Assembly: GCA_015501585.1 (NCBI GenBank)
Contig: JADNRY010000014.1
Coordinates: 496,001-560,000 of the forward strand
From: Rhodocollybia butyracea
Lineage: Eukaryota > Basidiomycota > Agaricomycetes > Agaricales > Omphalotaceae
DNA length: 64,000 nt
Direction: 5' to 3'
The number at the start of each line of letters is the position of its first letter. Position 1 is the first letter of the stretch. Positions 1 through 64,000 of the stretch are shown here, piece by piece. Made by a program: the position numbers and the translations under genes. The notes beneath the pieces were generated by a model. It saw only the letters and a list, made by a program, of their open reading frames with translations, did not search any database and was not told the origin of the DNA.

Positions 1-211
1 GACTCTTGACTGCGTTGTGTCGATCAAATTTTCCAGGTCAGTATTTACTGTGTGTAATCTACTATGTACCTCTATGCACTAAGTGCTTGGTGTTCACTGC
101 CATGTAGTGGTCAGTACGAGTGGCTTTTACCCCAGTGCGCCGAACTTTTAGTAGCGCTTTGAGATAAATTAACTGATTCTCGTAGGCGGAACGACATTAT
201 ATCGTACGTTT
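1..211. other. Left-edge intergenic DNA, 3' of the alcohol dehydrogenase gene
   Basis: No coding stretch, RNA gene or repeat is visible here. The segment lies downstream of the stop codon of the minus-strand alcohol dehydrogenase and probably holds its 3' untranslated region. Confidence 0.5.
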
Positions 212-1515
212 TCAAACTACCTGCTCTTCCGATTCGTCCCAAGAAAGAACTGCTCGGTAACGAATCTCCCCATTCTGTAGCCGTCCTATCGCCTCTGTGA
301 TTCCGTCTTCACTCATCGGAAACAGCTCGACAATAGGCATTATTCCGTGACGATCAGCAAACTCCAATGTTTGCATTCTAAAAAAACAAATTAGCAACAA
401 GTTGAATATAGTCAAAGTCAGCGTCACATGATCAATTTCCCTGACGGCGTTGCTCCAACAATCTTTATTCCATTGGTGACGGTAGGAATACAAGGAATGT
501 TGAAGTTTTCGAACGAAATAGTCAAGGGTATCACCGTACCAACTGGCTTCAAGAGTTTGTAGTAATTAGCGAAATCTAGGTTCTGTGCGCTAGATGTAAT
601 GATAAGGCTGTCCAAAGGTTTCGTGAAATTAAGCGCAGTATAATCTTCGACACCACCGGTGACATAGAACTCCCGAGCCCCTAAACGCATCGCGTCCTCG
701 CGTTTGGTTTCTGTATTCGATAAAGCAACGACATCGCAGCCCATCTTTGCTGCGAATTGGATAGCGAGATGACCGAGACCTCCGACACCCATTATGCCCA
801 CTCTGTCCGTGGGCTTCAGGAATTCGATCATCGGAGAAAAGCTACCGGAAAGGATGAGTCGAACTTAGACAGCAAGAATGTTGGAACCTACACTGTAGCA
901 CCCCCGCCTGCAAGGAGCCCAGCGGATTTAATTCAGGGCAAACGGAAATTTCAGAAGGAAGATACGTACACATGAGTGGAGCCGCATACTTGGATTCTAT
1001 TCCATCAGGAATCTTGAAGACCCAATCCTCCGACTTGATAGCTAAGCTACCAAATGAACCTTGGTCCAGATGGTGGGCTCCGTATTTACCAGAGGTACTA
1101 CAGTAGAAATCATGTGAAGATAAACAAGCGCTACATCTCCCGCAGTTCCAGTAATTGTAGCCCCAGCCGACTCTGTCACCAGGTTGGAGTGTTTTACAAC
1201 CTTCGCCGACTTCTTGCACGATCCCGACACCTGAAGTGGCATTAAAAGGAAGTCAACACTTCTTCTCAACACATCTCGGAGACTTTACCTTCGTGGCCAA
1301 GAACCATATCAGCACGCAAAAAATGGAGATCTGTACCACATATGCCGCTAATTTCCGTTCAACATACAGCGGCAGTACTAAGCACTCATGAAAAAGGGTC
1401 ACCTGTGTGTAATCTTGATAACAACTTCATCAGGTTGCAAATTTTCACGGATGAAGCGCGATTCGCGTATTTGTCCAGTGTTAGAACCACGAAATGTTAT
1501 TCCTTCGTAGACCAT
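212..1515 (-). CDS. Zinc-dependent NADP(H) alcohol dehydrogenase, cinnamyl-alcohol-dehydrogenase/ADH6 type
   Basis: Medium-chain dehydrogenase that should interconvert aldehydes and primary alcohols using NADP(H) in the cytosol. Five introns can be placed by eye and the joined exons read as one protein of about 350 residues. It starts MVYEGITFRGSNTGQ at 1515. The catalytic zinc region reads SGICGTDLHFL then MVLGHEG. The structural zinc lobe reads CGRCSACLSSHDFYC. The Rossmann fold shows GIMGVGGLGHLAI, the standard glycine-rich turn. The protein ends RAVLSWDESEEQVV at 212. Exon joins: near 1415/1344 (ITHTG to GICGTD), 1285/1230, 965/915, 890/840 and 425/385. Length and motif order fit the CAD/ADH6 subfamily. 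The physiological substrate cannot be read from sequence. No frameshift was seen. Confidence 0.9.
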
Positions 1516-2045
1516 ATCGACGTAGAGCTATGGACACAGTTTGGAGGGAAAGCGTCAAAAGGCCTGAGTAAGGAAGAACAAAAGAGTGAGCATGATGGAT
1601 CGATTCCATCAGACCATTCTCTAAATAGTAAGCGTTTCCGAATTTCCGAGGGTGAAAAATCAGTGAATTTATATTTCTTCCTTTGTTCCTGAGTTTTCGA
1701 ACTTCGAAGGTAAAGAGAGGTAAAGTCGTGTTTCGAAGGGTTTTTGCGAAGGTAAACCAAATTCATCTACTCATCTACATCGATGATGAACAGAGCAAAA
1801 CCATAGAAGGTCCGCATTGAACATGGAGAATCACACACAGGCGTAGTGTTTCAGACAGTGTCATGGTTTGAATAAAACGATACAGGTAAAGAGACAGACG
1901 GCCAGGAATATGACACACGAAAAGGTGACGCAGGAAAAATACAGCGAAGGCAAGGCCTTCAAGAAAGAGTTGACGAACAAGAACGTGGGGAAGGGGAGAA
2001 CAAGAACGTGGGGGGAGGAGGAAATAGAGGAGAGTGTTCTTCTGA
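1516..2045. other. Intergenic, promoter side of ADH and 3' side of TFIIS
   Basis: About 530 bp between the alcohol dehydrogenase start and the TFIIS stop. Open frames on both strands here lack any recognisable motif and show no plausible splice structure. I see no RNA gene or repeat. The 1950-2030 part is rich in GA/GGAGG on the plus strand. Confidence 0.5.
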
Positions 2046-3450
2046 TCAAGAAAATTTCCATCTGTGAAAGCATAAGAACGTGGTCAATACCAGATTGGAC
2101 ACTACTTGCCTGTTTCCACAGTTTACGCAGCTAGGGAAGAGTCAGTTACGGCTGCAGTGAATTATTAAAGAAACATACGTGACGAAAGTCTATGAAAGGA
2201 CCAGTTAGAATCGCCGAAAGACAGGAAAGTAATGGACATACAGTCATTGGTTCATCAGCGGATCTGGTCTGAGCCTGGCGGTAACGACATTTTCTTTGCT
2301 TGCATCGTGAACATTGGAACGCTTCTGTCTCTGCCTGTTGCTCCTCTGCACCGAGAGAAGCAAAAAAAGTTATCCTGATTGATCTTGGCGTCGGCTGCTT
2401 TCCGTTGATCAGAGGCCATGTCCTGTGTAAGGAAAAATATGATGAAGATAATGAGAGAACGATTAAAAAACAGCACGCACACTGCTTGACATCTTTGCGA
2501 GTTTTTCTGCTGCGATTTCGCCGCTGACCAACACTCTCCCGTAAAGCTGGGTTCTTCTTGTCCCTCAAGTTTGCGTACAGCATCGCATCTTCTCTTTGTA
2601 GACTGCATTTAAGGACCCAATGTCATTGAAGACGGCGACCTCGACGGCTTTGGCTTTCTGTAGGATCAAGTCGTTCGGAGCCCCCGAGTCAGAAGCGAGA
2701 GCATCATATATGAGCTCTGCACATCTGTCTCGTGTGCCGTCGCCCACAGAGATCTTGACGCCATCTGACTTTGCTGTACGTTTGATTTGTGAGGATGTTG
2801 GCGTTGTGACTGTTGTGCCATTCGATACTGAGGTTTTCTGGAGGCTTGACATTTCTTGAATGGGACGAGAAAAAAAGCGACGAAAAAGATACACACCTTG
2901 GGGTTTCGCGGGCTGGGAAGATGCTCTGGCCTTTTCTACTTCTCCTTTCCACTTTTTAACTAGTTCCTTTGCAGCAACGGACACCTCCTTTGATTCATGA
3001 GTCCGCAACTTCCCTACTGTCAACCCCGCTTTGCTTTCCTTTTCGGAAATGATATCAATAGGTACCGAAAAAACAAACGTTGAAATACTTACCCTTATAA
3101 TGGCTTTCGTTTACTTGAACATCTCGCTTCAAAATGTTCAGGATATTAACGTATCCTATCAGAAAGATCATGGTTAAGAAATCAACGGGTTTAAACATAG
3201 GAAATTAAGCGTACCGACACATTTGAACTGCCTTGCAATTGCTTGATAAGTTTTTTCAGCAAGTCTCCCGCCTCCGTCGAGTCATGATAGCTCTACAAAA
3301 CTAGCGAGAATACAGAGTATCTATGTAGCCTGGCTTTCTCCTTCAGAGTGAACTTCTTTTGCAACTGACGGCAACACGCAAAAGCCTTGAAGATTTGCAT
3401 TTCAAAGTTCTGCTTACATTAGCCTGACGTAACCATTTTCTATCTTCCAT
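2046..3450 (-). CDS. DST1: Transcription elongation factor S-II (TFIIS), with three apparent single-base frameshifts
   Basis: TFIIS rescues arrested RNA polymerase II by stimulating transcript cleavage in the nucleus. The N-terminal LW domain shows TVGKLRTHESKEVSVAAKEL and VKKWKGEVEKA near 3023-2930. The central domain runs from DGVKISVGDGTRDRCAEL through LRDKKNPALRESV to MASDQRKAADAKINQDN. The C-terminal zinc ribbon has C-x2-C (FQCSRCKQRKC), the catalytic acidic hairpin RSADEPMT, and C-x2-C (TCVNCGNRWKFS). The last intron (2062-2109) has a GC donor and AG acceptor, and splicing it restores the exact family ending. Reading the conserved protein requires three frame changes: a missing base near 2584, an extra base near 2545, and seven instead of six T's at 2362-2368. 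The start (MEDRKWLRQAN, 3450) is the best upstream ATG but is not certain. Confidence 0.88.
2062..2109 (-). other. GC-AG intron in the TFIIS zinc ribbon
   Basis: Reading the minus strand, the exon ends ...AACAG, followed by GCAAGT, and the acceptor is TTTCACAG. Removing these 48 bases joins CVNCGN to RWKFS-stop, the conserved end of TFIIS. No GT donor gives that product. Confidence 0.75.
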
Positions 3451-3548
3451 GTCCACAGACGCGCTACCCCCTCTGGAGCCTCAGTTTCGACGAAATGGAA
3501 AAAGGACTCGCGCGTTGTTTGCATCGTGTCCAGACGATAACATAACAG
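3451..3548. promoter_or_regulatory. Short shared promoter between TFIIS (-) and PRP46 (+)
   Basis: Two conserved nuclear genes are divergently oriented with only about 100 bp between their likely start codons, so they probably share a bidirectional promoter. No clear TATA box is visible. Confidence 0.4.
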
Positions 3549-5059
3549 ATGAAGAACGAAGGTATTCTCGCTTGTAATTCACCGTGTTCAACTTGTAACA
3601 ATGGAATCAGTGTTCGCATGCGTTTGTCGGTCAAGATACAAGATGAATTCCAGCAGTTCAAAACGTTACCTTCAGCGCTGCTAGCTCAACAGGGCGCAGT
3701 TGGACCGGCGCGACCAAAGGAACACTTAAAAATGATTACTGCAGGTGGAGGTACGTCCATATGTTTTTCAGTCACACAACTGTCGTCTGAAATACTTTCC
3801 TAGACTCAGAAACCTCCAGAATAATCGCTAAAATCGACAATACACCCGTTGCTCAACCATCCACCTTTTCCTCTTCGACCAAACTTTCACAAGCTCTTGC
3901 GCTTCACAAAACAACACGTATAATTAAACCCACCTATCATCCACCATGGAAGCTGGTCCGTGTTATCTCTGGACATCTTTGGTTGGGTGCGGAGTGTAGC
4001 GGTCGAACCTGGGAACAAATGGTTTGCAACTGGTGCTGGAGATCGAGTGGTCAAAATATGGGATCTTGCATCTGGAGAACTCAAACTGTCGTTAACTGGC
4101 CATATATCGACTGTGAGAGGACTTGCTGTCTCTCCACGGCATCCGTATCTATTTTCATGTGGCGAAGACAAAGTCAGTTCAATTTCGTTCGCGTCGGAGA
4201 CAATCTAATTGGCCTGTAGATGGTAAAATGCTGGGACCTCGAGTCGAATAAGGTTATACGACATTACCATGGTCATCTATCAGGCGTTTACGCTATGGAT
4301 ATCCATCCAACGCTTGATGTTCTAGTGACCTGTGGACGAGATGCTTCCGCTCGAGTCTGGGATATGCGTACAAAAGCTAACATTCATGTTTTGGCTGGCC
4401 ACACTGGTACTGTCGCAGACGTAAAGTGTCAGGAATCAGACCCTCAAGTCGTTACTGGAAGTATGGATTCGACGGTTAGGTGAGCTAAACGACCGTTTGA
4501 TCTCGAGCTTAAGTGCTAAAATCCTGCAAGGTTATGGGACCTTGCGGCGGGAAAGACTATGGTAACGTTAACTCATCACAAAAAGTCGGTCCGAGCTTTA
4601 GCGATCCATCCCACCGAATTCTCTTTCGCATCTGGCTCCGCCGGAGGGAATAATATCAAGAAATGGAAATGTCCCGAAGGCTCGTTCGTGTTTAATTTCA
4701 GTGGACACAACGCCATCATCAACACCCTATCTGTAAATGCTGAAGGCGTATTTTTCTCTGGAGGTAAGCTTGCGCCAGCGTTCTGTTTTCATTTCGCTCA
4801 ACCAACGTGTGTAGCCGATAACGGTAGTATGACATTCTGGGATTACAATACCGGAACACCGTTCCAAAACTTGGATGACATTCCTCAGCCTGGTTCACTC
4901 GAAGCAGAAGCAGGTGTCTTTTGCTCCACATTCGATATGACTGGTACTCGACTGATTACCGGAGGGGCTGATAAAACAATCAAGGCTAGTTGACTTGTTT
5001 CGTGTCGTTTCTGCGCTTACACTCTTGTGTCCTCAGTTTACGCGGAGCAATCACGATGA
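3549..5059 (+). CDS. PRP46: Pre-mRNA-splicing WD40 protein PRP46 (PLRG1/PRL1 family)
   Basis: Core component of the Prp19/NTC complex needed for spliceosome activation. An N-terminal region ([16 protein letters not shown]) is followed by the family-typical lead-in [16 protein letters not shown] and seven WD40 repeats. Clear repeat ends are [64 protein letters not shown] and DKTIK. Introns at about 3752-3803, 4171-4220, 4482-4532 and 4764-4814 splice cleanly. At 3972-3980 (CATCTTTGG) one extra T breaks the frame between VISGHL and [11 protein letters not shown]. The last exon is uncertain: after DKTIK the next bases are GCTAGT, a possible GC donor, and the frame of the end (about 5059) is not settled. 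The start at 3549 is also uncertain; 3621 is an alternative. Confidence 0.88.
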
Positions 5060-5333
5060 TAACGATACTGTATCAACATACCTTGTACTTGCCTGTATTT
5101 ACCATTTAGCGCTGCAGTTAGCTGGACCTTGATAGTTGAACTTTTTGCTTTTGCTGAGTTCCAGTCATGTCGTGGCTGCGGAGTCATAGTCCTAAAGCCT
5201 TTTTTTGCGTCAAACTTACATGTGAGAACACGCGGGTTAAGTACTTTTATCAAACAGCATGCGATCGTCTGTCTACAAAGTCCCGAATACTAATGCGAAA
5301 AAAAGATCAACCTGCCCAGCCGTCAGAGAGCTG
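5060..5333. other. Intergenic between convergent PRP46 and MED25-like genes
   Basis: Contains overlapping 3' ends of convergent genes. No separate gene, RNA or repeat is recognised. Confidence 0.4.
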
Positions 5334-7490
5334 CTACTGGAAGATCCAGGAGAGGGGGGGTGCGAGGACGTAGCTGAATGACCAGATGTCATGCTGTTTT
5401 TGGTTGCTCGTCTGCTGCTGGGAGGCGTAAACGGCGTCGTAATTCCAGTGCCCAGATTGACTCAAAGGAGAAGAATTGTCTATAATCTGTGTGTTCTGAG
5501 AATAGGAGGTCGAGAAGCTTTGGTCCCTGCGTGAAATGATGATCAGAAGAACGGTGCGATAGCTCTTCGTTCCTATAATAAAGTGAGGGGTGGGATGAAT
5601 AGTTTTGCGGTCGTATTGGTCGACAGATTTTGGACCTGGGTTTTCAGGTAGGGGTGATCGTTGTGAGGGGAAGAAGCGCCACCGTCAGTAATCGGTGGAG
5701 GATCTAACAAACCCAGTGCTGGTAACTTCCCAACGGAGTGGTGGTCCACTGGATAGTTCCCTGATCGAGGCAGGGTGTGCACGTGAGGAGCAGAGGCGGC
5801 GGGGTATTGCTGATAGCCTGACTGCGGCGGGGACATTGAAGGGTTCCATGAGGGAGGAGCATGGTTTAATATCGGTGAGGATGCAGGGGATGATACCGGG
5901 ATTGTAGGTGGAAGATACGACGAGACCGGATCCAACTCGGTTGGTGAGCTACTAGTCCTCACATCCAGCATAGACCTCGAGGCACCAGGGCGCGACAACA
6001 GAGCTCCGTTCTGCAGAATACGAGATGGATCCAACTCAGATGATGAGGTACTAGGTCCCACGTCCGACATGGACCTCAAGGCACTAGAGTGTGACAGCGG
6101 AGTCCCATTCTGTGAAACACGAGAAGCTCTGTCGATCAGAGACGGAGAGGTGACACGACCACCATGATTAGTGTCAGAAGGCAAAACAGGCGACAATGAC
6201 GAGGCTTTGCGAGGGTGTTCTCGGTATACCTCGGCGGAGACGAAGGGTCTTCGCTTGGGTTTCGTTCCGTAGACTTTCTTTTTGGTTAACCCGTGCATCT
6301 GATAGACATCCTGTTAGTTGGGGTCAGATTATGACGAAATTATATTCACCTGTTGAAGTTGAGTTACTAGACTCGGAAGTGCTTCTTCCTCTGAGGATGC
6401 AGATGGAGCTTGTGGGTACATTGGGCGAATGGAAGTTGGTGAAATGTTGCGTTCTAAGGAGAGAGCAAAGAGACTGGTCCAGGATCTATCATGGGGATGC
6501 CACCTGGAAAACGTGAGGATGCAACGGTCGTTACCATATAGTTCGTATTTACGTACTTCAAGAGGGACTACTTGAAATATCATTCATTGAAGTACATAGG
6601 CAATGAGTAGGTTTGACGGAACACTTAAATATATAACAGGGGCTGACCTTGTGGGACCGGGCTCCGTACCAGTGACAAACGCGGAATTATTAGTGACCTG
6701 TTGTTTGAGAACCAGGGCTTATCCTCTGCCATTTTCTGCAACCGAAGCTAAAATCGAGTTATTTTAAGGTGCATGGGCCACAAGAAAGTCTAAGTAGAAC
6801 CTTACCGATTCATCAAACAACAAGTTCAAGGGCTCCGTGGGGCTGACTGTGCTGGCGTGCAGCATGAGATGGCAATATATGCTGCCCTACATAGTCAAAG
6901 TGAGCCATGTCATAAACCAGAAAGAAGGAAAAAGTTTACCAAAGCCAGCGACTGTGCTAAGCGATGCCAATTATCATTATGGGATGAGTATACGTTGTGA
7001 ACGGAGCTGGATCCTATTATGATAATATGACGAGCTATTGAGACAGTAGATGTTAGAAACTTGTGCAATGGTCAGGTCCTGGTCAACGCTGTGAATGTCG
7101 AAGGAGAGCCTCACTTGGATAGCTCCGTTTATCAAAGGAACTGTGAGTCTACAGCTCATAGTTGAGTTGAAGCGTACGTCTCGAATCGCATCTTGATATG
7201 CATAGTATTCTCGATGAGCTGGCGGGATCTCAATGAGAGTTTGATCACTATTAGTAGAGCAAGATTCCTGAACAAAAGTCGTGATCTAACCCACGGTGTC
7301 AGTCACAGTTGGCTTCCACCTAAAACCCACTGACCAGTGCTGAAGGATGTACGGAGCTCAATCTGCTAAAGAGTGCAGGAAGGCATTGATCACGAAGATC
7401 AGACCAAGCAATCTTGGTAAAATGATTGTTATCGACCAGAAGCATTACTGCAACCGTGTTGGCTGGAGGTGCATTGTAGAGTGCCGCCAT
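5334..7490 (-). CDS. Probable Mediator subunit MED25-like protein: VWA domain plus Ser/Pro-rich tail
   Basis: The N-terminal half, spread over several exons, reads like a Med25 VWA domain: NTVAVMLLVDNNHFTKIAW and LRDQCLPALFSRLSSVHPS (7490-7330), LTVPLINGAIQ (near 7140), HIIIIGSSSVHNVYSSHNDN then WHRLAQSLAL (near 7040-6945), and HLMLHASTVSPTEPLNLLFD (near 6870). The C-terminal half (5573-6520) is low-complexity Ser/Pro/Gln sequence starting DVYQMHGLTKKKVYGTKPKR, with a basic patch and two related copies of a LRSMSDV / SRSMLDV...S-ELDP block. A VWA followed by a disordered tail is the MED25 layout. Exon borders between 7090 and 6990 are uncertain. The tail either stops at 5573 or, after a one-base frame change near 5650, continues in Gln-rich sequence to 5334. 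Another VWA protein cannot be excluded. Confidence 0.5.
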
Positions 7491-8901
7491 AATAATATTC
7501 GTAAGAGGGAGCTAAGGCGCTGAGCTTGAGTGAGTACTCTAATATGTCTCTTGCGGTTCGTCAGATGGAAGGATGGGAAGAGATTAACAGGACAAGGAAT
7601 ATGTGGATCCTTATGGGACCTGTCAAGACTTTTTGTCTTGGTGCTTTCGTCCACCACGAGGTGCTGGCAGGGAAGAAGAAAGTAAAAGTCCAGAATAAAA
7701 GAATAACAATGGACCCACTACAGCGCGCTTTCTACGTCAAGAGGAGACGAAGGCGTTTTAGGTAATATCTTGGCTGAATCGGGGTTGAGTCCTACTCTTA
7801 TGAGAAGATACAAGATCATCGGTTCACACGTTAAGTTAAGGAAAAGCCTATGTAGATACCTGATATCCCTGATATGTATTGAACCGTCAACGGGAAACCC
7901 AGGAGAATGGCGAATAGTTTGCATATGGTTATGTTGTCCGGAATCCCTGGAACCTGCATGCGGGCGAGCGCACAGATGACCTAGGTACTACTCTGTTAGA
8001 GCTCACATGGCTCAATTACCGAAAGTCTTTGTCTAAACGCTTGCTTCGCAAAAAAAGTTGATTTATTGTGGCGCGTTGTGGAGGACCCGGACCGAAGGCA
8101 TGTCATACATCGTGTATTTCACAATTTTGAGGATGGTTATATGTTTGACTGTCTTCGTCTCACAATGAGCTGTTCCGTCGTTATCAGAAGCTGAAGATTG
8201 CGTCATTAATGAAGACTTGCCATGTATATAACCGGGAGGTTTAGCGTAGTAACATCTCAATTTCGAGGATAAGAATTCTCAGAGATTTGATATTGAGCGC
8301 CTTGTTCCGTGTTGTGATCACAGGACCATTAATAACAATGCAAGGACATTGTCTGCGACGATGATCTCAAACTGCATTCTATACGTCCTTGAAAAAACAT
8401 CCGTCGAAAGAGGATCCGGTTTCCAGAAGTTCGGTGTTGCCCATCAGTACATGTGTAGTGCATCTGTATGATATTTTGAATATGTTCTGAATTCGTAAGT
8501 TACAGGATAGTATAGGATATGGTCTGTGGTGTAAAGCAGACGCCACCTCCCCGTCGACATGCTTGTCATCGAACTGTCAAGATGTTTCACTAATAACAGC
8601 TGCTCAGCACACACAGGCGGAGTGGATCAGGAATTAGTATCGCGAGGCACTTCCGCGAAGGTTTACTCACCTAACAAACATTGCGAAGATTTCTCCTGAG
8701 GCTCTGTTTCGAGGGAGGCCAAAGCAGGCTTTACGAACTTCCGTTTCGGGATGAGCCGAGTTCCGACCATCTCGGCTCATTTGAATTACTAGGGTTTGCC
8801 GAAGCTCTCCTTATATCCATTTCCGCCATATTGCATAGTGACTGAGGACATCGTCAACGAGTGACAGTATTCACGATATCTGATACAATCCGCGGCCAAA
8901 A
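7491..8901. other. Long intergenic region without a recognised gene
   Basis: About 1.4 kb upstream of the MED25-like gene. Short open frames occur on both strands (for example 7718-7924 minus, 8063-8260 minus), but none carries a known motif or a convincing exon chain. No RNA gene or repeat array was seen. Confidence 0.4.
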
Positions 8902-9174
8902 ATGAGAAGCATTCCCTCGTTTTTTGGCCTGCCCCGCTCTACTAGTCATGCCACTGGTGTTACGGCGCTATTCCTGCAGATTCCTGCAGTTTTTCCGCTT
9001 GATTTATCCGTCCGTTACTTACATGCATTGTTCAGCAGCAACCCGGTTGTCTTCCCTGCACTTTCACCCTATTTTGGTGATCTGGACGCGTCGAAGCTCC
9101 GGGAGCACAATCAAGAAAAGCTCGATGCAATTTTAGGTCGTCCATATTTGGTTGATACAGAGAATCGTTTGTAG
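8902..9174 (+). CDS. Small uncharacterised open frame, 90 residues
   Basis: Reads MRSIPSFFGLPRSTSHATGV and ends REHNQEKLDAILGRPYLVDT-ENRL. It has a hydrophobic first half and a charged end, and no family is recognised. It stands alone between the MED25-like region and eL8. It could be a fragment of a decayed gene or an exon of a longer gene; I see no clear partner exon. Low confidence that it is expressed. Confidence 0.25.
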   Translation: MRSIPSFFGLPRSTSHATGVTALFLQIPAVFPLDLSVRYLHALFSSNPVVFPALSPYFGDLDASKLREHNQEKLDAILGRPYLVDTENRL

Positions 9175-9566
9175 ACAGATGGCTGCGAAGTCAATAAGTG
9201 TCGAAAAATGGTGGACTGACCTCGTCGAGAGTTCGAGAAAAAGTCGTGGATCTATTCAAAATGCGAAAAATTCGATGATCCATCGAGATTTGTCCAAGTA
9301 AAGAGTGGCTAGAACCTCCAGCGTTCAACTGCGGAGTACATAAGTTAGTAATGGCGCGAAGTTAGTCAGATCCGGCCTTTCCCAATATCATAGGAAACAG
9401 GCAGGGGCACCAGTGCTATACTGTAGGCTAAGGTAAATGAGTGGAGCTTAATGAAGGGTGGGAAATTCGGTCCGCTGCTTACACAAGCAAATCCCAAATT
9501 CTCGTTTTTCGTCAACTTTTTTCGTTCACCACCTTTCAAAACCCTCAGGACCATCAAGACTCCAAA
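9175..9566. promoter_or_regulatory. Upstream region of the eL8 ribosomal protein gene
   Basis: This 390-bp stretch precedes the eL8 start. Short pyrimidine-rich tracts (TTTTTTCGTTCACCACC near 9516) lie just before the ATG, as is common for ribosomal protein genes. No TATA box is evident. Confidence 0.35.
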
Positions 9567-10862
9567 ATGGTGAGACTATACTCCTGGCGACCTCGGAGCT
9601 CTATTGGCAAAGGTGTATCATCTCTAGCAATGGAAAGAAGAGATGGATGGTGCGTTTTGCTTTCCGATTACCTTACTCAAAAACTGAAAAGTTGTTTACA
9701 GAATCACTATAATGTTGTCTGCTGAGCTTTATGCAATGACGCGAGACCATTTTTGCTGGGTTGTGCAATTTTGCACAACGTTAGAGCTCCGAGGCGCATT
9801 GTCTCTGAATTATCATTGCCAATGCTAACTTCGTCTCAATGACCAGCCCAAGGCCAAATCCGGATCCGCCAAGAAGCCTGCTGCTGCTCCCTTTGGAAGC
9901 AAGGCTACCAAATCAACCAAAAACCCTCTGTTCGAGTCTGCCCCCAAGAACTTTGGTATTGGTAAGTTTAATTTTACTTATTTTTGCTTTCGTGCTTGCT
10001 AACCATTTCGTATAGGCCAGGATATTCAGCCTCAGACTGACCTTAGCCGCTTTGTCAAGTGGCGTACGTACTATTATCTTTCCTCAAGAATGTGATAGCT
10101 GAGACATTCTATTCAGCTGAATATGTTCGTCTTCAGAGGCAGAAAACTATCTTGAACCAGCGTCTCAAGGTTCCTCCCGCAATTGCTCAATTCTCTCACA
10201 CTCTCGACAAGAACACTGCTACTCAGTTGTTCAAGCTGCTCAACAAGTATCGTCCTGAGTCCAAAGTTGAGAAGAAGACTCGTCTTGAAGCAGAAGCTGC
10301 AGCTGTTGCCGACGGAAAGAGCAAAGATGTACGTAAAGATTTCGGTATATCGTCTTTTTGACGCTGATTTGTTTTTGTAGGAGACCAAGAAGCCTCTTTT
10401 CGTCAAGTATGGGTTGAACCACATCGTTGCCCTTATCGAAGCCAAGAAAGCTTCTCTGGTCGTGATTTCCCATGACGTTGACCCTGTCGAGCTCGTTGTC
10501 TTCTTGCCTGCTCTTTGCCGCAAGATGGGTGTCCCATACGTTATCGTCAAGGGCAAGGCCCGCCTTGGAACTGTCGTCCACAAAAAGACTGCTGCTGTCG
10601 TTGCTCTCCAGGAAGTCAGGTCCGAAGACCAGCGTGAGCTTGCCACTGTGATCTCTGCCGCCAAGGCCAACTTGTATGTTGTCCACGTCTCGTATCCATG
10701 TTCGTTGTACTGATTCTTGTCCACTTTAGCACCGAAAAGTACGAGGAACAACGTCGCCAGTGGGGCGGAGGATTAAGAGGAAACAAGTCGACGCAAAAGA
10801 TCCGAAAGAGGGCCAAAGCCTCTGGTCAAACCCTTTCCGCTGCCAATGCTGGCAAGCTCTAA
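9567..10862 (+). CDS. RPL8: 60S ribosomal protein eL8 (L7a)
   Basis: Structural protein of the large cytosolic ribosomal subunit and member of the L7Ae kink-turn RNA-binding family. Exon 1 is only the ATG (9567-9569). The intron runs 9570-9846, then [20 protein letters not shown] begins. Later exons give [58 protein letters not shown] (the L7Ae core), [20 protein letters not shown] and [20 protein letters not shown]. The end is NAGKL-stop at 10862. Introns follow GIG, VKW, GKSKD and AAKANF, all GT-AG. The frame is clean across about 260 residues, the normal family length. Intron 1 is unusually long at 277 bp. Confidence 0.97.
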
Positions 10863-10999
10863 GCCGATTTTATGGTGGTCATGGGCTTTTGTTACTTATG
10901 TGGTATCTAGGCTATCTTTACCTATGCTTTATGCGTACGATGCTATGTTCTAGACTTGGGATGGATTCTTCTAATATGACAAGTTTCTAACCTCGCTGG

Positions 11000-11988
11000 T
11001 CACATAGTAGTTGTAGGCTGGAGATCGTTCGAATGAATGCTGGGCACCATTTCGAATATCCATTTCTCTGGAGCTGCCGCGATAACTTGGTCACCCCATT
11101 TGAAACAATAATTCTTGCCCTTCCTCCACTTTTTTCGACCTGGACAAAACGCGACGCGACTAATCAGCAGCCGTGAAGTATATCAAACTGATATACTTAC
11201 TTGCTTGCAAAATATACTTTTCACCTTCGAGAATAAGGTTTTCTGGGATGTTTCCACAAGCTAGATGACCCAGAACGACTTTTTCTATCACACTCTTTTT
11301 CGATGAATATGGATCTATGCGCATAGTTTTGGAGCGACAGTACCGAAATCTCATCGGCGTAGCAGAAGAACGTCGCGCGATCATCTATAGACGGGGGACG
11401 GCTGGAAGTTGAAAGCAAAACAGATTGGTTAGCCCTTGGTCGCGTCGAAATGCTGCAAAACGCGCGCACTTGGTAGTCATTCCAACCGATCTAACAATCA
11501 CTTGGACAATACACGGGTCTTTTATCCCTAGCTCAGGGTGTTCGGAAATATAGAGAAGAGCAACTTCGTTGAGAGTTAAGAGGAAATTGGGATACATATC
11601 GAAAACAAGCAAGTACGAAAGCGGATTCTTGTTTTGATCCGTGTGAATAACATCGTTCTCCAGAGGTCTTGCTCATTTCGGTCGAACTCATTGCTCCTAA
11701 TCGATAATCCCGAACTTGTATGTATCTGAGCTTTATCCAACATACTGCTGTCGATGCTCGAGCGCTCAATAGCTAATTTCGAGTCACGCTCTTCCATTTT
11801 GCCTACATGTTTGAAAAGTTCGTTGCACGAATGTACAATTTAATTTCTGCGCTGTGTACGTAAGCCTGGCCGTTGTTAAAAGTCTACTAAGTTGTTTGCA
11901 GATGGAGTTTTGTGGACTTGTTGAACAACATAACTCTATCCTTTCTTCCAGACCAACTTCGAATCTTTTACAGGTCAATTTCGCTCAT
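11000..11988 (-). CDS. Unrecognised protein-coding gene, apparently frameshifted
   Basis: Several exons read like real protein, but the family is not recognised. An early exon gives MEERDSKLAIERSSIDSSML and RSNEFDRNEQDL (11797-11665). The next frame gives ENDVIHTDQNKNPLSYLLVF then NFLLTLNEVALLYISEHPEL and GIKDPCIVQ (to 11505). Later come MRIDPYSSKKSVIEKVVLGH then LACGNIPENLILEGEKYILQ (11320-11210), and a Trp-rich end with KKWRKGKNYCFKWGDQVIAA before a stop at 11000. Between NEQDL and ENDV (about 11665) one base is missing or two are extra. A possible short first exon (MSEIDL) lies at 11988. No domain was identified. Confidence 0.45.
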
Positions 11989-12336
11989 GGCACGCCGAAA
12001 ATTAGATCGAGTGCTGTGCTCGAATCGTAAGGAATCATGATAATCGTCATTTTCCTTCGCTGCTTATCCGGCTTGTTCTCTTGCCAGTTCCCCGATCTTG
12101 CGCTACCATCTTTGAGGAGTCTTTCCAGTTTTGCTTCCGCCGCCGCTCGTGAGGGGGATTCGGTGCGTTAACTCCTATCATCTTTCCGCCTCTCAATTAC
12201 ACTTCCACAGTAAGTTTTTTCTCTGAAGATAAATTTGACGTTATACAGCCTGATATCAGGATAGCATGACCAAATCTGACAGAAACATTATCTTCTCGCC
12301 CTTTTAGGCGTCGGCGACTTGAAAGAGGATGGCTGG
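11989..12336. other. Intergenic / 5' region of the caspase-fold gene
   Basis: Between divergent genes. A stretch at 12038-12170 could encode a hydrophobic N-terminus (MIIVIFLRCLSGLFSCQ) for the downstream plus-strand gene, but a splice in the right phase was not found. Nothing else is recognised. Confidence 0.3.
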
Positions 12337-13479
12337 ATGGCGACCGACACGGCAATGACAGTGGCGCTAACCAGCGACGTTATGAAACCGGAAATTTATA
12401 GCTTTCAGGATTTTCGAGACTTCGCTTGCTGCTCGCCCATCGGTTTTTTCAAGTATGGAGAGGACATCGAAGTCCCTGCCCCTAAAGATGTTGTTGTTGT
12501 CAGGAACAGCGTTGACCTCAAGAATACGTTCCTTGAAGCGCTCGCACGCATCACAACGGCAGTGAACACAAAAGACACTCTCCTCATCTTCATAGCCGCA
12601 CACAACTGTGGCGATATCATCATCGGATCTGACACCTTGCTTTCCAAACACGAACTGAAAAAGGGGGTAAAAACGAGAAGTCAAAGACTTTTTTTCTGGT
12701 CCACGTCATGCTACGGGGATTTTTGGCTTGATGATGTTCCGTGGTCTGGGGTTAATGACGTTGGAAACGAAGCGGACACAACGCCGAACAACCAAACAAA
12801 GTCTTCAGTGCCCTTTCCTCACCCTACTGGGAGCATGCTCCGGCAGTTCCGGCTTGTTCCATACAACGAGCTTATTCAATCTCCTTCTGCTCGATCAGGC
12901 AATCAACCCTCAGTCACTATGCGAGAAGTTATGAACGCGCATACGTTCGAATGGCCTTCGGAAGTCGATGTAGATGAACTGGTCGACCTTGCAACACCAT
13001 TCATGGATTGCGAGCCGATGCCTACGTCTTGCAATATGCAACGAATTCGACGCAACTTGCTGCTGAAGAATTCCAGTCCTGAAAAAGTGTGGATCTTGTG
13101 GAGTATCTTTAAACACCGCTAACAGTTCGAACAGGCCATTGAAACCTTTCTTATATACGGTCCTTGGGGCCAGACGCGTGCACCCGACTGGACTCAGTTC
13201 AAGAACGGTCATGAAATCCTTGAGCTTTTCATGAACGAATACCCGGAAGAGTATTCGGAACTTTGTGACCTATACTGTTGGAAGTGTGACATATGGCCTC
13301 CGCTCAGCTGGCCGGACATCAAGGTCCAGCTGGCCCTTGCATGGGATGTGGCTGGTAGACCATCCTTTTCAACCAAGGATTTTCGATCCATAGTTGCCCA
13401 GGTGGACATTTTGAAGGAAGGGAAAATCCGCACTCTTAGCAGTTATCAGGCCCTTATCAGCTGGTCAGATTTGCAGTGA
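12337..13479 (+). CDS. Caspase-fold (clan CD-like) orphan protein
   Basis: Reads MATDTAMTVALTSDVMKPEI from 12337, although an upstream exon joining at the AG before 12309 is likely. The middle resembles a caspase/legumain-type alpha-beta fold. A strand ending in a histidine (TLLIFIAAHNCGDIIIGSD) is followed about 30 residues later by a strand ending in a cysteine (RLFFWSTSCYGDFW). This matches the spacing of the His/Cys dyad in clan CD peptidases. An intron at about 13087-13125 joins SSPEK to FEQAIETFLIYGPWGQTR. The second exon is rich in aromatics (LYCWKCDIWPPLSWPDIKVQ) and ends ISWSDLQ at 13479. Agaricomycetes carry many orphan proteins of this kind; catalytic activity is not shown by sequence. 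The neighbours are unrelated. Confidence 0.55.
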
Positions 13480-13736
13480 ACTGTGGATGATCCCCAGGCA
13501 AACACACTATAATCTACATAACTTCTCGTGGAACCACTTTATTAGCTAGTGATCATTTCAGCAGGGAACACTTATGGGACAACTTATCAGATAAATTTCT
13601 CAAACTTGCGAGAATGATTACAACGAGAGCGGTGGGTTTTCGATTCAATCACAAGTGATAATATGGGTGAATATAGTAGATAGATAGCTGCCTCATATGT
13701 TAACGAAGCACACATGGTTGCATAAAGGCGTTCGAC
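13480..13736. other. Intergenic between convergent genes
   Basis: Holds the 3' flanks of the caspase-fold gene (+) and TOM70 (-). No further feature seen. Confidence 0.5.
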
Positions 13737-16007
13737 CTAAGCAAAGCCAGGAATTGTAGCTGCTACTTGCGGATACTTCTTTGCCAACTCAATCTGAGAA
13801 TTAGTCGCCTGTAAATGTATATCAAGATGAGTCAATCGGCAAAAGAAAGGAAAAATAAAGGTACAGACATATTGGTAGGTCAGCGCTTCAACCAGTTCCC
13901 GCTCTGTCCTTGCAAGACTCGTCTGTCTCTCAAAGAACTCTACAGCCTTATCCGCACGTCCCTGCTGCATGCTCAGTTGAGCAAGAGTAGCTACGGCAGC
14001 TTCGCATTCGGGGTCAATTCGCAAAGCTTCGTTGCAACAACGTTCGGCGCCACCGATGTTGTGTTCCATTTGGAACATGGTTAGACCCTTGTTGACGAGA
14101 GGGAGCACATTCTGAGGGGTTCTGCGATAGCAAAATGAGCTCGAGAAATAACAGGTGTAAACACAGCACGTACTTTTGTTTTTCAAGTTCAATTGCCTTG
14201 TCAAACTTTTCGATCGCATCCTGGAAACGCGACTGGTCCAGCAAAAGTTCACCGCTTGACAGATTTCACGAAAGCGTTAGTTTCTTGTGGAGAAATGCAA
14301 CATATGACACTAACTAGTAGTTTAACGGCTCGCTCCGGTGAGGGAAAGCTTTCATCGTCCTTCGGAATTGCGCCATCGCGTTAGCCAACGAACCCGACTT
14401 GTATTGCGCAACGGCAAGTTGGATGTGACTGAACACAAACTGATCATCAAGCTCAGTGGATTTCATATAGTTCTCCGCCGCATCCTCGAATTTGTTCATG
14501 ATGAAGAGAACTTGTGAACAAGAATGTTGGTACTATCATTGCAACGGATAAAGAAAAGCTCACCTTGGCCACGATGGTAGTAGATATCAGGATCGTTTGG
14601 GTTGTGCGTGATCGCGTTCTCAAAGCATTCGAATGCCTTCTCAGGCTCACTTTGCTCCATGTACACACTTGCGATCTTGACCCAGCTTTGCGAGAACGCC
14701 GGAACAAGCTCAATCGACTCGTTCAAATCAGTCTTGGCACCCTCAACATCAGCAAGGAGGAACCTGTCATCACCCAGGAATTTCAGTACAGGAAATACAA
14801 CTTCAAGAAGATAAACACATACTTGAACGTTCCACGCATGTTCAACGCCTCAGCCTTACCGGCTTCCCAGGAGATGCCGGACGTCAAAGCTTCAGTGACG
14901 AGCGAAAAAGCCTCATTATACTGATGACTATCTATTGCCTCGAATGCCTGGAGTAGCGTCCGATCACCGTCATTGGGGTTTTCAGGGAGTGTCGGATGTG
15001 GTCGCGGTCGGAAGGCCGCAAAGTAGGCAGAGATAAACGTGACAGGAGGAAGCCGGGGTTCCCGAGAACTCAGGATCTCTTGTGCCTTCTTTGTGGCCAT
15101 GATTTTCACGACACGCTCGACTGCGACCTGAGTAGATTGATTGGTGAATTTTTCAAGGATAGTGGTAGCGGTGAAGTCTATGGAAACATTCGTAAGGGTT
15201 GATGATGATGGGTATAGACGGACTCACCAAGCAAAGCTTCGTCGTACCTTTCGAGATTTTCAAGAGCCATCGCACGCCGGTTAAGTGCTTTGACATAAGT
15301 GGGATCCAACTTGATAGCATCGTCGCAATCCTTGACAACAAGTTCATGCTGTGGCGGAAGCATGTTCATGTAACCTGAATACCACCTGTCAACGAATGGA
15401 ACCGGACATGCAGCATTAACATACACGCAGCGCGATTGCTGTAAAACACTGGCTCTGCTTTCGGTGATGTCTCTATGGCACGAGTGTACAGCTGAGCAGC
15501 AGTAGAGAAATCGCGTAGTTTGTACGCATCGTTTCCTTTAGCTTTGAAGATGCCTGCTATTCTTGAACGTTCCTGAATGGAGGAAATTACGCGGTGAAAA
15601 CGTATCTTGTCGTGAAAGCATACCTCTACCGGTAATGTAGCAGTGTGATCCGGTGTATATTTTGCAAGATCATCTATAATGACCGGTAATGAAGGTGTTG
15701 TCCCATAAAAGGGAACGCGCTTACCATCTTCATCCTCAACCTCTGCCTTAGGCTTCCGTTCTTCCAAGATAGGTCCGTCAACATCGTTCACGGTTTTCTT
15801 CTTCTTTTTCAAAGATTTTCCATCCTTCTTCCTGTCCTTCTTTTCCGAGTTTCCAGGCTTTGAAGACGATGTAGAGGCGTAATAAGCAACTCCACCAACG
15901 GCAATGGCAGCCGCTGCTGTGCCAATAAGAATTGCCCGTTTGTTTTCAGACACAAAATGCTCTAATCTCGTAACAATATTTGTCGCTGAAGATTCTGAAG
16001 AAGACAT
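13737..16007 (-). CDS. TOM70: Mitochondrial import receptor TOM70
   Basis: Outer-membrane receptor that binds Hsp70/Hsp90-delivered preproteins. The N-terminal anchor reads KRAILIGTAAAAIAVGGVAY (near 15950-15890), followed by a Lys-rich linker (EKKDRKKDGKSLKKKKK). A cytosolic array of tetratricopeptide repeats follows. Examples are AGIFKAKGNDAYKLRDFSTA, VFYSNRAAC, DAIKLDPTYVKALNRRAMAL, ESIELVPAFSQSWVKIASVY, AITHNPNDPDIYYHRGQ and EALRIDPECEAAVATLAQLS. The end is KKYPQVAATIPGFA at 13737, the usual TOM70 C-terminus. About nine GT-AG introns. The start was taken as MSSSESSATNIVTRLE (16007); an upstream in-frame ATG at 16106 gives a longer, Arg-rich leader and is less likely. The coding frame is intact. 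Confidence 0.93.
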
Positions 16008-16304
16008 TGGTTGTGGGTCAAACGCGGCAAAGGAAAGCAGAAGGAAAGGAAGCCGATGACGGAAGTTGACGAAAGAGCTTCGGCGAAAATTATTTCGTCG
16101 GATCATAACGGGCCGATAGAGCGCTGGGAATGAGTTCCAAGACGGTGTTACTGTACAGCGATAGACAGCGATCCATCGTAATTACTGTTTACCTATTCCA
16201 TCAAAATACCAGATAAAAATTATCCAATCTCAAGTCTTGTTTCTCATTTCGTCAAGCGTCGCGTCAAAGGTCGTTAAAAGTTCGTTCAAAAATCATCAAA
16301 GCTT
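16008..16304. other. Intergenic upstream of TOM70
   Basis: Promoter side of TOM70 and 3' side of the next minus-strand gene. No distinct site recognised. Confidence 0.4.
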
Positions 16305-18610
16305 CTATTTTTCCATTCTCTTCTCGTCCACCACTCTCCACATCCATCGCTTAACCACAGTCTCAAGCATTTCCTCCCATCCCTCCTCCTGCTTCGCAAC
16401 GATTCGTGCATCGAACAGCACTGGCGGCTCATTCGTAGGAAACTTTTGCGATAGGGGCAAGGGCGAACTCAAGGGCGTATTTGAGGAACCTGGTGTGTTT
16501 GCGCCTGCACCCAGTAATTGCGAAGGCACGATGATGGGCAGCATGTATCTCAGCTTAAGGGCGCTGGAAATTTGTCAGTGACAGAGAACAGAAGTTCATA
16601 ACGAGATGATACCTACCCAACCCATAAACGTAAGTTATCCGACCTCCGAAAGGTCCATCCCGTCTTTCTACCCTCACCACCAGCTTTCTCCTCCTCTACT
16701 TTTTGCAAAGCAAGGATATCATGTATGCCCTCCTTGTTGATGTATCCCCATGGCTTCTTTGACTTGCGAACGCCAGCATTGTACGCGGTGCAGAGCAACT
16801 GGCCGGAAGAGAGTGATTCAAGAAACGCCGTGTGAGCAGATGGTGACGAGGAAGGAGGTTCTGTCGGAAGGAAGGTTCTGAGGTGAGAGGGAGCCAGGTG
16901 CATGAGTAGGAATTGAGCGCGATCTGTGGGAGATAAGTAGAGGTCAGAAGACATAGGTCAGCGACAAACCTAAATCATCATCCATGAATACGCTCCGCTT
17001 TGCCCACTCAGGGAGTGAATCATCATCCAAACCACTGTCGTTATCCGCATCCTCGTCCACCTCCTCCAGTACATCCACGTTCTCGCCCTCTTCAGATATG
17101 CCCTCCATCTGCTGAGGCTCATCAGAGAAGCTTAGTTGACCCATGATATCAGGCAACATCCCAGTCGAAACACGCCTGGGGCCTGGTTCACCGACCCCAA
17201 GCCCATGGCCGATACCCGTACGCGCCGCGCTCCTACCCTCAAAATCACCGGCACTAACTCTTCTTTTTACGCTACTCCGACTTCTCTCTTTGTCGCGTAA
17301 CCTGCGCTTTTCCTTCTCCCATCCTCGTTCAGATCCACGTGCACCTTTCTTGCCTTCAAACAAGACTTCATCCACCACACCCAGATAATCACCTACCAGC
17401 TTTCGCTCATTGGAAAGTTGCGCCAGAGTGACATCCTGTTTGTACAACCACCCACTTCCCAGCACCAGTCTCTCGTCCCATCTATCTTTCTTTTCCTTTG
17501 ACGCGTCCTCGTCCACATAAAATGCATCTGCATCCGGGTCTTCCCAAACGGGAACACTTTCGTACCGCCCGTTCACTTGCATAAGCGAGAACGCGACTGC
17601 AGTGTCCTTGTCCACCTCATGGATTCCTGGAGTGGCAGGCATTTCGTCCTCATCTTCTTGGTCATGGCTCGGGCTGCCTGCACGAGCATGTGACGATCCA
17701 CCTCTAGACCCCCCACCATCGCTCTGAGCGTCATATGCATCATCGCTGAGTGGTAAACGGGTCTTCTCCTCGAGCTCGCGCAATACGGCGAGTACTTCTA
17801 ATGCTGAGCGTCTTATAAGTGCCAGCGGATCCGGTACCTTGTCTCCTCGTGAGCTTGATGACGAGTGTCCACTTGGACCTAGTCGATTTGCCCGAAAATG
17901 TTCGCGAATGACTCCGGCTGATTCATCAGGTTGAGATAACAGGTAGTTCCTGGTCGAACGAACAGCTCGAGTGGTTGTTTGAAGGACGTCCAAAACGTCG
18001 ATGAAGCTTTCAGCAGATTTGTCGAGATCGATGCACCATGCACGAGATACTGCAGACAAATCATCAATGACACCAGGGAGAAGCGTCTCTGGGTCAGTTT
18101 CTGTTGATTTTACGTGCGGTGTAAAGACGGATTCGGCTCTGTAATTGGAAACGACCGGAGTAGGAGGGAGTTGGAGGTCGGAAAGGGAAGTGATAGATGG
18201 GTTTCCAGGACTATGAGCACTAGTTCCTATTGCCGGGACAAGACCATAATGGGGCTTGTCAAGGGGCCTGTCAATTAATTAGCGCGGAATTCTATGATGA
18301 ATGAAGATGATTATACTTGCTTCTTCTTTGACTTTAAACCAGCTTTCGTAAAATAATACTGGAGATGTTCTATACTGCCAAGTGCCATGACACTCTCTCG
18401 CTTTGCAGCGCTCCGACTAAATGGTTTAAGGGGCTTGTTGGACGAGTTCATATTTGGGTAGAATGCAGTTTGCCTTCTGGATTTTTTCAAGGTCGTAGCT
18501 GCAGATGAGGAGACTGAGGTGTCAGGAGAGGACTGGCCTGTATTTACAGAGCCTGTTGATTCCGGAGTCAGAGCAGATGGCGTTGTAGATGGAGAAGATT
18601 CAGAGGTCAT
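16305..18610 (-). CDS. Fungal protein with calponin-homology-like C-terminal domain
   Basis: Starts MTSESSPSTTPSALTPESTG (18610) with a Ser/Thr-rich basic leader, then RESVMALGSIEHLQYYFTKA. After an intron near 18270 comes LSAVSRAWCIDLDKSAESFI with helical sequence, a long acidic/basic disordered middle (EDEDEMPATPGIHEVDKDTA, LPEWAKRSVFMDDDL), then an exon reading DRAQFLLMHLAPSHLRTFLP and LESLSSGQLLCTAYNAGVRK. The end after ALKLRYMLPIIVPSQ is RRVVDEKRMEK-type sequence at 16305. The LLCTAYNAGVRKSKKPWGYI and RRSDNLRLWVGALKLRY blocks resemble a calponin-homology fold. Function is unknown; a morphogenesis or cytoskeletal role is inference only. Introns near 16575-16615 and 16927-16970 splice cleanly. 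Confidence 0.6.
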
Positions 18611-18789
18611 GGTGGTGTAGAGTGTAACGCGTTCTTGGCGGCAACGGAAGCAAAACGAAGCGGCCCGGCCCGAAATTTCCGCTTGGAGAAAGAATGAAGT
18701 AAATTATGCAGATTATTATATGCTACGTAAATTCGCCTTGTATTCGAAGAAAATGGAGGTCATTTCATGTCGTGGTGGGTATATGGAGC

Positions 18790-19118
18790 CTAATAAGTTG
18801 CTGCAGCACCTCGTCTTCGACTTCTCCGACCCGTTCTCATTCCAGATCTCCGCGATCCGAAACAGCGACAACAGAGGATATCGAGTATTACATCGAAGAT
18901 TGTTACGATGACCTGAAAGAAAGAGGCTGAGCGCCGAGTTCTGAGCAAAGTGTTAGTAGCACTCACCATGGTTATCCCTCCGACGATGGCCATGATAACG
19001 CCTGCAATAGCGCTTACAACAGCATTTATAGCGGATCCAATTGCAGAGAAGATAGCTCCCTACACCGTACAACGATTGAGCGCTGAAGTTGTTCAGATAG
19101 CAGGATTTCACATACCAT
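18790..19118 (-). CDS. Small hydrophobic protein with C-terminal CCRCF and Arg-rich tail
   Basis: Three exons give about 70 residues: the ATG alone (19116-19118, immediately before GTATGT), then GAIFSAIGSAINAVVSAIAG and VIMAIVGGITM, then VIVTIFDVILDILCCRCFGS and an Arg/Gly tail ending RRGAAATY at 18790. Introns are about 19065-19115 and 18915-18966, both GT-AG. The layout is an alternating small/hydrophobic helix pair, a Cys-rich turn and a basic tail. I associate this with a multi-copy Agaricomycete family of unknown function. It could be membrane-active or lipid-associated; this is inference. Most of the coding sequence is hidden from simple frame scans because the start is isolated by the first intron. 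Confidence 0.65.
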
Positions 19119-19959
19119 TGTGTAGATTGTAGTTTGTAGTGAAGTTTTTGTTTGTGGTTTGGGTAATAATGTTGATTAGAGGATAAGGATATGACTTTTA
19201 TACTGGCCCGCACCAGTGACGTCGTATGAAGCAAATGAAGGGCTCCTCCTCGAGCTGGAGGAGCTCTGAGTCTTCCATCAAGAAACTTTAACCAAGAGAG
19301 GAACGTCGATGACCCGACAATGACGCCATAGCGTCATTGAGCTAGCCTAACTTGATTACATAAGTGGTCCCATAGCGCCCCGAGCTCCAATGCTAACTAG
19401 CGCTAAAATGCCCTCAATAACCTGAAACTTAAAGGTACACTTAGACGCACCTGTAGTGTCGTATAAAATGTTATCCCCATAATCTCTACCACGGTTTCCA
19501 GCTTCCTTCACGCATGATAAGTATCGATGGCATTAAGTGGTATAATGTGGCCTCGGACTAGGCCTGACTAGTCTCCTCAAAATCTGCACAGGATTCGGAC
19601 TTCTTCATTGATCGGTTCTACGAAGAATGCAGCAAGGCGACAACTCGAACATCATCAGCACATCAGCCAAATCCCTGGACAGGAACTCCTCGTGTACCGG
19701 GTCTACAGTGGACACAAGCAGCTTAGCCTCCCGGTGTTGCGTATCCGGCAGATTGGGCTGGCACTATACTGCAAATAAAAAAAAAGGGTAGCGTGGCGTT
19801 AGCGTAGAAGGGTATCATGCTTGTCGTCCTTGCGCCAGAAAATGCGGGAACAACTAATCGCAGAAGGGCCAACGAAATGTTCGTGTTACAAGTCATGTCG
19901 CAGAGTGACATATTTCTAACAGCTTCGATGAGTCCTATATTTTTTCCCCGAGTGTTGAG
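19119..19959. other. Intergenic region
   Basis: About 840 bp with no recognised gene. A palindromic stretch CCTCGAGCTGGAGGAGCTC lies near 19237. The rest looks like ordinary spacer; short frames have no motif. Confidence 0.4.
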
Positions 19960-20844
19960 TTACAAAACTCCGCGGCTGCTACCGCGCTCGAAAAACAGAG
20001 CACTTCCATCTGTCAGTCTATACTGTAGCGCAGTACTCCTAGATCTGACTTTAATCGCAGGTTGCACAGAGGATGCATTCGGTCCCAGGTGTAAAGCAAT
20101 CTAGCCAGCAGAGATTAATTGATTTTGCGACTCGAAAAAGGGTTACCTAGCTCACTTGACCGCTCACTGCCCCACTGCGTCCACTAGTCAACGGTTGTAT
20201 GTCCAAATGATGTGTGCACAAAGAATACACATCGCGAAAGAGCCGATCCAAATTTCCCGGAGTAACGATATGATGCCGAACGAGCAATGTAGCATTATTC
20301 TAACAAACTTTAGCCGTCTTTAGGCCACCAATTTTTTTTTTAGTATTCACCTTCAAACACAAGGCACGAAGTGCTCGACATAATCTGAACAAGCCCGAGG
20401 TAGAGTAACCAATCCATTCGAGAGCACTGATATCGTCTAATATGACTAGTGCGTCTGGACCCTGACTGTAAGTCTCCAACACAGCGGCGACCTGTTCATA
20501 CAATGCATGCAATGGATCGCTGGTTATTTTATCACTTTCAAGACCCGATGAGACGTCAATGAGGTGAAATGTTTTAGCTGTAATTTGCTGCGAGATGGTT
20601 ACGCTCTAGTGAAATATATGAGTGCTGTATCGTTCGAGTGATAGTTCAAAGAACAGACCGATTTGCCGGAAATCGACTGCCATTTCGTTAAGGATTGAGA
20701 GACCGACAACACGATGCGAAGGGAGTCTTTCTTCTCCTTAGCATGAGAAATTAGACATTGATGCAGAGCAAAATCGGCAGGGGATGGAAGCTCATCGGTG
20801 ATGAGCAGGAATATCCCATCTGGTAAGTCGAATGGCGATAACAT
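19960..20844 (-). CDS. ELP6: Elongator complex subunit ELP6
   Basis: RecA-fold, catalytically inactive ATPase-like subunit of the Elp4-Elp5-Elp6 ring, which supports wobble-uridine modification of tRNA. Starts MLSPFDLPDGIFLLITDELP (20844), then SPADFALHQCLISHAKEKKD and RIVLSVSQSLTKWQSISGKS. After an intron comes QQITAKTFHLIDVSSGLESD, then the diagnostic LVILDDISALEWIGYSTSGL and FRLCRALRALCLK. A further intron joins NNATLLVRHHIVTPGNLDRL, and the last exon reads LQYRLTDGSALFFERGSSRG-VL-stop at 19960. Introns near 20604-20658, 20301-20351 and about 20100-20150. Length (about 250 residues) and motif order fit ELP6. Confidence 0.85.
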
Positions 20845-22529
20845 GGTTGACAGCGGTAGTGGGTGATCAAGGTCATCACGTGCCCGTAGAGACAGCTTTG
20901 ACCGGGTCGTCTCGATTATGTAAAGAATATCGATTAAGTTCAAAATGGCCAGTCGAACGGAGCTCACAAGCACAAATCCAAAAAATTCCAGCCGAGCCTT
21001 GGTCTCTAGCTCTTACCCCCATACGAGATCTCTCATTGAAACATATGGCGATACTAGTAAATCATACTAACACTGGCAGGATCCGATTCCAATCGGTAAA
21101 TCATGACTGTTCAATGTTCATTACAACAGTGCCGCTGACCTGAAATGCACAAAATAAGCTCGCGTCCTACGACTAACTCCTCCTATTGTCCCAAAAGGAA
21201 GCCGCGAAGCGACCCAATATCAAAATATCAGATCAAATTCTAGTGTCATCCGATACAGTACCTGCCAGTGAATTTGGGTAAGTACATGATTGCTTCATCG
21301 ATTTCAAGCTGGCCAATGAAAGCTTGCAATCAACTTAGCAATCAATTACAATCATACTATTTATTCCAGTCTAGTGTTAGCGACTCGGATATGTAACTTG
21401 CGTATGACCTTGCATTTATAGGATCAAACACTTTCCGACATTAATGTAAAGCCTAATGGCATAAGCACTCCCAATACTAATGGCTCGGTTTGAAATTTGA
21501 ATCTTTGATATCTACCAGTGTGTACCCATAAACCAAGACGCTGGATTTATCGGTGCCGTACTAGCCGCACCCTAGCGTTTCTGAATTGGACCGGTCCTGA
21601 GTGATTGCCAAACTTGAGGACCAGTGACTCGGAGTACTATGACTGCATCCATCATCAGAGATCAGCTTGCAATTGAAGCACAATAATAATCAGTGGGCGA
21701 CGCACCACTTCGTACCACCAGTATGAAGTTCGGAAGATGGGATGTCATTGGGATTTTGACAGCATATCGGCTTTATCGACCTTCCATTTATCTGTACCTA
21801 TCTTCAAGAATTGTATTTCTTGAATAATTATATATGATATCAAGCGTGTATCAAGGGTATCCACCCATCGTGGTCTTCGACACCACCGTAGCGTCGTACC
21901 ACTAGTATCAACTGGGATGGAGAAGGATATAGCGGGGGCGAATCAAAACTACTTATAGACATTAGTTTGCTTTCTAGCTGTTCGTATACGGGACGCACAT
22001 CCTAGCCTCCCAAATCTAGTAAATAGTACTAGAATAAGAATGCAGCAGATTCGAAATTAGCTGCAAACCACATACCACATGTGTGGGTCCATGCAAAGGA
22101 CCAAGATGCTAAAACCATTCTAACTCTTCCAGGGTCCATCCCTCCCACTGCAAGAAGGGAACAGTCTATCGTTTCCATTCAGTCGGAATTAGCATGTTCT
22201 CGACGCCACTGTGTTCCTTTTTGTTTATTTAATGATCTGACCAACCATTCATACTAGCACTGAGACGAGTGTAGCGGTCATAAGCCGTTCAAGTTTCGAC
22301 TTCATCTTGTCAAGTGGAGCTCCGGTACTACAAGACTATGTACCAGTCGTACCAGTCTAAATGCGAGTTAAGTGATATTTTCCGATTTGGTAGTTTTCAG
22401 AAATTATTTTTTACGGACTCAAGAGCTTGCGTATTGGACGATAGTGATTAAATCCTTCCACAAAAATATATAAGAAGGTGAAAGTTTATCGAGAGGTCAG
22501 GAAGTCAACACCTTTCACATCTCTCTACC
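20845..22529. other. Gene-poor spacer of about 1.7 kb
   Basis: No convincing gene, tRNA or transposon. It contains scattered short repeats of CGTACCA-type sequence (21711-21725, 21895-21905, 22340-22350) in different contexts. A TATA-like ATATATAAG lies at about 22467, some 60 bp before the repeat-protein start. This may be decayed sequence separating the housekeeping block from the accessory block. Confidence 0.4.
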
Positions 22530-23294
22530 ATGAAGCTTACACACACCTTTGTGCTGATCAGCGTTATCTTCACCGCTGCGTTCGGCGCTGTTATTCCTGC
22601 CAGAGAGGTACGATTAACTGCAAGGAGTGCTTGAAAACACTGACGAAGACGATTTATACAGGTTGATGCCGATGAGAGCGACGCAACCTTCATCTGGTCG
22701 AACATGAAGGCTCGGGCTCCAGAGAGCGACTCGACATTCATTTGGCCGAACATGAAAGCTCGTGCCCCAGAGAGCGACTCGACGTTCATTTGGCCAAACA
22801 TGAAAGCTCGTGACCCAGAGAGCGACTCGACATTCATTTGGCCGAACATGAAAGCTCGTGCCCCAGAGAGCGACTCGACGTTCATTTGGCCAAACATGAA
22901 AGCTCGTGACCCAGAGAGCGACTCGACGTTCATTTGGCCCAACATGAAAGCTCGTGACCCAGAGAGCGACTCGACGTTCATTTGGCCAAACATGAAAGCT
23001 CGTGCCCCAGAGAGCGACTCGACGTTCATTTGGCCAAACATGAAAGCTCGTGACCCAGAGAGCGACTCGACGTTCATTTGGCCCAACATGAAAGCTCGTG
23101 CTCCAGAGAGCGACTCGACATTCATTTGGCCGAACATGAAAGCTCGTGCTCCAGACAGCGACTCGACGTTTATTTGGCCCAACATGAAAGCTCGTGCTCC
23201 AGACAGCGACGCGACGTTTATTTGGCCAAACATGAAAGCGCGCGCTCCAGAGGAGGAGAGCGACGAGACGTTCATCTGGTCCAACGTGGATTAG
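22530..23294 (+). CDS. Secreted tandem-repeat protein, candidate processed-peptide (KEP/RiPP-like) precursor
   Basis: Exon 1 (22530-22607) encodes a signal peptide starting MKLTHTFVLISVIFTAAFGA and ending VIPARE. A GT-AG intron (22608-22661) follows, then exon 2 encodes VDADESDATFIWSN and twelve near-identical 16-residue units of the form MKAR(A/D)P(E/D)SDSTFIWPN. The last unit is MKARAPEEESDETFIWSNVD. The DNA repeat period is exactly 48 bp from 22704 to about 23279. Total is about 236 residues with no other domain. A signal peptide plus many short repeats with conserved basic spacers and an invariant aromatic core (TFIW) is the layout of fungal Kex2-processed repeat proteins and of dikaritin-type RiPP precursors. 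The spacer here is KAR, not the usual KR, so processing is inferred. No UstYa-like enzyme was recognised in the window. A structural cell-wall role is the alternative. Confidence 0.75.
22704..23279 (+). repeat. 48-bp tandem repeat, 12 units, coding
   Basis: Each unit begins ATGAAAGCTCGTG and encodes MKARxPxSDSTFIWPN. Differences between units are mostly silent third positions plus A/D at unit residue 5 and E/D at unit residue 7. The last unit carries two extra Glu codons. Period and frame are strictly kept, which shows selection on the protein. The antisense frame is also open through the array, a by-product of the repeat. Confidence 0.95.
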
Positions 23295-23718
23295 ACGTCG
23301 AGGTTTGATTCAATACTTATGACAACTTGACAGAAAACCAGTAAATTACCAGAAAGTTCTTGCGAGTTGATGGTATTAATTATGTAGTCTTTCAGAAGCA
23401 GAGACGCGGCGTAGGACACTGTACTTGATACTTCTTTTCTTAGTTCTTCGTCGAAAGTTTGTAGTTTTCAACTTGAAGTTTGTTTGCTTTCCGAATCCTT
23501 GATCATGAAGCTTGGACCTCATGCCTGATTAGTTGGGAAGAGCAATTTTTTTCAAAGTACCAGGATCGCTGGTTGCTCGCTGGTTGCTAAGCATACTTGA
23601 AGCGCTGAAAGAAAAGTAGTGGTAAAAGGAGAAACTGTATATGCTTGGTAATTTCTGGCTCTAGGTGGTTGTTAAGGCGCCTAGATCCCGACTAGACTGT
23701 TATATATAAGCTACCATT
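23295..23718. promoter_or_regulatory. Intergenic; TATA-like box before the hemerythrin-like gene
   Basis: 3' flank of the repeat protein and promoter of the next gene. TTATATATAAG at 23700-23710 lies only about 9 bp before the ATG at 23719. No other feature recognised. Confidence 0.4.
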
Positions 23719-25044
23719 ATGGCGAGCAAGTTCGTAGCATTTCTCGTCGGACTCTCTGCCGCTTTTGTCTCCTACAACATATACAACTCTCCTCAGAGTG
23801 GTCTTATCATCATGTCAGGCCCAGAAATAAAGACTTTTGAAGCCCCAGAAGTCCTCAAATATGTCGAAAAGATACAGTGCGTTGGCCGTTACTTGAATCG
23901 TTTGTACAAATATCCTCAACGATGTTTATCAGGGCTGTTGCAACGCCAGTCTTCCCAAAGTTGGCCTCGGAAAAAACTGGTTGGGCCATGGCTTGGTGCG
24001 TAGTATTGCTAGTGTGGCGTACTCGTTCTCATAAGAATTTCAGGATTCACCTCGTCGTTTGGAACAGTGTAATTCTAATCCCTTCGGTCCTTGTCCCTTC
24101 ACTTAAATGAAACTCTCAGTGGAAAAGCAGCTACTTCTACGCGGACAAGTTCCCAAAGGACGATTTCCAACATTACTCCGAGTACGCCTTGTTGACAGCG
24201 AAATTTCTGGTGAGTTGCTTATATATCTTCTCTATGCATCTACTTATGTCTACACTTTCTTAAACTCAACAGATTGACCATCATGAAGTGGAAGAGTCCG
24301 ATCTATTTCCTGTTCTAGAGAAGAAAATGGGAGCAGAGTCGATGTCACAAAATGAAGCTCAACATCATGCCTTCCTGCATCAGGTACGAGTTACCCATGT
24401 TCTTCTGCACAACGTTTGACTGATGAAACTATGCAGCTCGAAGGAATTGTTGAATATATTCGCTCGGCACAAATCTCGCCCGCAAAATTCGACGCTGCAA
24501 CATATCGAGCCAAGGTCGATGCAATTCTCGTACCCATCATGCAGCACCTCTCGGATGAGCTCGACACACTTGAGAGCTCGAAGGTTAATCATAATTTCTT
24601 CTGAAAGTTCTGTGCTTATCCTCTACTAGCTCCTTGAGCATTTTTCCGAAAGTGAAATCGACCAAATTAACAAGGCAATCAATAAAGCTTCTCGACAAGG
24701 TGACAATCATAAAATGCTCCCTTTCCTTCTTCGTGCGTATAATTATACTCCGCTCAAATCCTAACTAATGAACGTCACAGAGGTGCGTTAAAAAACTTGA
24801 GACTTTAGGACATGCTTTTATATTACCGTCATATGGTACAGAACCTTCCTCCTAACTCTCCTTTCCCTCCGGCTCCCGGTTTTGTTAAGAACTTACTTGG
24901 ACCTTGGGTCTTCTACTGGAGATACCGTGCACTGTGGAAGGTATGCATTTCCTTGTGTATAGCTATCCCGCCGTTCTAATCCATCTTTTGGTTCAGTACA
25001 CCATGTACCCTATGAAACCCATCCTTTCGGATTCACCTCAGTAA
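23719..25044 (+). CDS. Hemerythrin/HHE cation-binding domain protein with N-terminal membrane segment
   Basis: The N-terminus MASKFVAFLVGLSAAFVSYN suggests a membrane anchor or signal. The core, over several exons, reads WKSSYFYADKFPKDDFQHYS, then IDHHEVEESDLFPVLEKKMG, NEAQHHAFLHQLEGIVEYIR and IMQHLSDELDTLESSKLLEH. HH...E...LFP...E and QHH.F followed by HL.DE are the metal-ligand pattern of the fungal HHE (hemerythrin-like) family. The C-terminus is PPAPGFVKNLLGPWVFYWRY and ends PMKPILSDSPQ at 25044. Introns are numerous (near 24210-24272, 24385-24435, 24584-24630, 24940-24997). The exon structure at 23870-24120 and 24735-24835 could not be settled. Iron or oxygen binding is inferred from the family. 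Confidence 0.6.
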
Positions 25045-25124
25045 TAAGCCATCGGCGTGGTGAACTTTTGTGATTGATATCATTGTTTCGCATGTATAGT
25101 ATATGCTACTCGTCACTCAGTCTG

Positions 25125-28100
25125 CTATGAGGGCGTAAAGGCCCCTGTTAAGCGGATATCTTTCTTGGAGGCACCGATATAAGCGTCAAAATCTCCACTT
25201 GGCACTGTCCATTCCTGGTTAACAACATTCCAGATACTACGCCGATAATATCAGTAGCGTACAACATTCAAATAAATTGAGAGATACCTCATTTCCTTTT
25301 GAGAAACAGTGAAGGTGACGGTTTGGCTTGCGCCAGAGGTCAAGAAAATATTGTTGAATCCTCTGAGCACTTTATCTGGTTCACCCGCCGAACTTGGGAA
25401 ACCTAAATAAAGTTGCGGGATTTCCGCTCCGTCAAAGGATCCAGTGTTGGTCAAGACAAAGGAAAAGGTAGCAGAGGTGACGGAGGCATCTATAGTGAGT
25501 GAAGAATAGCCAAAGGTTGTGTATGATAGTCCGAATCCGAACTCGTAGACAGGTATTGTGCCCTGGGAATCCATATACCGATAATCCAGCAAGAGCTGTT
25601 CGGTATAATCAATCTAGAAGGTATAATGATTAGTGGTTTTGGAAGAGTAGAAGCCATGAGCTCTTACAGTGGGAAAAGGATTTATTCCGTAGACGATAAC
25701 AGTCCCGTAGGCAGCCTCATCCTACTCCAAAGGTTGAGCTGACAAAACTGACAAAAATAACCAGTCTCTCACATCGTCCATGCTAAACGGCAGTCTCCCT
25801 GAAGGATTGACTGCACCCCACAAGACGTCCACGAGACCTTAAATGATACAGATATCAAGGTCAAAAGTAATCTTGCAGAAAACGAGTACGCACTTGGCCC
25901 GGTTTGTTCTCCAGGCAGTCCAGCGTAGACAATCGCGGTGATGTTTGGATGATCATTCCACGAGCTCATAGGAACTGGGCCGACTGCATGGACAACCACC
26001 ACGGTGTTACTGCAGACTGCAGCGACATCTAAGCTCATTTCAGTACGACATCGCAGTGATCCGACTCTCTCACCTTGGATCAAGCTTCCTGTTCGCACAT
26101 TTCAGCACAGCACAAGTCGGGATCAAAGCTTTTAGACACACCTCCCTTCCACCATAGGTTAAGGTCGTTTCTATCGCCTGAAAGACCGTCAACGTGTATT
26201 CAAGTGTCTGCTTCGGAGAGTACCTTCTATTCCGTCGACAAAGTTGTAAAATCCTAGTTCACCGCTATCTCTATAATGGACTCTATAAGCATTAAAAGCT
26301 ACATTTCCCTGTAAAAACTTACGCGTTGGCAAAGACAATGGCTAGATCCTAACAATGGTATTAGATATATTGTGCTGCACCGATAGTATTAGGCGACGGT
26401 CACGGTCACGAACGCGTAGTTGCTTCATCTGATCAACATGTTGCGCCGAACTTCAACTTCTGGCTATCAAAACGCGAGTTCGTGAAGCTCACGTGACCGT
26501 CGCCTGTGACTAGAATCGTTTAGATTTACACTTGCCTTACCCTCTGCTACAGCAGGACCTCCAGCCAAGTCGTTTGAGGTAATATCGGTAGACACGGTAG
26601 CAAAATCTTGAACAAAGTCGGTAATAGCATCGATCGGAGATACAGTAAATGCAACGTTGTTGGATCCTGAACCCCATCTGAATGATTGTCAATGCTCAGA
26701 TGAAGATCTGCGTAGGAGCATCATACCCAATCGTCAATGTCCCAGTGTTACATTCATTAAGCCCGCCCCCACAGTTTAAATCAAGCTGTTGGGCATCGAG
26801 ACCAATGACTGCAATGGTCTTGATGTCTGTAGACAGCGGAAGCCCACGGATTGTGGTACCTGTTGCAGTCCCTAGTATTATGACTCAGTCAGAGCACAAG
26901 GTCACTCGATACAGGCCTACCATCACTCGTTGTCCGATTGTTTTTGAGTAATACCGCACTCGCAGCACCAATCTGCCTAACAAGAGCCGTGTGGTCATCT
27001 GTTCGGACATTCACGTTGAGGTTGAGAGAATCAGTGCCATCGGGGTCTTGAGCGTTGAAGTTGATATCAGGATATCCCTATCATATTTTCTCGTCAGATA
27101 TCCAGATAGTAGACCGCAAAAGAGTGAAACCTGGTCTTGGCCCAAACGCAGCCAAGGTGTCAAGATACGGGTTACCATCTCGTTCAACCTCTGAGAACGA
27201 AGCATGCTTCAGTGGAGAAAAATGTGCTTCAACCTGATTTTGAACCCACTAACCTCAAGAGTGACCTCTCCTAAGTCTACGGCAGCTTCCAAACCACCGT
27301 AAACACCCCCACCTATGCTCCTTGAGACGTAACACACCGCCGGGAAACGAATCAAACTCACCGATTAAGATGAAATCACCTGGTTGCTCCATATCGAGAC
27401 CTACAACGTCGTTAGCGTATATCCACTATGCGAGGGCAAAGAGGGAGAATCTTGCCAGCATTTGCATTATCAGCCGCACTATCGTGGGTCGCTCCCCAAT
27501 CGCTAACCACAAATCCTGAATACTAAATCTGTTAGAGGCTATAAGAGTTATAATAATCCTGTACCTTGGAAACCTTCCGTCCTCAAATAGCCATTTGGAC
27601 CAATTAGAGCAGGGTCGTGACAGGAGGATGTTCCGTTGACTTGATTGTATGCGCACATTACAGCAGAAACATTGGCCTAGGGAGATATACGTAGGCTCAA
27701 AATGCAAATAAATTAACAGAACTTACTTCAACACTTTTCATAAACGGCCACCAGTACATTTCCCGAAACGTTCGGTCGTCTACATTTGCGTTGAGACCGT
27801 ACCTGTCAGTGCAAACTTCTTTAACTTGACATGGTCCATTCAACGACAGACTTTACTACCTCCAGTGCTCTTGATTGTACGACCCGAGGTGCTTGGTGCA
27901 TGCGCTTACCCCGGTACTTTGCACGCCCATAATCGTTTGATACGCCCCTTCTCCGCTGAGGTATGGATCAGGTCCGAATCTGCGAGACAAAGTACATGGT
28001 CAATCAGCTTTGTAAATTTCGGCTGGGTGACGCACCCTTCCCAAGCCCTGCCAGCCTTAGGGTTCCTCATCTACTTAGTTTCAGCGAGTTAAATATATTG

Positions 28101-28718
28101 GATTCAGCCAAAGCATACAAGATCAACCGCGGGTCCTAAGTAGACATGGATGCCTATGGAAATACCAGATAAGATCATCTCTTCGCCCAAACATAGGTGA
28201 CCCTGTACATACCTTTCCCTCTGAATTCTTCTCCGATAGCAGCACCGCGCGCATACATCATGCTCCTGCTGAACGTAGCTGCAACATTAATCGCGGGTGG
28301 AAAACTTGTTACATTAGATCCTCCAAGCCTCACTCCTGCGGGTCCATCGTTCAGGCAAAGTGGAGGAATGGTGATCTTATTTCCTGAGACGACGAATGAA
28401 CGAGAAGGAGGTTGAATGTTGCCGACGCAACGACCTGGTGATAATGACTCAATTCTACGGGAGGAACGACAGGGAGATCAATGCTTACTAGTGAACTGCC
28501 CAACACCTCTAACCATAGCAATCTTTTCATTGAGAGTCATCAAATTAACTGTTTGATTAGCCAAGTCGATGGCTTCATCCCATGATCCTGGATTTTTCTT
28601 CATTATTAGCTCTGATTATCTCGGCGCAAAAATCATTGAGCGTACGTTCTATAAAGGCATAGCCCGTTGGAATATACAGTAAGCCTAGCAAGAGCAACGA
28701 GACCTTCGACCTGAGCAT
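25125..28718 (-). CDS. Secreted GH3 beta-glucosidase
   Basis: Hydrolyses terminal beta-D-glucosyl residues, typically cellobiose. Starts with a signal peptide [20 protein letters not shown] (28718). The (beta/alpha)8 domain reads [20 protein letters not shown] and [13 protein letters not shown]. Further on, [10 protein letters not shown] is followed by the catalytic-nucleophile exon [16 protein letters not shown] (near 27525-27475); the Asp of SDW is the nucleophile. Then [33 protein letters not shown] and RLGQDQ. The C-terminal fibronectin-III-like domain reads [40 protein letters not shown] and [20 protein letters not shown], and the end is [11 protein letters not shown] at 25125. Many introns (over a dozen), most about 50-60 bp. 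One of 192 bp carries an inverted-repeat element. Some exon borders are approximate. Confidence 0.88.
26391..26505. mobile_element. 115-bp MITE-like inverted-repeat element in a GH3 intron
   Basis: Perfect 14-bp terminal inverted repeats: AGGCGACGGTCACG at 26391-26404 and its complement at 26492-26505. A second, less perfect pair lies inside (CACGAACGCG near 26407 against CGCGAGTTCGTG near 26473). The element sits in a 192-bp GH3 intron (26349-26540), while neighbouring introns are near 55 bp. No clear target-site duplication was found, so it may be a degraded MITE or simply a long hairpin. Confidence 0.5.
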
Positions 28719-28811
28719 TCTGCCAAAAAGATGATGTGATGGGGAGAACTTGTTCCACGTAAAATGATTTGGCAGTGAGTAGAAAACAAGGGTAGAAGGA
28801 ATGAAGAGATT

Positions 28812-29440
28812 TTAAAACTTCATTTTATAAGTAAATGAACAGCTAGTGGGTCTTGATGGGACGGAATGAGAGGTCGTTGACAGGTCAGCCGTCACAGTTT
28901 CCCAAAATGGCAAATGTACTACTAAACAGGGGAGGTCACATGTGAAGCCGTGATAAGTATCATCGTTCTTCACCTCATGTGGGTCCAAATTGTCCTCCAT
29001 GTGTTTGATGGCAGTAGATTGCTCAGGGAAATCGAATGCTCCCGCAGTAGAACTGGAGATTTTGTTCAACCACTTATGCGCTAAAGTATCGGAAATAGCC
29101 AGACGTCTAGTATCTACCATAGAGGGAATATAGATTTTGAAGATCTTCACTGTCACACCCAACCTCTGCTGTCAGTGCTGAACAACCCGCAATAGTACAT
29201 CCTGGAATATGCAGTGTCGAGTTCACAACGTAGTGCTTTCGGATAGTAATTAAATTGATATGCGTATATTACAGATTGAGGAAGAGCCTCTTTCAGAGAT
29301 TTTACTGACCTGAACCTATCGGGAAGAACCCCGGCCATCCCATGCATGTTACCATGTGGTCTGTTATTTCGAGGATCAAATCGAGGATTAGTATACAGCC
29401 ATATACGATAGACATGAATCGCTAGAACTGCATAGGACAT
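28812..29440 (-). CDS. Uncharacterised gene or gene remnant
   Basis: Two open stretches on the minus strand may belong to one gene: MSYAVLAIHVYRIWLYTNPR then NMHGMAGVLPDRFR (29440-29300), and MVDTRRLAISDTLAHKWLNK then EDNLDPHEVKNDDTYHGFTC (29120-28930). A possible GT donor follows PDRFR. No domain is recognised, and the joined product cannot be established. It lies between the GH3 and DPH2 genes. Confidence 0.25.
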
Positions 29441-29805
29441 GAGACCACTCTCGGAAGTAGAGGCATTCGGAAACTATAGCCTGGCGAGCCACCTGTAGTT
29501 TGTAGAGAAATTATTCGCAAGTAAAGCGGAGCGACCGAAGGATTGTCTTTTTCATTTCGGTATGCGTACAGATGACTTGAAAGATTTAATCCTCAGGTGG
29601 CGAAGGGGCCAGGAAATCATGAGATTGACTTGTGCCGAACTAAATGCCGAGAAACTGTAAACGTCAGCTACATCACGGCGGGAGATGGTGGCTCATTAAC
29701 GTTCAAGTCCTCAGTACTAGAGAATGTTAGATGTCCTAGTCGCGATAGTACTAACACCTCTATGGAGAAAATGTTACATTTGTCCTAGTACCAGTTCACC
29801 ATACC
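29441..29805. other. Intergenic, 3' of DPH2
   Basis: No gene or RNA recognised in this 365-bp stretch. Confidence 0.4.
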
Positions 29806-31828
29806 TCAGTTTGAGCTCAGATCCTGGTTAAAGTTCTGTGATCCCTCTTCATATCCTCTAGCGATCCCACTACGTCCTTGCTCCAACACACTAGGCATAT
29901 CTTGTCCTAAACGCGGATCCAGCCCCTGATATGAACGACTTTGCAGAAATTGACCTTACGAGTAAATCAGCACACAAATATGGCCTAGAGGTTGAGCATA
30001 TCACCTGCGGCACTACCACTTAGCAAAGTCAGAGCATTATCTCGGTTCCGGGGAGCGAGGGCAGATGATGATTCTGGGTTAGAAGGTTTTGCTACACCTG
30101 CATCAGGGATGGTATCAAAACCATAACGCTTTGCGTGCCGATAGCGTCCGGTTACAAGGGAAAACATAGGAGACTCTTCGTTTTCAAGATCTTCCATGTG
30201 TTCACTCTTGCTTTCATCATCGCCATGAGAATATTCGGCAAGCAGTTTTTCGAAATCTAAAACATATTTCCCGGTCCAACTTGGTTCACTCTGTAGGGCT
30301 ATCTCGAGTTCATAAGGAGTTATGATAGGACGATAAAAGTCCTGTTCATATTGAAACTGAGTCTCTCGGTAGTTGGAATTAACAAAATAATCATACCTTG
30401 GCGTCAACAAGACTGTTTTCTGGGCACGCGACCAATACGAAACACTCGATTTCCATGAAGTTAGCCAGTTTCGAGGGGTTGAGCTTGCCAACACTGATCG
30501 TGTAGCTTTTTTTGTGAGAAGCGGTGAGAAGAGCGCGTATGTGTTTGATAAGAGGAAGATATGAAGCTTAGCAGAGACAGAGATCAGTTTGGAATACCAG
30601 AACCAGTGATGAACTAGCACTTACCGACTCCAAGAGTACCCACAAGGATACCGAAAACATCGGAATCACGACCTTTCTGCATCGTGGCATAGCGGCGCAT
30701 GAGGAGCTTGTTCGTCTTTCCGGATTCTAGACGGCTTGTACGGGAAGTAGGCGAGTATTGGTAGACCTGGGATGTATTCAACAAACCTAGAATGGAAGCG
30801 ATGTAAAAAAACTCACGTCGCACGAAGAGTGGGTTATTAACAGATTTGTTAAACCTAGGCTTTCATCTCCTATGTAGAATACCGTACAATCTTGCACCGT
30901 TTCGGACACTCTTAACAGATCGCTTGATTCTGCTTTTTCAGAGGCTTCCACGGATGATGGGGGTAAGAGTTTGCTGGGTACGGTCCTATAGATGACCTGA
31001 CTTTCTGGACAGAGAGCTTCTCGAAGCCGAGTTACAATTTCACCTGTAACATGGATAATATGAGAGACTAGAATTACAGACGAATTATGTTTGCGCACCG
31101 ATTTGGTGTGTATAGGCAACGTCGTGTCGGACAACGACAGTTTTACGGCGATTTGAATGTGACGAAGGATCGGAGGAAAAGGTATCAAGGAGCCGTGCTA
31201 CACAGTCTTCCAGGTCGATAGGCTTTCTGCCGAAAACATATATGACAGGGAGACGATAAGTCCTACCCAGCAGTCGTTAGAAACACGTAAGAGATAGAAT
31301 AAAAAATGACATACTGGCTCATACAAGCATGACCATAATGTACCAAGGCATTAGCATCGATATGTTGAGCAGCCACTTCATCTACACAGCAGCTTGAGGT
31401 TCAAACAAAAGAGAGCAAGGACAGAGGTCAGCGGTCGATGGAGACCTGCGAATTTCGCGAATAAATACAAGAAATAAAGCCTTGCCTGCCATAGGACGTG
31501 TCTGCAAGCACATAAAGTTCCTTATCTGAACCGATCCTCTGCTTCAACCTTCGGAATATTTGTACTGAATCATGAAGCAGTTCATCCGGGAATTGTAAAG
31601 CCACCTAGCGGATAGATAGTCAGTCGTTTTGTGTCGAAAAAGAGCCCCGCTACTTGCCCTTTTATAATCTGCTTGCTCAATTTCTGTTGCAGTTTGTTCG
31701 ATTTCATAGAATGCATCGAATTCAGCAGATGAGTTGAGGTTATCTGCAGTGTTGTCTACCTCAACGTCAATTGTCCGAGTAATAACTTCCTCTCCAGATG
31801 ATGAAAAAGCAGTATTTTCGGCTGACAT
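29806..31828 (-). CDS. DPH2: Diphthamide biosynthesis protein DPH2
   Basis: Partner of Dph1 in the [4Fe-4S] enzyme that starts diphthamide formation on elongation factor 2. Starts [20 protein letters not shown] (31828), then [20 protein letters not shown] and [20 protein letters not shown]. After a GC-AG intron comes [20 protein letters not shown] with VHYGHACMS, the first conserved Cys region of the Dph1/Dph2 family. Next are [33 protein letters not shown] and [20 protein letters not shown] followed by [12 protein letters not shown], then [20 protein letters not shown] and [20 protein letters not shown]. The C-terminus is [20 protein letters not shown] and ends NFNQDLSSN at 29806, the usual DPH2 tail. 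About eight introns; the frame is otherwise clean. Confidence 0.92.
31393..31485 (-). other. GC-AG intron in DPH2
   Basis: On the minus strand TATGGCAG is followed by GCAAGG, and the acceptor is CCTCAAG. Removing 93 bases joins DTSYGS to CCVDEVAA, which matches the conserved Dph1/Dph2 cysteine motif. No GT site gives that join. Confidence 0.7.
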
Positions 31829-32613
31829 GATGAGAGGTGAGTGTAGGTCCCGGGCCGAAAATCATGTGTTTATCTTGTGATATCCCAAGTCGCGACACGC
31901 GAAGTGATGCGCGTCCCATACTGTTATGATTTGTTGGTTATTCAAATTGTCTAGCTTAGGGTCCCAGAAGAGTTTTGTTGTGGCCCTCTTTGCATGGCGA
32001 CAAAATTAGACTCAAATGAGGTTTACATCGCCATTGTATCAGATTGTATCCCTTGAAGCTTAAACCACTCATGTATCTGTCGACTCTTATGAAACCAAAG
32101 GCACATATAAAACGTCCCCTAATCCAAAACCTCTCCGAGTTCCTGCTACAACGATTCCTGGAAAGTGTCACCAATGAGGGCTATGAAGGCGTTCGGAGCT
32201 AAGTGAAGTTGCAAAGGCGGAGCCCAATGCCAGTGGGCATAAGAGCTGCCTGCTTCTTCTGATCACTATCGACTTGGCTTCTGCCAAAGTTCAGCCTCCC
32301 ACGGAAGGAGATAACACCGACAGCATTTGGCTCTGCATTGTCAATATCATCCACTCGCGTACCTTTGACGAGCCATGTATAGTTCAACCAGCGTGAGTTC
32401 CTGGAAGCCACGCTAAGCTGTCCGGTTTATGGCTAACCATGTCGAACGAAAATAGACAGCGGATCATCTTCAAAATCAAGGATTCCCTAAGCAGATCCTG
32501 CTCAAATAATTAAAAACATTTTTCACCGAAGTTGAAGTAGGAGAGATGGTCAAAAATACATTCCAGGATTCGACATTGATTATTTGAAGTTTGAAGTCAC
32601 GCAACTGTACCTA
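31829..32613. other. Intergenic between DPH2 and HNH copy 1
   Basis: Two minus-strand open stretches (31956-32174 and 32199-32411, the latter with DDIDNAEPNAVGVISFRGRL) are not assignable to a family and may be remnants. No RNA gene or repeat recognised. Confidence 0.35.
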
Positions 32614-33758
32614 CTACATAGCACTGCTTTCCACCCACTGTGCAGTATTTTCATACTTCTTGTATTTCTCTTCCAGTTGCTCTTTATACATGCTACCCAG
32701 ATCCAAGATAGCTGAAGGCCAAAAACCACCATCAATTTGATCCTCATTCTCCGAGTCATCCTCCATCGGCATTGGTTCCTCAACATTGGCAGAATCTGTA
32801 AACAGCTGGTCACCAAACTTGCGAATTACACATTGGAGATAATGCCAGAACAAGAGTCCTGGAGGCAGAGAGGCGTGATCTGGTGGAGTGGCCGGAATGC
32901 CGTGTAGACGGGGTAGCACCGCAGGGACAGCATTGTATCCAACCTTGTCCAGATTGTGAGTTGTGAAGTCATGGACATGATATTGGATCTGGCCCTGAGG
33001 AGGAGCGGAAATATTTGGAGAAGACTTGCATTATTATTGATAAATTGTCTGAACCCTATCTCGCAGACATCGAAGAATGCGCTGAAAGTTATGCATAGGG
33101 AGATGCGAAAACAAGTATCGAAGGGTGAAAGGTGTGCCGGGATAGGAGAGCCAACGTAACGATTGTAGATGAAGGTACCTTGTTCATCTCCCATCCGCTT
33201 CGGGCATACATGGTGGTTCATAACATTAACGATGTTTGGCATTCCTGTTACCCAACACCTTCCATCTCCCTCGGTCTCAGCTTTAGTAGGGGAGCCTGTG
33301 ATAATTCTCATTGCCTTTCTATTTCTTGGGCTGATTTTCGTTATACTGACAGTGAAATCAACGTGGTATTCATAGACTTTCGCTTCGAGGGAATCCTGGC
33401 CACCGACTGACCGGTGGTGGTCGCTGTCGTCCCAAATCCATAGTTCACCGCGTCTTTCAAGGGGGTCGCACAAGCCATGGGCGACATCAATAAGCCATTG
33501 GGCCTTTTCATCGCCTGAGAAGCGCTCAAATTCAGAGAGTTCTCCCTCCAGGATAGAAAGATAATCAGAAGTAGTGGGAGGAGGTTCGGATGTCGCGTAG
33601 GCCTGTTGTACATCAGCCATTGAATGGATCTGCTCGATTTTATGGGTATAGACGGCGACGTTACACTTGTAGATGCATAAACAGAGGATAGTCGGTGGAA
33701 GCGAAGCCGACGGCTTTTGCGACGAGCGCAAACATGTGTGCCCCCCTCCCGATGACAT
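32614..33758 (-). CDS. HNH_2-type nuclease-domain protein, copy 1
   Basis: Member of an Agaricomycete-expanded family with a central HNH motif. The N-terminus reads LCLCIYKCNVAVYTHKIEQI, then ADVQQAYATSEPPPTTSDYL and WLIDVAHGLCDPLERRGELW, then IWDDSDHHRS. The HNH region is GDGRCWVTGMPNIVNVMNHH and VCPKRMGDEQGTFIYNRYVG. After an intron at 32995-33029 (35 bp, GC donor) the protein continues GQIQYHVHDFTTHNLDKVGY, LPPGLLFWHYLQCVIRKFGD and SAILDLGSMYKEQLEEKYKK, ending WVESSAM at 32614. The same ordered blocks occur in copy 2 at 45.6-46.8 kb. The biological role is unknown. The very short GC-AG intron raises the possibility of impaired splicing. Confidence 0.6.
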
Positions 33759-34320
33759 GTTTATTCGAGAGCTTTTGACCTTTCTCCTGGCTGCGTGTAG
33801 TCAAGAAGATCGTTCACAGCGATCGATAGTGGTAGTGGTAGTAGTTGTTGTGTCTCAGTCAGCGTTTATGATTGCGCCGGGCGGCGGCAAACCGAAAGCG
33901 ACCTACCATGGGCAACTACGGCAAATATTCGAACAAAATGGCTGCGGGCGTCGCCGTTATCATTGTCTAGCAGCTGAATGCAGGAGGTACGACAACAATC
34001 TCGTCTGAGAAGGTTCTAGGTCAATCAACAGCGCGTAGCCATTTCGGAACACGCCATGTTTTGTTCTGAATCATAACGCTCGTTGTAAATCTTGCGATTG
34101 AGATGTAGTTTGAAGAAAGTTTGGGCCGTCTGAGAGTGGTACTCTCTAAAAATTTTCAACAGTCAGTGACCGAAAAAAATAAAGCTTGAAAAGCACTCGA
34201 TACGATACGATTACAAGATATATGTACCCACAACAATGATAAGATAATTCGACTTTAGCGGATTAGTCGCGAATCGAACGTGAATAGCAGAACAGAACGT
34301 CAATAGCAGAACACAGAACG
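33759..34320. other. Intergenic with a short GTG/GTA simple repeat
   Basis: A GTGGTAGTGGTAGTAGTTGT tract lies near 33828. No gene recognised. EOS1 ends at 34321. Confidence 0.4.
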
Positions 34321-35287
34321 CTAGCACTCACTCCATTCCCTCCTCAACTCTCCCACCCACGCCATAACACAATAAACCACTCCCGCAGGCAACATGCACT
34401 TTTTCACCACATCACTCCAATCCCACCTCCTCCCACCCCATTTACCGCCTTTTAACCGCTGCCAACTTGTCCCGCTACCAATACCAATACCCCCTTCGTT
34501 GCCACTCTGGCCATGCATCTGCGTCTCTCCCTCCCACCACAGATTACTTGTGACCCAAATCTGCACACTCCTACTCAGACATGTCGTGGTTCCAATAACA
34601 GCCCACGCGATTACTGGTCTTATTCTGTGCTCGAGGATTGCGAGCGTGAAATGGGTCGCAGGCCAACAGATTGCTTGGAGAGAAACAAGGCGGATGAGGG
34701 TTGCAAGGGGTGGGTAGTAGAGGCGCCAGCGCGTGAGGAGGCCAGTTGTTAAAGAAAGACATTGGTGGGCTGTCAAGAGAGCCTGTGGACGATGTTATGA
34801 GAGAACACGAGGAAAAGGAAGACAAATACCCAGAGAATAGATATAAGAAAATCTACGCGGTCCGGAGGCCTTCTACCCGAAACATCATCTGCTGAATCCG
34901 GTGGATACCGAACATGGTATGCTAGATAAAAGACCCCGCACAAGGCAGGAACAACTGACAGGAGACGAGAGAATTCGAATAGGAGAGGTGTTAAACGCTG
35001 TTGAAGGCGCGTTGGGGGACAACTGATGGACTAGGCGTAACTTTTCGAGATGTAGGCAAATGACGGGGCTAAGAGAGTCAATTGGGATAGTGATACAAAG
35101 TTAGAACACTCACTGGTTCATCGACTTCTGTTTCAGTCTCTCCTGCACCTTTTGAACCTGGTCTTGTTGTAATGAACTTTTCAGCTCGTTCGGTATTGCT
35201 GGATCCAAATAATCTGAAGCGTTTATGGCGAGGGCGAGCTGAGCTTGTGGAGGTTTGTATCATTGTTTCAGAATCATCGGCGAGCAT
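34321..35287 (-). CDS. EOS1: Eos1-like N-glycosylation / ER membrane protein
   Basis: Starts MLADDSETMIQTSTSSARPR (35287) with a basic, Ser/Thr-rich cytosolic leader. After an intron the membrane part follows: LSVVPALCGVFYLAYHVRYP, then RPPDRVDFLISILW. A short intron joins ALLTAHQCLSLTTGLLTRWR, LYYPPLATLIRLVSLQAICW and PATHFTL. The TRWRLYYP...LIRLVSLQ block is the hallmark I recall for the Eos1 family, ER membrane proteins linked to N-glycosylation and oxidative-stress tolerance in yeast. Later segments include VIAWAVIGTTTCLSRSVQIW and MLPAGVVYCVMAWVGELRRE. Four or more hydrophobic segments are visible. The stop is at 34321. The gene is divergent from the glucan synthase. Confidence 0.7.
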
Positions 35288-35886
35288 GGATCTGGAACGT
35301 TGATCCAATGGGTTTCATTAGGCTTTGTCGATTTTCAGAGTGCTGGGGGGGCTGGTGAGGGCTTTGATAAACTTACAGCGCATGAACGTGTTCGTATTAG
35401 CCCTCAATAACCGAGACTATAAAGACGTTGCAGATGAGATATGGTGAGGTCGAACGTGTCAACGTGAGATAACGTGTACGTGTAAAATGAAGCTGGGAAC
35501 AAGAGGAACAGGAAACGCGTGGAAAGAATAAAGCCCTTGGGCGCTTACTGGTTATTCGAGTTTAACTTTTACTTTTCAATTTGTACTTGCGATGGCAGTT
35601 CTTTTTCCAAGACTGAGACAGATGCGAAAAGGTTGTCCAGCTCGTCTCAATCATCCCTCTATTCCTCCGGCTTACTTTGGAAAAAGACACACGCCGGAAC
35701 AACACGTTTTCGAGAAAGGCACGCGGCCGCGAGCTAAAAGAAGCTAAAGAATCAAGATGAGAACCGATATCACAAAAACAGAGCAATTTTTGCCTCGGTG
35801 CATCAGAAAGGGAAGAAGCACGGAGAAAGCGTGGTCATCTCTCTTTCTTTTCTCCGTCAAACTGCCTGGCCGTCTCTGTATAGGCC
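35288..35886. promoter_or_regulatory. Divergent promoter region of EOS1 (-) and alpha-1,3-glucan synthase (+)
   Basis: About 600 bp separate the two starts. A pyrimidine-rich tract (TCTCTCTTTCTTTTCTCCG near 35839) precedes the synthase ATG, typical of fungal core promoters. No TATA box is evident. Confidence 0.35.
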
Positions 35887-38800
35887 ATGAATGTGGCACT
35901 TCAAATATTCGTCTATGCTTTCGCCATCCTCTTGTTCATCTCTTCACCGGTCTCTTCCTCGCCTTACAACCCTGAACTAACCGCCTACAATCTCAATGTC
36001 AACCAAACCGCCACAGATCCAACGGACTACTCCACGACTCGCGCAAACCAAACCTATACCCCCTCACCAGCCAACTGGCGTGCTCTGCCTCTGTACACTA
36101 TATTGTTGGACAAGTATGCTAATGGTGATCCGTCGAATGATAATTTCTTCGGGACAATGTACGAATCGGATGTTAGGGAGACACAGTTGAGGTTTGGTGG
36201 GGATTTAAAGGGACTCGTGGGCCGGCTGGACTATCTACAAGGCATGGGAGTGAGGGTTATTTATATTTCTGGAACGCCGTTCTTGAACATGATTTGGGAG
36301 GCGGACAGTAAGTATCCGAGTCCCGATTTTTTGAACGGTGCAATAACTTATCTTGTAGGCTATTCGCCACTGGACTTTTCGGTACTCGATCCACACTGGG
36401 GTACTTGGGATGACTGGGTTGAAGCCATTGACGAGATTCATGCGCGGGGCATGTATCTCATGTCCGATCTAACAATCGGAACCATGAGTAGTCTAATCGG
36501 GTTCGAAGGGTAGGTTGACTTGAACGCTTCTATTTGCGCGCGTACTCATCTCCGCCTTAGCTTCCTCAACACATCTGCTCCGTTTAGTCTTGAAGAATAC
36601 AACGCCGAATGGCTCAACCCGAACTTCCTACCATGGAATTTCACAGAGTACAAGGACTTCCAAGTATGTTCTACCATGGTTATTTACTCCGCTTAACATC
36701 CCGACCACAGATCAGCAACGTTCGTAACACCTCCTGCGTCCTACCCCAATTCTGGAATGAAGACGGCACCATCGCCACTGTTACTTCTAACGGCTGCCTT
36801 GAATCTGATTTCGACCAATACGGCGATCTCGAAGCGTTCGGTGTATTTCCCGACTGGGAACGCCAGCTCTCGAAATTCGCTGGAGTGCAGGACCGTGTAC
36901 GCGAGTGGAAACCGGGTATGGTGGAGAAATTGACAAGCTTTTCGTGTATGGTTATTGAGGCGCTGGATATTGATGCGATCAGGATCGACAAATCGCTGCA
37001 GGTAACACTGGATGCGTTGGCAAATTGGAGCAACGGCACCAGGATGTGTGCGAAGGCGGTCGGGAAGAACAATTTTTACATCGCAGGTGGGTATCTTCAG
37101 AACTTTCTGAGGGCGTTGTGTGCTGATGGTTTTCTGTAGGTGAAGTTACGGATGGTGATACTTTTGGGTCCCTTTATCTGTAAGCTATTACCTGTACACT
37201 CTCTCACCACCTAACTTCTGTGCTCCAGCGGCCGTGGACGAACACCAGGCATGCGTCCGGCATCCATCTCCGTCGCCGCAAATGTCACATCCGACATGTC
37301 CCAATACTTCCTCCGTCCCGAAGGTCTTAACGCTCTGGACGGCTACGCCTTTCACTACTCCATCTACCGTTCGCTTACCTCCTTCCTTGGTATGGACGGA
37401 AACCTCCTCGACGCCTTCGACCTCTCCACTGACTTTGTCGATGCATGGAACGAGATGTTTGTCAACAATGATTTTTTGAACATCAATACTGGGGAATTCG
37501 ATCCTAGGCACATGTTTGGGACGAGTAATTTCGATGTGTATAGGTGGCCTAGTTTGGCGAATGGAACGCACCAAGCTGCGTTGGGAACTTTTGTCACTTC
37601 GACTTTGATGCCGGGGCTGGTTATGGTGAGCCGAGATTAATTTATTGTTGTAATTGAGTTCTGACTTCGAGATAGTATTATTATGGCGAAGAACAGAACT
37701 TTTACCTGTATGACTCAACCGCAAACAACTATCTTTACGGGTGAGTGGAGTGGATAACATTATGGTGCTTGAGACTGAGAGACTTCAATAGTCGTCAAGC
37801 AATGACATCCAACCAAGCCTGGAAACGACATGGCTGCTATCAACTCGGCTCCCAGCAATACTTCAACATGCCTCTCGATCGAGCCCTCATCGGGTGCAAC
37901 GACCCATGGAACGCCTTGGACCATTTCGATCCAACAGCCCCTACCCGCCGCCTTTGGACACAATTCAACTTTCTTCGTTCCACCTATTCCGCCCTTCTAG
38001 ACGGGTTCGCCCTTACCAAATTAGGCAACTGGACCACCTTTATTGAAAGGCCTGGCTCGGGCGGGGTCCAGACTCAACTAGGACTATGGTCGATATCCCG
38101 CGGTGCAATACCCGGACAGGTGCTCAATGGAACGCATAACGATACCGTTTGGCTGTTCATGTCGAACGAAAATGCCACCGAGACTTGGTCTTTCGACTGC
38201 GACGGTCCTGATTGGATTCCCTCGCCTTACCAGGGAGGCATGGTTGTGCGGAATCTGCTGTATCCGTATGAGAATTATACCTTGCAGGAATCATTGGCGT
38301 CGTATTTCAACAACGGGATGGCGCCGTTTTTTGGGTGTATGGAGAGTATCACGATGGATCCATATGGGTTCAAGATCTTGGTTCTGCAGGATGAGTGGGT
38401 AGAAGTACCGCCTGCGCTGACAGGGTTTTCGCCCGGGCATGATGCCAGGATCTTGTCTAGTCCTAATGACTCGATGTCGGTCAATATCTCACTCGAGTTC
38501 AGCACCGAAATGGATTGTGATAGTGTTACTGGGAGCATCTCTCTATTGATGTCGAGTTCAGGTCATGGATCGACTCCGGCGATAGTCGATACCGTTTGCG
38601 GGCCGTTCAGCAACATTCCTCTAGCCAATAATCTTATCACAGGTGCTTCCCAGACCGCATGGGTCTGGAACGCAACACTCACGAACTTCCCGGATGGTAT
38701 TTTAACGTTGACAGTGAACAATCCTTCCTCGTCATCTGGATTGTCAACGGGGGTACATTATCTTGCTTTTATCTAGCGTTGAGGTGTTGACTCTTTTTTT

Positions 38801-41800
38801 CCCTAGGCTATTGATCACCTTCTTCTACGCAAAGGCCAAGCTGGCAATGTAATGGTCTTTCCGACGAATGACTACAATTCCTCTGCTCTCGTACTTTCAG
38901 ATAGCGGAAATATATATACACATTCAGCGTTTGGCGCAGATATGTTCAGGTACTCGTTAGATTTCGGTCAGACGTGGACAAATTGGAGCCAATGGGAGGA
39001 CACGACGACAGTCAATACTTCGTTCTTTTCTGGTTCAAACATGTTCTGGAAAGGAACCCATCTTATGGTTCAGTGTAAGTATTCTTCGAGCTACTGCAGA
39101 AGACCATGTACTGATCCTTGAATATATGACAGACTGGAGCAATGCCACAATGAGTGCTGAAAGCATTGCCCAAGCTGACTCGGGCTACAACGGTCTTCCG
39201 CGCCGAGTCCCTCAATTCCTTGCTCTCGGTGCATTCAATCAATGGGGTGACAATTTGGGGCCCGAATCTCAGTTTGCCCTGAATTCTGACGGCCTCTGGG
39301 AACTCAAAATCATGGCAGCATGGCCGTCCTTCGTTCAACTGAATGTTTGGGGTATTAATGTCCTGGATTATTACTACGGCGATACCGATGGCGATGGGGT
39401 TCTCGATCGTCTTCCTCCAAATACTGAATCTCCGAACTACTGTAATATGAGCGCTCCGGTGCGTACTCCTCGTTTCTTGATAGACAAACTAAATTGATTG
39501 TTACATTTCTAGCCACACCCTTATCTGTCCTGGTCAATCTTGGTGGATGACTCGACCATGGTGTGGTCTTTGGTACCAAGAGGAACGCAGGCGATCAGTT
39601 TAATAATATACGGTCTTTTAGTCTCAATTCCTCTCATCACTGCGACGCTGGCTGTCCTTATATTCATGGTAGCCTTCTATGGAATCGAGCATAACAAATA
39701 CGGCGTCGCGATAAAATCGAAATACCTCCCCGTTTTTCGTCCTCGTCGAAAAGCTGCATTTTCCGCGGATATGGAATCCGAACTTGCCTTGGTTGATGAA
39801 AAACTTGCTGCTCATGAACAGACGGGGAAGATTATTGGGTGGCCAGAGAATGGTCATAAACGACGGATGGTCTTGATCGCGACGCTCGAGTACGAAATCA
39901 TGGACTGGAATCTCAAGGTTAAGATTGGCGGTCTTGGGGTCATGTCGAGTTTGATGGGCAAAGCAATGACCGATGTTGATCTTATCTGGGTCGTCCCGAA
40001 GGTCAAAGATTTGGAATATCCTTACGGTGATCCTGACGATCCTATCGAGGTCGTGATATTTGGAGAAACATACCTCGTCGACGTCGAGATTCATGTCATG
40101 GATCATATCACCTATGTTATTCTCGATAGCCCTGTATTCCGCGCTCAGACAAAGGCAGATCCATATCCGGCTCGAATGGACGATCTTAGTTCTGCGATTT
40201 TTTATTCTACTTGGAACCAGGCCATTGCTGCTACCATCCGTCGGTATCCGATGATTGATATATATCATATCAACGACTATCACGGTGCTCTCGCCCCCAT
40301 CTACCTTCTTCCAAAAGTCTTCCCGGTCTGTCTTTCCCTACACAATGCCGAGTTTCAAGGCCTGTGGCCTCTGCGGACGAAGGAAGAGATGATAGAGGTC
40401 TGTTCTGCGTTCAACATCACGAAGAAAAACTGCGCCAAATACGTCCAATTCGGAAATACGTTCAACCTTCTTCATGCTGCCGCTGCTTTCATCAGCTTAC
40501 ATCAGAAGAGTGTCGGTGTTGCTGGTGTTTCGGATAAATATGGGAAGCGGAGCTGGGCGCGGTATCCGGCTCTGTGGACGCTCAAGCATGTCGACTCTCT
40601 ACCGAATCCCGATCCAACAGACATTGCAGCTCTTGATGAGAAACCTGTCAAAGCTCGAGGCATTAAGGCCGATCGGAAAGCAGAAGCAGCGAGGCCCGAG
40701 TTGAAGCGTCAAGCGCAAGCTTGGGCTGGGATCCATCAAGATCCAAGCGCACAGTTGTTCGTTTTTGTCGGCAGATGGTCCAAGCAGAAAGGAGTGGACC
40801 TCATTGCGGACATTATGCCTGGACTGTAAGCTTTTTATCGCTTGACTGACGAGGTCTCATCATTTGTACAGGCTTGAAAAAGACAAATCTATTCAGCTCA
40901 TAACTGTTGGTCCTGTCATTGACCTCTACGGTCGTCTAGCTGCCGAAAAGCTCTCTCGTTTGATGGAATTATTCCCAGGTCGTGTGTACTCTAAACCTGA
41001 ATTCACTGCCCTTCCCCCGTACCTTTTTAGTGGGGCCGATTTTGCACTGATACCTTCTCGTGACGAACCATTTGGTCTGGTGGCAGTCGAATTTGGCAGA
41101 AAGGGTGCTCTTGGTGTTGGTAGTCGTCTGGGTGGGCTTGGGTTAATGCCTGGTTGGGTAAGTGAAGGGCATTTACATGGAAAAGACGCTGTTGTTGAAC
41201 TATTTCTTTAGTGGTTTCCAGTGGAGTCGACCTCCACGGCCCATATGTTGTCGCAGTTGACAAAAACAATCAAGATGGCTCTCAAGTCTACTGAGCAGGA
41301 ACGAGCGATTTTACGAGCCCGTTCAGCCATTCAACGATTCCCGGTTGTCGAGTGGCGTCAACGTGTCGAAGATTTCCATCGCCGTAGTATCACCATGAGC
41401 CGTGAACATGCTCATGAAAACGCTTGGAAGCCCTCTGATGGATATGACTACTTTGAGCCCGCAGACGCCAGAAACGAATGGGACGCACAAGCTGAAATCT
41501 ACCCCTCTCACCAGGGACTGAATCGCAGTAGTAGATCAGGACTGGGTAGTCTCGACTCAAGCGCGCGCGCGTCCTTGGAAGCTTTGGTTCCCATCACTAA
41601 CGAACCTATCAATCTTCACCACTCCGAGCGGGAAACCAATCGTGATTCGTATGCGTCTGATACTGGGGATGATTTGCATGCTGTTCTGGATGCAGTGTCT
41701 GAGAGTCATATTGCTACGGATTATGAAAACTTCCTTGATAGAGTGAATAGAATGGTGGCCCGAGACCGACGTCGAGTACCCGATCCTTTCCTTGAAGGTA

Positions 41801-43945
41801 GCACACGAGTAAGACTGGGTCTGCACTCTCGGACAGGGTCATCAGAATCTATAGCTTCCATCGTTGACAGCAAGTCTGACTCCCCTCTCAACAGGGCTAT
41901 AGCTTCGGTTGGTTTTTATGTTTGCTTATCCCAGTGGTGGTATCTGATCGTACATACTATAGTTTGCGGATGTAGATGGCGGTGTAACTGCAACTTTCGT
42001 ACACCGATTGGAAAACCTTAACGCCAAGAATTCTGAACATGGACTCTCAATTGAAAAATACCTCATGAAAAGTGAAGAAGCATTCTTCGATAAAATACGC
42101 CGTAAAAGGCTATCTTCAGCTAGTGCAAGCTTAAAGTCTAAGGGCTCGTTTTGGGGAAGTAGCGACTCTCTGTTTAGTTCTTCGCTCCCGGGAAGTAAGT
42201 TTCGTTTACTTCGCCTTTTACTTTCAAATAATCCTCCATAGCTCCTGCTGAGGCTTTGGACCCAATTCCACTTGATGACTTGGATGAGTCTGGAAAGCTT
42301 CGAAAACCACCTCCGGAAATTCCTATGAATCGCATTCAGTTAGCCCTCGCCCGCGAGATCATGGGATGGCCTCTTTACACCCTCGTCGTTGCTGCGGGAC
42401 AGGTGCGTTGTGAGATGATCAAAAACTCTATCTTTTAACACTTCATGCAGATGCTAAGCGCCACAAGTTTCCAGATGACCCTTCTGACTGGTCGAAACTG
42501 GCAAAGTAACAACCAGCTGTACATCATCGGTGGTATATTCCTCATCTCTTCCACTGTTTGGTATCCTCTCTGTCGTATGAAACCGGCACGATATGCTCTT
42601 TCCTTGCCGTGGATATTCTTCGGAATTGCATTTTTCTTGATTGGTCTACCCTCGATCAGCAATTCGCTGCATCATTTGCATACCGTTCTGTCGGATGCTG
42701 CAACTTGGTGCTATGCCATTGCATCGGCTGCAGGATTCCTATTCTTTGCTCTAAACTTCGGAGAGGAAGCAGTACGTCGTACTTCTTTATGCATTAGTAC
42801 TACGTGTTGACGTTTCTCTATAGGGTGCTGCCACTGAAGTATGGATTCTCAGAGCATGTATTGTCCAGGGATCGCAGCAAGTATGGGTTGCTGCGCTTTG
42901 GTACTGGGGTTTCACACTCAACAATGAGTCCGCGTCATATACCCCGCCTTGGTGGTTGGCTGTCGTAGTTTGGCCCCTGTCATTCATGAGTTTCCTGTTC
43001 GGCTTCATTCTCTATCGTGGTCTTCCAGGCAAGTGTAAAATTTTCCCAGTATGTAGCAGTTCTGACAATGTTTGTTTCACCCAGAATACTATCGTCAAAC
43101 GCCACCGAAAGTCTCCCATTTCCTGACCACATTATTTCGACGAAAGCTTGTAATATGGTTCCTTATTTCCGAGGTGTTGCGCGACTATTGGTTAAGTGGG
43201 GTACGTTCCCTGTTAACTTGAAGTAAAAGATGACGCTGATATGCGATTGCAGCCATACGGATTGAACTGGACATACCTTTGGAGCGTCAATATCCCCAAA
43301 CTTCACATCTTCTTCCTTGTCATGGGGTTTTTCATTGGAGTCTGGGCGATCGTCCTAGGTGTTCTGAGCCACTTTAGCAAGATGCATACCTGGTTACTTC
43401 CTGTCTTTGCTGTGGGTTTAGGTGCTCCCAGATGGTGTCAGGTACGTCTTTTATTTTTTTAATGCAACATAATGTCATATTTCAAAGATGCTTTGGGGAA
43501 CATCGTCGTTGGCAACCTATGTCCCATGGGGCGGAAATGCAGGCCCTTACCTTGGGATATCATTATGGCTATGGCTCGGAGTACTCGATGCCATCCAAGG
43601 GGTTGGCCTCGGGATGATTTTGCTTCAAACACTCTCTCGTCTTCATGTTACCGCTACCCTGGCCTTCTCTCAAATTATCGGCTCGGCGGTGGTCATGATC
43701 GCGCGTGCTACTTCACCGGACGGTATAGGTCCTGGGCCTGTCTTCCCAAACCTGGGAACGTGGAACCCCACTACTGATGGCTTGAAGGGGTCACCCATCG
43801 TTGAACCTATGTTCTGGGTTGCGCTAGGATGCCAGCTTGTAATTGTTGTTGGGTACTTTTGGTTCTATCGTCGAGAGCAGCTTGGTAGGTACTCTGTTAA
43901 CTTACGGGTGGGTTACTGACGCGGTTTATCCCAGCTCGACCATGA
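35887..43945 (+). CDS. AGS1: Alpha-1,3-glucan synthase (multi-domain cell-wall synthase)
   Basis: Very large plasma-membrane enzyme that makes alpha-1,3-glucan. A signal peptide ([20 protein letters not shown]) is followed by an extracellular GH13 amylase-like domain. Its key parts are [40 protein letters not shown], the nucleophile motif [10 protein letters not shown] (near 36965) and the acid/base segment [15 protein letters not shown] (near 37075). A membrane segment follows at 39590-39690 ([20 protein letters not shown]). The cytosolic GT5 synthase domain has [41 protein letters not shown] and [20 protein letters not shown] (near 41060). After a Ser/charged linker (41220-42240) come many membrane helices (42350-43880), ending REQLARP at 43945. 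More than fifteen introns; the reading is clean over 8 kb, about 2,400 residues, full family length. Confidence 0.95.
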
Positions 43946-44716
43946 AAAAGAATTCCATTCTCATTTCTTGGACATTGCATTTCATATCCTACTCAACTAT
44001 TTTATGGACTTGAAGTTTTGAACGGACTAGAACATTTTGGACGATGCAGTATGCCTTTTTTTGACATTGATTGACATTTTCTATATTATTTGTATATGTA
44101 TCCCTCAGTACTTCAGTACTTCAGTCTCAGTCGTCCTCAGTCCCTCAGTTCCTATGGGACCACCTAGGTTAGACTACTACCACTACTGCTGTTGAGACCA
44201 TCAGAGAAAATCGGCGGATCGGCCAACGGGGGCTGACTAAGCGGACGGAGAGAAGTGCTCGGGAGAGTTGCATCCAGGTCGCATTCGAGCTCTTGCTTGC
44301 AGAGATCTCGGATGCTAAGATCAGCGCACCCCGATTTTCGCTCTCCCCGGTATCTTCAACTTGATCGTACATCCCTTAGGCAGCCTTTCTCATGGAGCGA
44401 AGCCTAGCACAGAAAATGAAAGACGATTTGTTTTTATATATAACTATAATTGAAACACAGACCGAGATGAGCACTATTTGCGCCAAACGTACCCATCTTC
44501 TGATCTCTGAATCGAACCACAGGAACATCGACTTCTGGGCCAGTTAACTCCTGTGAATTTGGTAGCTCTTCGGAATGGACGTTACTCACAATGGCCTTCG
44601 GTGTACCCAGTATCTGGAATCATTTTCACCCTGTTCCTGCTTCCCACCTCCGTTAACGTCACCTGGCTGGTGGGAAAGTTACTTCAACCTGTTCCTCTGA
44701 CCCTCGGTAGCCTCAC
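43946..44716. other. Intergenic 3' of the glucan synthase
   Basis: Contains a short CAGTACTT/CCTCAGT tandem tract at 44106-44150. No gene is established; short frames on both strands have no motif. Confidence 0.4.
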
Positions 44717-45564
44717 TTGGTACTAAAGGGACTGCAAAATTGGCGGTTGGTAGAGAGAAATAAGATTCGCATCTCTTGTCGTCGACGGGTTATCGATATC
44801 CTTGAATCACTGTTGTTTGCTCCTCATATCGGCCCTTGGCCTTATTCCCTACAACAACATTATCGAGCTCGCCCCCTGAAGTTGCTTTCCTATGCTCCTG
44901 CATTCCTCCTCCATCGCCAGCGTTCTTTCCCTGGCTCAAATCCTCGGTCTGGATTGACAGCGACGTATCAAGCGCAACGTCGAGCCAGTATGGTCACGAG
45001 CACATTTACAGCCAAAACATGTGTATTATCCTTGGCTATCGGAGATCGAGAATTTGCATTTGTCCTCGTCACCGGAGCATACTGCTTGCTCATCATACCG
45101 CCCCTTATTCCGACCGTCACATTATCGAGCGCACCGTTAGGCGCTTTCCCGAGCTCCTGCACTCCAGCCTCATCACCTTCAGCGGTAATAGGATGCAAAT
45201 CGTCACCAGGAAACGTCGGGCTGAGGCAAGAATGAGAGATGGCACCCGTCGTCAACAGGCTCTCGTCGGTTATCGTTCTCATATCTATTTGCTCGTTATG
45301 TTGGCTATCGCGCTGCTAGTCGCAGTGGTCTCGGGCCTAGTCCGCGGAGGGGCGATTAACCTGTTCATCTCAACATCGATAGTAGGATGGATCGCAACTT
45401 GTTCCTCGTTGATGCCTTTTCTCTCAAGGAAGGAAGCATCCAGCAGTGTAGGGACCGTCGGGCTACGAATATTTGTAGTCATGAAACAACATTTATCTTC
45501 GTATCTTTTTGGACCAGCGCTGGTGCGAGCTGTTGTATATGTAGTTCGGCCCTATCTCCTTTGA
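44717..45564 (+). CDS. Uncertain Ser/Pro-rich gene with hydrophobic C-terminus
   Basis: Two plus-strand frames overlap here. Both contain related Pro/Ser blocks: ALFPTTTLSSSPPEVAFLCS at about 44840 and PPLIPTVTLSSAPLGAFPSS at about 45095, roughly 255 bp apart in DNA. Downstream, IYLLVMLAIALLVAVVSGLV and a second hydrophobic stretch look like membrane helices. The repeated blocks sit in different frames relative to each other, so introns or frameshifts are needed. No family recognised. Confidence 0.25.
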
Positions 45565-45618
45565 TGTTCCGAATCGATCTCTGGTTTTGACTTGCCCTCA
45601 ATTTCTGGACCGTCCTAT

Positions 45619-46845
45619 CTAAGTGACTGTTATCTCACTTCTAGATTGAATACGCGTTGTCGAGTAAAATAACGAAAGAAATTGCATTACTGCACTGCTT
45701 TTCACCACTGGCAATACTCTCCTGCTTCTCAAGTTCTCTTCAAGCTGCTCTCCATACATGCTCCCAAGGTCCAAGATGGCTGAAGGCCAAAAACCCTCCT
45801 TGGAATCCTCATCCTCTGAATCATCCTCCATCCGCATTGGTAGCTCAAAGTGGACAATATTCGCGAGGTTCTTGAACATTTGGTGACCAGACTTGTGAAT
45901 GACACATTGGAGATAATGCCAGAATAAGAGCCCTGGAGGTGGAGAAGTTGGATCTGGTGGAGTGACACAAGTGCCGTGTAGAGGAGGGAGAGGGTACCCG
46001 GGCAAGTCAACATCCAATCCATATATGTTGATATTCTTGGATGTAAAGTCATGAACATAATATCTGACTTGTCCCTAAGGATTTTCAACAAGGAGCGGAA
46101 ACATTTGAAAAACAGACTTACATTTTCAAAGAACTTTCTGAACCCTACTTCATAATCATCGAAACACGCATAGAGATTCTTGCATAGACAGATGCCAAAA
46201 CAAGGATCAAAGATTGAAAGAATCGGCGAGACAGGAGGTCTAACGTGACGACTGTAGATGAACGTCGCTTGTTCATCCCCCATCCGTTTTGGGCAGATGT
46301 GGCTATTTACGACATGGAAGCTTGACCTTGTTATCCAGCACCTCTCATCTCTGCTGACCACAGCGCTCGCCATGGCATTGGTGAGCTGTGGCACTGGTCA
46401 TTGACTTATTATTTCGGAGGCTGATCTTGGTGAGAGAAATAACGTGCTCAACACGGTATTCATAATCTTTAGCTTCGAGGGGATCCTGGCCATTGACTAA
46501 ACGCTGGTGGTCGTTGTCGTCCCAAATCCAAATCTACAAGTGACCGCGTTTCTGGCGGGGGTCACACAGCCCATGCGCGACATCAATGAGCCACAAGGCA
46601 TTTTCGCCGCCGGAGAGCTGCTCGAATCCAGCAAGTTCGTCTTTCAAAATGTAAAGATAGCCAGGAGTGGTTGGAGGAGGATCTGATGTCGCGTAGGCTT
46701 GTTGAACATCACCAATTTGTTCGACTCTGTGGGTATAGATGCCGACTTTACACTTGGCAATGCACAAGCGGAGCATAGAGGCCCTTCTACAGGGATTGAC
46801 TGTGATAGGGGTACTGTGCGATTTATTGGACACGTGCTTATGCAT
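45619..46845 (-). pseudogene. HNH_2-type nuclease-domain protein, copy 2, decayed
   Basis: Paralog of the gene at 32.6-33.8 kb, with the same ordered blocks: LCIAKCKVGIYTHRVEQI, DVQQAYATSDPPPTTPGYLY, WLIDVAHGLCDP, ERCWITRSSFHVVNSHICPK with RMGDEQATFIYSRHV, then QVRYYVHDFTSKN, PPGLLFWHYLQCVIHKSGHQ and FWPSAILDLGSMYGEQLEEN. Two lesions are visible: a TAG stop right after DPRQKRGHL (about 46535), where copy 1 continues LWIWDDSD, and a frame change between TKISLRNN and the ERCWITR exon (about 46370-46420). Its late intron has a normal GT donor (GTAAGT), unlike copy 1. The lesions were read directly; sequencing error at either is possible. Confidence 0.65.
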
Positions 46846-47154
46846 CCTTAGCGCCGAGGCGGCAATCCCCGACTACTTGAATTATTTTTCAAAAATCCCA
46901 CACATCGGTATCGCGCCCCAGCTTGCGTTGGGATATTAAAGAGGATTCTGGATAAAAAAACTCAAAATAGTATGGTACAATAGAAGAGCCATGTATTGAA
47001 TGGATTTTGAAGCTTTGCGTATCCATATGACATACAGCAGGCTACTTGTAAGCAGTTGGACAAGATTGAGAACAATGCTAGTCACTTACCCTCCACCAGC
47101 AGTAGCTACAACCCCGTATCCTTTCATTCATGAGCTGATCACTCTGCCAATGGG
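46846..47154. other. Intergenic
   Basis: Upstream of the HNH pseudogene and downstream of the membrane-protein gene. Nothing recognised. Confidence 0.4.
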
Positions 47155-48700
47155 CTATTCTGGCCACCTTCGATAAAATTTTGAACTCCTTGCAGTACTA
47201 TGAGTGATGGCCATACTTCCCCTCGGTGAATTCGCTTGTGAATTAAATGAATTTGATAACTGTTCATAGCTCTGCTGGGCACACACATCCGTGGCATACA
47301 TTTGACTAGCACGGGCCCCGGCTGCTTCTAAATGGGATAATGTCGGTCTGTATTTCCTTTCCTTGGACCGATCATCAAGAAACCAGGAAAGCTCAGTAGG
47401 GTTGATGCGCTGCAATTCATGGGGTCGAATTCCTCGCTGTCCTGTGCCCTCCGATTCACAGCTTGCCTTTGCCACCTTCGTTATCAAGATTCTACTAAAG
47501 TATACTTACTTACTATACTACGTTAGTGACGAATACTCTGGCGGAAGCTCAACCACTTCAGGACCATTAAGCTCTCTGTCCTGTACATTCCGTACTGAAA
47601 CTACCAGTCCACTATCCTGGTGACGACGAAATATAACTCGGTTCCTCATATTCTCCAAAGTCTGCATGATATTGATTTCATCCGCTGAGCTTCCTGGCCT
47701 CAGAGCGGCATCAGGTTCAGGAACCTCAAATCTCAAACCCTCCCCAAGTATCGCCCGGGACCAAAGGAATGTCTGTATGCGCAGAAGGAACTGTAAGTAC
47801 TGGTGGGATACCATCCTCTATGACCATATTATCAGCTGAGGATGGGTTCTGCTTTCGCTCTCGCCGCTCTAGGCCATTGAGGATATACTTCCTATCAGAT
47901 CCAGCTCCAATAAAAGGTAATATAAAAGCATTCGATATTGCCATATCATTTGGAAGCATCCGCGCAGCCCCAAGCCGTCGTCGACGATGTTTGGTCCGAA
48001 TGAGGAGCGACACTAGGCATATTATAATCAGAACAGTGGCACCAATGGCACCACCAACGATTGCAGGCGTGTTTGATTTATGCAATGCAAGTGATATCAG
48101 AGATTGAGTTGGATCTGAGGTTGTTGGTGAACTTGTGGTCTCTACCACTGTAGTAGTGAACTTTGATTCCATTGATTCAGTGGTACTGATAAAAATCAGT
48201 ACAGGTTATGTTATGCAAAGAAGGAAAAACAAATTACATTGAGGAAGAAGGTCCTTGGATCGTAAAAGGAAGACTCGACGCAAATATGGCAGTAGGTTCC
48301 TCTGTAAGAGATATTCTATTACCAGTAGCAATCAGCAACGGGAACAGAACGGAAATGAGACTGTTTTAATTTACGGCTGCAAGTTTGATATGGCTTCCAA
48401 AACAAAATGTCTAGCAGCGAGTTAAGATAGCAATATCTGTTATAAGCATGTATGCAAAAGTTAATGTAACTGGGACGTACCCAGTTTCTATGGGGGTAAA
48501 GTTCAACGGTATTTCGGAAAGCCCTTGCGGAGATGGAAAGGTCCCAATTGTAGACCCGCCTTGTTGTGCAGTGGACCTAAGTATAACACTGAAGGCTGCC
48601 GTATCGAAAGAGTCTAGAAACAATGTGGCCAAAGTAGCTGTACCAAGTTCAGCTGTATTTGGTAAGCCAGTGAAGAGGAAACTGGTGGCAAGCGGGGTTA
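47155..48700 (-). CDS. Single-pass membrane protein with Ser/Thr-rich ectodomain and PPEY tail
   Basis: An ectodomain exon reads NTAELGTATLATLFLDSFDT, SVILRSTAQQGGSTIGTFPS and LNFTPIETG (about 48690-48470). A Thr/Ser stalk (SKFTTTVVETTSSPTTSDPT) leads to one transmembrane helix TPAIVGGAIGATVLIIICLV followed by a stop-transfer RTKHRRRR (about 48060-47985). The cytosolic tail includes VIFRRHQDSGLVVSVRNVQD and VVELPPEYSSL (47540), a PY-type WW-binding motif. It continues in a last exon with SWFLDDRSKERKYRPTLSHL to a stop at 47155. The architecture resembles mid2-like or mucin-type fungal surface proteins. The N-terminal exon and signal peptide could not be placed, and 48480-48230 is uncertain. 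Confidence 0.5.
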
Positions 48701-50308
48701 AGGAAAAAAAGAAACTTCCTCAACCTGTTAAATCAGCGATAGAAATTATAGAAGTATGCTCTCACAGTTTGCCAGTTACTCGAATATGCGCATTCCGCAT
48801 GTCCAGCAGCGAATTATTTTGATCAAGTACACGTGTAGGAGGATGGAGGAAAGAAGCAAGATTTTATTGGAGCGTATTTGCAGTCGGTATGTCACACAGC
48901 GATCACAGAAGGCAACCGCAAACTTGTCGGCCGTCTCATCGGTGTCTCCGTGTTACATGCCACCTTTTTAGCGGTTGCAAATATGCTCTAATAGACCATC
49001 ATGCATTTACCACAACGACGTTACTAGAACCCAGCAACTATCGTAATCACCGTACGGTCGTAGCTCAGCAACTTTGTTCGATGATTGAGAGATTCTGATC
49101 ATTCGCGTTTGTTCGATGGTTAACTTGATCACACACCACCATGTTAGACGTTACAGAAAGACAGCTTCCTGAAGGATGAGGCCTTGAGCTTGAGGGCCCG
49201 GGAGCAACAGAGAGTAGTACCTTCAGCAGGAAGCACTGGGAGAGTTCAAGTTGGAGTATATACACGATCTGGCTGATACAAGGAGAAATTAGAGGCATGT
49301 TCAAAAAACGACATGCTGAAGCGAAGTGACTAGATGCGGTCGTCGACAATGTCGGAAATTAAACTTTAATCTACTTAAGCGCCTGTAACTTATAAGGCGC
49401 TTGATACGGCCCCGGTCTTGTCCCGGTCATTACTTTTTTTTTTTACCAAGCCTATCACATATTTTGAGATGACATCAAGCCCTCGAACTGGCCGCTGCAG
49501 CTAATTCTCCGTTGTGTAACGTTAACTACATTAATTGTTGGGGGATCTTTCTTCGAACCGACTGTTCCAATCTCTGTGCTGTCCCAGGCAAACTTCAACG
49601 CACCGAATATCCCTCGCTCTTCAATGTCATCCGCAGACAAGTCGAAGCTTTACGAGGACTGAGTACTGATGAACCGGTAGATCTAGAGGAATAATATCGA
49701 GTCTGGCAGTATGGGTAGTAGAAGCGCCGCGTTATTGCGGCGAGACTCGGGAAGACAGGAGGCGACGCGTTCTTGACACTAGAACGACGATTACAGACAG
49801 AGGAGGAGATGGAGGATAATCTTGGAACGGCTGGACGGTCTGCTTTAGCATACGAGAATACAAGTACGGACGCTTTGCTTGCATGCTACAGATGCCACAT
49901 TGAGTCCAAGTACAAGGAAGTAAGTAGTGTCTGTAATACCCATCTCCCTCCTCGGTCTTTGAAAATCGAGGAAACGGTACAGTTATGAAAGACTCAAGAC
50001 ACCCATTGCTGAGTGTGAGGGCGCGGCAAAGAAGACTCAGCAGGTGTTTGTCGGAGTAATTGTGTAGAGTTAGTTTAAGCTGTGCGGTCGGTGACTCGGA
50101 GAGAATCGTCTCCCAGCTAAAGTGTAAGTGCCAAAAATGGCCGAAAGAAGTTTACTAAAAAAAGTTTGAACTTCAAGCGTGTGGCAAAGTATATGTTTCA
50201 AAGCCTTGTACATATACCTACTACGCACACAGCAACACAACTTCTCAATTTCTCAGCTCTACTATACATCCTTCCAACCCCACTTCCTCTACCCATTAGT
50301 TAGACCCC
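48701..50308. other. Intergenic region with unassigned short frames
   Basis: About 1.6 kb. A plus-strand stretch at 49512-49990 (VIRRQVEALRGLSTDEPVDL; LERRLQTEEEMEDNLGTAGR) reads like fragments of a protein, but no family is recognised. A 10-bp T tract lies at 49434. No RNA gene found. Confidence 0.35.
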
Positions 50309-50818
50309 TTAAACCCCATGAGCATACGATGGATCCTGTCCTCCCTTCACAATCGGCTTCGACACCTTCGGCGCCGGAGGCTCCGCACACCAACATCTCC
50401 CAGCACACTCCGGAGGCGGGTTCGCGTCTGCCAGTTCGCTTATTTTGCCTTTCTTACTGCACTTGTAATGCCCGATGCATTGAGGATATGCAGTCCCGCA
50501 TACGACCGATTGTCTGGATAACAGGTTGAATGTAAGCAAAGGAGTTTAACGAAAAGAATGATAAACTTACGCTCGGCGAGACAAGGTGTGTATGGGATTG
50601 TCAGAGTGGCCGCCGGGGACGTCTATGTGGACATCCACGCCGTTCTCGCCTGGACACCCTGTGAAAATTATTGTTAGATGCCTATGCTGGAATAGATGAT
50701 GGGTAGGAAGGCTTTACCGTTGTCGAGCGACCGTGATTCTCTTGCAGGAATGTACGCTGCGCTTGAAGCAAGCAGTGAAGACAATAGCGGTGGCGGCAAT
50801 GAGGGTTGAGAAACGCAT
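50309..50818 (-). pseudogene. Small cysteine-rich secreted protein, array copy 1 (frameshifted signal peptide)
   Basis: First of five tandem minus-strand paralogs. The last exon reads QSVVCGTAYPQCIGHYKCSK, LADANPPPECAGRCWCAEPP and ends SYAHGV at 50309. The middle exon encodes the CPGEN...VDVHIDVPGGHSDNPIHT block. In the first exon, from ATG 50818, the signal peptide MRFSTLIAATAIVFTAC is followed by an extra T (GCTTGCTTCAAGC, where copy 3 has GCTTGCTCAAGC). This throws SSAAYIPARESRSLDNG out of frame. It may be a pseudogene or a one-base assembly error; the rest is intact. TATA box at about 50962. Confidence 0.7.
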
Positions 50819-51179
50819 ATTGATAGTGAAGATAATTGGGTGATGGATAGTGAGAGTTGTAAGAAAGAAGTTATACTCGCAGAGTAGTTATGAGAAGCTG
50901 TTTGTGATTTGACTGAGTGTACCTGCACTTGGTGAAGAAAAATGGACGCAATCCTACCTGCTTTTATACCCCCCAGGTGGCACCGTGGCCCGGGTATGAG
51001 AGTGGGTTTGATGGTCTTCCCGGATATAGTAACAGCGCTCGATAGATTGCTTCAATTTGCGAAACCCGACGTTGACAATATATGGAAGACGTCGTTAATC
51101 AGTTGATTTCAATTATGGGCTATGTTTTCAGACGATTGGCCCATGACGGAGATCAACTGTCAATGATTGCTCGAGTTTC

Positions 51180-51215
51180 TACGTGAGTTTCAAGGCAGGA
51201 AGGAAGGAAGGAAGG
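51180..51215. repeat. GGAA/AAGG simple repeat
   Basis: About six tandem AAGG units near 51192-51217, between array copy 1 and the LRR-like fragment. Confidence 0.7.
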
Positions 51216-51417
51216 AAGAACAGGCGTGGTCCCATTGAGGAATAACCGGGCCCGCGCAATACACTGGCACAGCGCCAAATGTGTGCCGCGGATGCACGTA
51301 GCCAACCCTGCTGTGGCAGGATAAATTCAATCACCCCAGCGCGCGCACGAGTATCGTACGATGATGCGCATATACAACTTGGAGAAAGATAGAATTCGAA
51401 GGGCAATACCCAATTTA

Positions 51418-51990
51418 TCATACCTGCACTCCATTCATTCCAGCAACTACTACCCTCAAACCCTCTACATCCAACATCCGTAGCGGTTTATAGATGTCTG
51501 CATTAACTTCCCGTGAGGTAAACTTTAGAACCACGGATTGGATACAACTTCTCCCCATCGCTAACATCTCACCAGATCGATCCGAACCAGGTTTGGACCA
51601 GCGTGATTGAACCATGCTGACAAAAGCAGCATCGTCAAAGGGATAAGCATGTTGGTACCTCAAATGGAAACTGCGTAATTTCGGAACTAGGGAGATGGAA
51701 GTGGATTGGAGGTCATGGTGAGTTAGGGTCGAGATGAGATGCGAGGTGATGGGATTTTCGGACTGTCCATACTTGTCGACTTTAAAATCGAATTCAAAAT
51801 GAAGTAGAGCCGGAATAACTCGAAGGGCCGCGATAAGGTCCAAATCTGACATAAATACCCCCCGGAGCGTGAATGTGGTGAGTATACAGGACGATCTGAT
51901 CGTTTGTAGTGCAGACAGTTCCTCAGAGCTGAGATTTATACGGATTTGCGAAGGGTCGCCACATTGTGCGCAAGGTGGAGTCAATGTCAT
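51418..51990 (-). CDS. LRR-type (F-box-associated) protein fragment inside the array
   Basis: An uninterrupted 190-residue frame: LTTFTLRGVFMSDLDLIAAL, RVIPALLHFEFDFKVDKYGQ, SISLVPKLRSFHLRYQHAYP and FTSREVNADIYKPLRMLDVE, ending GLRVVVAGMNGVQV. The L..F.L....-L..L...P.L..-F pattern is that of degenerate leucine-rich repeats at the C-terminus of the many Agaricomycete F-box proteins. The F-box and N-terminal repeats are absent. It lies where the spacing between secreted-protein copies 1 and 2 is about 1 kb longer than elsewhere, so it is probably an inserted or captured fragment. Whether it is expressed is unknown. Confidence 0.45.
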   Translation of the reverse strand: MTLTPPCAQCGDPSQIRINLSSEELSALQTIRSSCILTTFTLRGVFMSDLDLIAALRVIPALLHFEFDFKVDKYGQSENPITSHLISTLTHHDLQSTSISLVPKLRSFHLRYQHAYPFDDAAFVSMVQSRWSKPGSDRSGEMLAMGRSCIQSVVLKFTSREVNADIYKPLRMLDVEGLRVVVAGMNGVQV

Positions 51991-52817
51991 TGAAAGAGTA
52001 GTTTATTCCAATAAGCGCCGAAACTCTCACAGCCAAGCAAAGCGGCAAACAAAGCAAGAGAAATCTAAGGCAGAATCGGAAACAAAAAATCGAGTTGCTA
52101 TGATGGCCATTATTTAGCCCTCCGGGCTAGCTAAGTAAGGCAAGGCCCAGCGAACAGTTTGTATGAATGATTCCAGAGGAGAAAGAAGTACGCTTATATA
52201 GAAATTACTAGCACACGTTCAAGAGCGCCAGTTTCGCTCTCTGAGGCCTTCTGAGGCTTGCTCCTTGATCAATTGACGACCTGGTCAAGCGAATAATTTA
52301 CATTGATCGAGTCAAGTACATACATATACTAGCACTATACTAGCCTAGCGAGCTACGTATCCGGATGACAGCATCTTCGAGTCGCAATAGCAAGTACTAT
52401 AGAGTCTGTACTTTTTCTGTCGAGGACTTACTTACACACATTGTGTGCACGATACTTGCCAGCCAAACCATACTGTACACACAATATTTATACAGACAGT
52501 TATAACGCCCTGATTCCCAGCTAAACTGGAGACATCGGGAAGGAATAGGAGGGATAGAAAGCTTCGGGTAGGTAGATTGCATAGGAGAAGGTCCGACAGA
52601 GGGATTCATCTTCACCGAAGTTCCTCCTATACATAGGCCCGTCTCTATCGAGCATGAGTCTTCTTAAAGGCAAGCGTTCGGAAATTCAATCGAAATCTTA
52701 AAATTGACGCAAAGTAGGTGCTTTAAGCCATGTATATCTACGTACACAGCAACACAACTTCTCAGCTCTATTATACATCCTTCCAACCCCACTTCCTCTA
52801 CCCATTAGTTAGACCCC
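51991..52817. other. Array spacer with conserved unit-end sequence
   Basis: Between the LRR fragment and copy 2. TAGCCCTCCGGGCTAGCTAA (about 52116) and GTATGAATGATTCCAG (52161) recur at the same relative place in later units (53.9, 55.4 and 57.0 kb). No gene seen. Confidence 0.5.
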
Positions 52818-53410
52818 TTAAACCCCATGAGCATACGATGGATCCTGTCCTCCCTTCACAATCGGCTTCGACACCTTCGGCGCCGGAGGCTCCGCACACC
52901 AACATCTCCCAGCACACTCCGGAGGCGGGTTCGCGTCCGCCAGTTCGCTTATTTTGCCTTTCTTGCTGCACTTGTAATGCCCGATGCATTGGGGGTACGC
53001 AGTTCCACACACGACGGATTGTCTGGATAAATCGATAAGAGATTGAGTGTAAGTGAGTAGAATTTGTATAATAAAAAAGGATGATAAACTCACGCTCGGC
53101 GAGACAAGGTGTGTATGGGATTATCAGAGTGGCCACCGGGGATATCTATGTGGACATCCACACCGTTTTCCCCTGGACACCCTGTGAGAGTTATCGTTAG
53201 ATGCCTATGTCAGGAAACATGAGGGACAGGAAGGCTTTACCGTTGTCGAGTGACCTTGCCTCTCTGTAAAATAGAGTGGCGTGCATAAGTGGCATTACCA
53301 AGAAGATCAGTGGAACCAAAGATTAAAACAAACCTTGCAGGAATGTACGCTGCGGTCGAACAAGCAGTGAAGACGATGGCGGTGACGGCAATGAGGGTTG
53401 AGAAACGCAT
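52818..53410 (-). CDS. Small cysteine-rich secreted protein, array copy 2 (extra intron)
   Basis: Starts at 53410 with MRFSTLIAVTAIVFTACSTA then AYIPAR. Unlike the other copies, the next bases are an intron (53264-53333, 70 bp, GTTTGT...TTTACAG). Removing it restores AREARSLDNG in the family frame. The remaining exons follow the family: CPGENGVDVHIDIPGGHSDN, PIHTLSRRA, QSVVCGTAYPQCIGHYKCSK and PPPECAGRCWCAEPP, ending SYAHGV at 52818. About 115 residues with seven Cys after the signal peptide. Predicted secreted; function unknown. TATA box at about 53561. Confidence 0.75.
53264..53333 (-). other. Copy-specific 70-bp intron
   Basis: Present only in array copy 2, splitting the Arg codon of the IPAR(E) motif. 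Flanking exon sequence (CCTGCAAG / AGAGGCAAGG) aligns continuously with the unsplit exon of copies 1, 3, 4 and 5. Confidence 0.75.
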
Positions 53411-54434
53411 ATCGATGATCGTGATACTTAGTTGTTGTGTGATAGATAGTGAGAGTTGTAAGAAAAAGGAGTTTTTACTCGCAGAGTAGTTTGAGAGAAG
53501 TTGTGATTTGACTGAGTGAACCTGCACTTGGTGAAGAAAAGTGAGTGCAATCCTACCTGCTTTTATACTCCTCAGGTGGCCCGGGTATGAGAGCCTCAGC
53601 AGCGTATGTAACAGAATTTTAGGGTTACAATTGACCGGCGACCTTTGGTCTTCCCAGATATAGTAACAGCGTCGGACTCTAGAACGCTTCAACTTGCGAA
53701 ACCCGATGTTGACATTACATTCAAGAAGGGAATTTATCCGTGGAAGAGTGAGGAAATTAAAGTGCTGTCGTCGATCAATTGATCTTACGAGTTTCACTGA
53801 GGCAGAGAAGGGCAGAGATCGACCTGCTATGATACGCTATGATGGCCGCCATTTGCCGCCTATTGTAGTCCTCCGGGCTAGTTAAGTAAGGCAAGGCCCA
53901 TCGAACAGTAAGTAAGTAAGTATGAATGATTCCAGGAGAGAAAGAAGTCCGCGTATATGGAGCTAGGGGAGTGCGCCGTGGATGTGTTCACCAGCACGAG
54001 TTCGAGGGTATCAGTTTCTCTCTCTGAGATTCCTCCTCGACGACCCTGGGAAAGTTAGTAAGGAATTTGTCCAAGCCATGCTAACCTAAACTGTTCGAGT
54101 CAAGTACTTAGAAATACTAATGTGCGCTAGAGGCTCAGAACATCGCGTGGGTACTGGGATGTTACTAACAGGTACCCCATACCTATATATACATAGTGCT
54201 GTATCTGCGTTTTGGGCTTAGACTATTTCATCTTCACCGAAGTTCCTCCAATACGCAAGTTCGCCTTTATCGAGCACGAATTTTCTTAAAGATAAATGGC
54301 CGAAGATATAGTCGAAACTCAAAAAATGATGCAAAGTAGATGCTTCAAGCCATGTATCCCTACATACACAGCGACACGACTCTCGAAAACTACTCTACTA
54401 CACATTTTTTCCAACCCACTTCCGCTATCATCCA

Positions 54435-54947
54435 TTAAACTCCATGAGCATACGACGGATCCTGCCCTCCCTTGACAATAGGCTTCGACACCTTGGGCGC
54501 CGGAGGTTCCGCACACCAACATCTCCCAGCACACTCCGGCGGAGGGTTCGCGTCTGCCAGTTCACTTATTTTGCCTTTCTTACTGCACTTGTAGTGCCCG
54601 ATGCATTGGGGGTAGGCAGTCCCGCAGACGACGGATTGTCTGGATAACACGTTAAACGTAAGCAAATGAGTTTGAACAAAGGTATGATAAACTTACGCTC
54701 GGCGAGACAAGGTGTGTATGGGATTGTCAGAGTGGCCACCGGGGACGTCTATGTGGACATCTACGGCATTCTCGCCTGGACACCCTGTTTGGAGATTATC
54801 GTTAGATGCCTTGGTTTGGAATAGATTGATGGACAGGAAGGCTTTACCGTTGTCGAGCGACCGTGATTCTCTTGCAGGAATGTAGGCTGCGCTTGAGCAA
54901 GCGGTGAAAATGATGGCGGTGGCCGCAATAAGAGTAGAGAAACGCAT
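54435..54947 (-). CDS. Small cysteine-rich secreted protein, array copy 3
   Basis: Intact copy. Exon 1 from 54947 gives MRFSTLIAATAIIFTACSSA and AYIPARESRSLDNG. A GTAAAG intron follows, then GCPGENAVDVHIDVPGGHSD and NPIHTLSRRA. After another intron the last exon reads QSVVCGTAYPQCIGHYKCSK, then LADANPPPECAGRCWCAEPP and SKPIVKGGQDPSYAHGV (stop 54435). Seven Cys lie in the mature part: one in CPGEN, three in C-x6-C-x5-C, three in C-x3-C-x1-C. SRRA before exon 3 could be a Kex2 site. TATA box at 55081. Family not recognised; likely lineage-restricted. Confidence 0.8.
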
Positions 54948-55100
54948 ATTGATGATGAGAGTTGGGTGATAGATAGTGAAAGTTGTAAGTTTTACTCGCA
55001 GAGTAGTTTGACAGAAGCTGTGTGATTTGACTGAGTGAACCTGCACTTGGTGAAGAAAAGTGAACCACAATCCTACCTGCTTTTATACTCCCCACGCCCG
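54948..55100 (-). promoter_or_regulatory. Conserved TATA-box promoter of the array genes (example copy 3)
   Basis: TATAAAAGCAGG on the minus strand, about 135-165 bp upstream of the ATG, is conserved in all five units (near 50962, 53561, 55081, 56700 and 58271), along with a conserved CAAGTGCAGGTTCACTCAGT block 25-60 bp downstream. This suggests shared, strong, regulated transcription. Confidence 0.6.
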
Positions 55101-56043
55101 GGTGTGAGAGCTCCAGCAGCGTATGTAAGTAACAGAATTTCAAGTTTTACAATTGACCGATGGTCTTCCCGGATATGGTAACAGCGTCGGATAGAATGGT
55201 TCAACTTGCGAAATACGACGTTGACATCACATTCAAGAAGGGAATTTATTCATGGAAAACTAAGTAAACCAAAGTGCTGTCGTCGATCAAATAATTTTAC
55301 GGGTTTCACTGAGGCAGAGATCGACCTGCAATGATATGCTATGCTATGATGGCCGCCATTTGTAGCCTATTGTAGCCCTCCGGGCTAGCTAAGTAAGGTA
55401 AGGCCTGTCAAATGGTTTGTATGAATGATTCCAGGAGAGAAAGTGCGCATATACGGAACTAGGGAATGCGTCGTGGATGTGCTTGTTTCTCTCACTGACC
55501 CTGGGAAAAGCAGAAAGGAACTTGCCCAGGCATAATAAATTGCACCGATCGAGTCCTGATCGAGTCCTACAGATACTAATGTGAGCTAGAAGTTCAAAAA
55601 CTTCGCGTGAATACTGGGATGTACTAATAGATGCTCCATACATATATGTAGTATATTCAGACGCCTGGCTCGATCATTCTGTATCTACCGCATAAGGTGA
55701 CAGGAGTACCTTGGAGGAGCACATAGCGGGCTCAGAACTGTATACATGACTTTCATCGCAGGGAGCGTCAAGAAGGCCTGCTACAAGGAGGTAGATTGTG
55801 TGAGATCAAACTATTTTAGCCTCAGTGAAGTTCCTCCTACACCCATAGGCGCGTCTCTATTCAGCGTGAGTTTTCTTAAAGGCAAACCGTCGGAAATTCA
55901 CTGGAAACCTCCAAAAATGCAGCCAAGTAAATGCTTTAAGCCGTGTATTCCTACGTACACAGCAACACAGCTCTCTCCCTAACAACTCTACTAGATATTT
56001 TTCCACCACATCTCCCCCATCTATCTATCTATTACTCTATCCG

Positions 56044-56560
56044 TTAGACCCCATGAGCGTACGACGGATCCTGACCCCCCTTCACAATAGGCTTCGACAC
56101 CTTGGGTGCCGGAGGCTCCGCACACCAACATCTCCCAGCACACTCCGGGGGCGGGTTCGCATCTTTCAGCTCGCTTATTTTGCCGTTTTTACTGCATTTG
56201 TAGTGCCCGACGCATTGAGGGTAGGAAGTTCCGCATACGACGGATTGTCTAGAAAAGACCAAGTGTAAGCAAATGAGATTTAACAAGAAAAAAAGAGTGT
56301 GGAGTATGATAAACTCACGCTCGGCGAGACAAAGTGTGTATGGGATTATCAGAGTGGCCGCCGGGGATGTCTATGTGCACGTCCACGTTCTCGCCTGGAC
56401 AACCTGTTGGGATTATCATTAGATTCCTATGTTGGAATAGATGATAGAGGAAAGCCTTACCGTTATCGAGCGACCGTGATTCTCTTGCAGGAATGTAGGC
56501 TGCGCTTGAACAAGCAGCGAAGACAATGGCGGTGGCGGCAATGAGGGTAGAGCAACGCAT
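56044..56560 (-). CDS. Small cysteine-rich secreted protein, array copy 4
   Basis: Intact copy starting MRCSTLIAATAIVFAACSSA and AYIPARESRSLDNG (56560). Then CPGENVDVHIDIPGGHSDNP with one residue fewer than copy 3, IHTLSRRA, and a last exon with SVVCGTSYPQCVGHYKCSKN, GKISELKDANPPPECAGRCW and SYAHGV (stop 56044). The substitutions K/N, A/K and I/V show modest divergence from copies 1-3 and similarity to copy 5. TATA box at about 56700. Confidence 0.8.
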
Positions 56561-57590
56561 ATTGATGATGATAGTTGGGTGACTCGGATAGATAGTGAAA
56601 GTTGTAAGAAGTTTTACTCGCAGAGTAGTTTGAGAGAAGCTGTGATTTGACTGAGTGAACCTGCACTTGGTGAGGAAAAGTGAACGCAATCCTATCTGCT
56701 TTTATACTCTCCAGATGGCCCGGGTGTGAGAAGGTGTGAGAGCGCCACTGCAGCAGCGCATGTAATAAAATTTTTTAGGGTTTACATTTGACCGATGGTC
56801 TTCCCAGATATAGTGACGGCGTCGGATAGATTGCTTCAATTTGCGAAACCCGACGTTGACACTCAGACTAAGTACAATCAAGAAGGGAATTTATCTGTGC
56901 AAGACTAAGGGAATCAAAGTGCTGTCGTCGATCAATTAATTTTACGAGTTTCACTGAGGAAGAGATCGACCTGCTATGATATGCTATGATGGCAGCCATT
57001 AGTCGCCTATTGTAGCCATCCGGGCTAGCTAAGTAAGGCAAGGCCCGTCAAACAGTTTGTATGAATGATTCCAGGAGAGAAAGTGCGCATATATGGAACA
57101 AGGGAGCGCGTCCGAGTCGTGGGTGTACTTACTAGCACAAAGGTGCCAGTTCTCGCTCACTACCTCTGGGAAAACAGTAAGTAACTTGTCCAGGAAATAA
57201 TTTGCATTGATCGAGTCAAGTACTTACAGATACTAATGTGAACTAGATATTCAGAACTTCGTGTGTGCGCTGGGATGTACTAACAGGGACCCAATAACTT
57301 ACATGTATTATATTCAGACTTGATAATTTATAAAAAGTATCTGTGTTTTGGGGTCAGACTATTTTCAGCCTTAGCAAGTTCCTCCGATCTAGGACCTACG
57401 CATAGGCTCGTCTCTCGTTTTTATCGAGCTGAGTCTTCTTGAAGCCAGATGGCCGAAAATTCAAAATGGAAACCTCAAAAGATGCAGCAAAGTAGATGCT
57501 TTAAGCCATGTATTCCTACGTACACAGCAACACAGCTCTCAAAAACGACTCTACTATACATTTTTTCTAACCCACTTCCTCTACCATCCA

Positions 57591-58112
57591 TTAAACCCCG
57601 TGAGCATACGACGGATCCTGCCCTCCCTTCACAATAGGCTTCGACTTTTTGGGTGCCGGAGGCTCCGCACACCAACATCTCCCAGCACACTCCGGCGGGG
57701 GGTTCGCGTCTTTCAGCTCGCTTATTTTGCCGTTTTTACTGCACTTGTAGTGCCCGATGCATTGAGGGTACGACGTCCCGCATACGACAGATTGTCTGGG
57801 TAAATCGATAAGGGATCAAGTTGTAAGTAAACGAGTTCAAGGAAAAAGAATGACAAACTCACGCTCGGCGAGACAAAGTGTGAATGGGATTGTCAGAGTG
57901 GCCTCCGGGGATGTCAATGTGTACATCCACGGCGTTCTCGCCACACCCTGTTTGGAGATCATCGTTAGATTCTTATGTTGGAATAGATGATAGATAGGAA
58001 GGTGTTACTTACCATTATCGAGTGATCGTGCTTCTCTTGCAGGAATGTACGCTGCGCTCGAGCAAGCAGTGAAGACAATGGCGGTGGCAGCGATGAGGGT
58101 TGAGAAACGCAT
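57591..58112 (-). CDS. Small cysteine-rich secreted protein, array copy 5
   Basis: Intact copy starting MRFSTLIAATAIVFTACSSA and AYIPAREARSLDNG (58112). A canonical GTAAGT donor follows. The second exon lacks the Pro of CPGEN (reads GCGENAVDVHIDIPGGHSDN), an in-frame three-base deletion. The last exon has SVVCGTSYPQCIGHYKCSKN, GKISELKDANPPPECAGRCW and PKKSKPIVKGGQDPSYAHGV. TATA box at 58271. It shares 5' flanking sequence with copy 1, not with copies 2-4. Confidence 0.8.
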
Positions 58113-58934
58113 GATTGAGAGTGCTAGGATAGTGATAGTCGTTGGGTGATAGATTGAGAAAGACCGTAAGAAAAAGGAGTTATACTCGCAGAGTAGTTAT
58201 GAGAGAAGCTGTGTGATTTGACTGAGTGAACCTGCACTTGGTGAAGAAAAGTGAAGAAAATCCTACCTGCTTTTATACTCCCTAGGCGGCGGCTGGGCCG
58301 GGTGTGAGAGGGCCAGCCTGAGCAGCGCATGTCACTGAAGTTTACGGTTTAGAACAAGTTTAGCATTGACCGATGGTCTTCCCGGATATGGTAACAGCGT
58401 TGGATAGATTGGTTCACGATGCGAAAACCCGACGTTGACATGACATTACATTCAAGAAGGGAAACTATTTCGTGAAGACTGAGGAAATCAAAACGCATCG
58501 TCTATCAGTTGATTTTAATCATGGGCTATGTTTTTAGATGAATACTTACTTATAGGATGTCCGCGTTGGTAACTGCAAGTTGCGCGTCCTGTGCATAGAA
58601 GGCTGGCAGCTTTAGTATCATCCGTCGTGGTGGTTTACCGGGCTAACTGGGTTAGGCAAATCCAACGTGTCTCGGACAGCTTTTTTGATTTAGTGAGTAG
58701 CACGCGAACGTATTTGGCAATGACGTTCAAACGTTCAAGAGAGAAACTCTACAGCGAAGAGGCCCGACTCGTAGGTATGGCAAGTATAAGCTTTGCGTTT
58801 GCGCTGTTCAATCGTGTTTTATCTTGAAAGCTTGATTGATCGGGCCAAAATACTGTTACTTCTATGAGCGCAGTGGCGGGCCAGCATGGAGAGAAAAGAG
58901 ACAGTAAGCGCCCGATATAGTATGGCCGACGTCC
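58113..58934. other. Upstream region of copy 5 and intergenic
   Basis: Contains the copy 5 promoter to about 58550, then about 380 bp of unassigned sequence. No gene recognised. Confidence 0.4.
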
Positions 58935-59687
58935 GTGTTCAATGTTCATTTTACGTCAATTGATGACTCGGTGAGGCGGTTGCGTACACAGACCTTTTGG
59001 TATGTACAGTGCCTTGCCTTCGTACCACTATCATCTATAAAGCCTGTACTCTCATCGGTGAAGTTTGAAGACAAGATACTTGGGCCAGCGCCACAGATGA
59101 CACCAGAAGGTGCGTCCTTCACGATGTCGACGAGTTTTCATTTCACTGACCGTTTTGCAGAGATAAACAACGCCGACGCGACGCTATTCACTTGCCGGAT
59201 GAGAGACAAGGAGGTTTTCAGCGGCGTCTACAACCACAAACAGCACACTCTTCATCCCCACATTCCTTCGTACACACCTTCGAAGTGGGAAGCCAATTTG
59301 CAGGCTCGATCCGTGATCCATAATAACGTGTGGAACTCGGACGATGATGATGACGAGGATGGCATGCCGGCTACCACTTGGCTCGAGTCGATCCATGCAC
59401 TTTCACCTTTGCCTAACGACAACTCCACCTGGCTGCCCTACTTTCGTAATGTCGCTGGTCCGGGTTCCTCATCAGAACAGGCAAAGGCTAATGGTGAAAC
59501 AGTCATCGAGATGAAGCTCAGCGTGCTCCTTACGCTGTTCCTCAAAGGCACGAATTTCGATGCAGGTAGATTTCCGACGGTGGGGACCGATGGGATATGG
59601 CGATTGCCACAGATGGAGGGTAACCTGGGCATTGACGAGCATCTGTTCGTCCAGGTGGGAAAGGACTTCGTCGTGAAAGTTGCGTAG
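58935..59687 (+). CDS. Uncharacterised lineage-specific protein, 250 residues
   Basis: Reads through as one frame: MFNVHFTSIDDSVRRLRTQT, ILGPAPQMTPEGASFTMSTS, LHPHIPSYTPSKWEANLQAR, NSDDDDDEDGMPATTWLESI, STWLPYFRNVAGPGSSSEQA and VIEMKLSVLLTLFLKGTNFD, ending VQVGKDFVVKVA at 59687. It has an acidic Asp tract and no signal peptide or domain that I recognise. A degraded partial copy lies at 61635-61935, so the sequence belongs to a local segmental duplication. An ATG further in may be the true start. Confidence 0.45.
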   Translation: MFNVHFTSIDDSVRRLRTQTFWYVQCLAFVPLSSIKPVLSSVKFEDKILGPAPQMTPEGASFTMSTSFHFTDRFAEINNADATLFTCRMRDKEVFSGVYNHKQHTLHPHIPSYTPSKWEANLQARSVIHNNVWNSDDDDDEDGMPATTWLESIHALSPLPNDNSTWLPYFRNVAGPGSSSEQAKANGETVIEMKLSVLLTLFLKGTNFDAGRFPTVGTDGIWRLPQMEGNLGIDEHLFVQVGKDFVVKVA

Positions 59688-59742
59688 TTGTGTAACGAAC
59701 AGTGTACTGATGATATATTTGCTATTTATGCACATTTTGAAG

Positions 59743-59841
59743 ACACCGTTGGTGAAGTGGTTATCATGCTTGCCTTCCATGTCCTCGAAGCTATCAATTT
59801 GGCTCAAGCAAGCGGCTCGGGTTCGATTCCCGAACGGTGTA
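59743..59841 (+). tRNA. tRNA-Gly(UCC) with 27-nt intron, copy 1
   Basis: Acceptor stem ACACCGT (59743-59749) pairs with ACGGTGT (59834-59840), with discriminator A at 59841. A-box region GGTGAAGTGG is followed by anticodon stem CTTGC (59769-59773) and loop CTTCCA. Anticodon TCC lies at 59776-59778. An intron at 59780-59806 interrupts after position 37 as usual, then A and stem GCAAG. The T arm TCGGG-TTCGATT-CCCGA is perfect. The mature length is 72 nt before CCA. Confidence 0.9.
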
Positions 59842-61987
59842 TGCCGAATTGCAAGAATCCATTGTACTTCTTTTGTAACGTAAACACTTTTCTTCCATCA
59901 CACCACTGGACACACCTCAGCTCAGTCATAGTATCCCGGAAAAAGGTACCAAACGACCTTCCCATTCCTCTCGTAGCCTAGCCAGCTGTCTTTCACGAAG
60001 AGAATACAGATACTTGTTCACGTATAAATTCATCTTTCACGTCCTTCAACACTACGGCACATCCTTTTCTCCAAACACCATAACTAACGATGCCCTGACA
60101 TGGCTGGCATCTCTCTAACATCTCCTGGCCACTGAAATCTGCGCGCCCCATCTAGATATTTCCTGGCTTCTTCATCACCGGGCACTGTTATCGAGTTACC
60201 AACGACAGTGCATTCGCGGTAGATGTCAATACACACGTTCCCAGAACACATCGTGCTTCTTCTCTCTTCCTTATCCAACCTCTGTACGTCTGAACCCGGG
60301 CTTAAAAACTCGCTCATCTAGGTGTTTTCTTCGACTTCCTCCATCTCAAGGGATCTCTACTCATCGGTGACGGAAATGAACGGAAAAGGGAGACCGTCTG
60401 ACCAGGACAGGAACGATGATGGGCGTAAGAATGCGAAGTGTTGTTGTGGTGTTGAGATTGCTTGTCACTGTACACGTCATTGTGCTACTCACAACGACAA
60501 TGCACTAGATGTCAATGTTCAAACCTGCAACCTTCAACCTTCAAGGTCAATCCACGCGTAATGAATCAAAGATAGTTGGAATTAGTGGTGCGGGATGCTG
60601 TACAAGTTTTTTCTGGTGGATGACCCCTTCGATTGTCTGGGCTCGTCGACGTGGAAGGGTTTTGCGAAGAAGTCTAGAAGATGCGGAAGAGCGGAATGTC
60701 TGTCTTGCGCAGTCGTCCTTCTCTAGATCTGCTGACCGTAACTCTCAATCCTATACCATTCCTGTTAGCGCCGAATTCGGTTTCTGAATAAGATACGTGG
60801 TGCGCTGCAGAAACATCCTAGGGATATTATGTTTCTGTTCTTGTGCTTCTTTCTCAACGCGATAAGTAGCTTCATCTATCCTGGAATCAAAATAAGCGTG
60901 AATGTTTCAAGCAGTCATTCTTTCCCCATTCCTGACGAAGTATCTGGAGGTGTTTAGCACATCGGCGACGTCGAATCAGGCATCCAAACTCTTACCTCGA
61001 AAATCGTGGATAAGGAGCCAAACACGCAAGATCGAATGTAGCGCGTTAATACCTGGAGCAAGCTGGGAGGAATAACTCACAGGGTAAAAGATCGATACTA
61101 TATCTCTGTCGATGACGTTGACTCTTTCTTGTCCAGCTCGACGACAACACAAAGAGATGGCTTCGCAAGAAGACGACTATGCGATGATGGTTGGCATTGA
61201 TGTGACACAGAGATCCAGGTTTAACAGTTTCGTTCAGTATCCTGCGAGTCTAAGGTTGGAACAGGCAGTACGTGAAGTTTTCTTCCAATTGTAAGCTTTC
61301 ATTTGCATATACTGGAGGGGGCTCGGCGATATGATGGTGGAACGCTTGCAAGTCTATGAGGCCAAGATGTATCTTTGTCTGGACGGTGTTTCAGAGGTCC
61401 CCAATTCACAATCTCTGAACGTATTCTGACTTTCGCTTACCTTTACACATACCTTTACACAAGGCCAATATGATACCACCGTTTCGAACAAAGAACTCCC
61501 GCAGATCCAAAAAGACGTTCTAAAAATTCAGCACGGGGGCAACGAAAAGACTCCTTACATGTTACAAGCCGCCCGCTTTTTGTTCATCGTCATTTGTGAG
61601 AAGCACCATCATGCTAGAGATGTAAGTGTAAATCCTTTTTCGCTAGGCTATAATCCGTAGCAACGTGTGGGACTCGGACTTTGGCCCCTCCTGGCTGCCG
61701 TGTTTTCGCAAATGTCGCGGGTTTGGGTTCTTCGCTGGAACACGTACTGCTGGCGATACAGTCATCGAGACGAAGCCGCAAGCTCAGCTTGCTCATGATA
61801 CTGTTCCTTGATGCTACGACTAGATGATACGCATAAATCTCTGACTCTGGGGACCGATGGGAATTGGCGGTTACTACGCGTTGACGAGCATGTGTTCATT
61901 AATCTGTTCGTTAAAGTGGTGAAAGGACTTTGTGGATGTAAGTTGTGTAACGAATATTGTACTGTCATATGATGCTTATTTTTAAAG
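59842..61987. other. Unassigned region with degraded duplication
   Basis: Several short frames (minus 60084-60317 with SITVPGDEEARKYLDGARRF; plus 60509-60787; plus 61112-61294 with MVGIDVTQRSRFNSFVQYPA) have no recognised family. From about 61635 to 61987 the sequence is a decayed copy of 59320-59742, that is, the end of the preceding gene plus the tRNA 5' flank. Confidence 0.4.
61635..61960 (+). pseudogene. Degraded copy of the 58.9-kb gene 3' end
   Basis: Matches in order: AACGTGTGG...GACTCGGAC, TGGCTGCCGTGTTTTCGCAA, GATACAGTCATCGAGA, GGGGACCGATGGGAATTGGC and GACGAGCATGTGTTC, against 59327-59645. The frame is broken by many indels. The tRNA-Gly copy 2 follows at the same relative distance as copy 1 follows the intact gene. 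Confidence 0.65.
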
Positions 61988-62081
61988 ACACCGTTGGTGA
62001 AGTGGTTATCATGCTTGCCTTCCATCGTCACTCTCTGAGCTTGAGAAGCAAGCGGCTCGGGTTCGATTCCCGAACGGTGTA
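61988..62081 (+). tRNA. tRNA-Gly(UCC) with 22-nt intron, copy 2
   Basis: Same 72-nt mature sequence as copy 1: acceptor ACACCGT/ACGGTGT, anticodon stem CTTGC/GCAAG, anticodon TCC at 62021-62023, T arm TCGGG/CCCGA. The intron (62025-62046) differs in length and sequence from copy 1 (27 nt), while the exons are identical. This fits selection on the mature tRNA. Confidence 0.9.
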
Positions 62082-62352
62082 TAAAATTCGTCGGCATAAG
62101 CAGTTGTTTTGGTACCTGATCATAATTTATTTTTTTCTCTTTCTTCCTTCACACCACTGACCAGTGGCAGTGGACACAGCTTCAGCTCAGTCACAGTATC
62201 ATGGGCAAAAGGAGCCAAAAGACTAGGACTCTCCACCTTTTCCACTCCTTGCCTTAGCTAGTTGTCTTTTACAAAGAGAATTACATCCCTTCTTGTATCA
62301 TTGTTCACATTCATTGTCCTTGTACGGATATAGCTGCTATTTATTTTGGAAG

Positions 62353-62444
62353 ACACCGTTGGTGAAGTGGTTATCATGCTTGTCCTCGAAATTGGTGGTA
62401 TTATTAGACAGCAAGCGGCTGGGGTTCGATTCCCGAACGGCGTA
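62353..62444 (+). pseudogene. tRNA-Gly pseudogene, copy 3
   Basis: Begins like copies 1 and 2 through ATCATGCTTG, but the loop bases CCTTCCA, including the anticodon, are missing and the sequence passes directly into TCCTCGAAATTGG. It resumes with GCAAGCGGCT and the T arm. The T stem (TGGGG/CCCGA) and acceptor (ACACCGT/ACGGCGT) each carry a mismatch. It cannot give a functional tRNA. Confidence 0.8.
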
Positions 62445-63517
62445 TAACAATGTATAACAATGGGAATAGTTTTGTATTTTCCATAATGTACTTGTTGAGT
62501 CGCCATTTCTTTCTTTCTCTCTTCTCCGAGTCGCCTCCACTGGACTCCTAGGATCCCACGCCTCAACTTGGGCACAGAATGTTGGGTTCTGGGTTCTGGC
62601 AACCCAAAATCTTGGCATCTTGGCCTGCCCAATGCCCATGCATGATGATACATCATTCTCATCCTAACCTTGTCTCAGTAGACAACACCTACGATTCCTG
62701 TCTTGATCTCTACACTGCTATTGTGATATCTCCCGGTATCATTCGCCTGGCCCAACTTCAAACACAGCTGATTGACAATGTGTCCCGTGTAAGTGATGAA
62801 GGAGGAACCTTGGATGTGCGTTCAGTTTTTGGTGCAGATTTCTACTCGCTACTTTCAGTCTCTATCTGCACCAGACGAGTAAAAGCCCATATAATGCTGA
62901 TGATATTGAGTGGGAAATTCTTGTCTTGCATACAGAAGATATCTTCCCACCACCCTGGGCCTTGGTGGTGAATTACCGGTTTCTCGTCAACAACCCGCCA
63001 TGGTAAACGCTCTAACGCGTATACGCGACGACCTCATGACTATCACGTTACCTACGTCAGTATTTAAAGTCACGCCATCGTTACTTTAACTTTCTTTTTC
63101 TCTCTCTTGCCTCCATCATCTTGTATCGTACGATACCCGGTCGCTAAATATATCAAGGCTACTTTCAACTTCCGTTCCATCAGTGTCTCATCCAATCCAT
63201 AGGACGTTTCCAGCCATGCGATCCCAGCACAATCCCAGCACCCCAGCTGGATATAGCTACTTCTCACGCCCCGCGCTTGGACCATATTGATTCATCCAAT
63301 CTGAAACGGTCATACGAGATGTTCAAGTGTTCAGAGGTGTTCAGTTACACAAATCAATTTTATTGATCGTCAGTGTTCTGTCTGCTTAGAGGAGACTAAA
63401 GTGTTCAAGGGTTGCAAAGAAGACTAAGATCTAGGGGTGTTTACTCTAGCTGAAGGTACAAGATAAAGGAAAAACTCGTGACTGTCCGATCATAACAAAA
63501 GCGCCGCCATTACTCTG
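62445..63517. other. Intergenic with a short unassigned frame
   Basis: A plus-strand frame at 62579-62971 (SVDNTYDSCLDLYTAIVISP; LAQLQTQLIDNVSRVSDEGG) reads like part of a protein, but no family is recognised. The rest, including 3' flank of the terpene synthase, shows nothing further. Confidence 0.35.
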
Positions 63518-64000
63518 TTAGTTTGTAGCAAAATCCTCCTCCGTCTGGGGACGACTGTATCTGGGACAAGTCGCGCACCAAAAGCTATATCCTGCCGCAA
63601 ATAGTCCCAACGCACTTGTATAGTTTTTGAGATTCTCCGAAATGTCCTTCCCTGTGTCTATTTCGACATTGAGCCTCCTTATTTTTTCCTCTTCATTAAC
63701 AATTATTCCCTTCAATAATGTCCGAGCTTGTTCATCTGGCAGGTTGTACTCTTTCATCAAGACTGGAACCGCGTTTCGAATTCTATCTGTGCATTGTTCG
63801 CGCTCCATCTGCCAGGAAAAATAATCGTTCGTCAAGCTCGCGATAATTCCAACTACGTGCTCGTATTCTCGGGCCAGCAGTTCTTCTTTTTCGCCCAATT
63901 GCAATGGGATTTTCATGGCCCAACGAATCAGGCTACACACGAAACTATATCATGTGTTGGTTAAGTCCTGCATCAACTCAAAGATATGAAGATCGGCTTA
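63518..64000 (-). CDS. Class I terpene synthase, C-terminal part (gene runs off the window)
   Basis: The last exon (about 63518-63925) reads LIRWAMKIPLQLGEKEELLA, REYEHVVGIIASLTNDYFSW and QMEREQCTDRIRNAVPVLMK. NDYFSWQME fits the NSE metal-binding triad (N, S and E at spacing 0, +4, +8) of class I terpene cyclases. The following helix EYNLPDEQARTLLKGIIVNE and the ending SFWCATCPRYSRPQ with EEDFATN are as expected for the C-terminal helices. The phrase SLTNDYFSW...ERE resembles cyclase domains of fungal di- and sesterterpene synthases more than the short sesquiterpene type; this is a judgement from memory. The acceptor before this exon is near 63926; upstream exons and the aspartate-rich motif lie beyond 64000. 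Confidence 0.72.

What the first reader, a model, noticed from the sequence alone, without database searches (positions are those of the whole stretch)
22530..23294. Secreted precursor with twelve 16-residue repeats: candidate processed-peptide or RiPP system
A signal peptide, one intron, then twelve almost identical units of MKAR(A/D)P(E/D)SDSTFIWPN and no other domain. Third-position differences are mostly silent while the TFIW core is invariant, so the repeated peptide itself is under selection. This is the layout of fungal Kex2-processed repeat proteins and dikaritin precursors. The basic spacer is KAR, not KR, and the core is Phe-Ile-Trp-Pro rather than Tyr-containing, so it would be an atypical class. 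No UstYa-like tailoring enzyme is recognised here; the closest neighbour is a hemerythrin-like gene 0.4 kb downstream on the same strand.
Basis: partly seen in the sequence, partly recalled or inferred. Interest (0 to 1): 0.88.

Follow-up and report, generated by a model that had tools for sequence, protein, structure and literature searches.

The report
Mushroom peptide precursor with single-arginine spacers
A gene of a mushroom, most likely the butter cap Rhodocollybia butyracea, encodes a protein holding thirteen near-identical short peptides in a row; it is predicted to be secreted and would be cut into free peptides at single arginines rather than at the paired basic residues that published searches for such precursors require, so those searches would likely have missed it.

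Summary
The repeat array is real. The sense frame looks under purifying selection (7 of 11 core changes silent; P=0.0009 to 0.008 by model). There is no dibasic site, Cys or Tyr. The genome is most likely Rhodocollybia butyracea (kexin 100% identical). The gene is single-copy there; two protein searches found no relative and no annotated copy. Most likely it is a secreted multi-peptide precursor, cut after MKAR by a kexin-type protease and trimmed at X-Pro by a Ste13-type peptidase. It works like a Kex2-processed repeat protein (KEP) but fails the published definition, which needs dibasic sites. The same genome holds a classical dibasic KEP with an intron of the same phase at nearly the same place. 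A dikaritin/RiPP reading is not supported: no UstYa match on this contig, no tyrosine. Against Kex2: a published yeast Kex2 matrix scores Ala at P2 as zero, so the protease is unproven. AlphaFold2 gives no support for a folded solenoid (pLDDT 62; antisense decoy 91). New variant of a known kind.

The parts
22467..22473 (+). TATA-like box TATATAA about 60 bp before the ATG
   Evidence: sequence; read by eye, no promoter test for fungi was run
22530..22607 (+). exon 1: MKLTHTFVLISVIFTAAFGAVIPARE; predicted signal peptide followed by a short pro-part ending in VIPAR|E
   Evidence: hydropathy peak 2.63 over 11 residues
22608..22661 (+). phase-0 intron, 54 nt, GTACGA...ATACAG
   Evidence: chosen by splice consensus, no transcript
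22662..23294 (+). exon 2: 13 TFIW cores, 12 MKAR spacers each followed by A-P or D-P, and the stop codon
22674..23252 (+). 48-nt tandem array, 12.1 copies
22662..22703 (+). first, divergent core VDADESDATFIWSN, with no MKAR before it
23232..23291 (+). last, divergent unit MKARAPEEESDETFIWSNVD

Best explanation
The gene encodes thirteen near-identical TFIW peptides separated by twelve MKAR spacers, and it is most likely a secreted precursor that would be cut after the single arginine of each spacer to release short linear peptides. Inferred order of events: (1) the N-terminus takes the protein into the secretory pathway (predicted from hydropathy); (2) a kexin-type protease cuts after Arg in MKAR and after the leader's VIPAR (inferred; a yapsin-like aspartic protease is the alternative); (3) a Ste13-type dipeptidyl aminopeptidase removes the A-P or D-P that begins each fragment (inferred); (4) a Kex1-type carboxypeptidase may remove the C-terminal Arg (inferred; Kex1 was not searched for). 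The predicted main products are ESDSTFIWPNMKAR and ESDSTFIWPNMKA, without UstYa-type cyclisation. The function is presumably signalling or interaction with other organisms, as proposed for other mushroom KEPs; that is analogy only.
For: 13 cores and 12 spacers at exact 48-nt period. Sense-frame purifying selection: K, A and R of the spacer each carry silent codon changes with no replacement in 12 of 12, and T, F and I of the core likewise in 13 of 13. X-P follows the spacer Arg in 12 of 12 (8 A-P, 4 D-P), matching the XA/XP Ste13 signature defined in PMC6339444 (sections 9 and 24). P1' is Ala, Asp or (leader) Glu; a passage of PMC2515848 reports acidic and small residues over-represented at P1'/P2' of sites that Kex2 cut. 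PMC9769878 reports products apparently cut after single arginines and removal of XA/XP when mushroom KEPs were expressed in Pichia. The genome has a kexin (P_proprotein E 1.3e-20; yeast Kexin 2id4 E 2.3e-128) and DPPIV_N family matches, 7 on two contigs. The same genome has a classical KEP with ten SGTGESSAADW units between RR/KR sites, whose preferred model has a phase-0 intron after codon 27; here it is after codon 26. That KEP's own first unit follows a single Arg (AER|SGTG).
Against: No peptide has been observed. The position matrix for yeast Kex2 in PMC2515848 (Table 1, section 7) gives Ala at P2 a score of zero, so KAR would not be predicted as a Kex2 site. The X-P signature is one ancestral motif copied 12 times; its Pro codon is CCA in 12 of 12, so its constancy is not evidence of selection. 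No homolog was found, so conservation between species is untested. The shared intron position rests on two unconfirmed gene models. Only one kexin was found in this genome, and its specificity is unknown.
Confidence: 0.62

Rival explanations
1. A secreted protein that stays whole, such as a cell-wall or surface protein whose 16-residue repeats act as structure or adhesive.
For: No canonical dibasic site; AlphaFold2 puts a short strand at each TFIW (13 strands).
Against: AlphaFold2 confidence is low on the real protein (mean pLDDT 62.3, pTM 0.51) and far higher on an antisense decoy of the same array (91.3, pTM 0.81), so its strands on repeats are not evidence; PMC11795689 reports this failure (listing and start of abstract). 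No Cys, no N-glycosylation sequon, no Pfam domain. The spacer keeps K, A and R through silent changes.
Confidence: 0.22
2. The same precursor, but processed by a monobasic-specific aspartic protease of the yapsin kind rather than by kexin.
For: Single Arg with Ala at P2, which the yeast Kex2 matrix scores zero; yapsin 2 is named as monobasic-specific in a reference title of PMC2515848.
Against: Yapsins were not searched for in this genome. Single-Arg products of mushroom KEPs in Pichia were ascribed, tentatively, to KEX2 by PMC9769878.
Confidence: 0.25
3. A dikaritin-type RiPP precursor whose core is cyclised by UstYa-family enzymes.
For: Repeat layout; UstYa-family exons exist elsewhere in the genome (18 matches).
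Against: No UstYa match on this contig; no Tyr; no peptide-tailoring family among the 20 neighbouring ORFs scanned, which are 19 of the 116 ORFs of 100 codons or more plus one shorter.
Confidence: 0.04
4. The antisense frame is the real gene, or the array is non-coding.
For: One antisense frame is open over the whole array, folds confidently in AlphaFold2 and shows weak silent bias (P 0.048; 0.015 to 0.029 on canonical units).
Against: The sense frame has the stronger bias (P 0.0009), a hydrophobic N-terminal exon, consensus splice sites and a TATA-like box; antisense third positions coincide with sense third positions, which explains the weak signal.
Confidence: 0.03

Closest known systems
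Kex2-processed repeat proteins (KEPs), e.g. Lentinula edodes KEP 2599 (SGTGEASAADW) and its relative in this genome at C495
   Same: Predicted signal peptide, phase-0 intron just after it in the models used here, then near-identical short acidic, Trp-containing units with basic spacers, and no other domain.
   Different: Here the spacer is MKAR (one Arg, no dibasic site), the unit is 16 residues, and the sequence is unrelated; the C495 precursor has ten units between RR or KR.
Alpha-pheromone-type precursors with Ste13 sites, and mushroom KEPs with XA/XP dipeptides (C. cinerea KEP 490115; Pleurotus MSGVAADW precursors)
   Same: X-P dipeptide straight after each cleavage site; [quoted passage not shown]
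   Different: One dipeptide per unit rather than a run; single-Arg site; Trp is followed by Pro-Asn-Met-Lys-Ala-Arg rather than by the cleavage site.
Dikaritins (ustiloxin, phomopsin, asperipin)
   Same: Secreted repeat precursor.
   Different: No Tyr in the core, no UstYa match on the contig, no KR sites.

Membership tests
Kex2-processed repeat protein (KEP) | N-terminal secretion signal | tested here: met
   Hydropathy only: peak 2.63 over 11 residues near residues 7-18. SignalP, which the surveys used, was not available.
Kex2-processed repeat protein (KEP) | At least three near-identical repeats | tested here: met
   13 cores; score 927.
Kex2-processed repeat protein (KEP) | Repeats separated by dibasic Kex2 sites (KR, RR, KK or RK) | tested here: not met
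   Zero dibasic pairs in 236 residues. Requirement read in PMC6339444 section 24, PMC7329392 section 13 and PMC9769878 section 14, first method.
Kex2-processed repeat protein (KEP) | Peptides released in the fungus | not testable with these tools
   Needs mass spectrometry.
Ste13-trimmed KEP / alpha-pheromone type | XA or XP dipeptide directly after the cleavage site | tested here: met
   12 of 12 spacers are followed by A-P or D-P, but this is one motif copied; the leader site is followed by E-V, which does not fit.
Ste13-trimmed KEP / alpha-pheromone type | Kexin and dipeptidyl aminopeptidase family genes in the genome | tested here: met
   Kexin on C1; DPPIV_N matches on C688 and C950. Whether the latter is Ste13 was not established.
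Dikaritin (UstYa-dependent RiPP) | UstYa/DUF3328 gene close to the precursor | tested here: not met
   18 exon matches genome-wide, 0 on contig C428 (counts are lower bounds).
Dikaritin (UstYa-dependent RiPP) | Tyr in the core | tested here: not met
   0 Tyr in 236 residues; requirement from a passage of PMC7329392.

The most novel reading that the evidence does not exclude
Mushrooms have a second, monobasic class of multi-peptide precursor that works alongside the dibasic KEPs in the same cell: MKAR-spaced, Ste13-trimmed, unannotated, and excluded by construction from the published KEP censuses. It releases ESDSTFIWPN-type peptides, so the known inventory of fungal secreted peptides is an undercount.
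Probability: 0.4. Interest if true: 0.62.

Novelty: new variant of a known kind. Interest (0 to 1): 0.45.

Why it matters
The two large KEP surveys and the first method of the Coprinopsis study all ask for dibasic sites. A precursor with thirteen copies of one peptide and no dibasic site would fail each of them, so such precursors may be under-counted. The gene also makes a clean test of whether mushroom kexins, or another protease, cut at single arginines: one genome carries a dibasic and a monobasic precursor side by side.

Tried and rejected
Dikaritin/RiPP: rejected for lack of a UstYa match on the contig and of Tyr.

Folded beta-solenoid: AlphaFold2 on exon 2 gave short strands at low confidence. 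An antisense decoy scored higher, so the model is not used as evidence. A fold search was not accepted, and I did not repeat it.

Paralogs in the genome: other weak matches were looked at for three loci (L010, L019, L022) and are unrelated repeats. The remaining weak matches, several with many stops, were not opened. The TFIW(P/S)N pattern occurs 13 times in the genome, all in this gene; the reversed-pattern control gives 0. The 5-kb neighbourhood matches only itself.

Relatives elsewhere: none at E <= 0.01 among 5719 candidates, none at E <= 10 among 281, no PDB match at E <= 1, no DNA match in prokaryote or viral contigs, where a mushroom gene is not expected.

A second kexin: a search of the genome with a Lentinula paralog (P0115) did not complete. 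Lentinula species show two kexins each; here only one was found.

Kexin pocket: I compared the residues before HGTRC in the 120 listed kexins. The PED-T form of this fungus occurs in 5 of 120 including it. I draw no conclusion, since pocket assignments would be recalled.

AADW-KR pattern: 4 matches, 2 in the control. The two on C495 are the classical KEP; the loci on C697 and C719 show no repeat precursor.

One search used a badly written pattern (amino-acid letters read as bases) and means nothing.

Full report
What is there. On the plus strand an ATG at 22530 opens a 78-nt exon, a 54-nt phase-0 intron follows (22608-22661, GTACGA...ATACAG), and a second exon runs to a stop codon ending at 23294; the product is 236 aa. 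The intron was chosen by consensus; other donor/acceptor pairs also keep the frame, and no transcript was available. The array has a 48-nt period, 12.1 copies, score 927. It holds 13 TFIW cores and 12 MKAR spacers. There is no dibasic pair, no Cys and no Tyr.

It is a gene under constraint. In the ten aligned core codons, 7 of 11 distinct changes between copies are silent, against 18% expected (P=0.0009; 0.0013 to 0.0081 under other substitution weights). In the 12 spacers, 5 of 6 changes are silent (P about 0.004 to 0.006). Silent changes without replacement occur in the codons for K, A and R of the spacer and T, F and I of the core. M, W, S, D, N and the spacer-side P show no change at all, so their constancy is uninformative. 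One antisense frame shares third positions and shows a weaker signal (P=0.048). Copies of a tandem array are not independent, so these P values are guides.

Whose genome. The genome's kexin (C1:266213-268648) is 100% identical over 812 aa to a record named Rhodocollybia butyracea. PMC9769878 names that species as holding a relative of L. edodes KEP 2599 (passage), and this genome has exactly such a gene. The species is therefore most likely R. butyracea (Omphalotaceae).

Copy number and relatives. The core pattern occurs 13 times in the genome, all in this gene. The protein database holds R. butyracea proteins, yet neither protein search returned this one (about 130-413 aa, about 59-189 aa, with a joined query). 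So it is either unannotated or annotated with a very different length. No relative was found, so conservation between species is open.

How it likely works. Each spacer reads MKAR followed by A-P (8) or D-P (4). The leader ends VIPAR|E. Cutting after Arg would leave X-P at the front of each fragment, the dipeptide that Ste13 removes (definition in PMC6339444). PMC9769878 reports products that appear to come from single-Arg cutting and XA/XP removal when mushroom KEPs were expressed in Pichia. The genome has a kexin and DPPIV_N genes. The residues after the cut (A, D, E) fit the over-representation of small and acidic residues at P1'/P2' in PMC2515848 (passage). The main result against is in the same paper: its matrix gives Ala at P2 a score of zero. 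So the protease is the weakest step, and a yapsin-like enzyme is a live rival.

The internal comparison. At C495 the same genome holds ten SGTGESSAADW units between RR or KR sites. In the model I prefer, out of six open splice options listed, its signal exon ends AAPIE and a phase-0 intron follows codon 27; in the window gene the exon ends IPARE and the phase-0 intron follows codon 26. This suggests a shared gene plan but not sequence homology. That KEP's first unit also follows a single Arg.

What it is not. None of 18 UstYa exon matches is on contig C428, and the core has no Tyr. Of 20 neighbouring ORFs scanned (19 of the 116 ORFs of 100 codons or more, plus one shorter), 9 matched Pfam: TPR (2), GH3 (2), diphthamide synthesis (2, below cut-off), EOS1, alpha-amylase and starch synthase. 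None is peptide-tailoring. The hemerythrin-like neighbour is confirmed, with no link beyond closeness. AlphaFold2 gave 62 for the real protein and 91 for an antisense decoy, a known failure on repeats (PMC11795689, listing and start of abstract).

Papers. PMC9769878: abstract, results parts 1 and 2 of 3, discussion, section 14, passages. PMC6339444: abstract, sections 9 and 24, passages. PMC7329392: abstract, section 13, passages. PMC2515848: section 7 and passages. PMC8480192: passages. A full-text search for FIWPN, TFIWP, TFIWSN and FIWPNMK found one paper, on PEP carboxykinase (listing only). Searches for monobasic Kex2 repeat precursors and later STE13/KEP papers listed no paper whose title or abstract start describes a monobasic KEP class. 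Supplementary tables of the surveys could not be read.

Verdict. A real, constrained, probably secreted precursor that works like a KEP but fails the KEP definition on its spacer. New variant of a known kind.

Noticed in passing
L044 (G000:C495, around 448406): A classical dibasic KEP with ten SGTGESSAADW units between RR/KR sites; nearly the peptide (SGTGEASAADW) that PMC9769878 detected in shiitake fruiting bodies.
   Followed up: partly
window 23719-24732: Hemerythrin-like gene with at least six introns, Pfam Hemerythrin E 1.4e-8 on a spliced partial model.
   Followed up: partly
window 5920-6112: A 99-nt imperfect tandem duplication (1.9 copies, 76% matches) inside an open minus-strand frame with no Pfam match.
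   Followed up: no
window 35884-40826: Alpha-amylase and starch-synthase catalytic domains on one strand, as in a fungal alpha-glucan synthase (the name is recalled).
   Followed up: no
L019 (G000:C606, around 379670): A 516-aa open frame with several copies of SKPWG(H)(A/V)WPYQR-type repeats, basic residue at the repeat end; possibly another repeat precursor or an internal repeat.
   Followed up: no
G000 contigs C921/C1161 and C688/C950: Pairs of near-identical UstYa or DPPIV_N matches on two contigs, as if two haplotypes were partly kept apart; the window gene has only one copy.
   Followed up: no
G000:C1:266213-268648: Only one kexin was found here, while Lentinula species list two each; the test with the second paralog did not complete.
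   Followed up: partly
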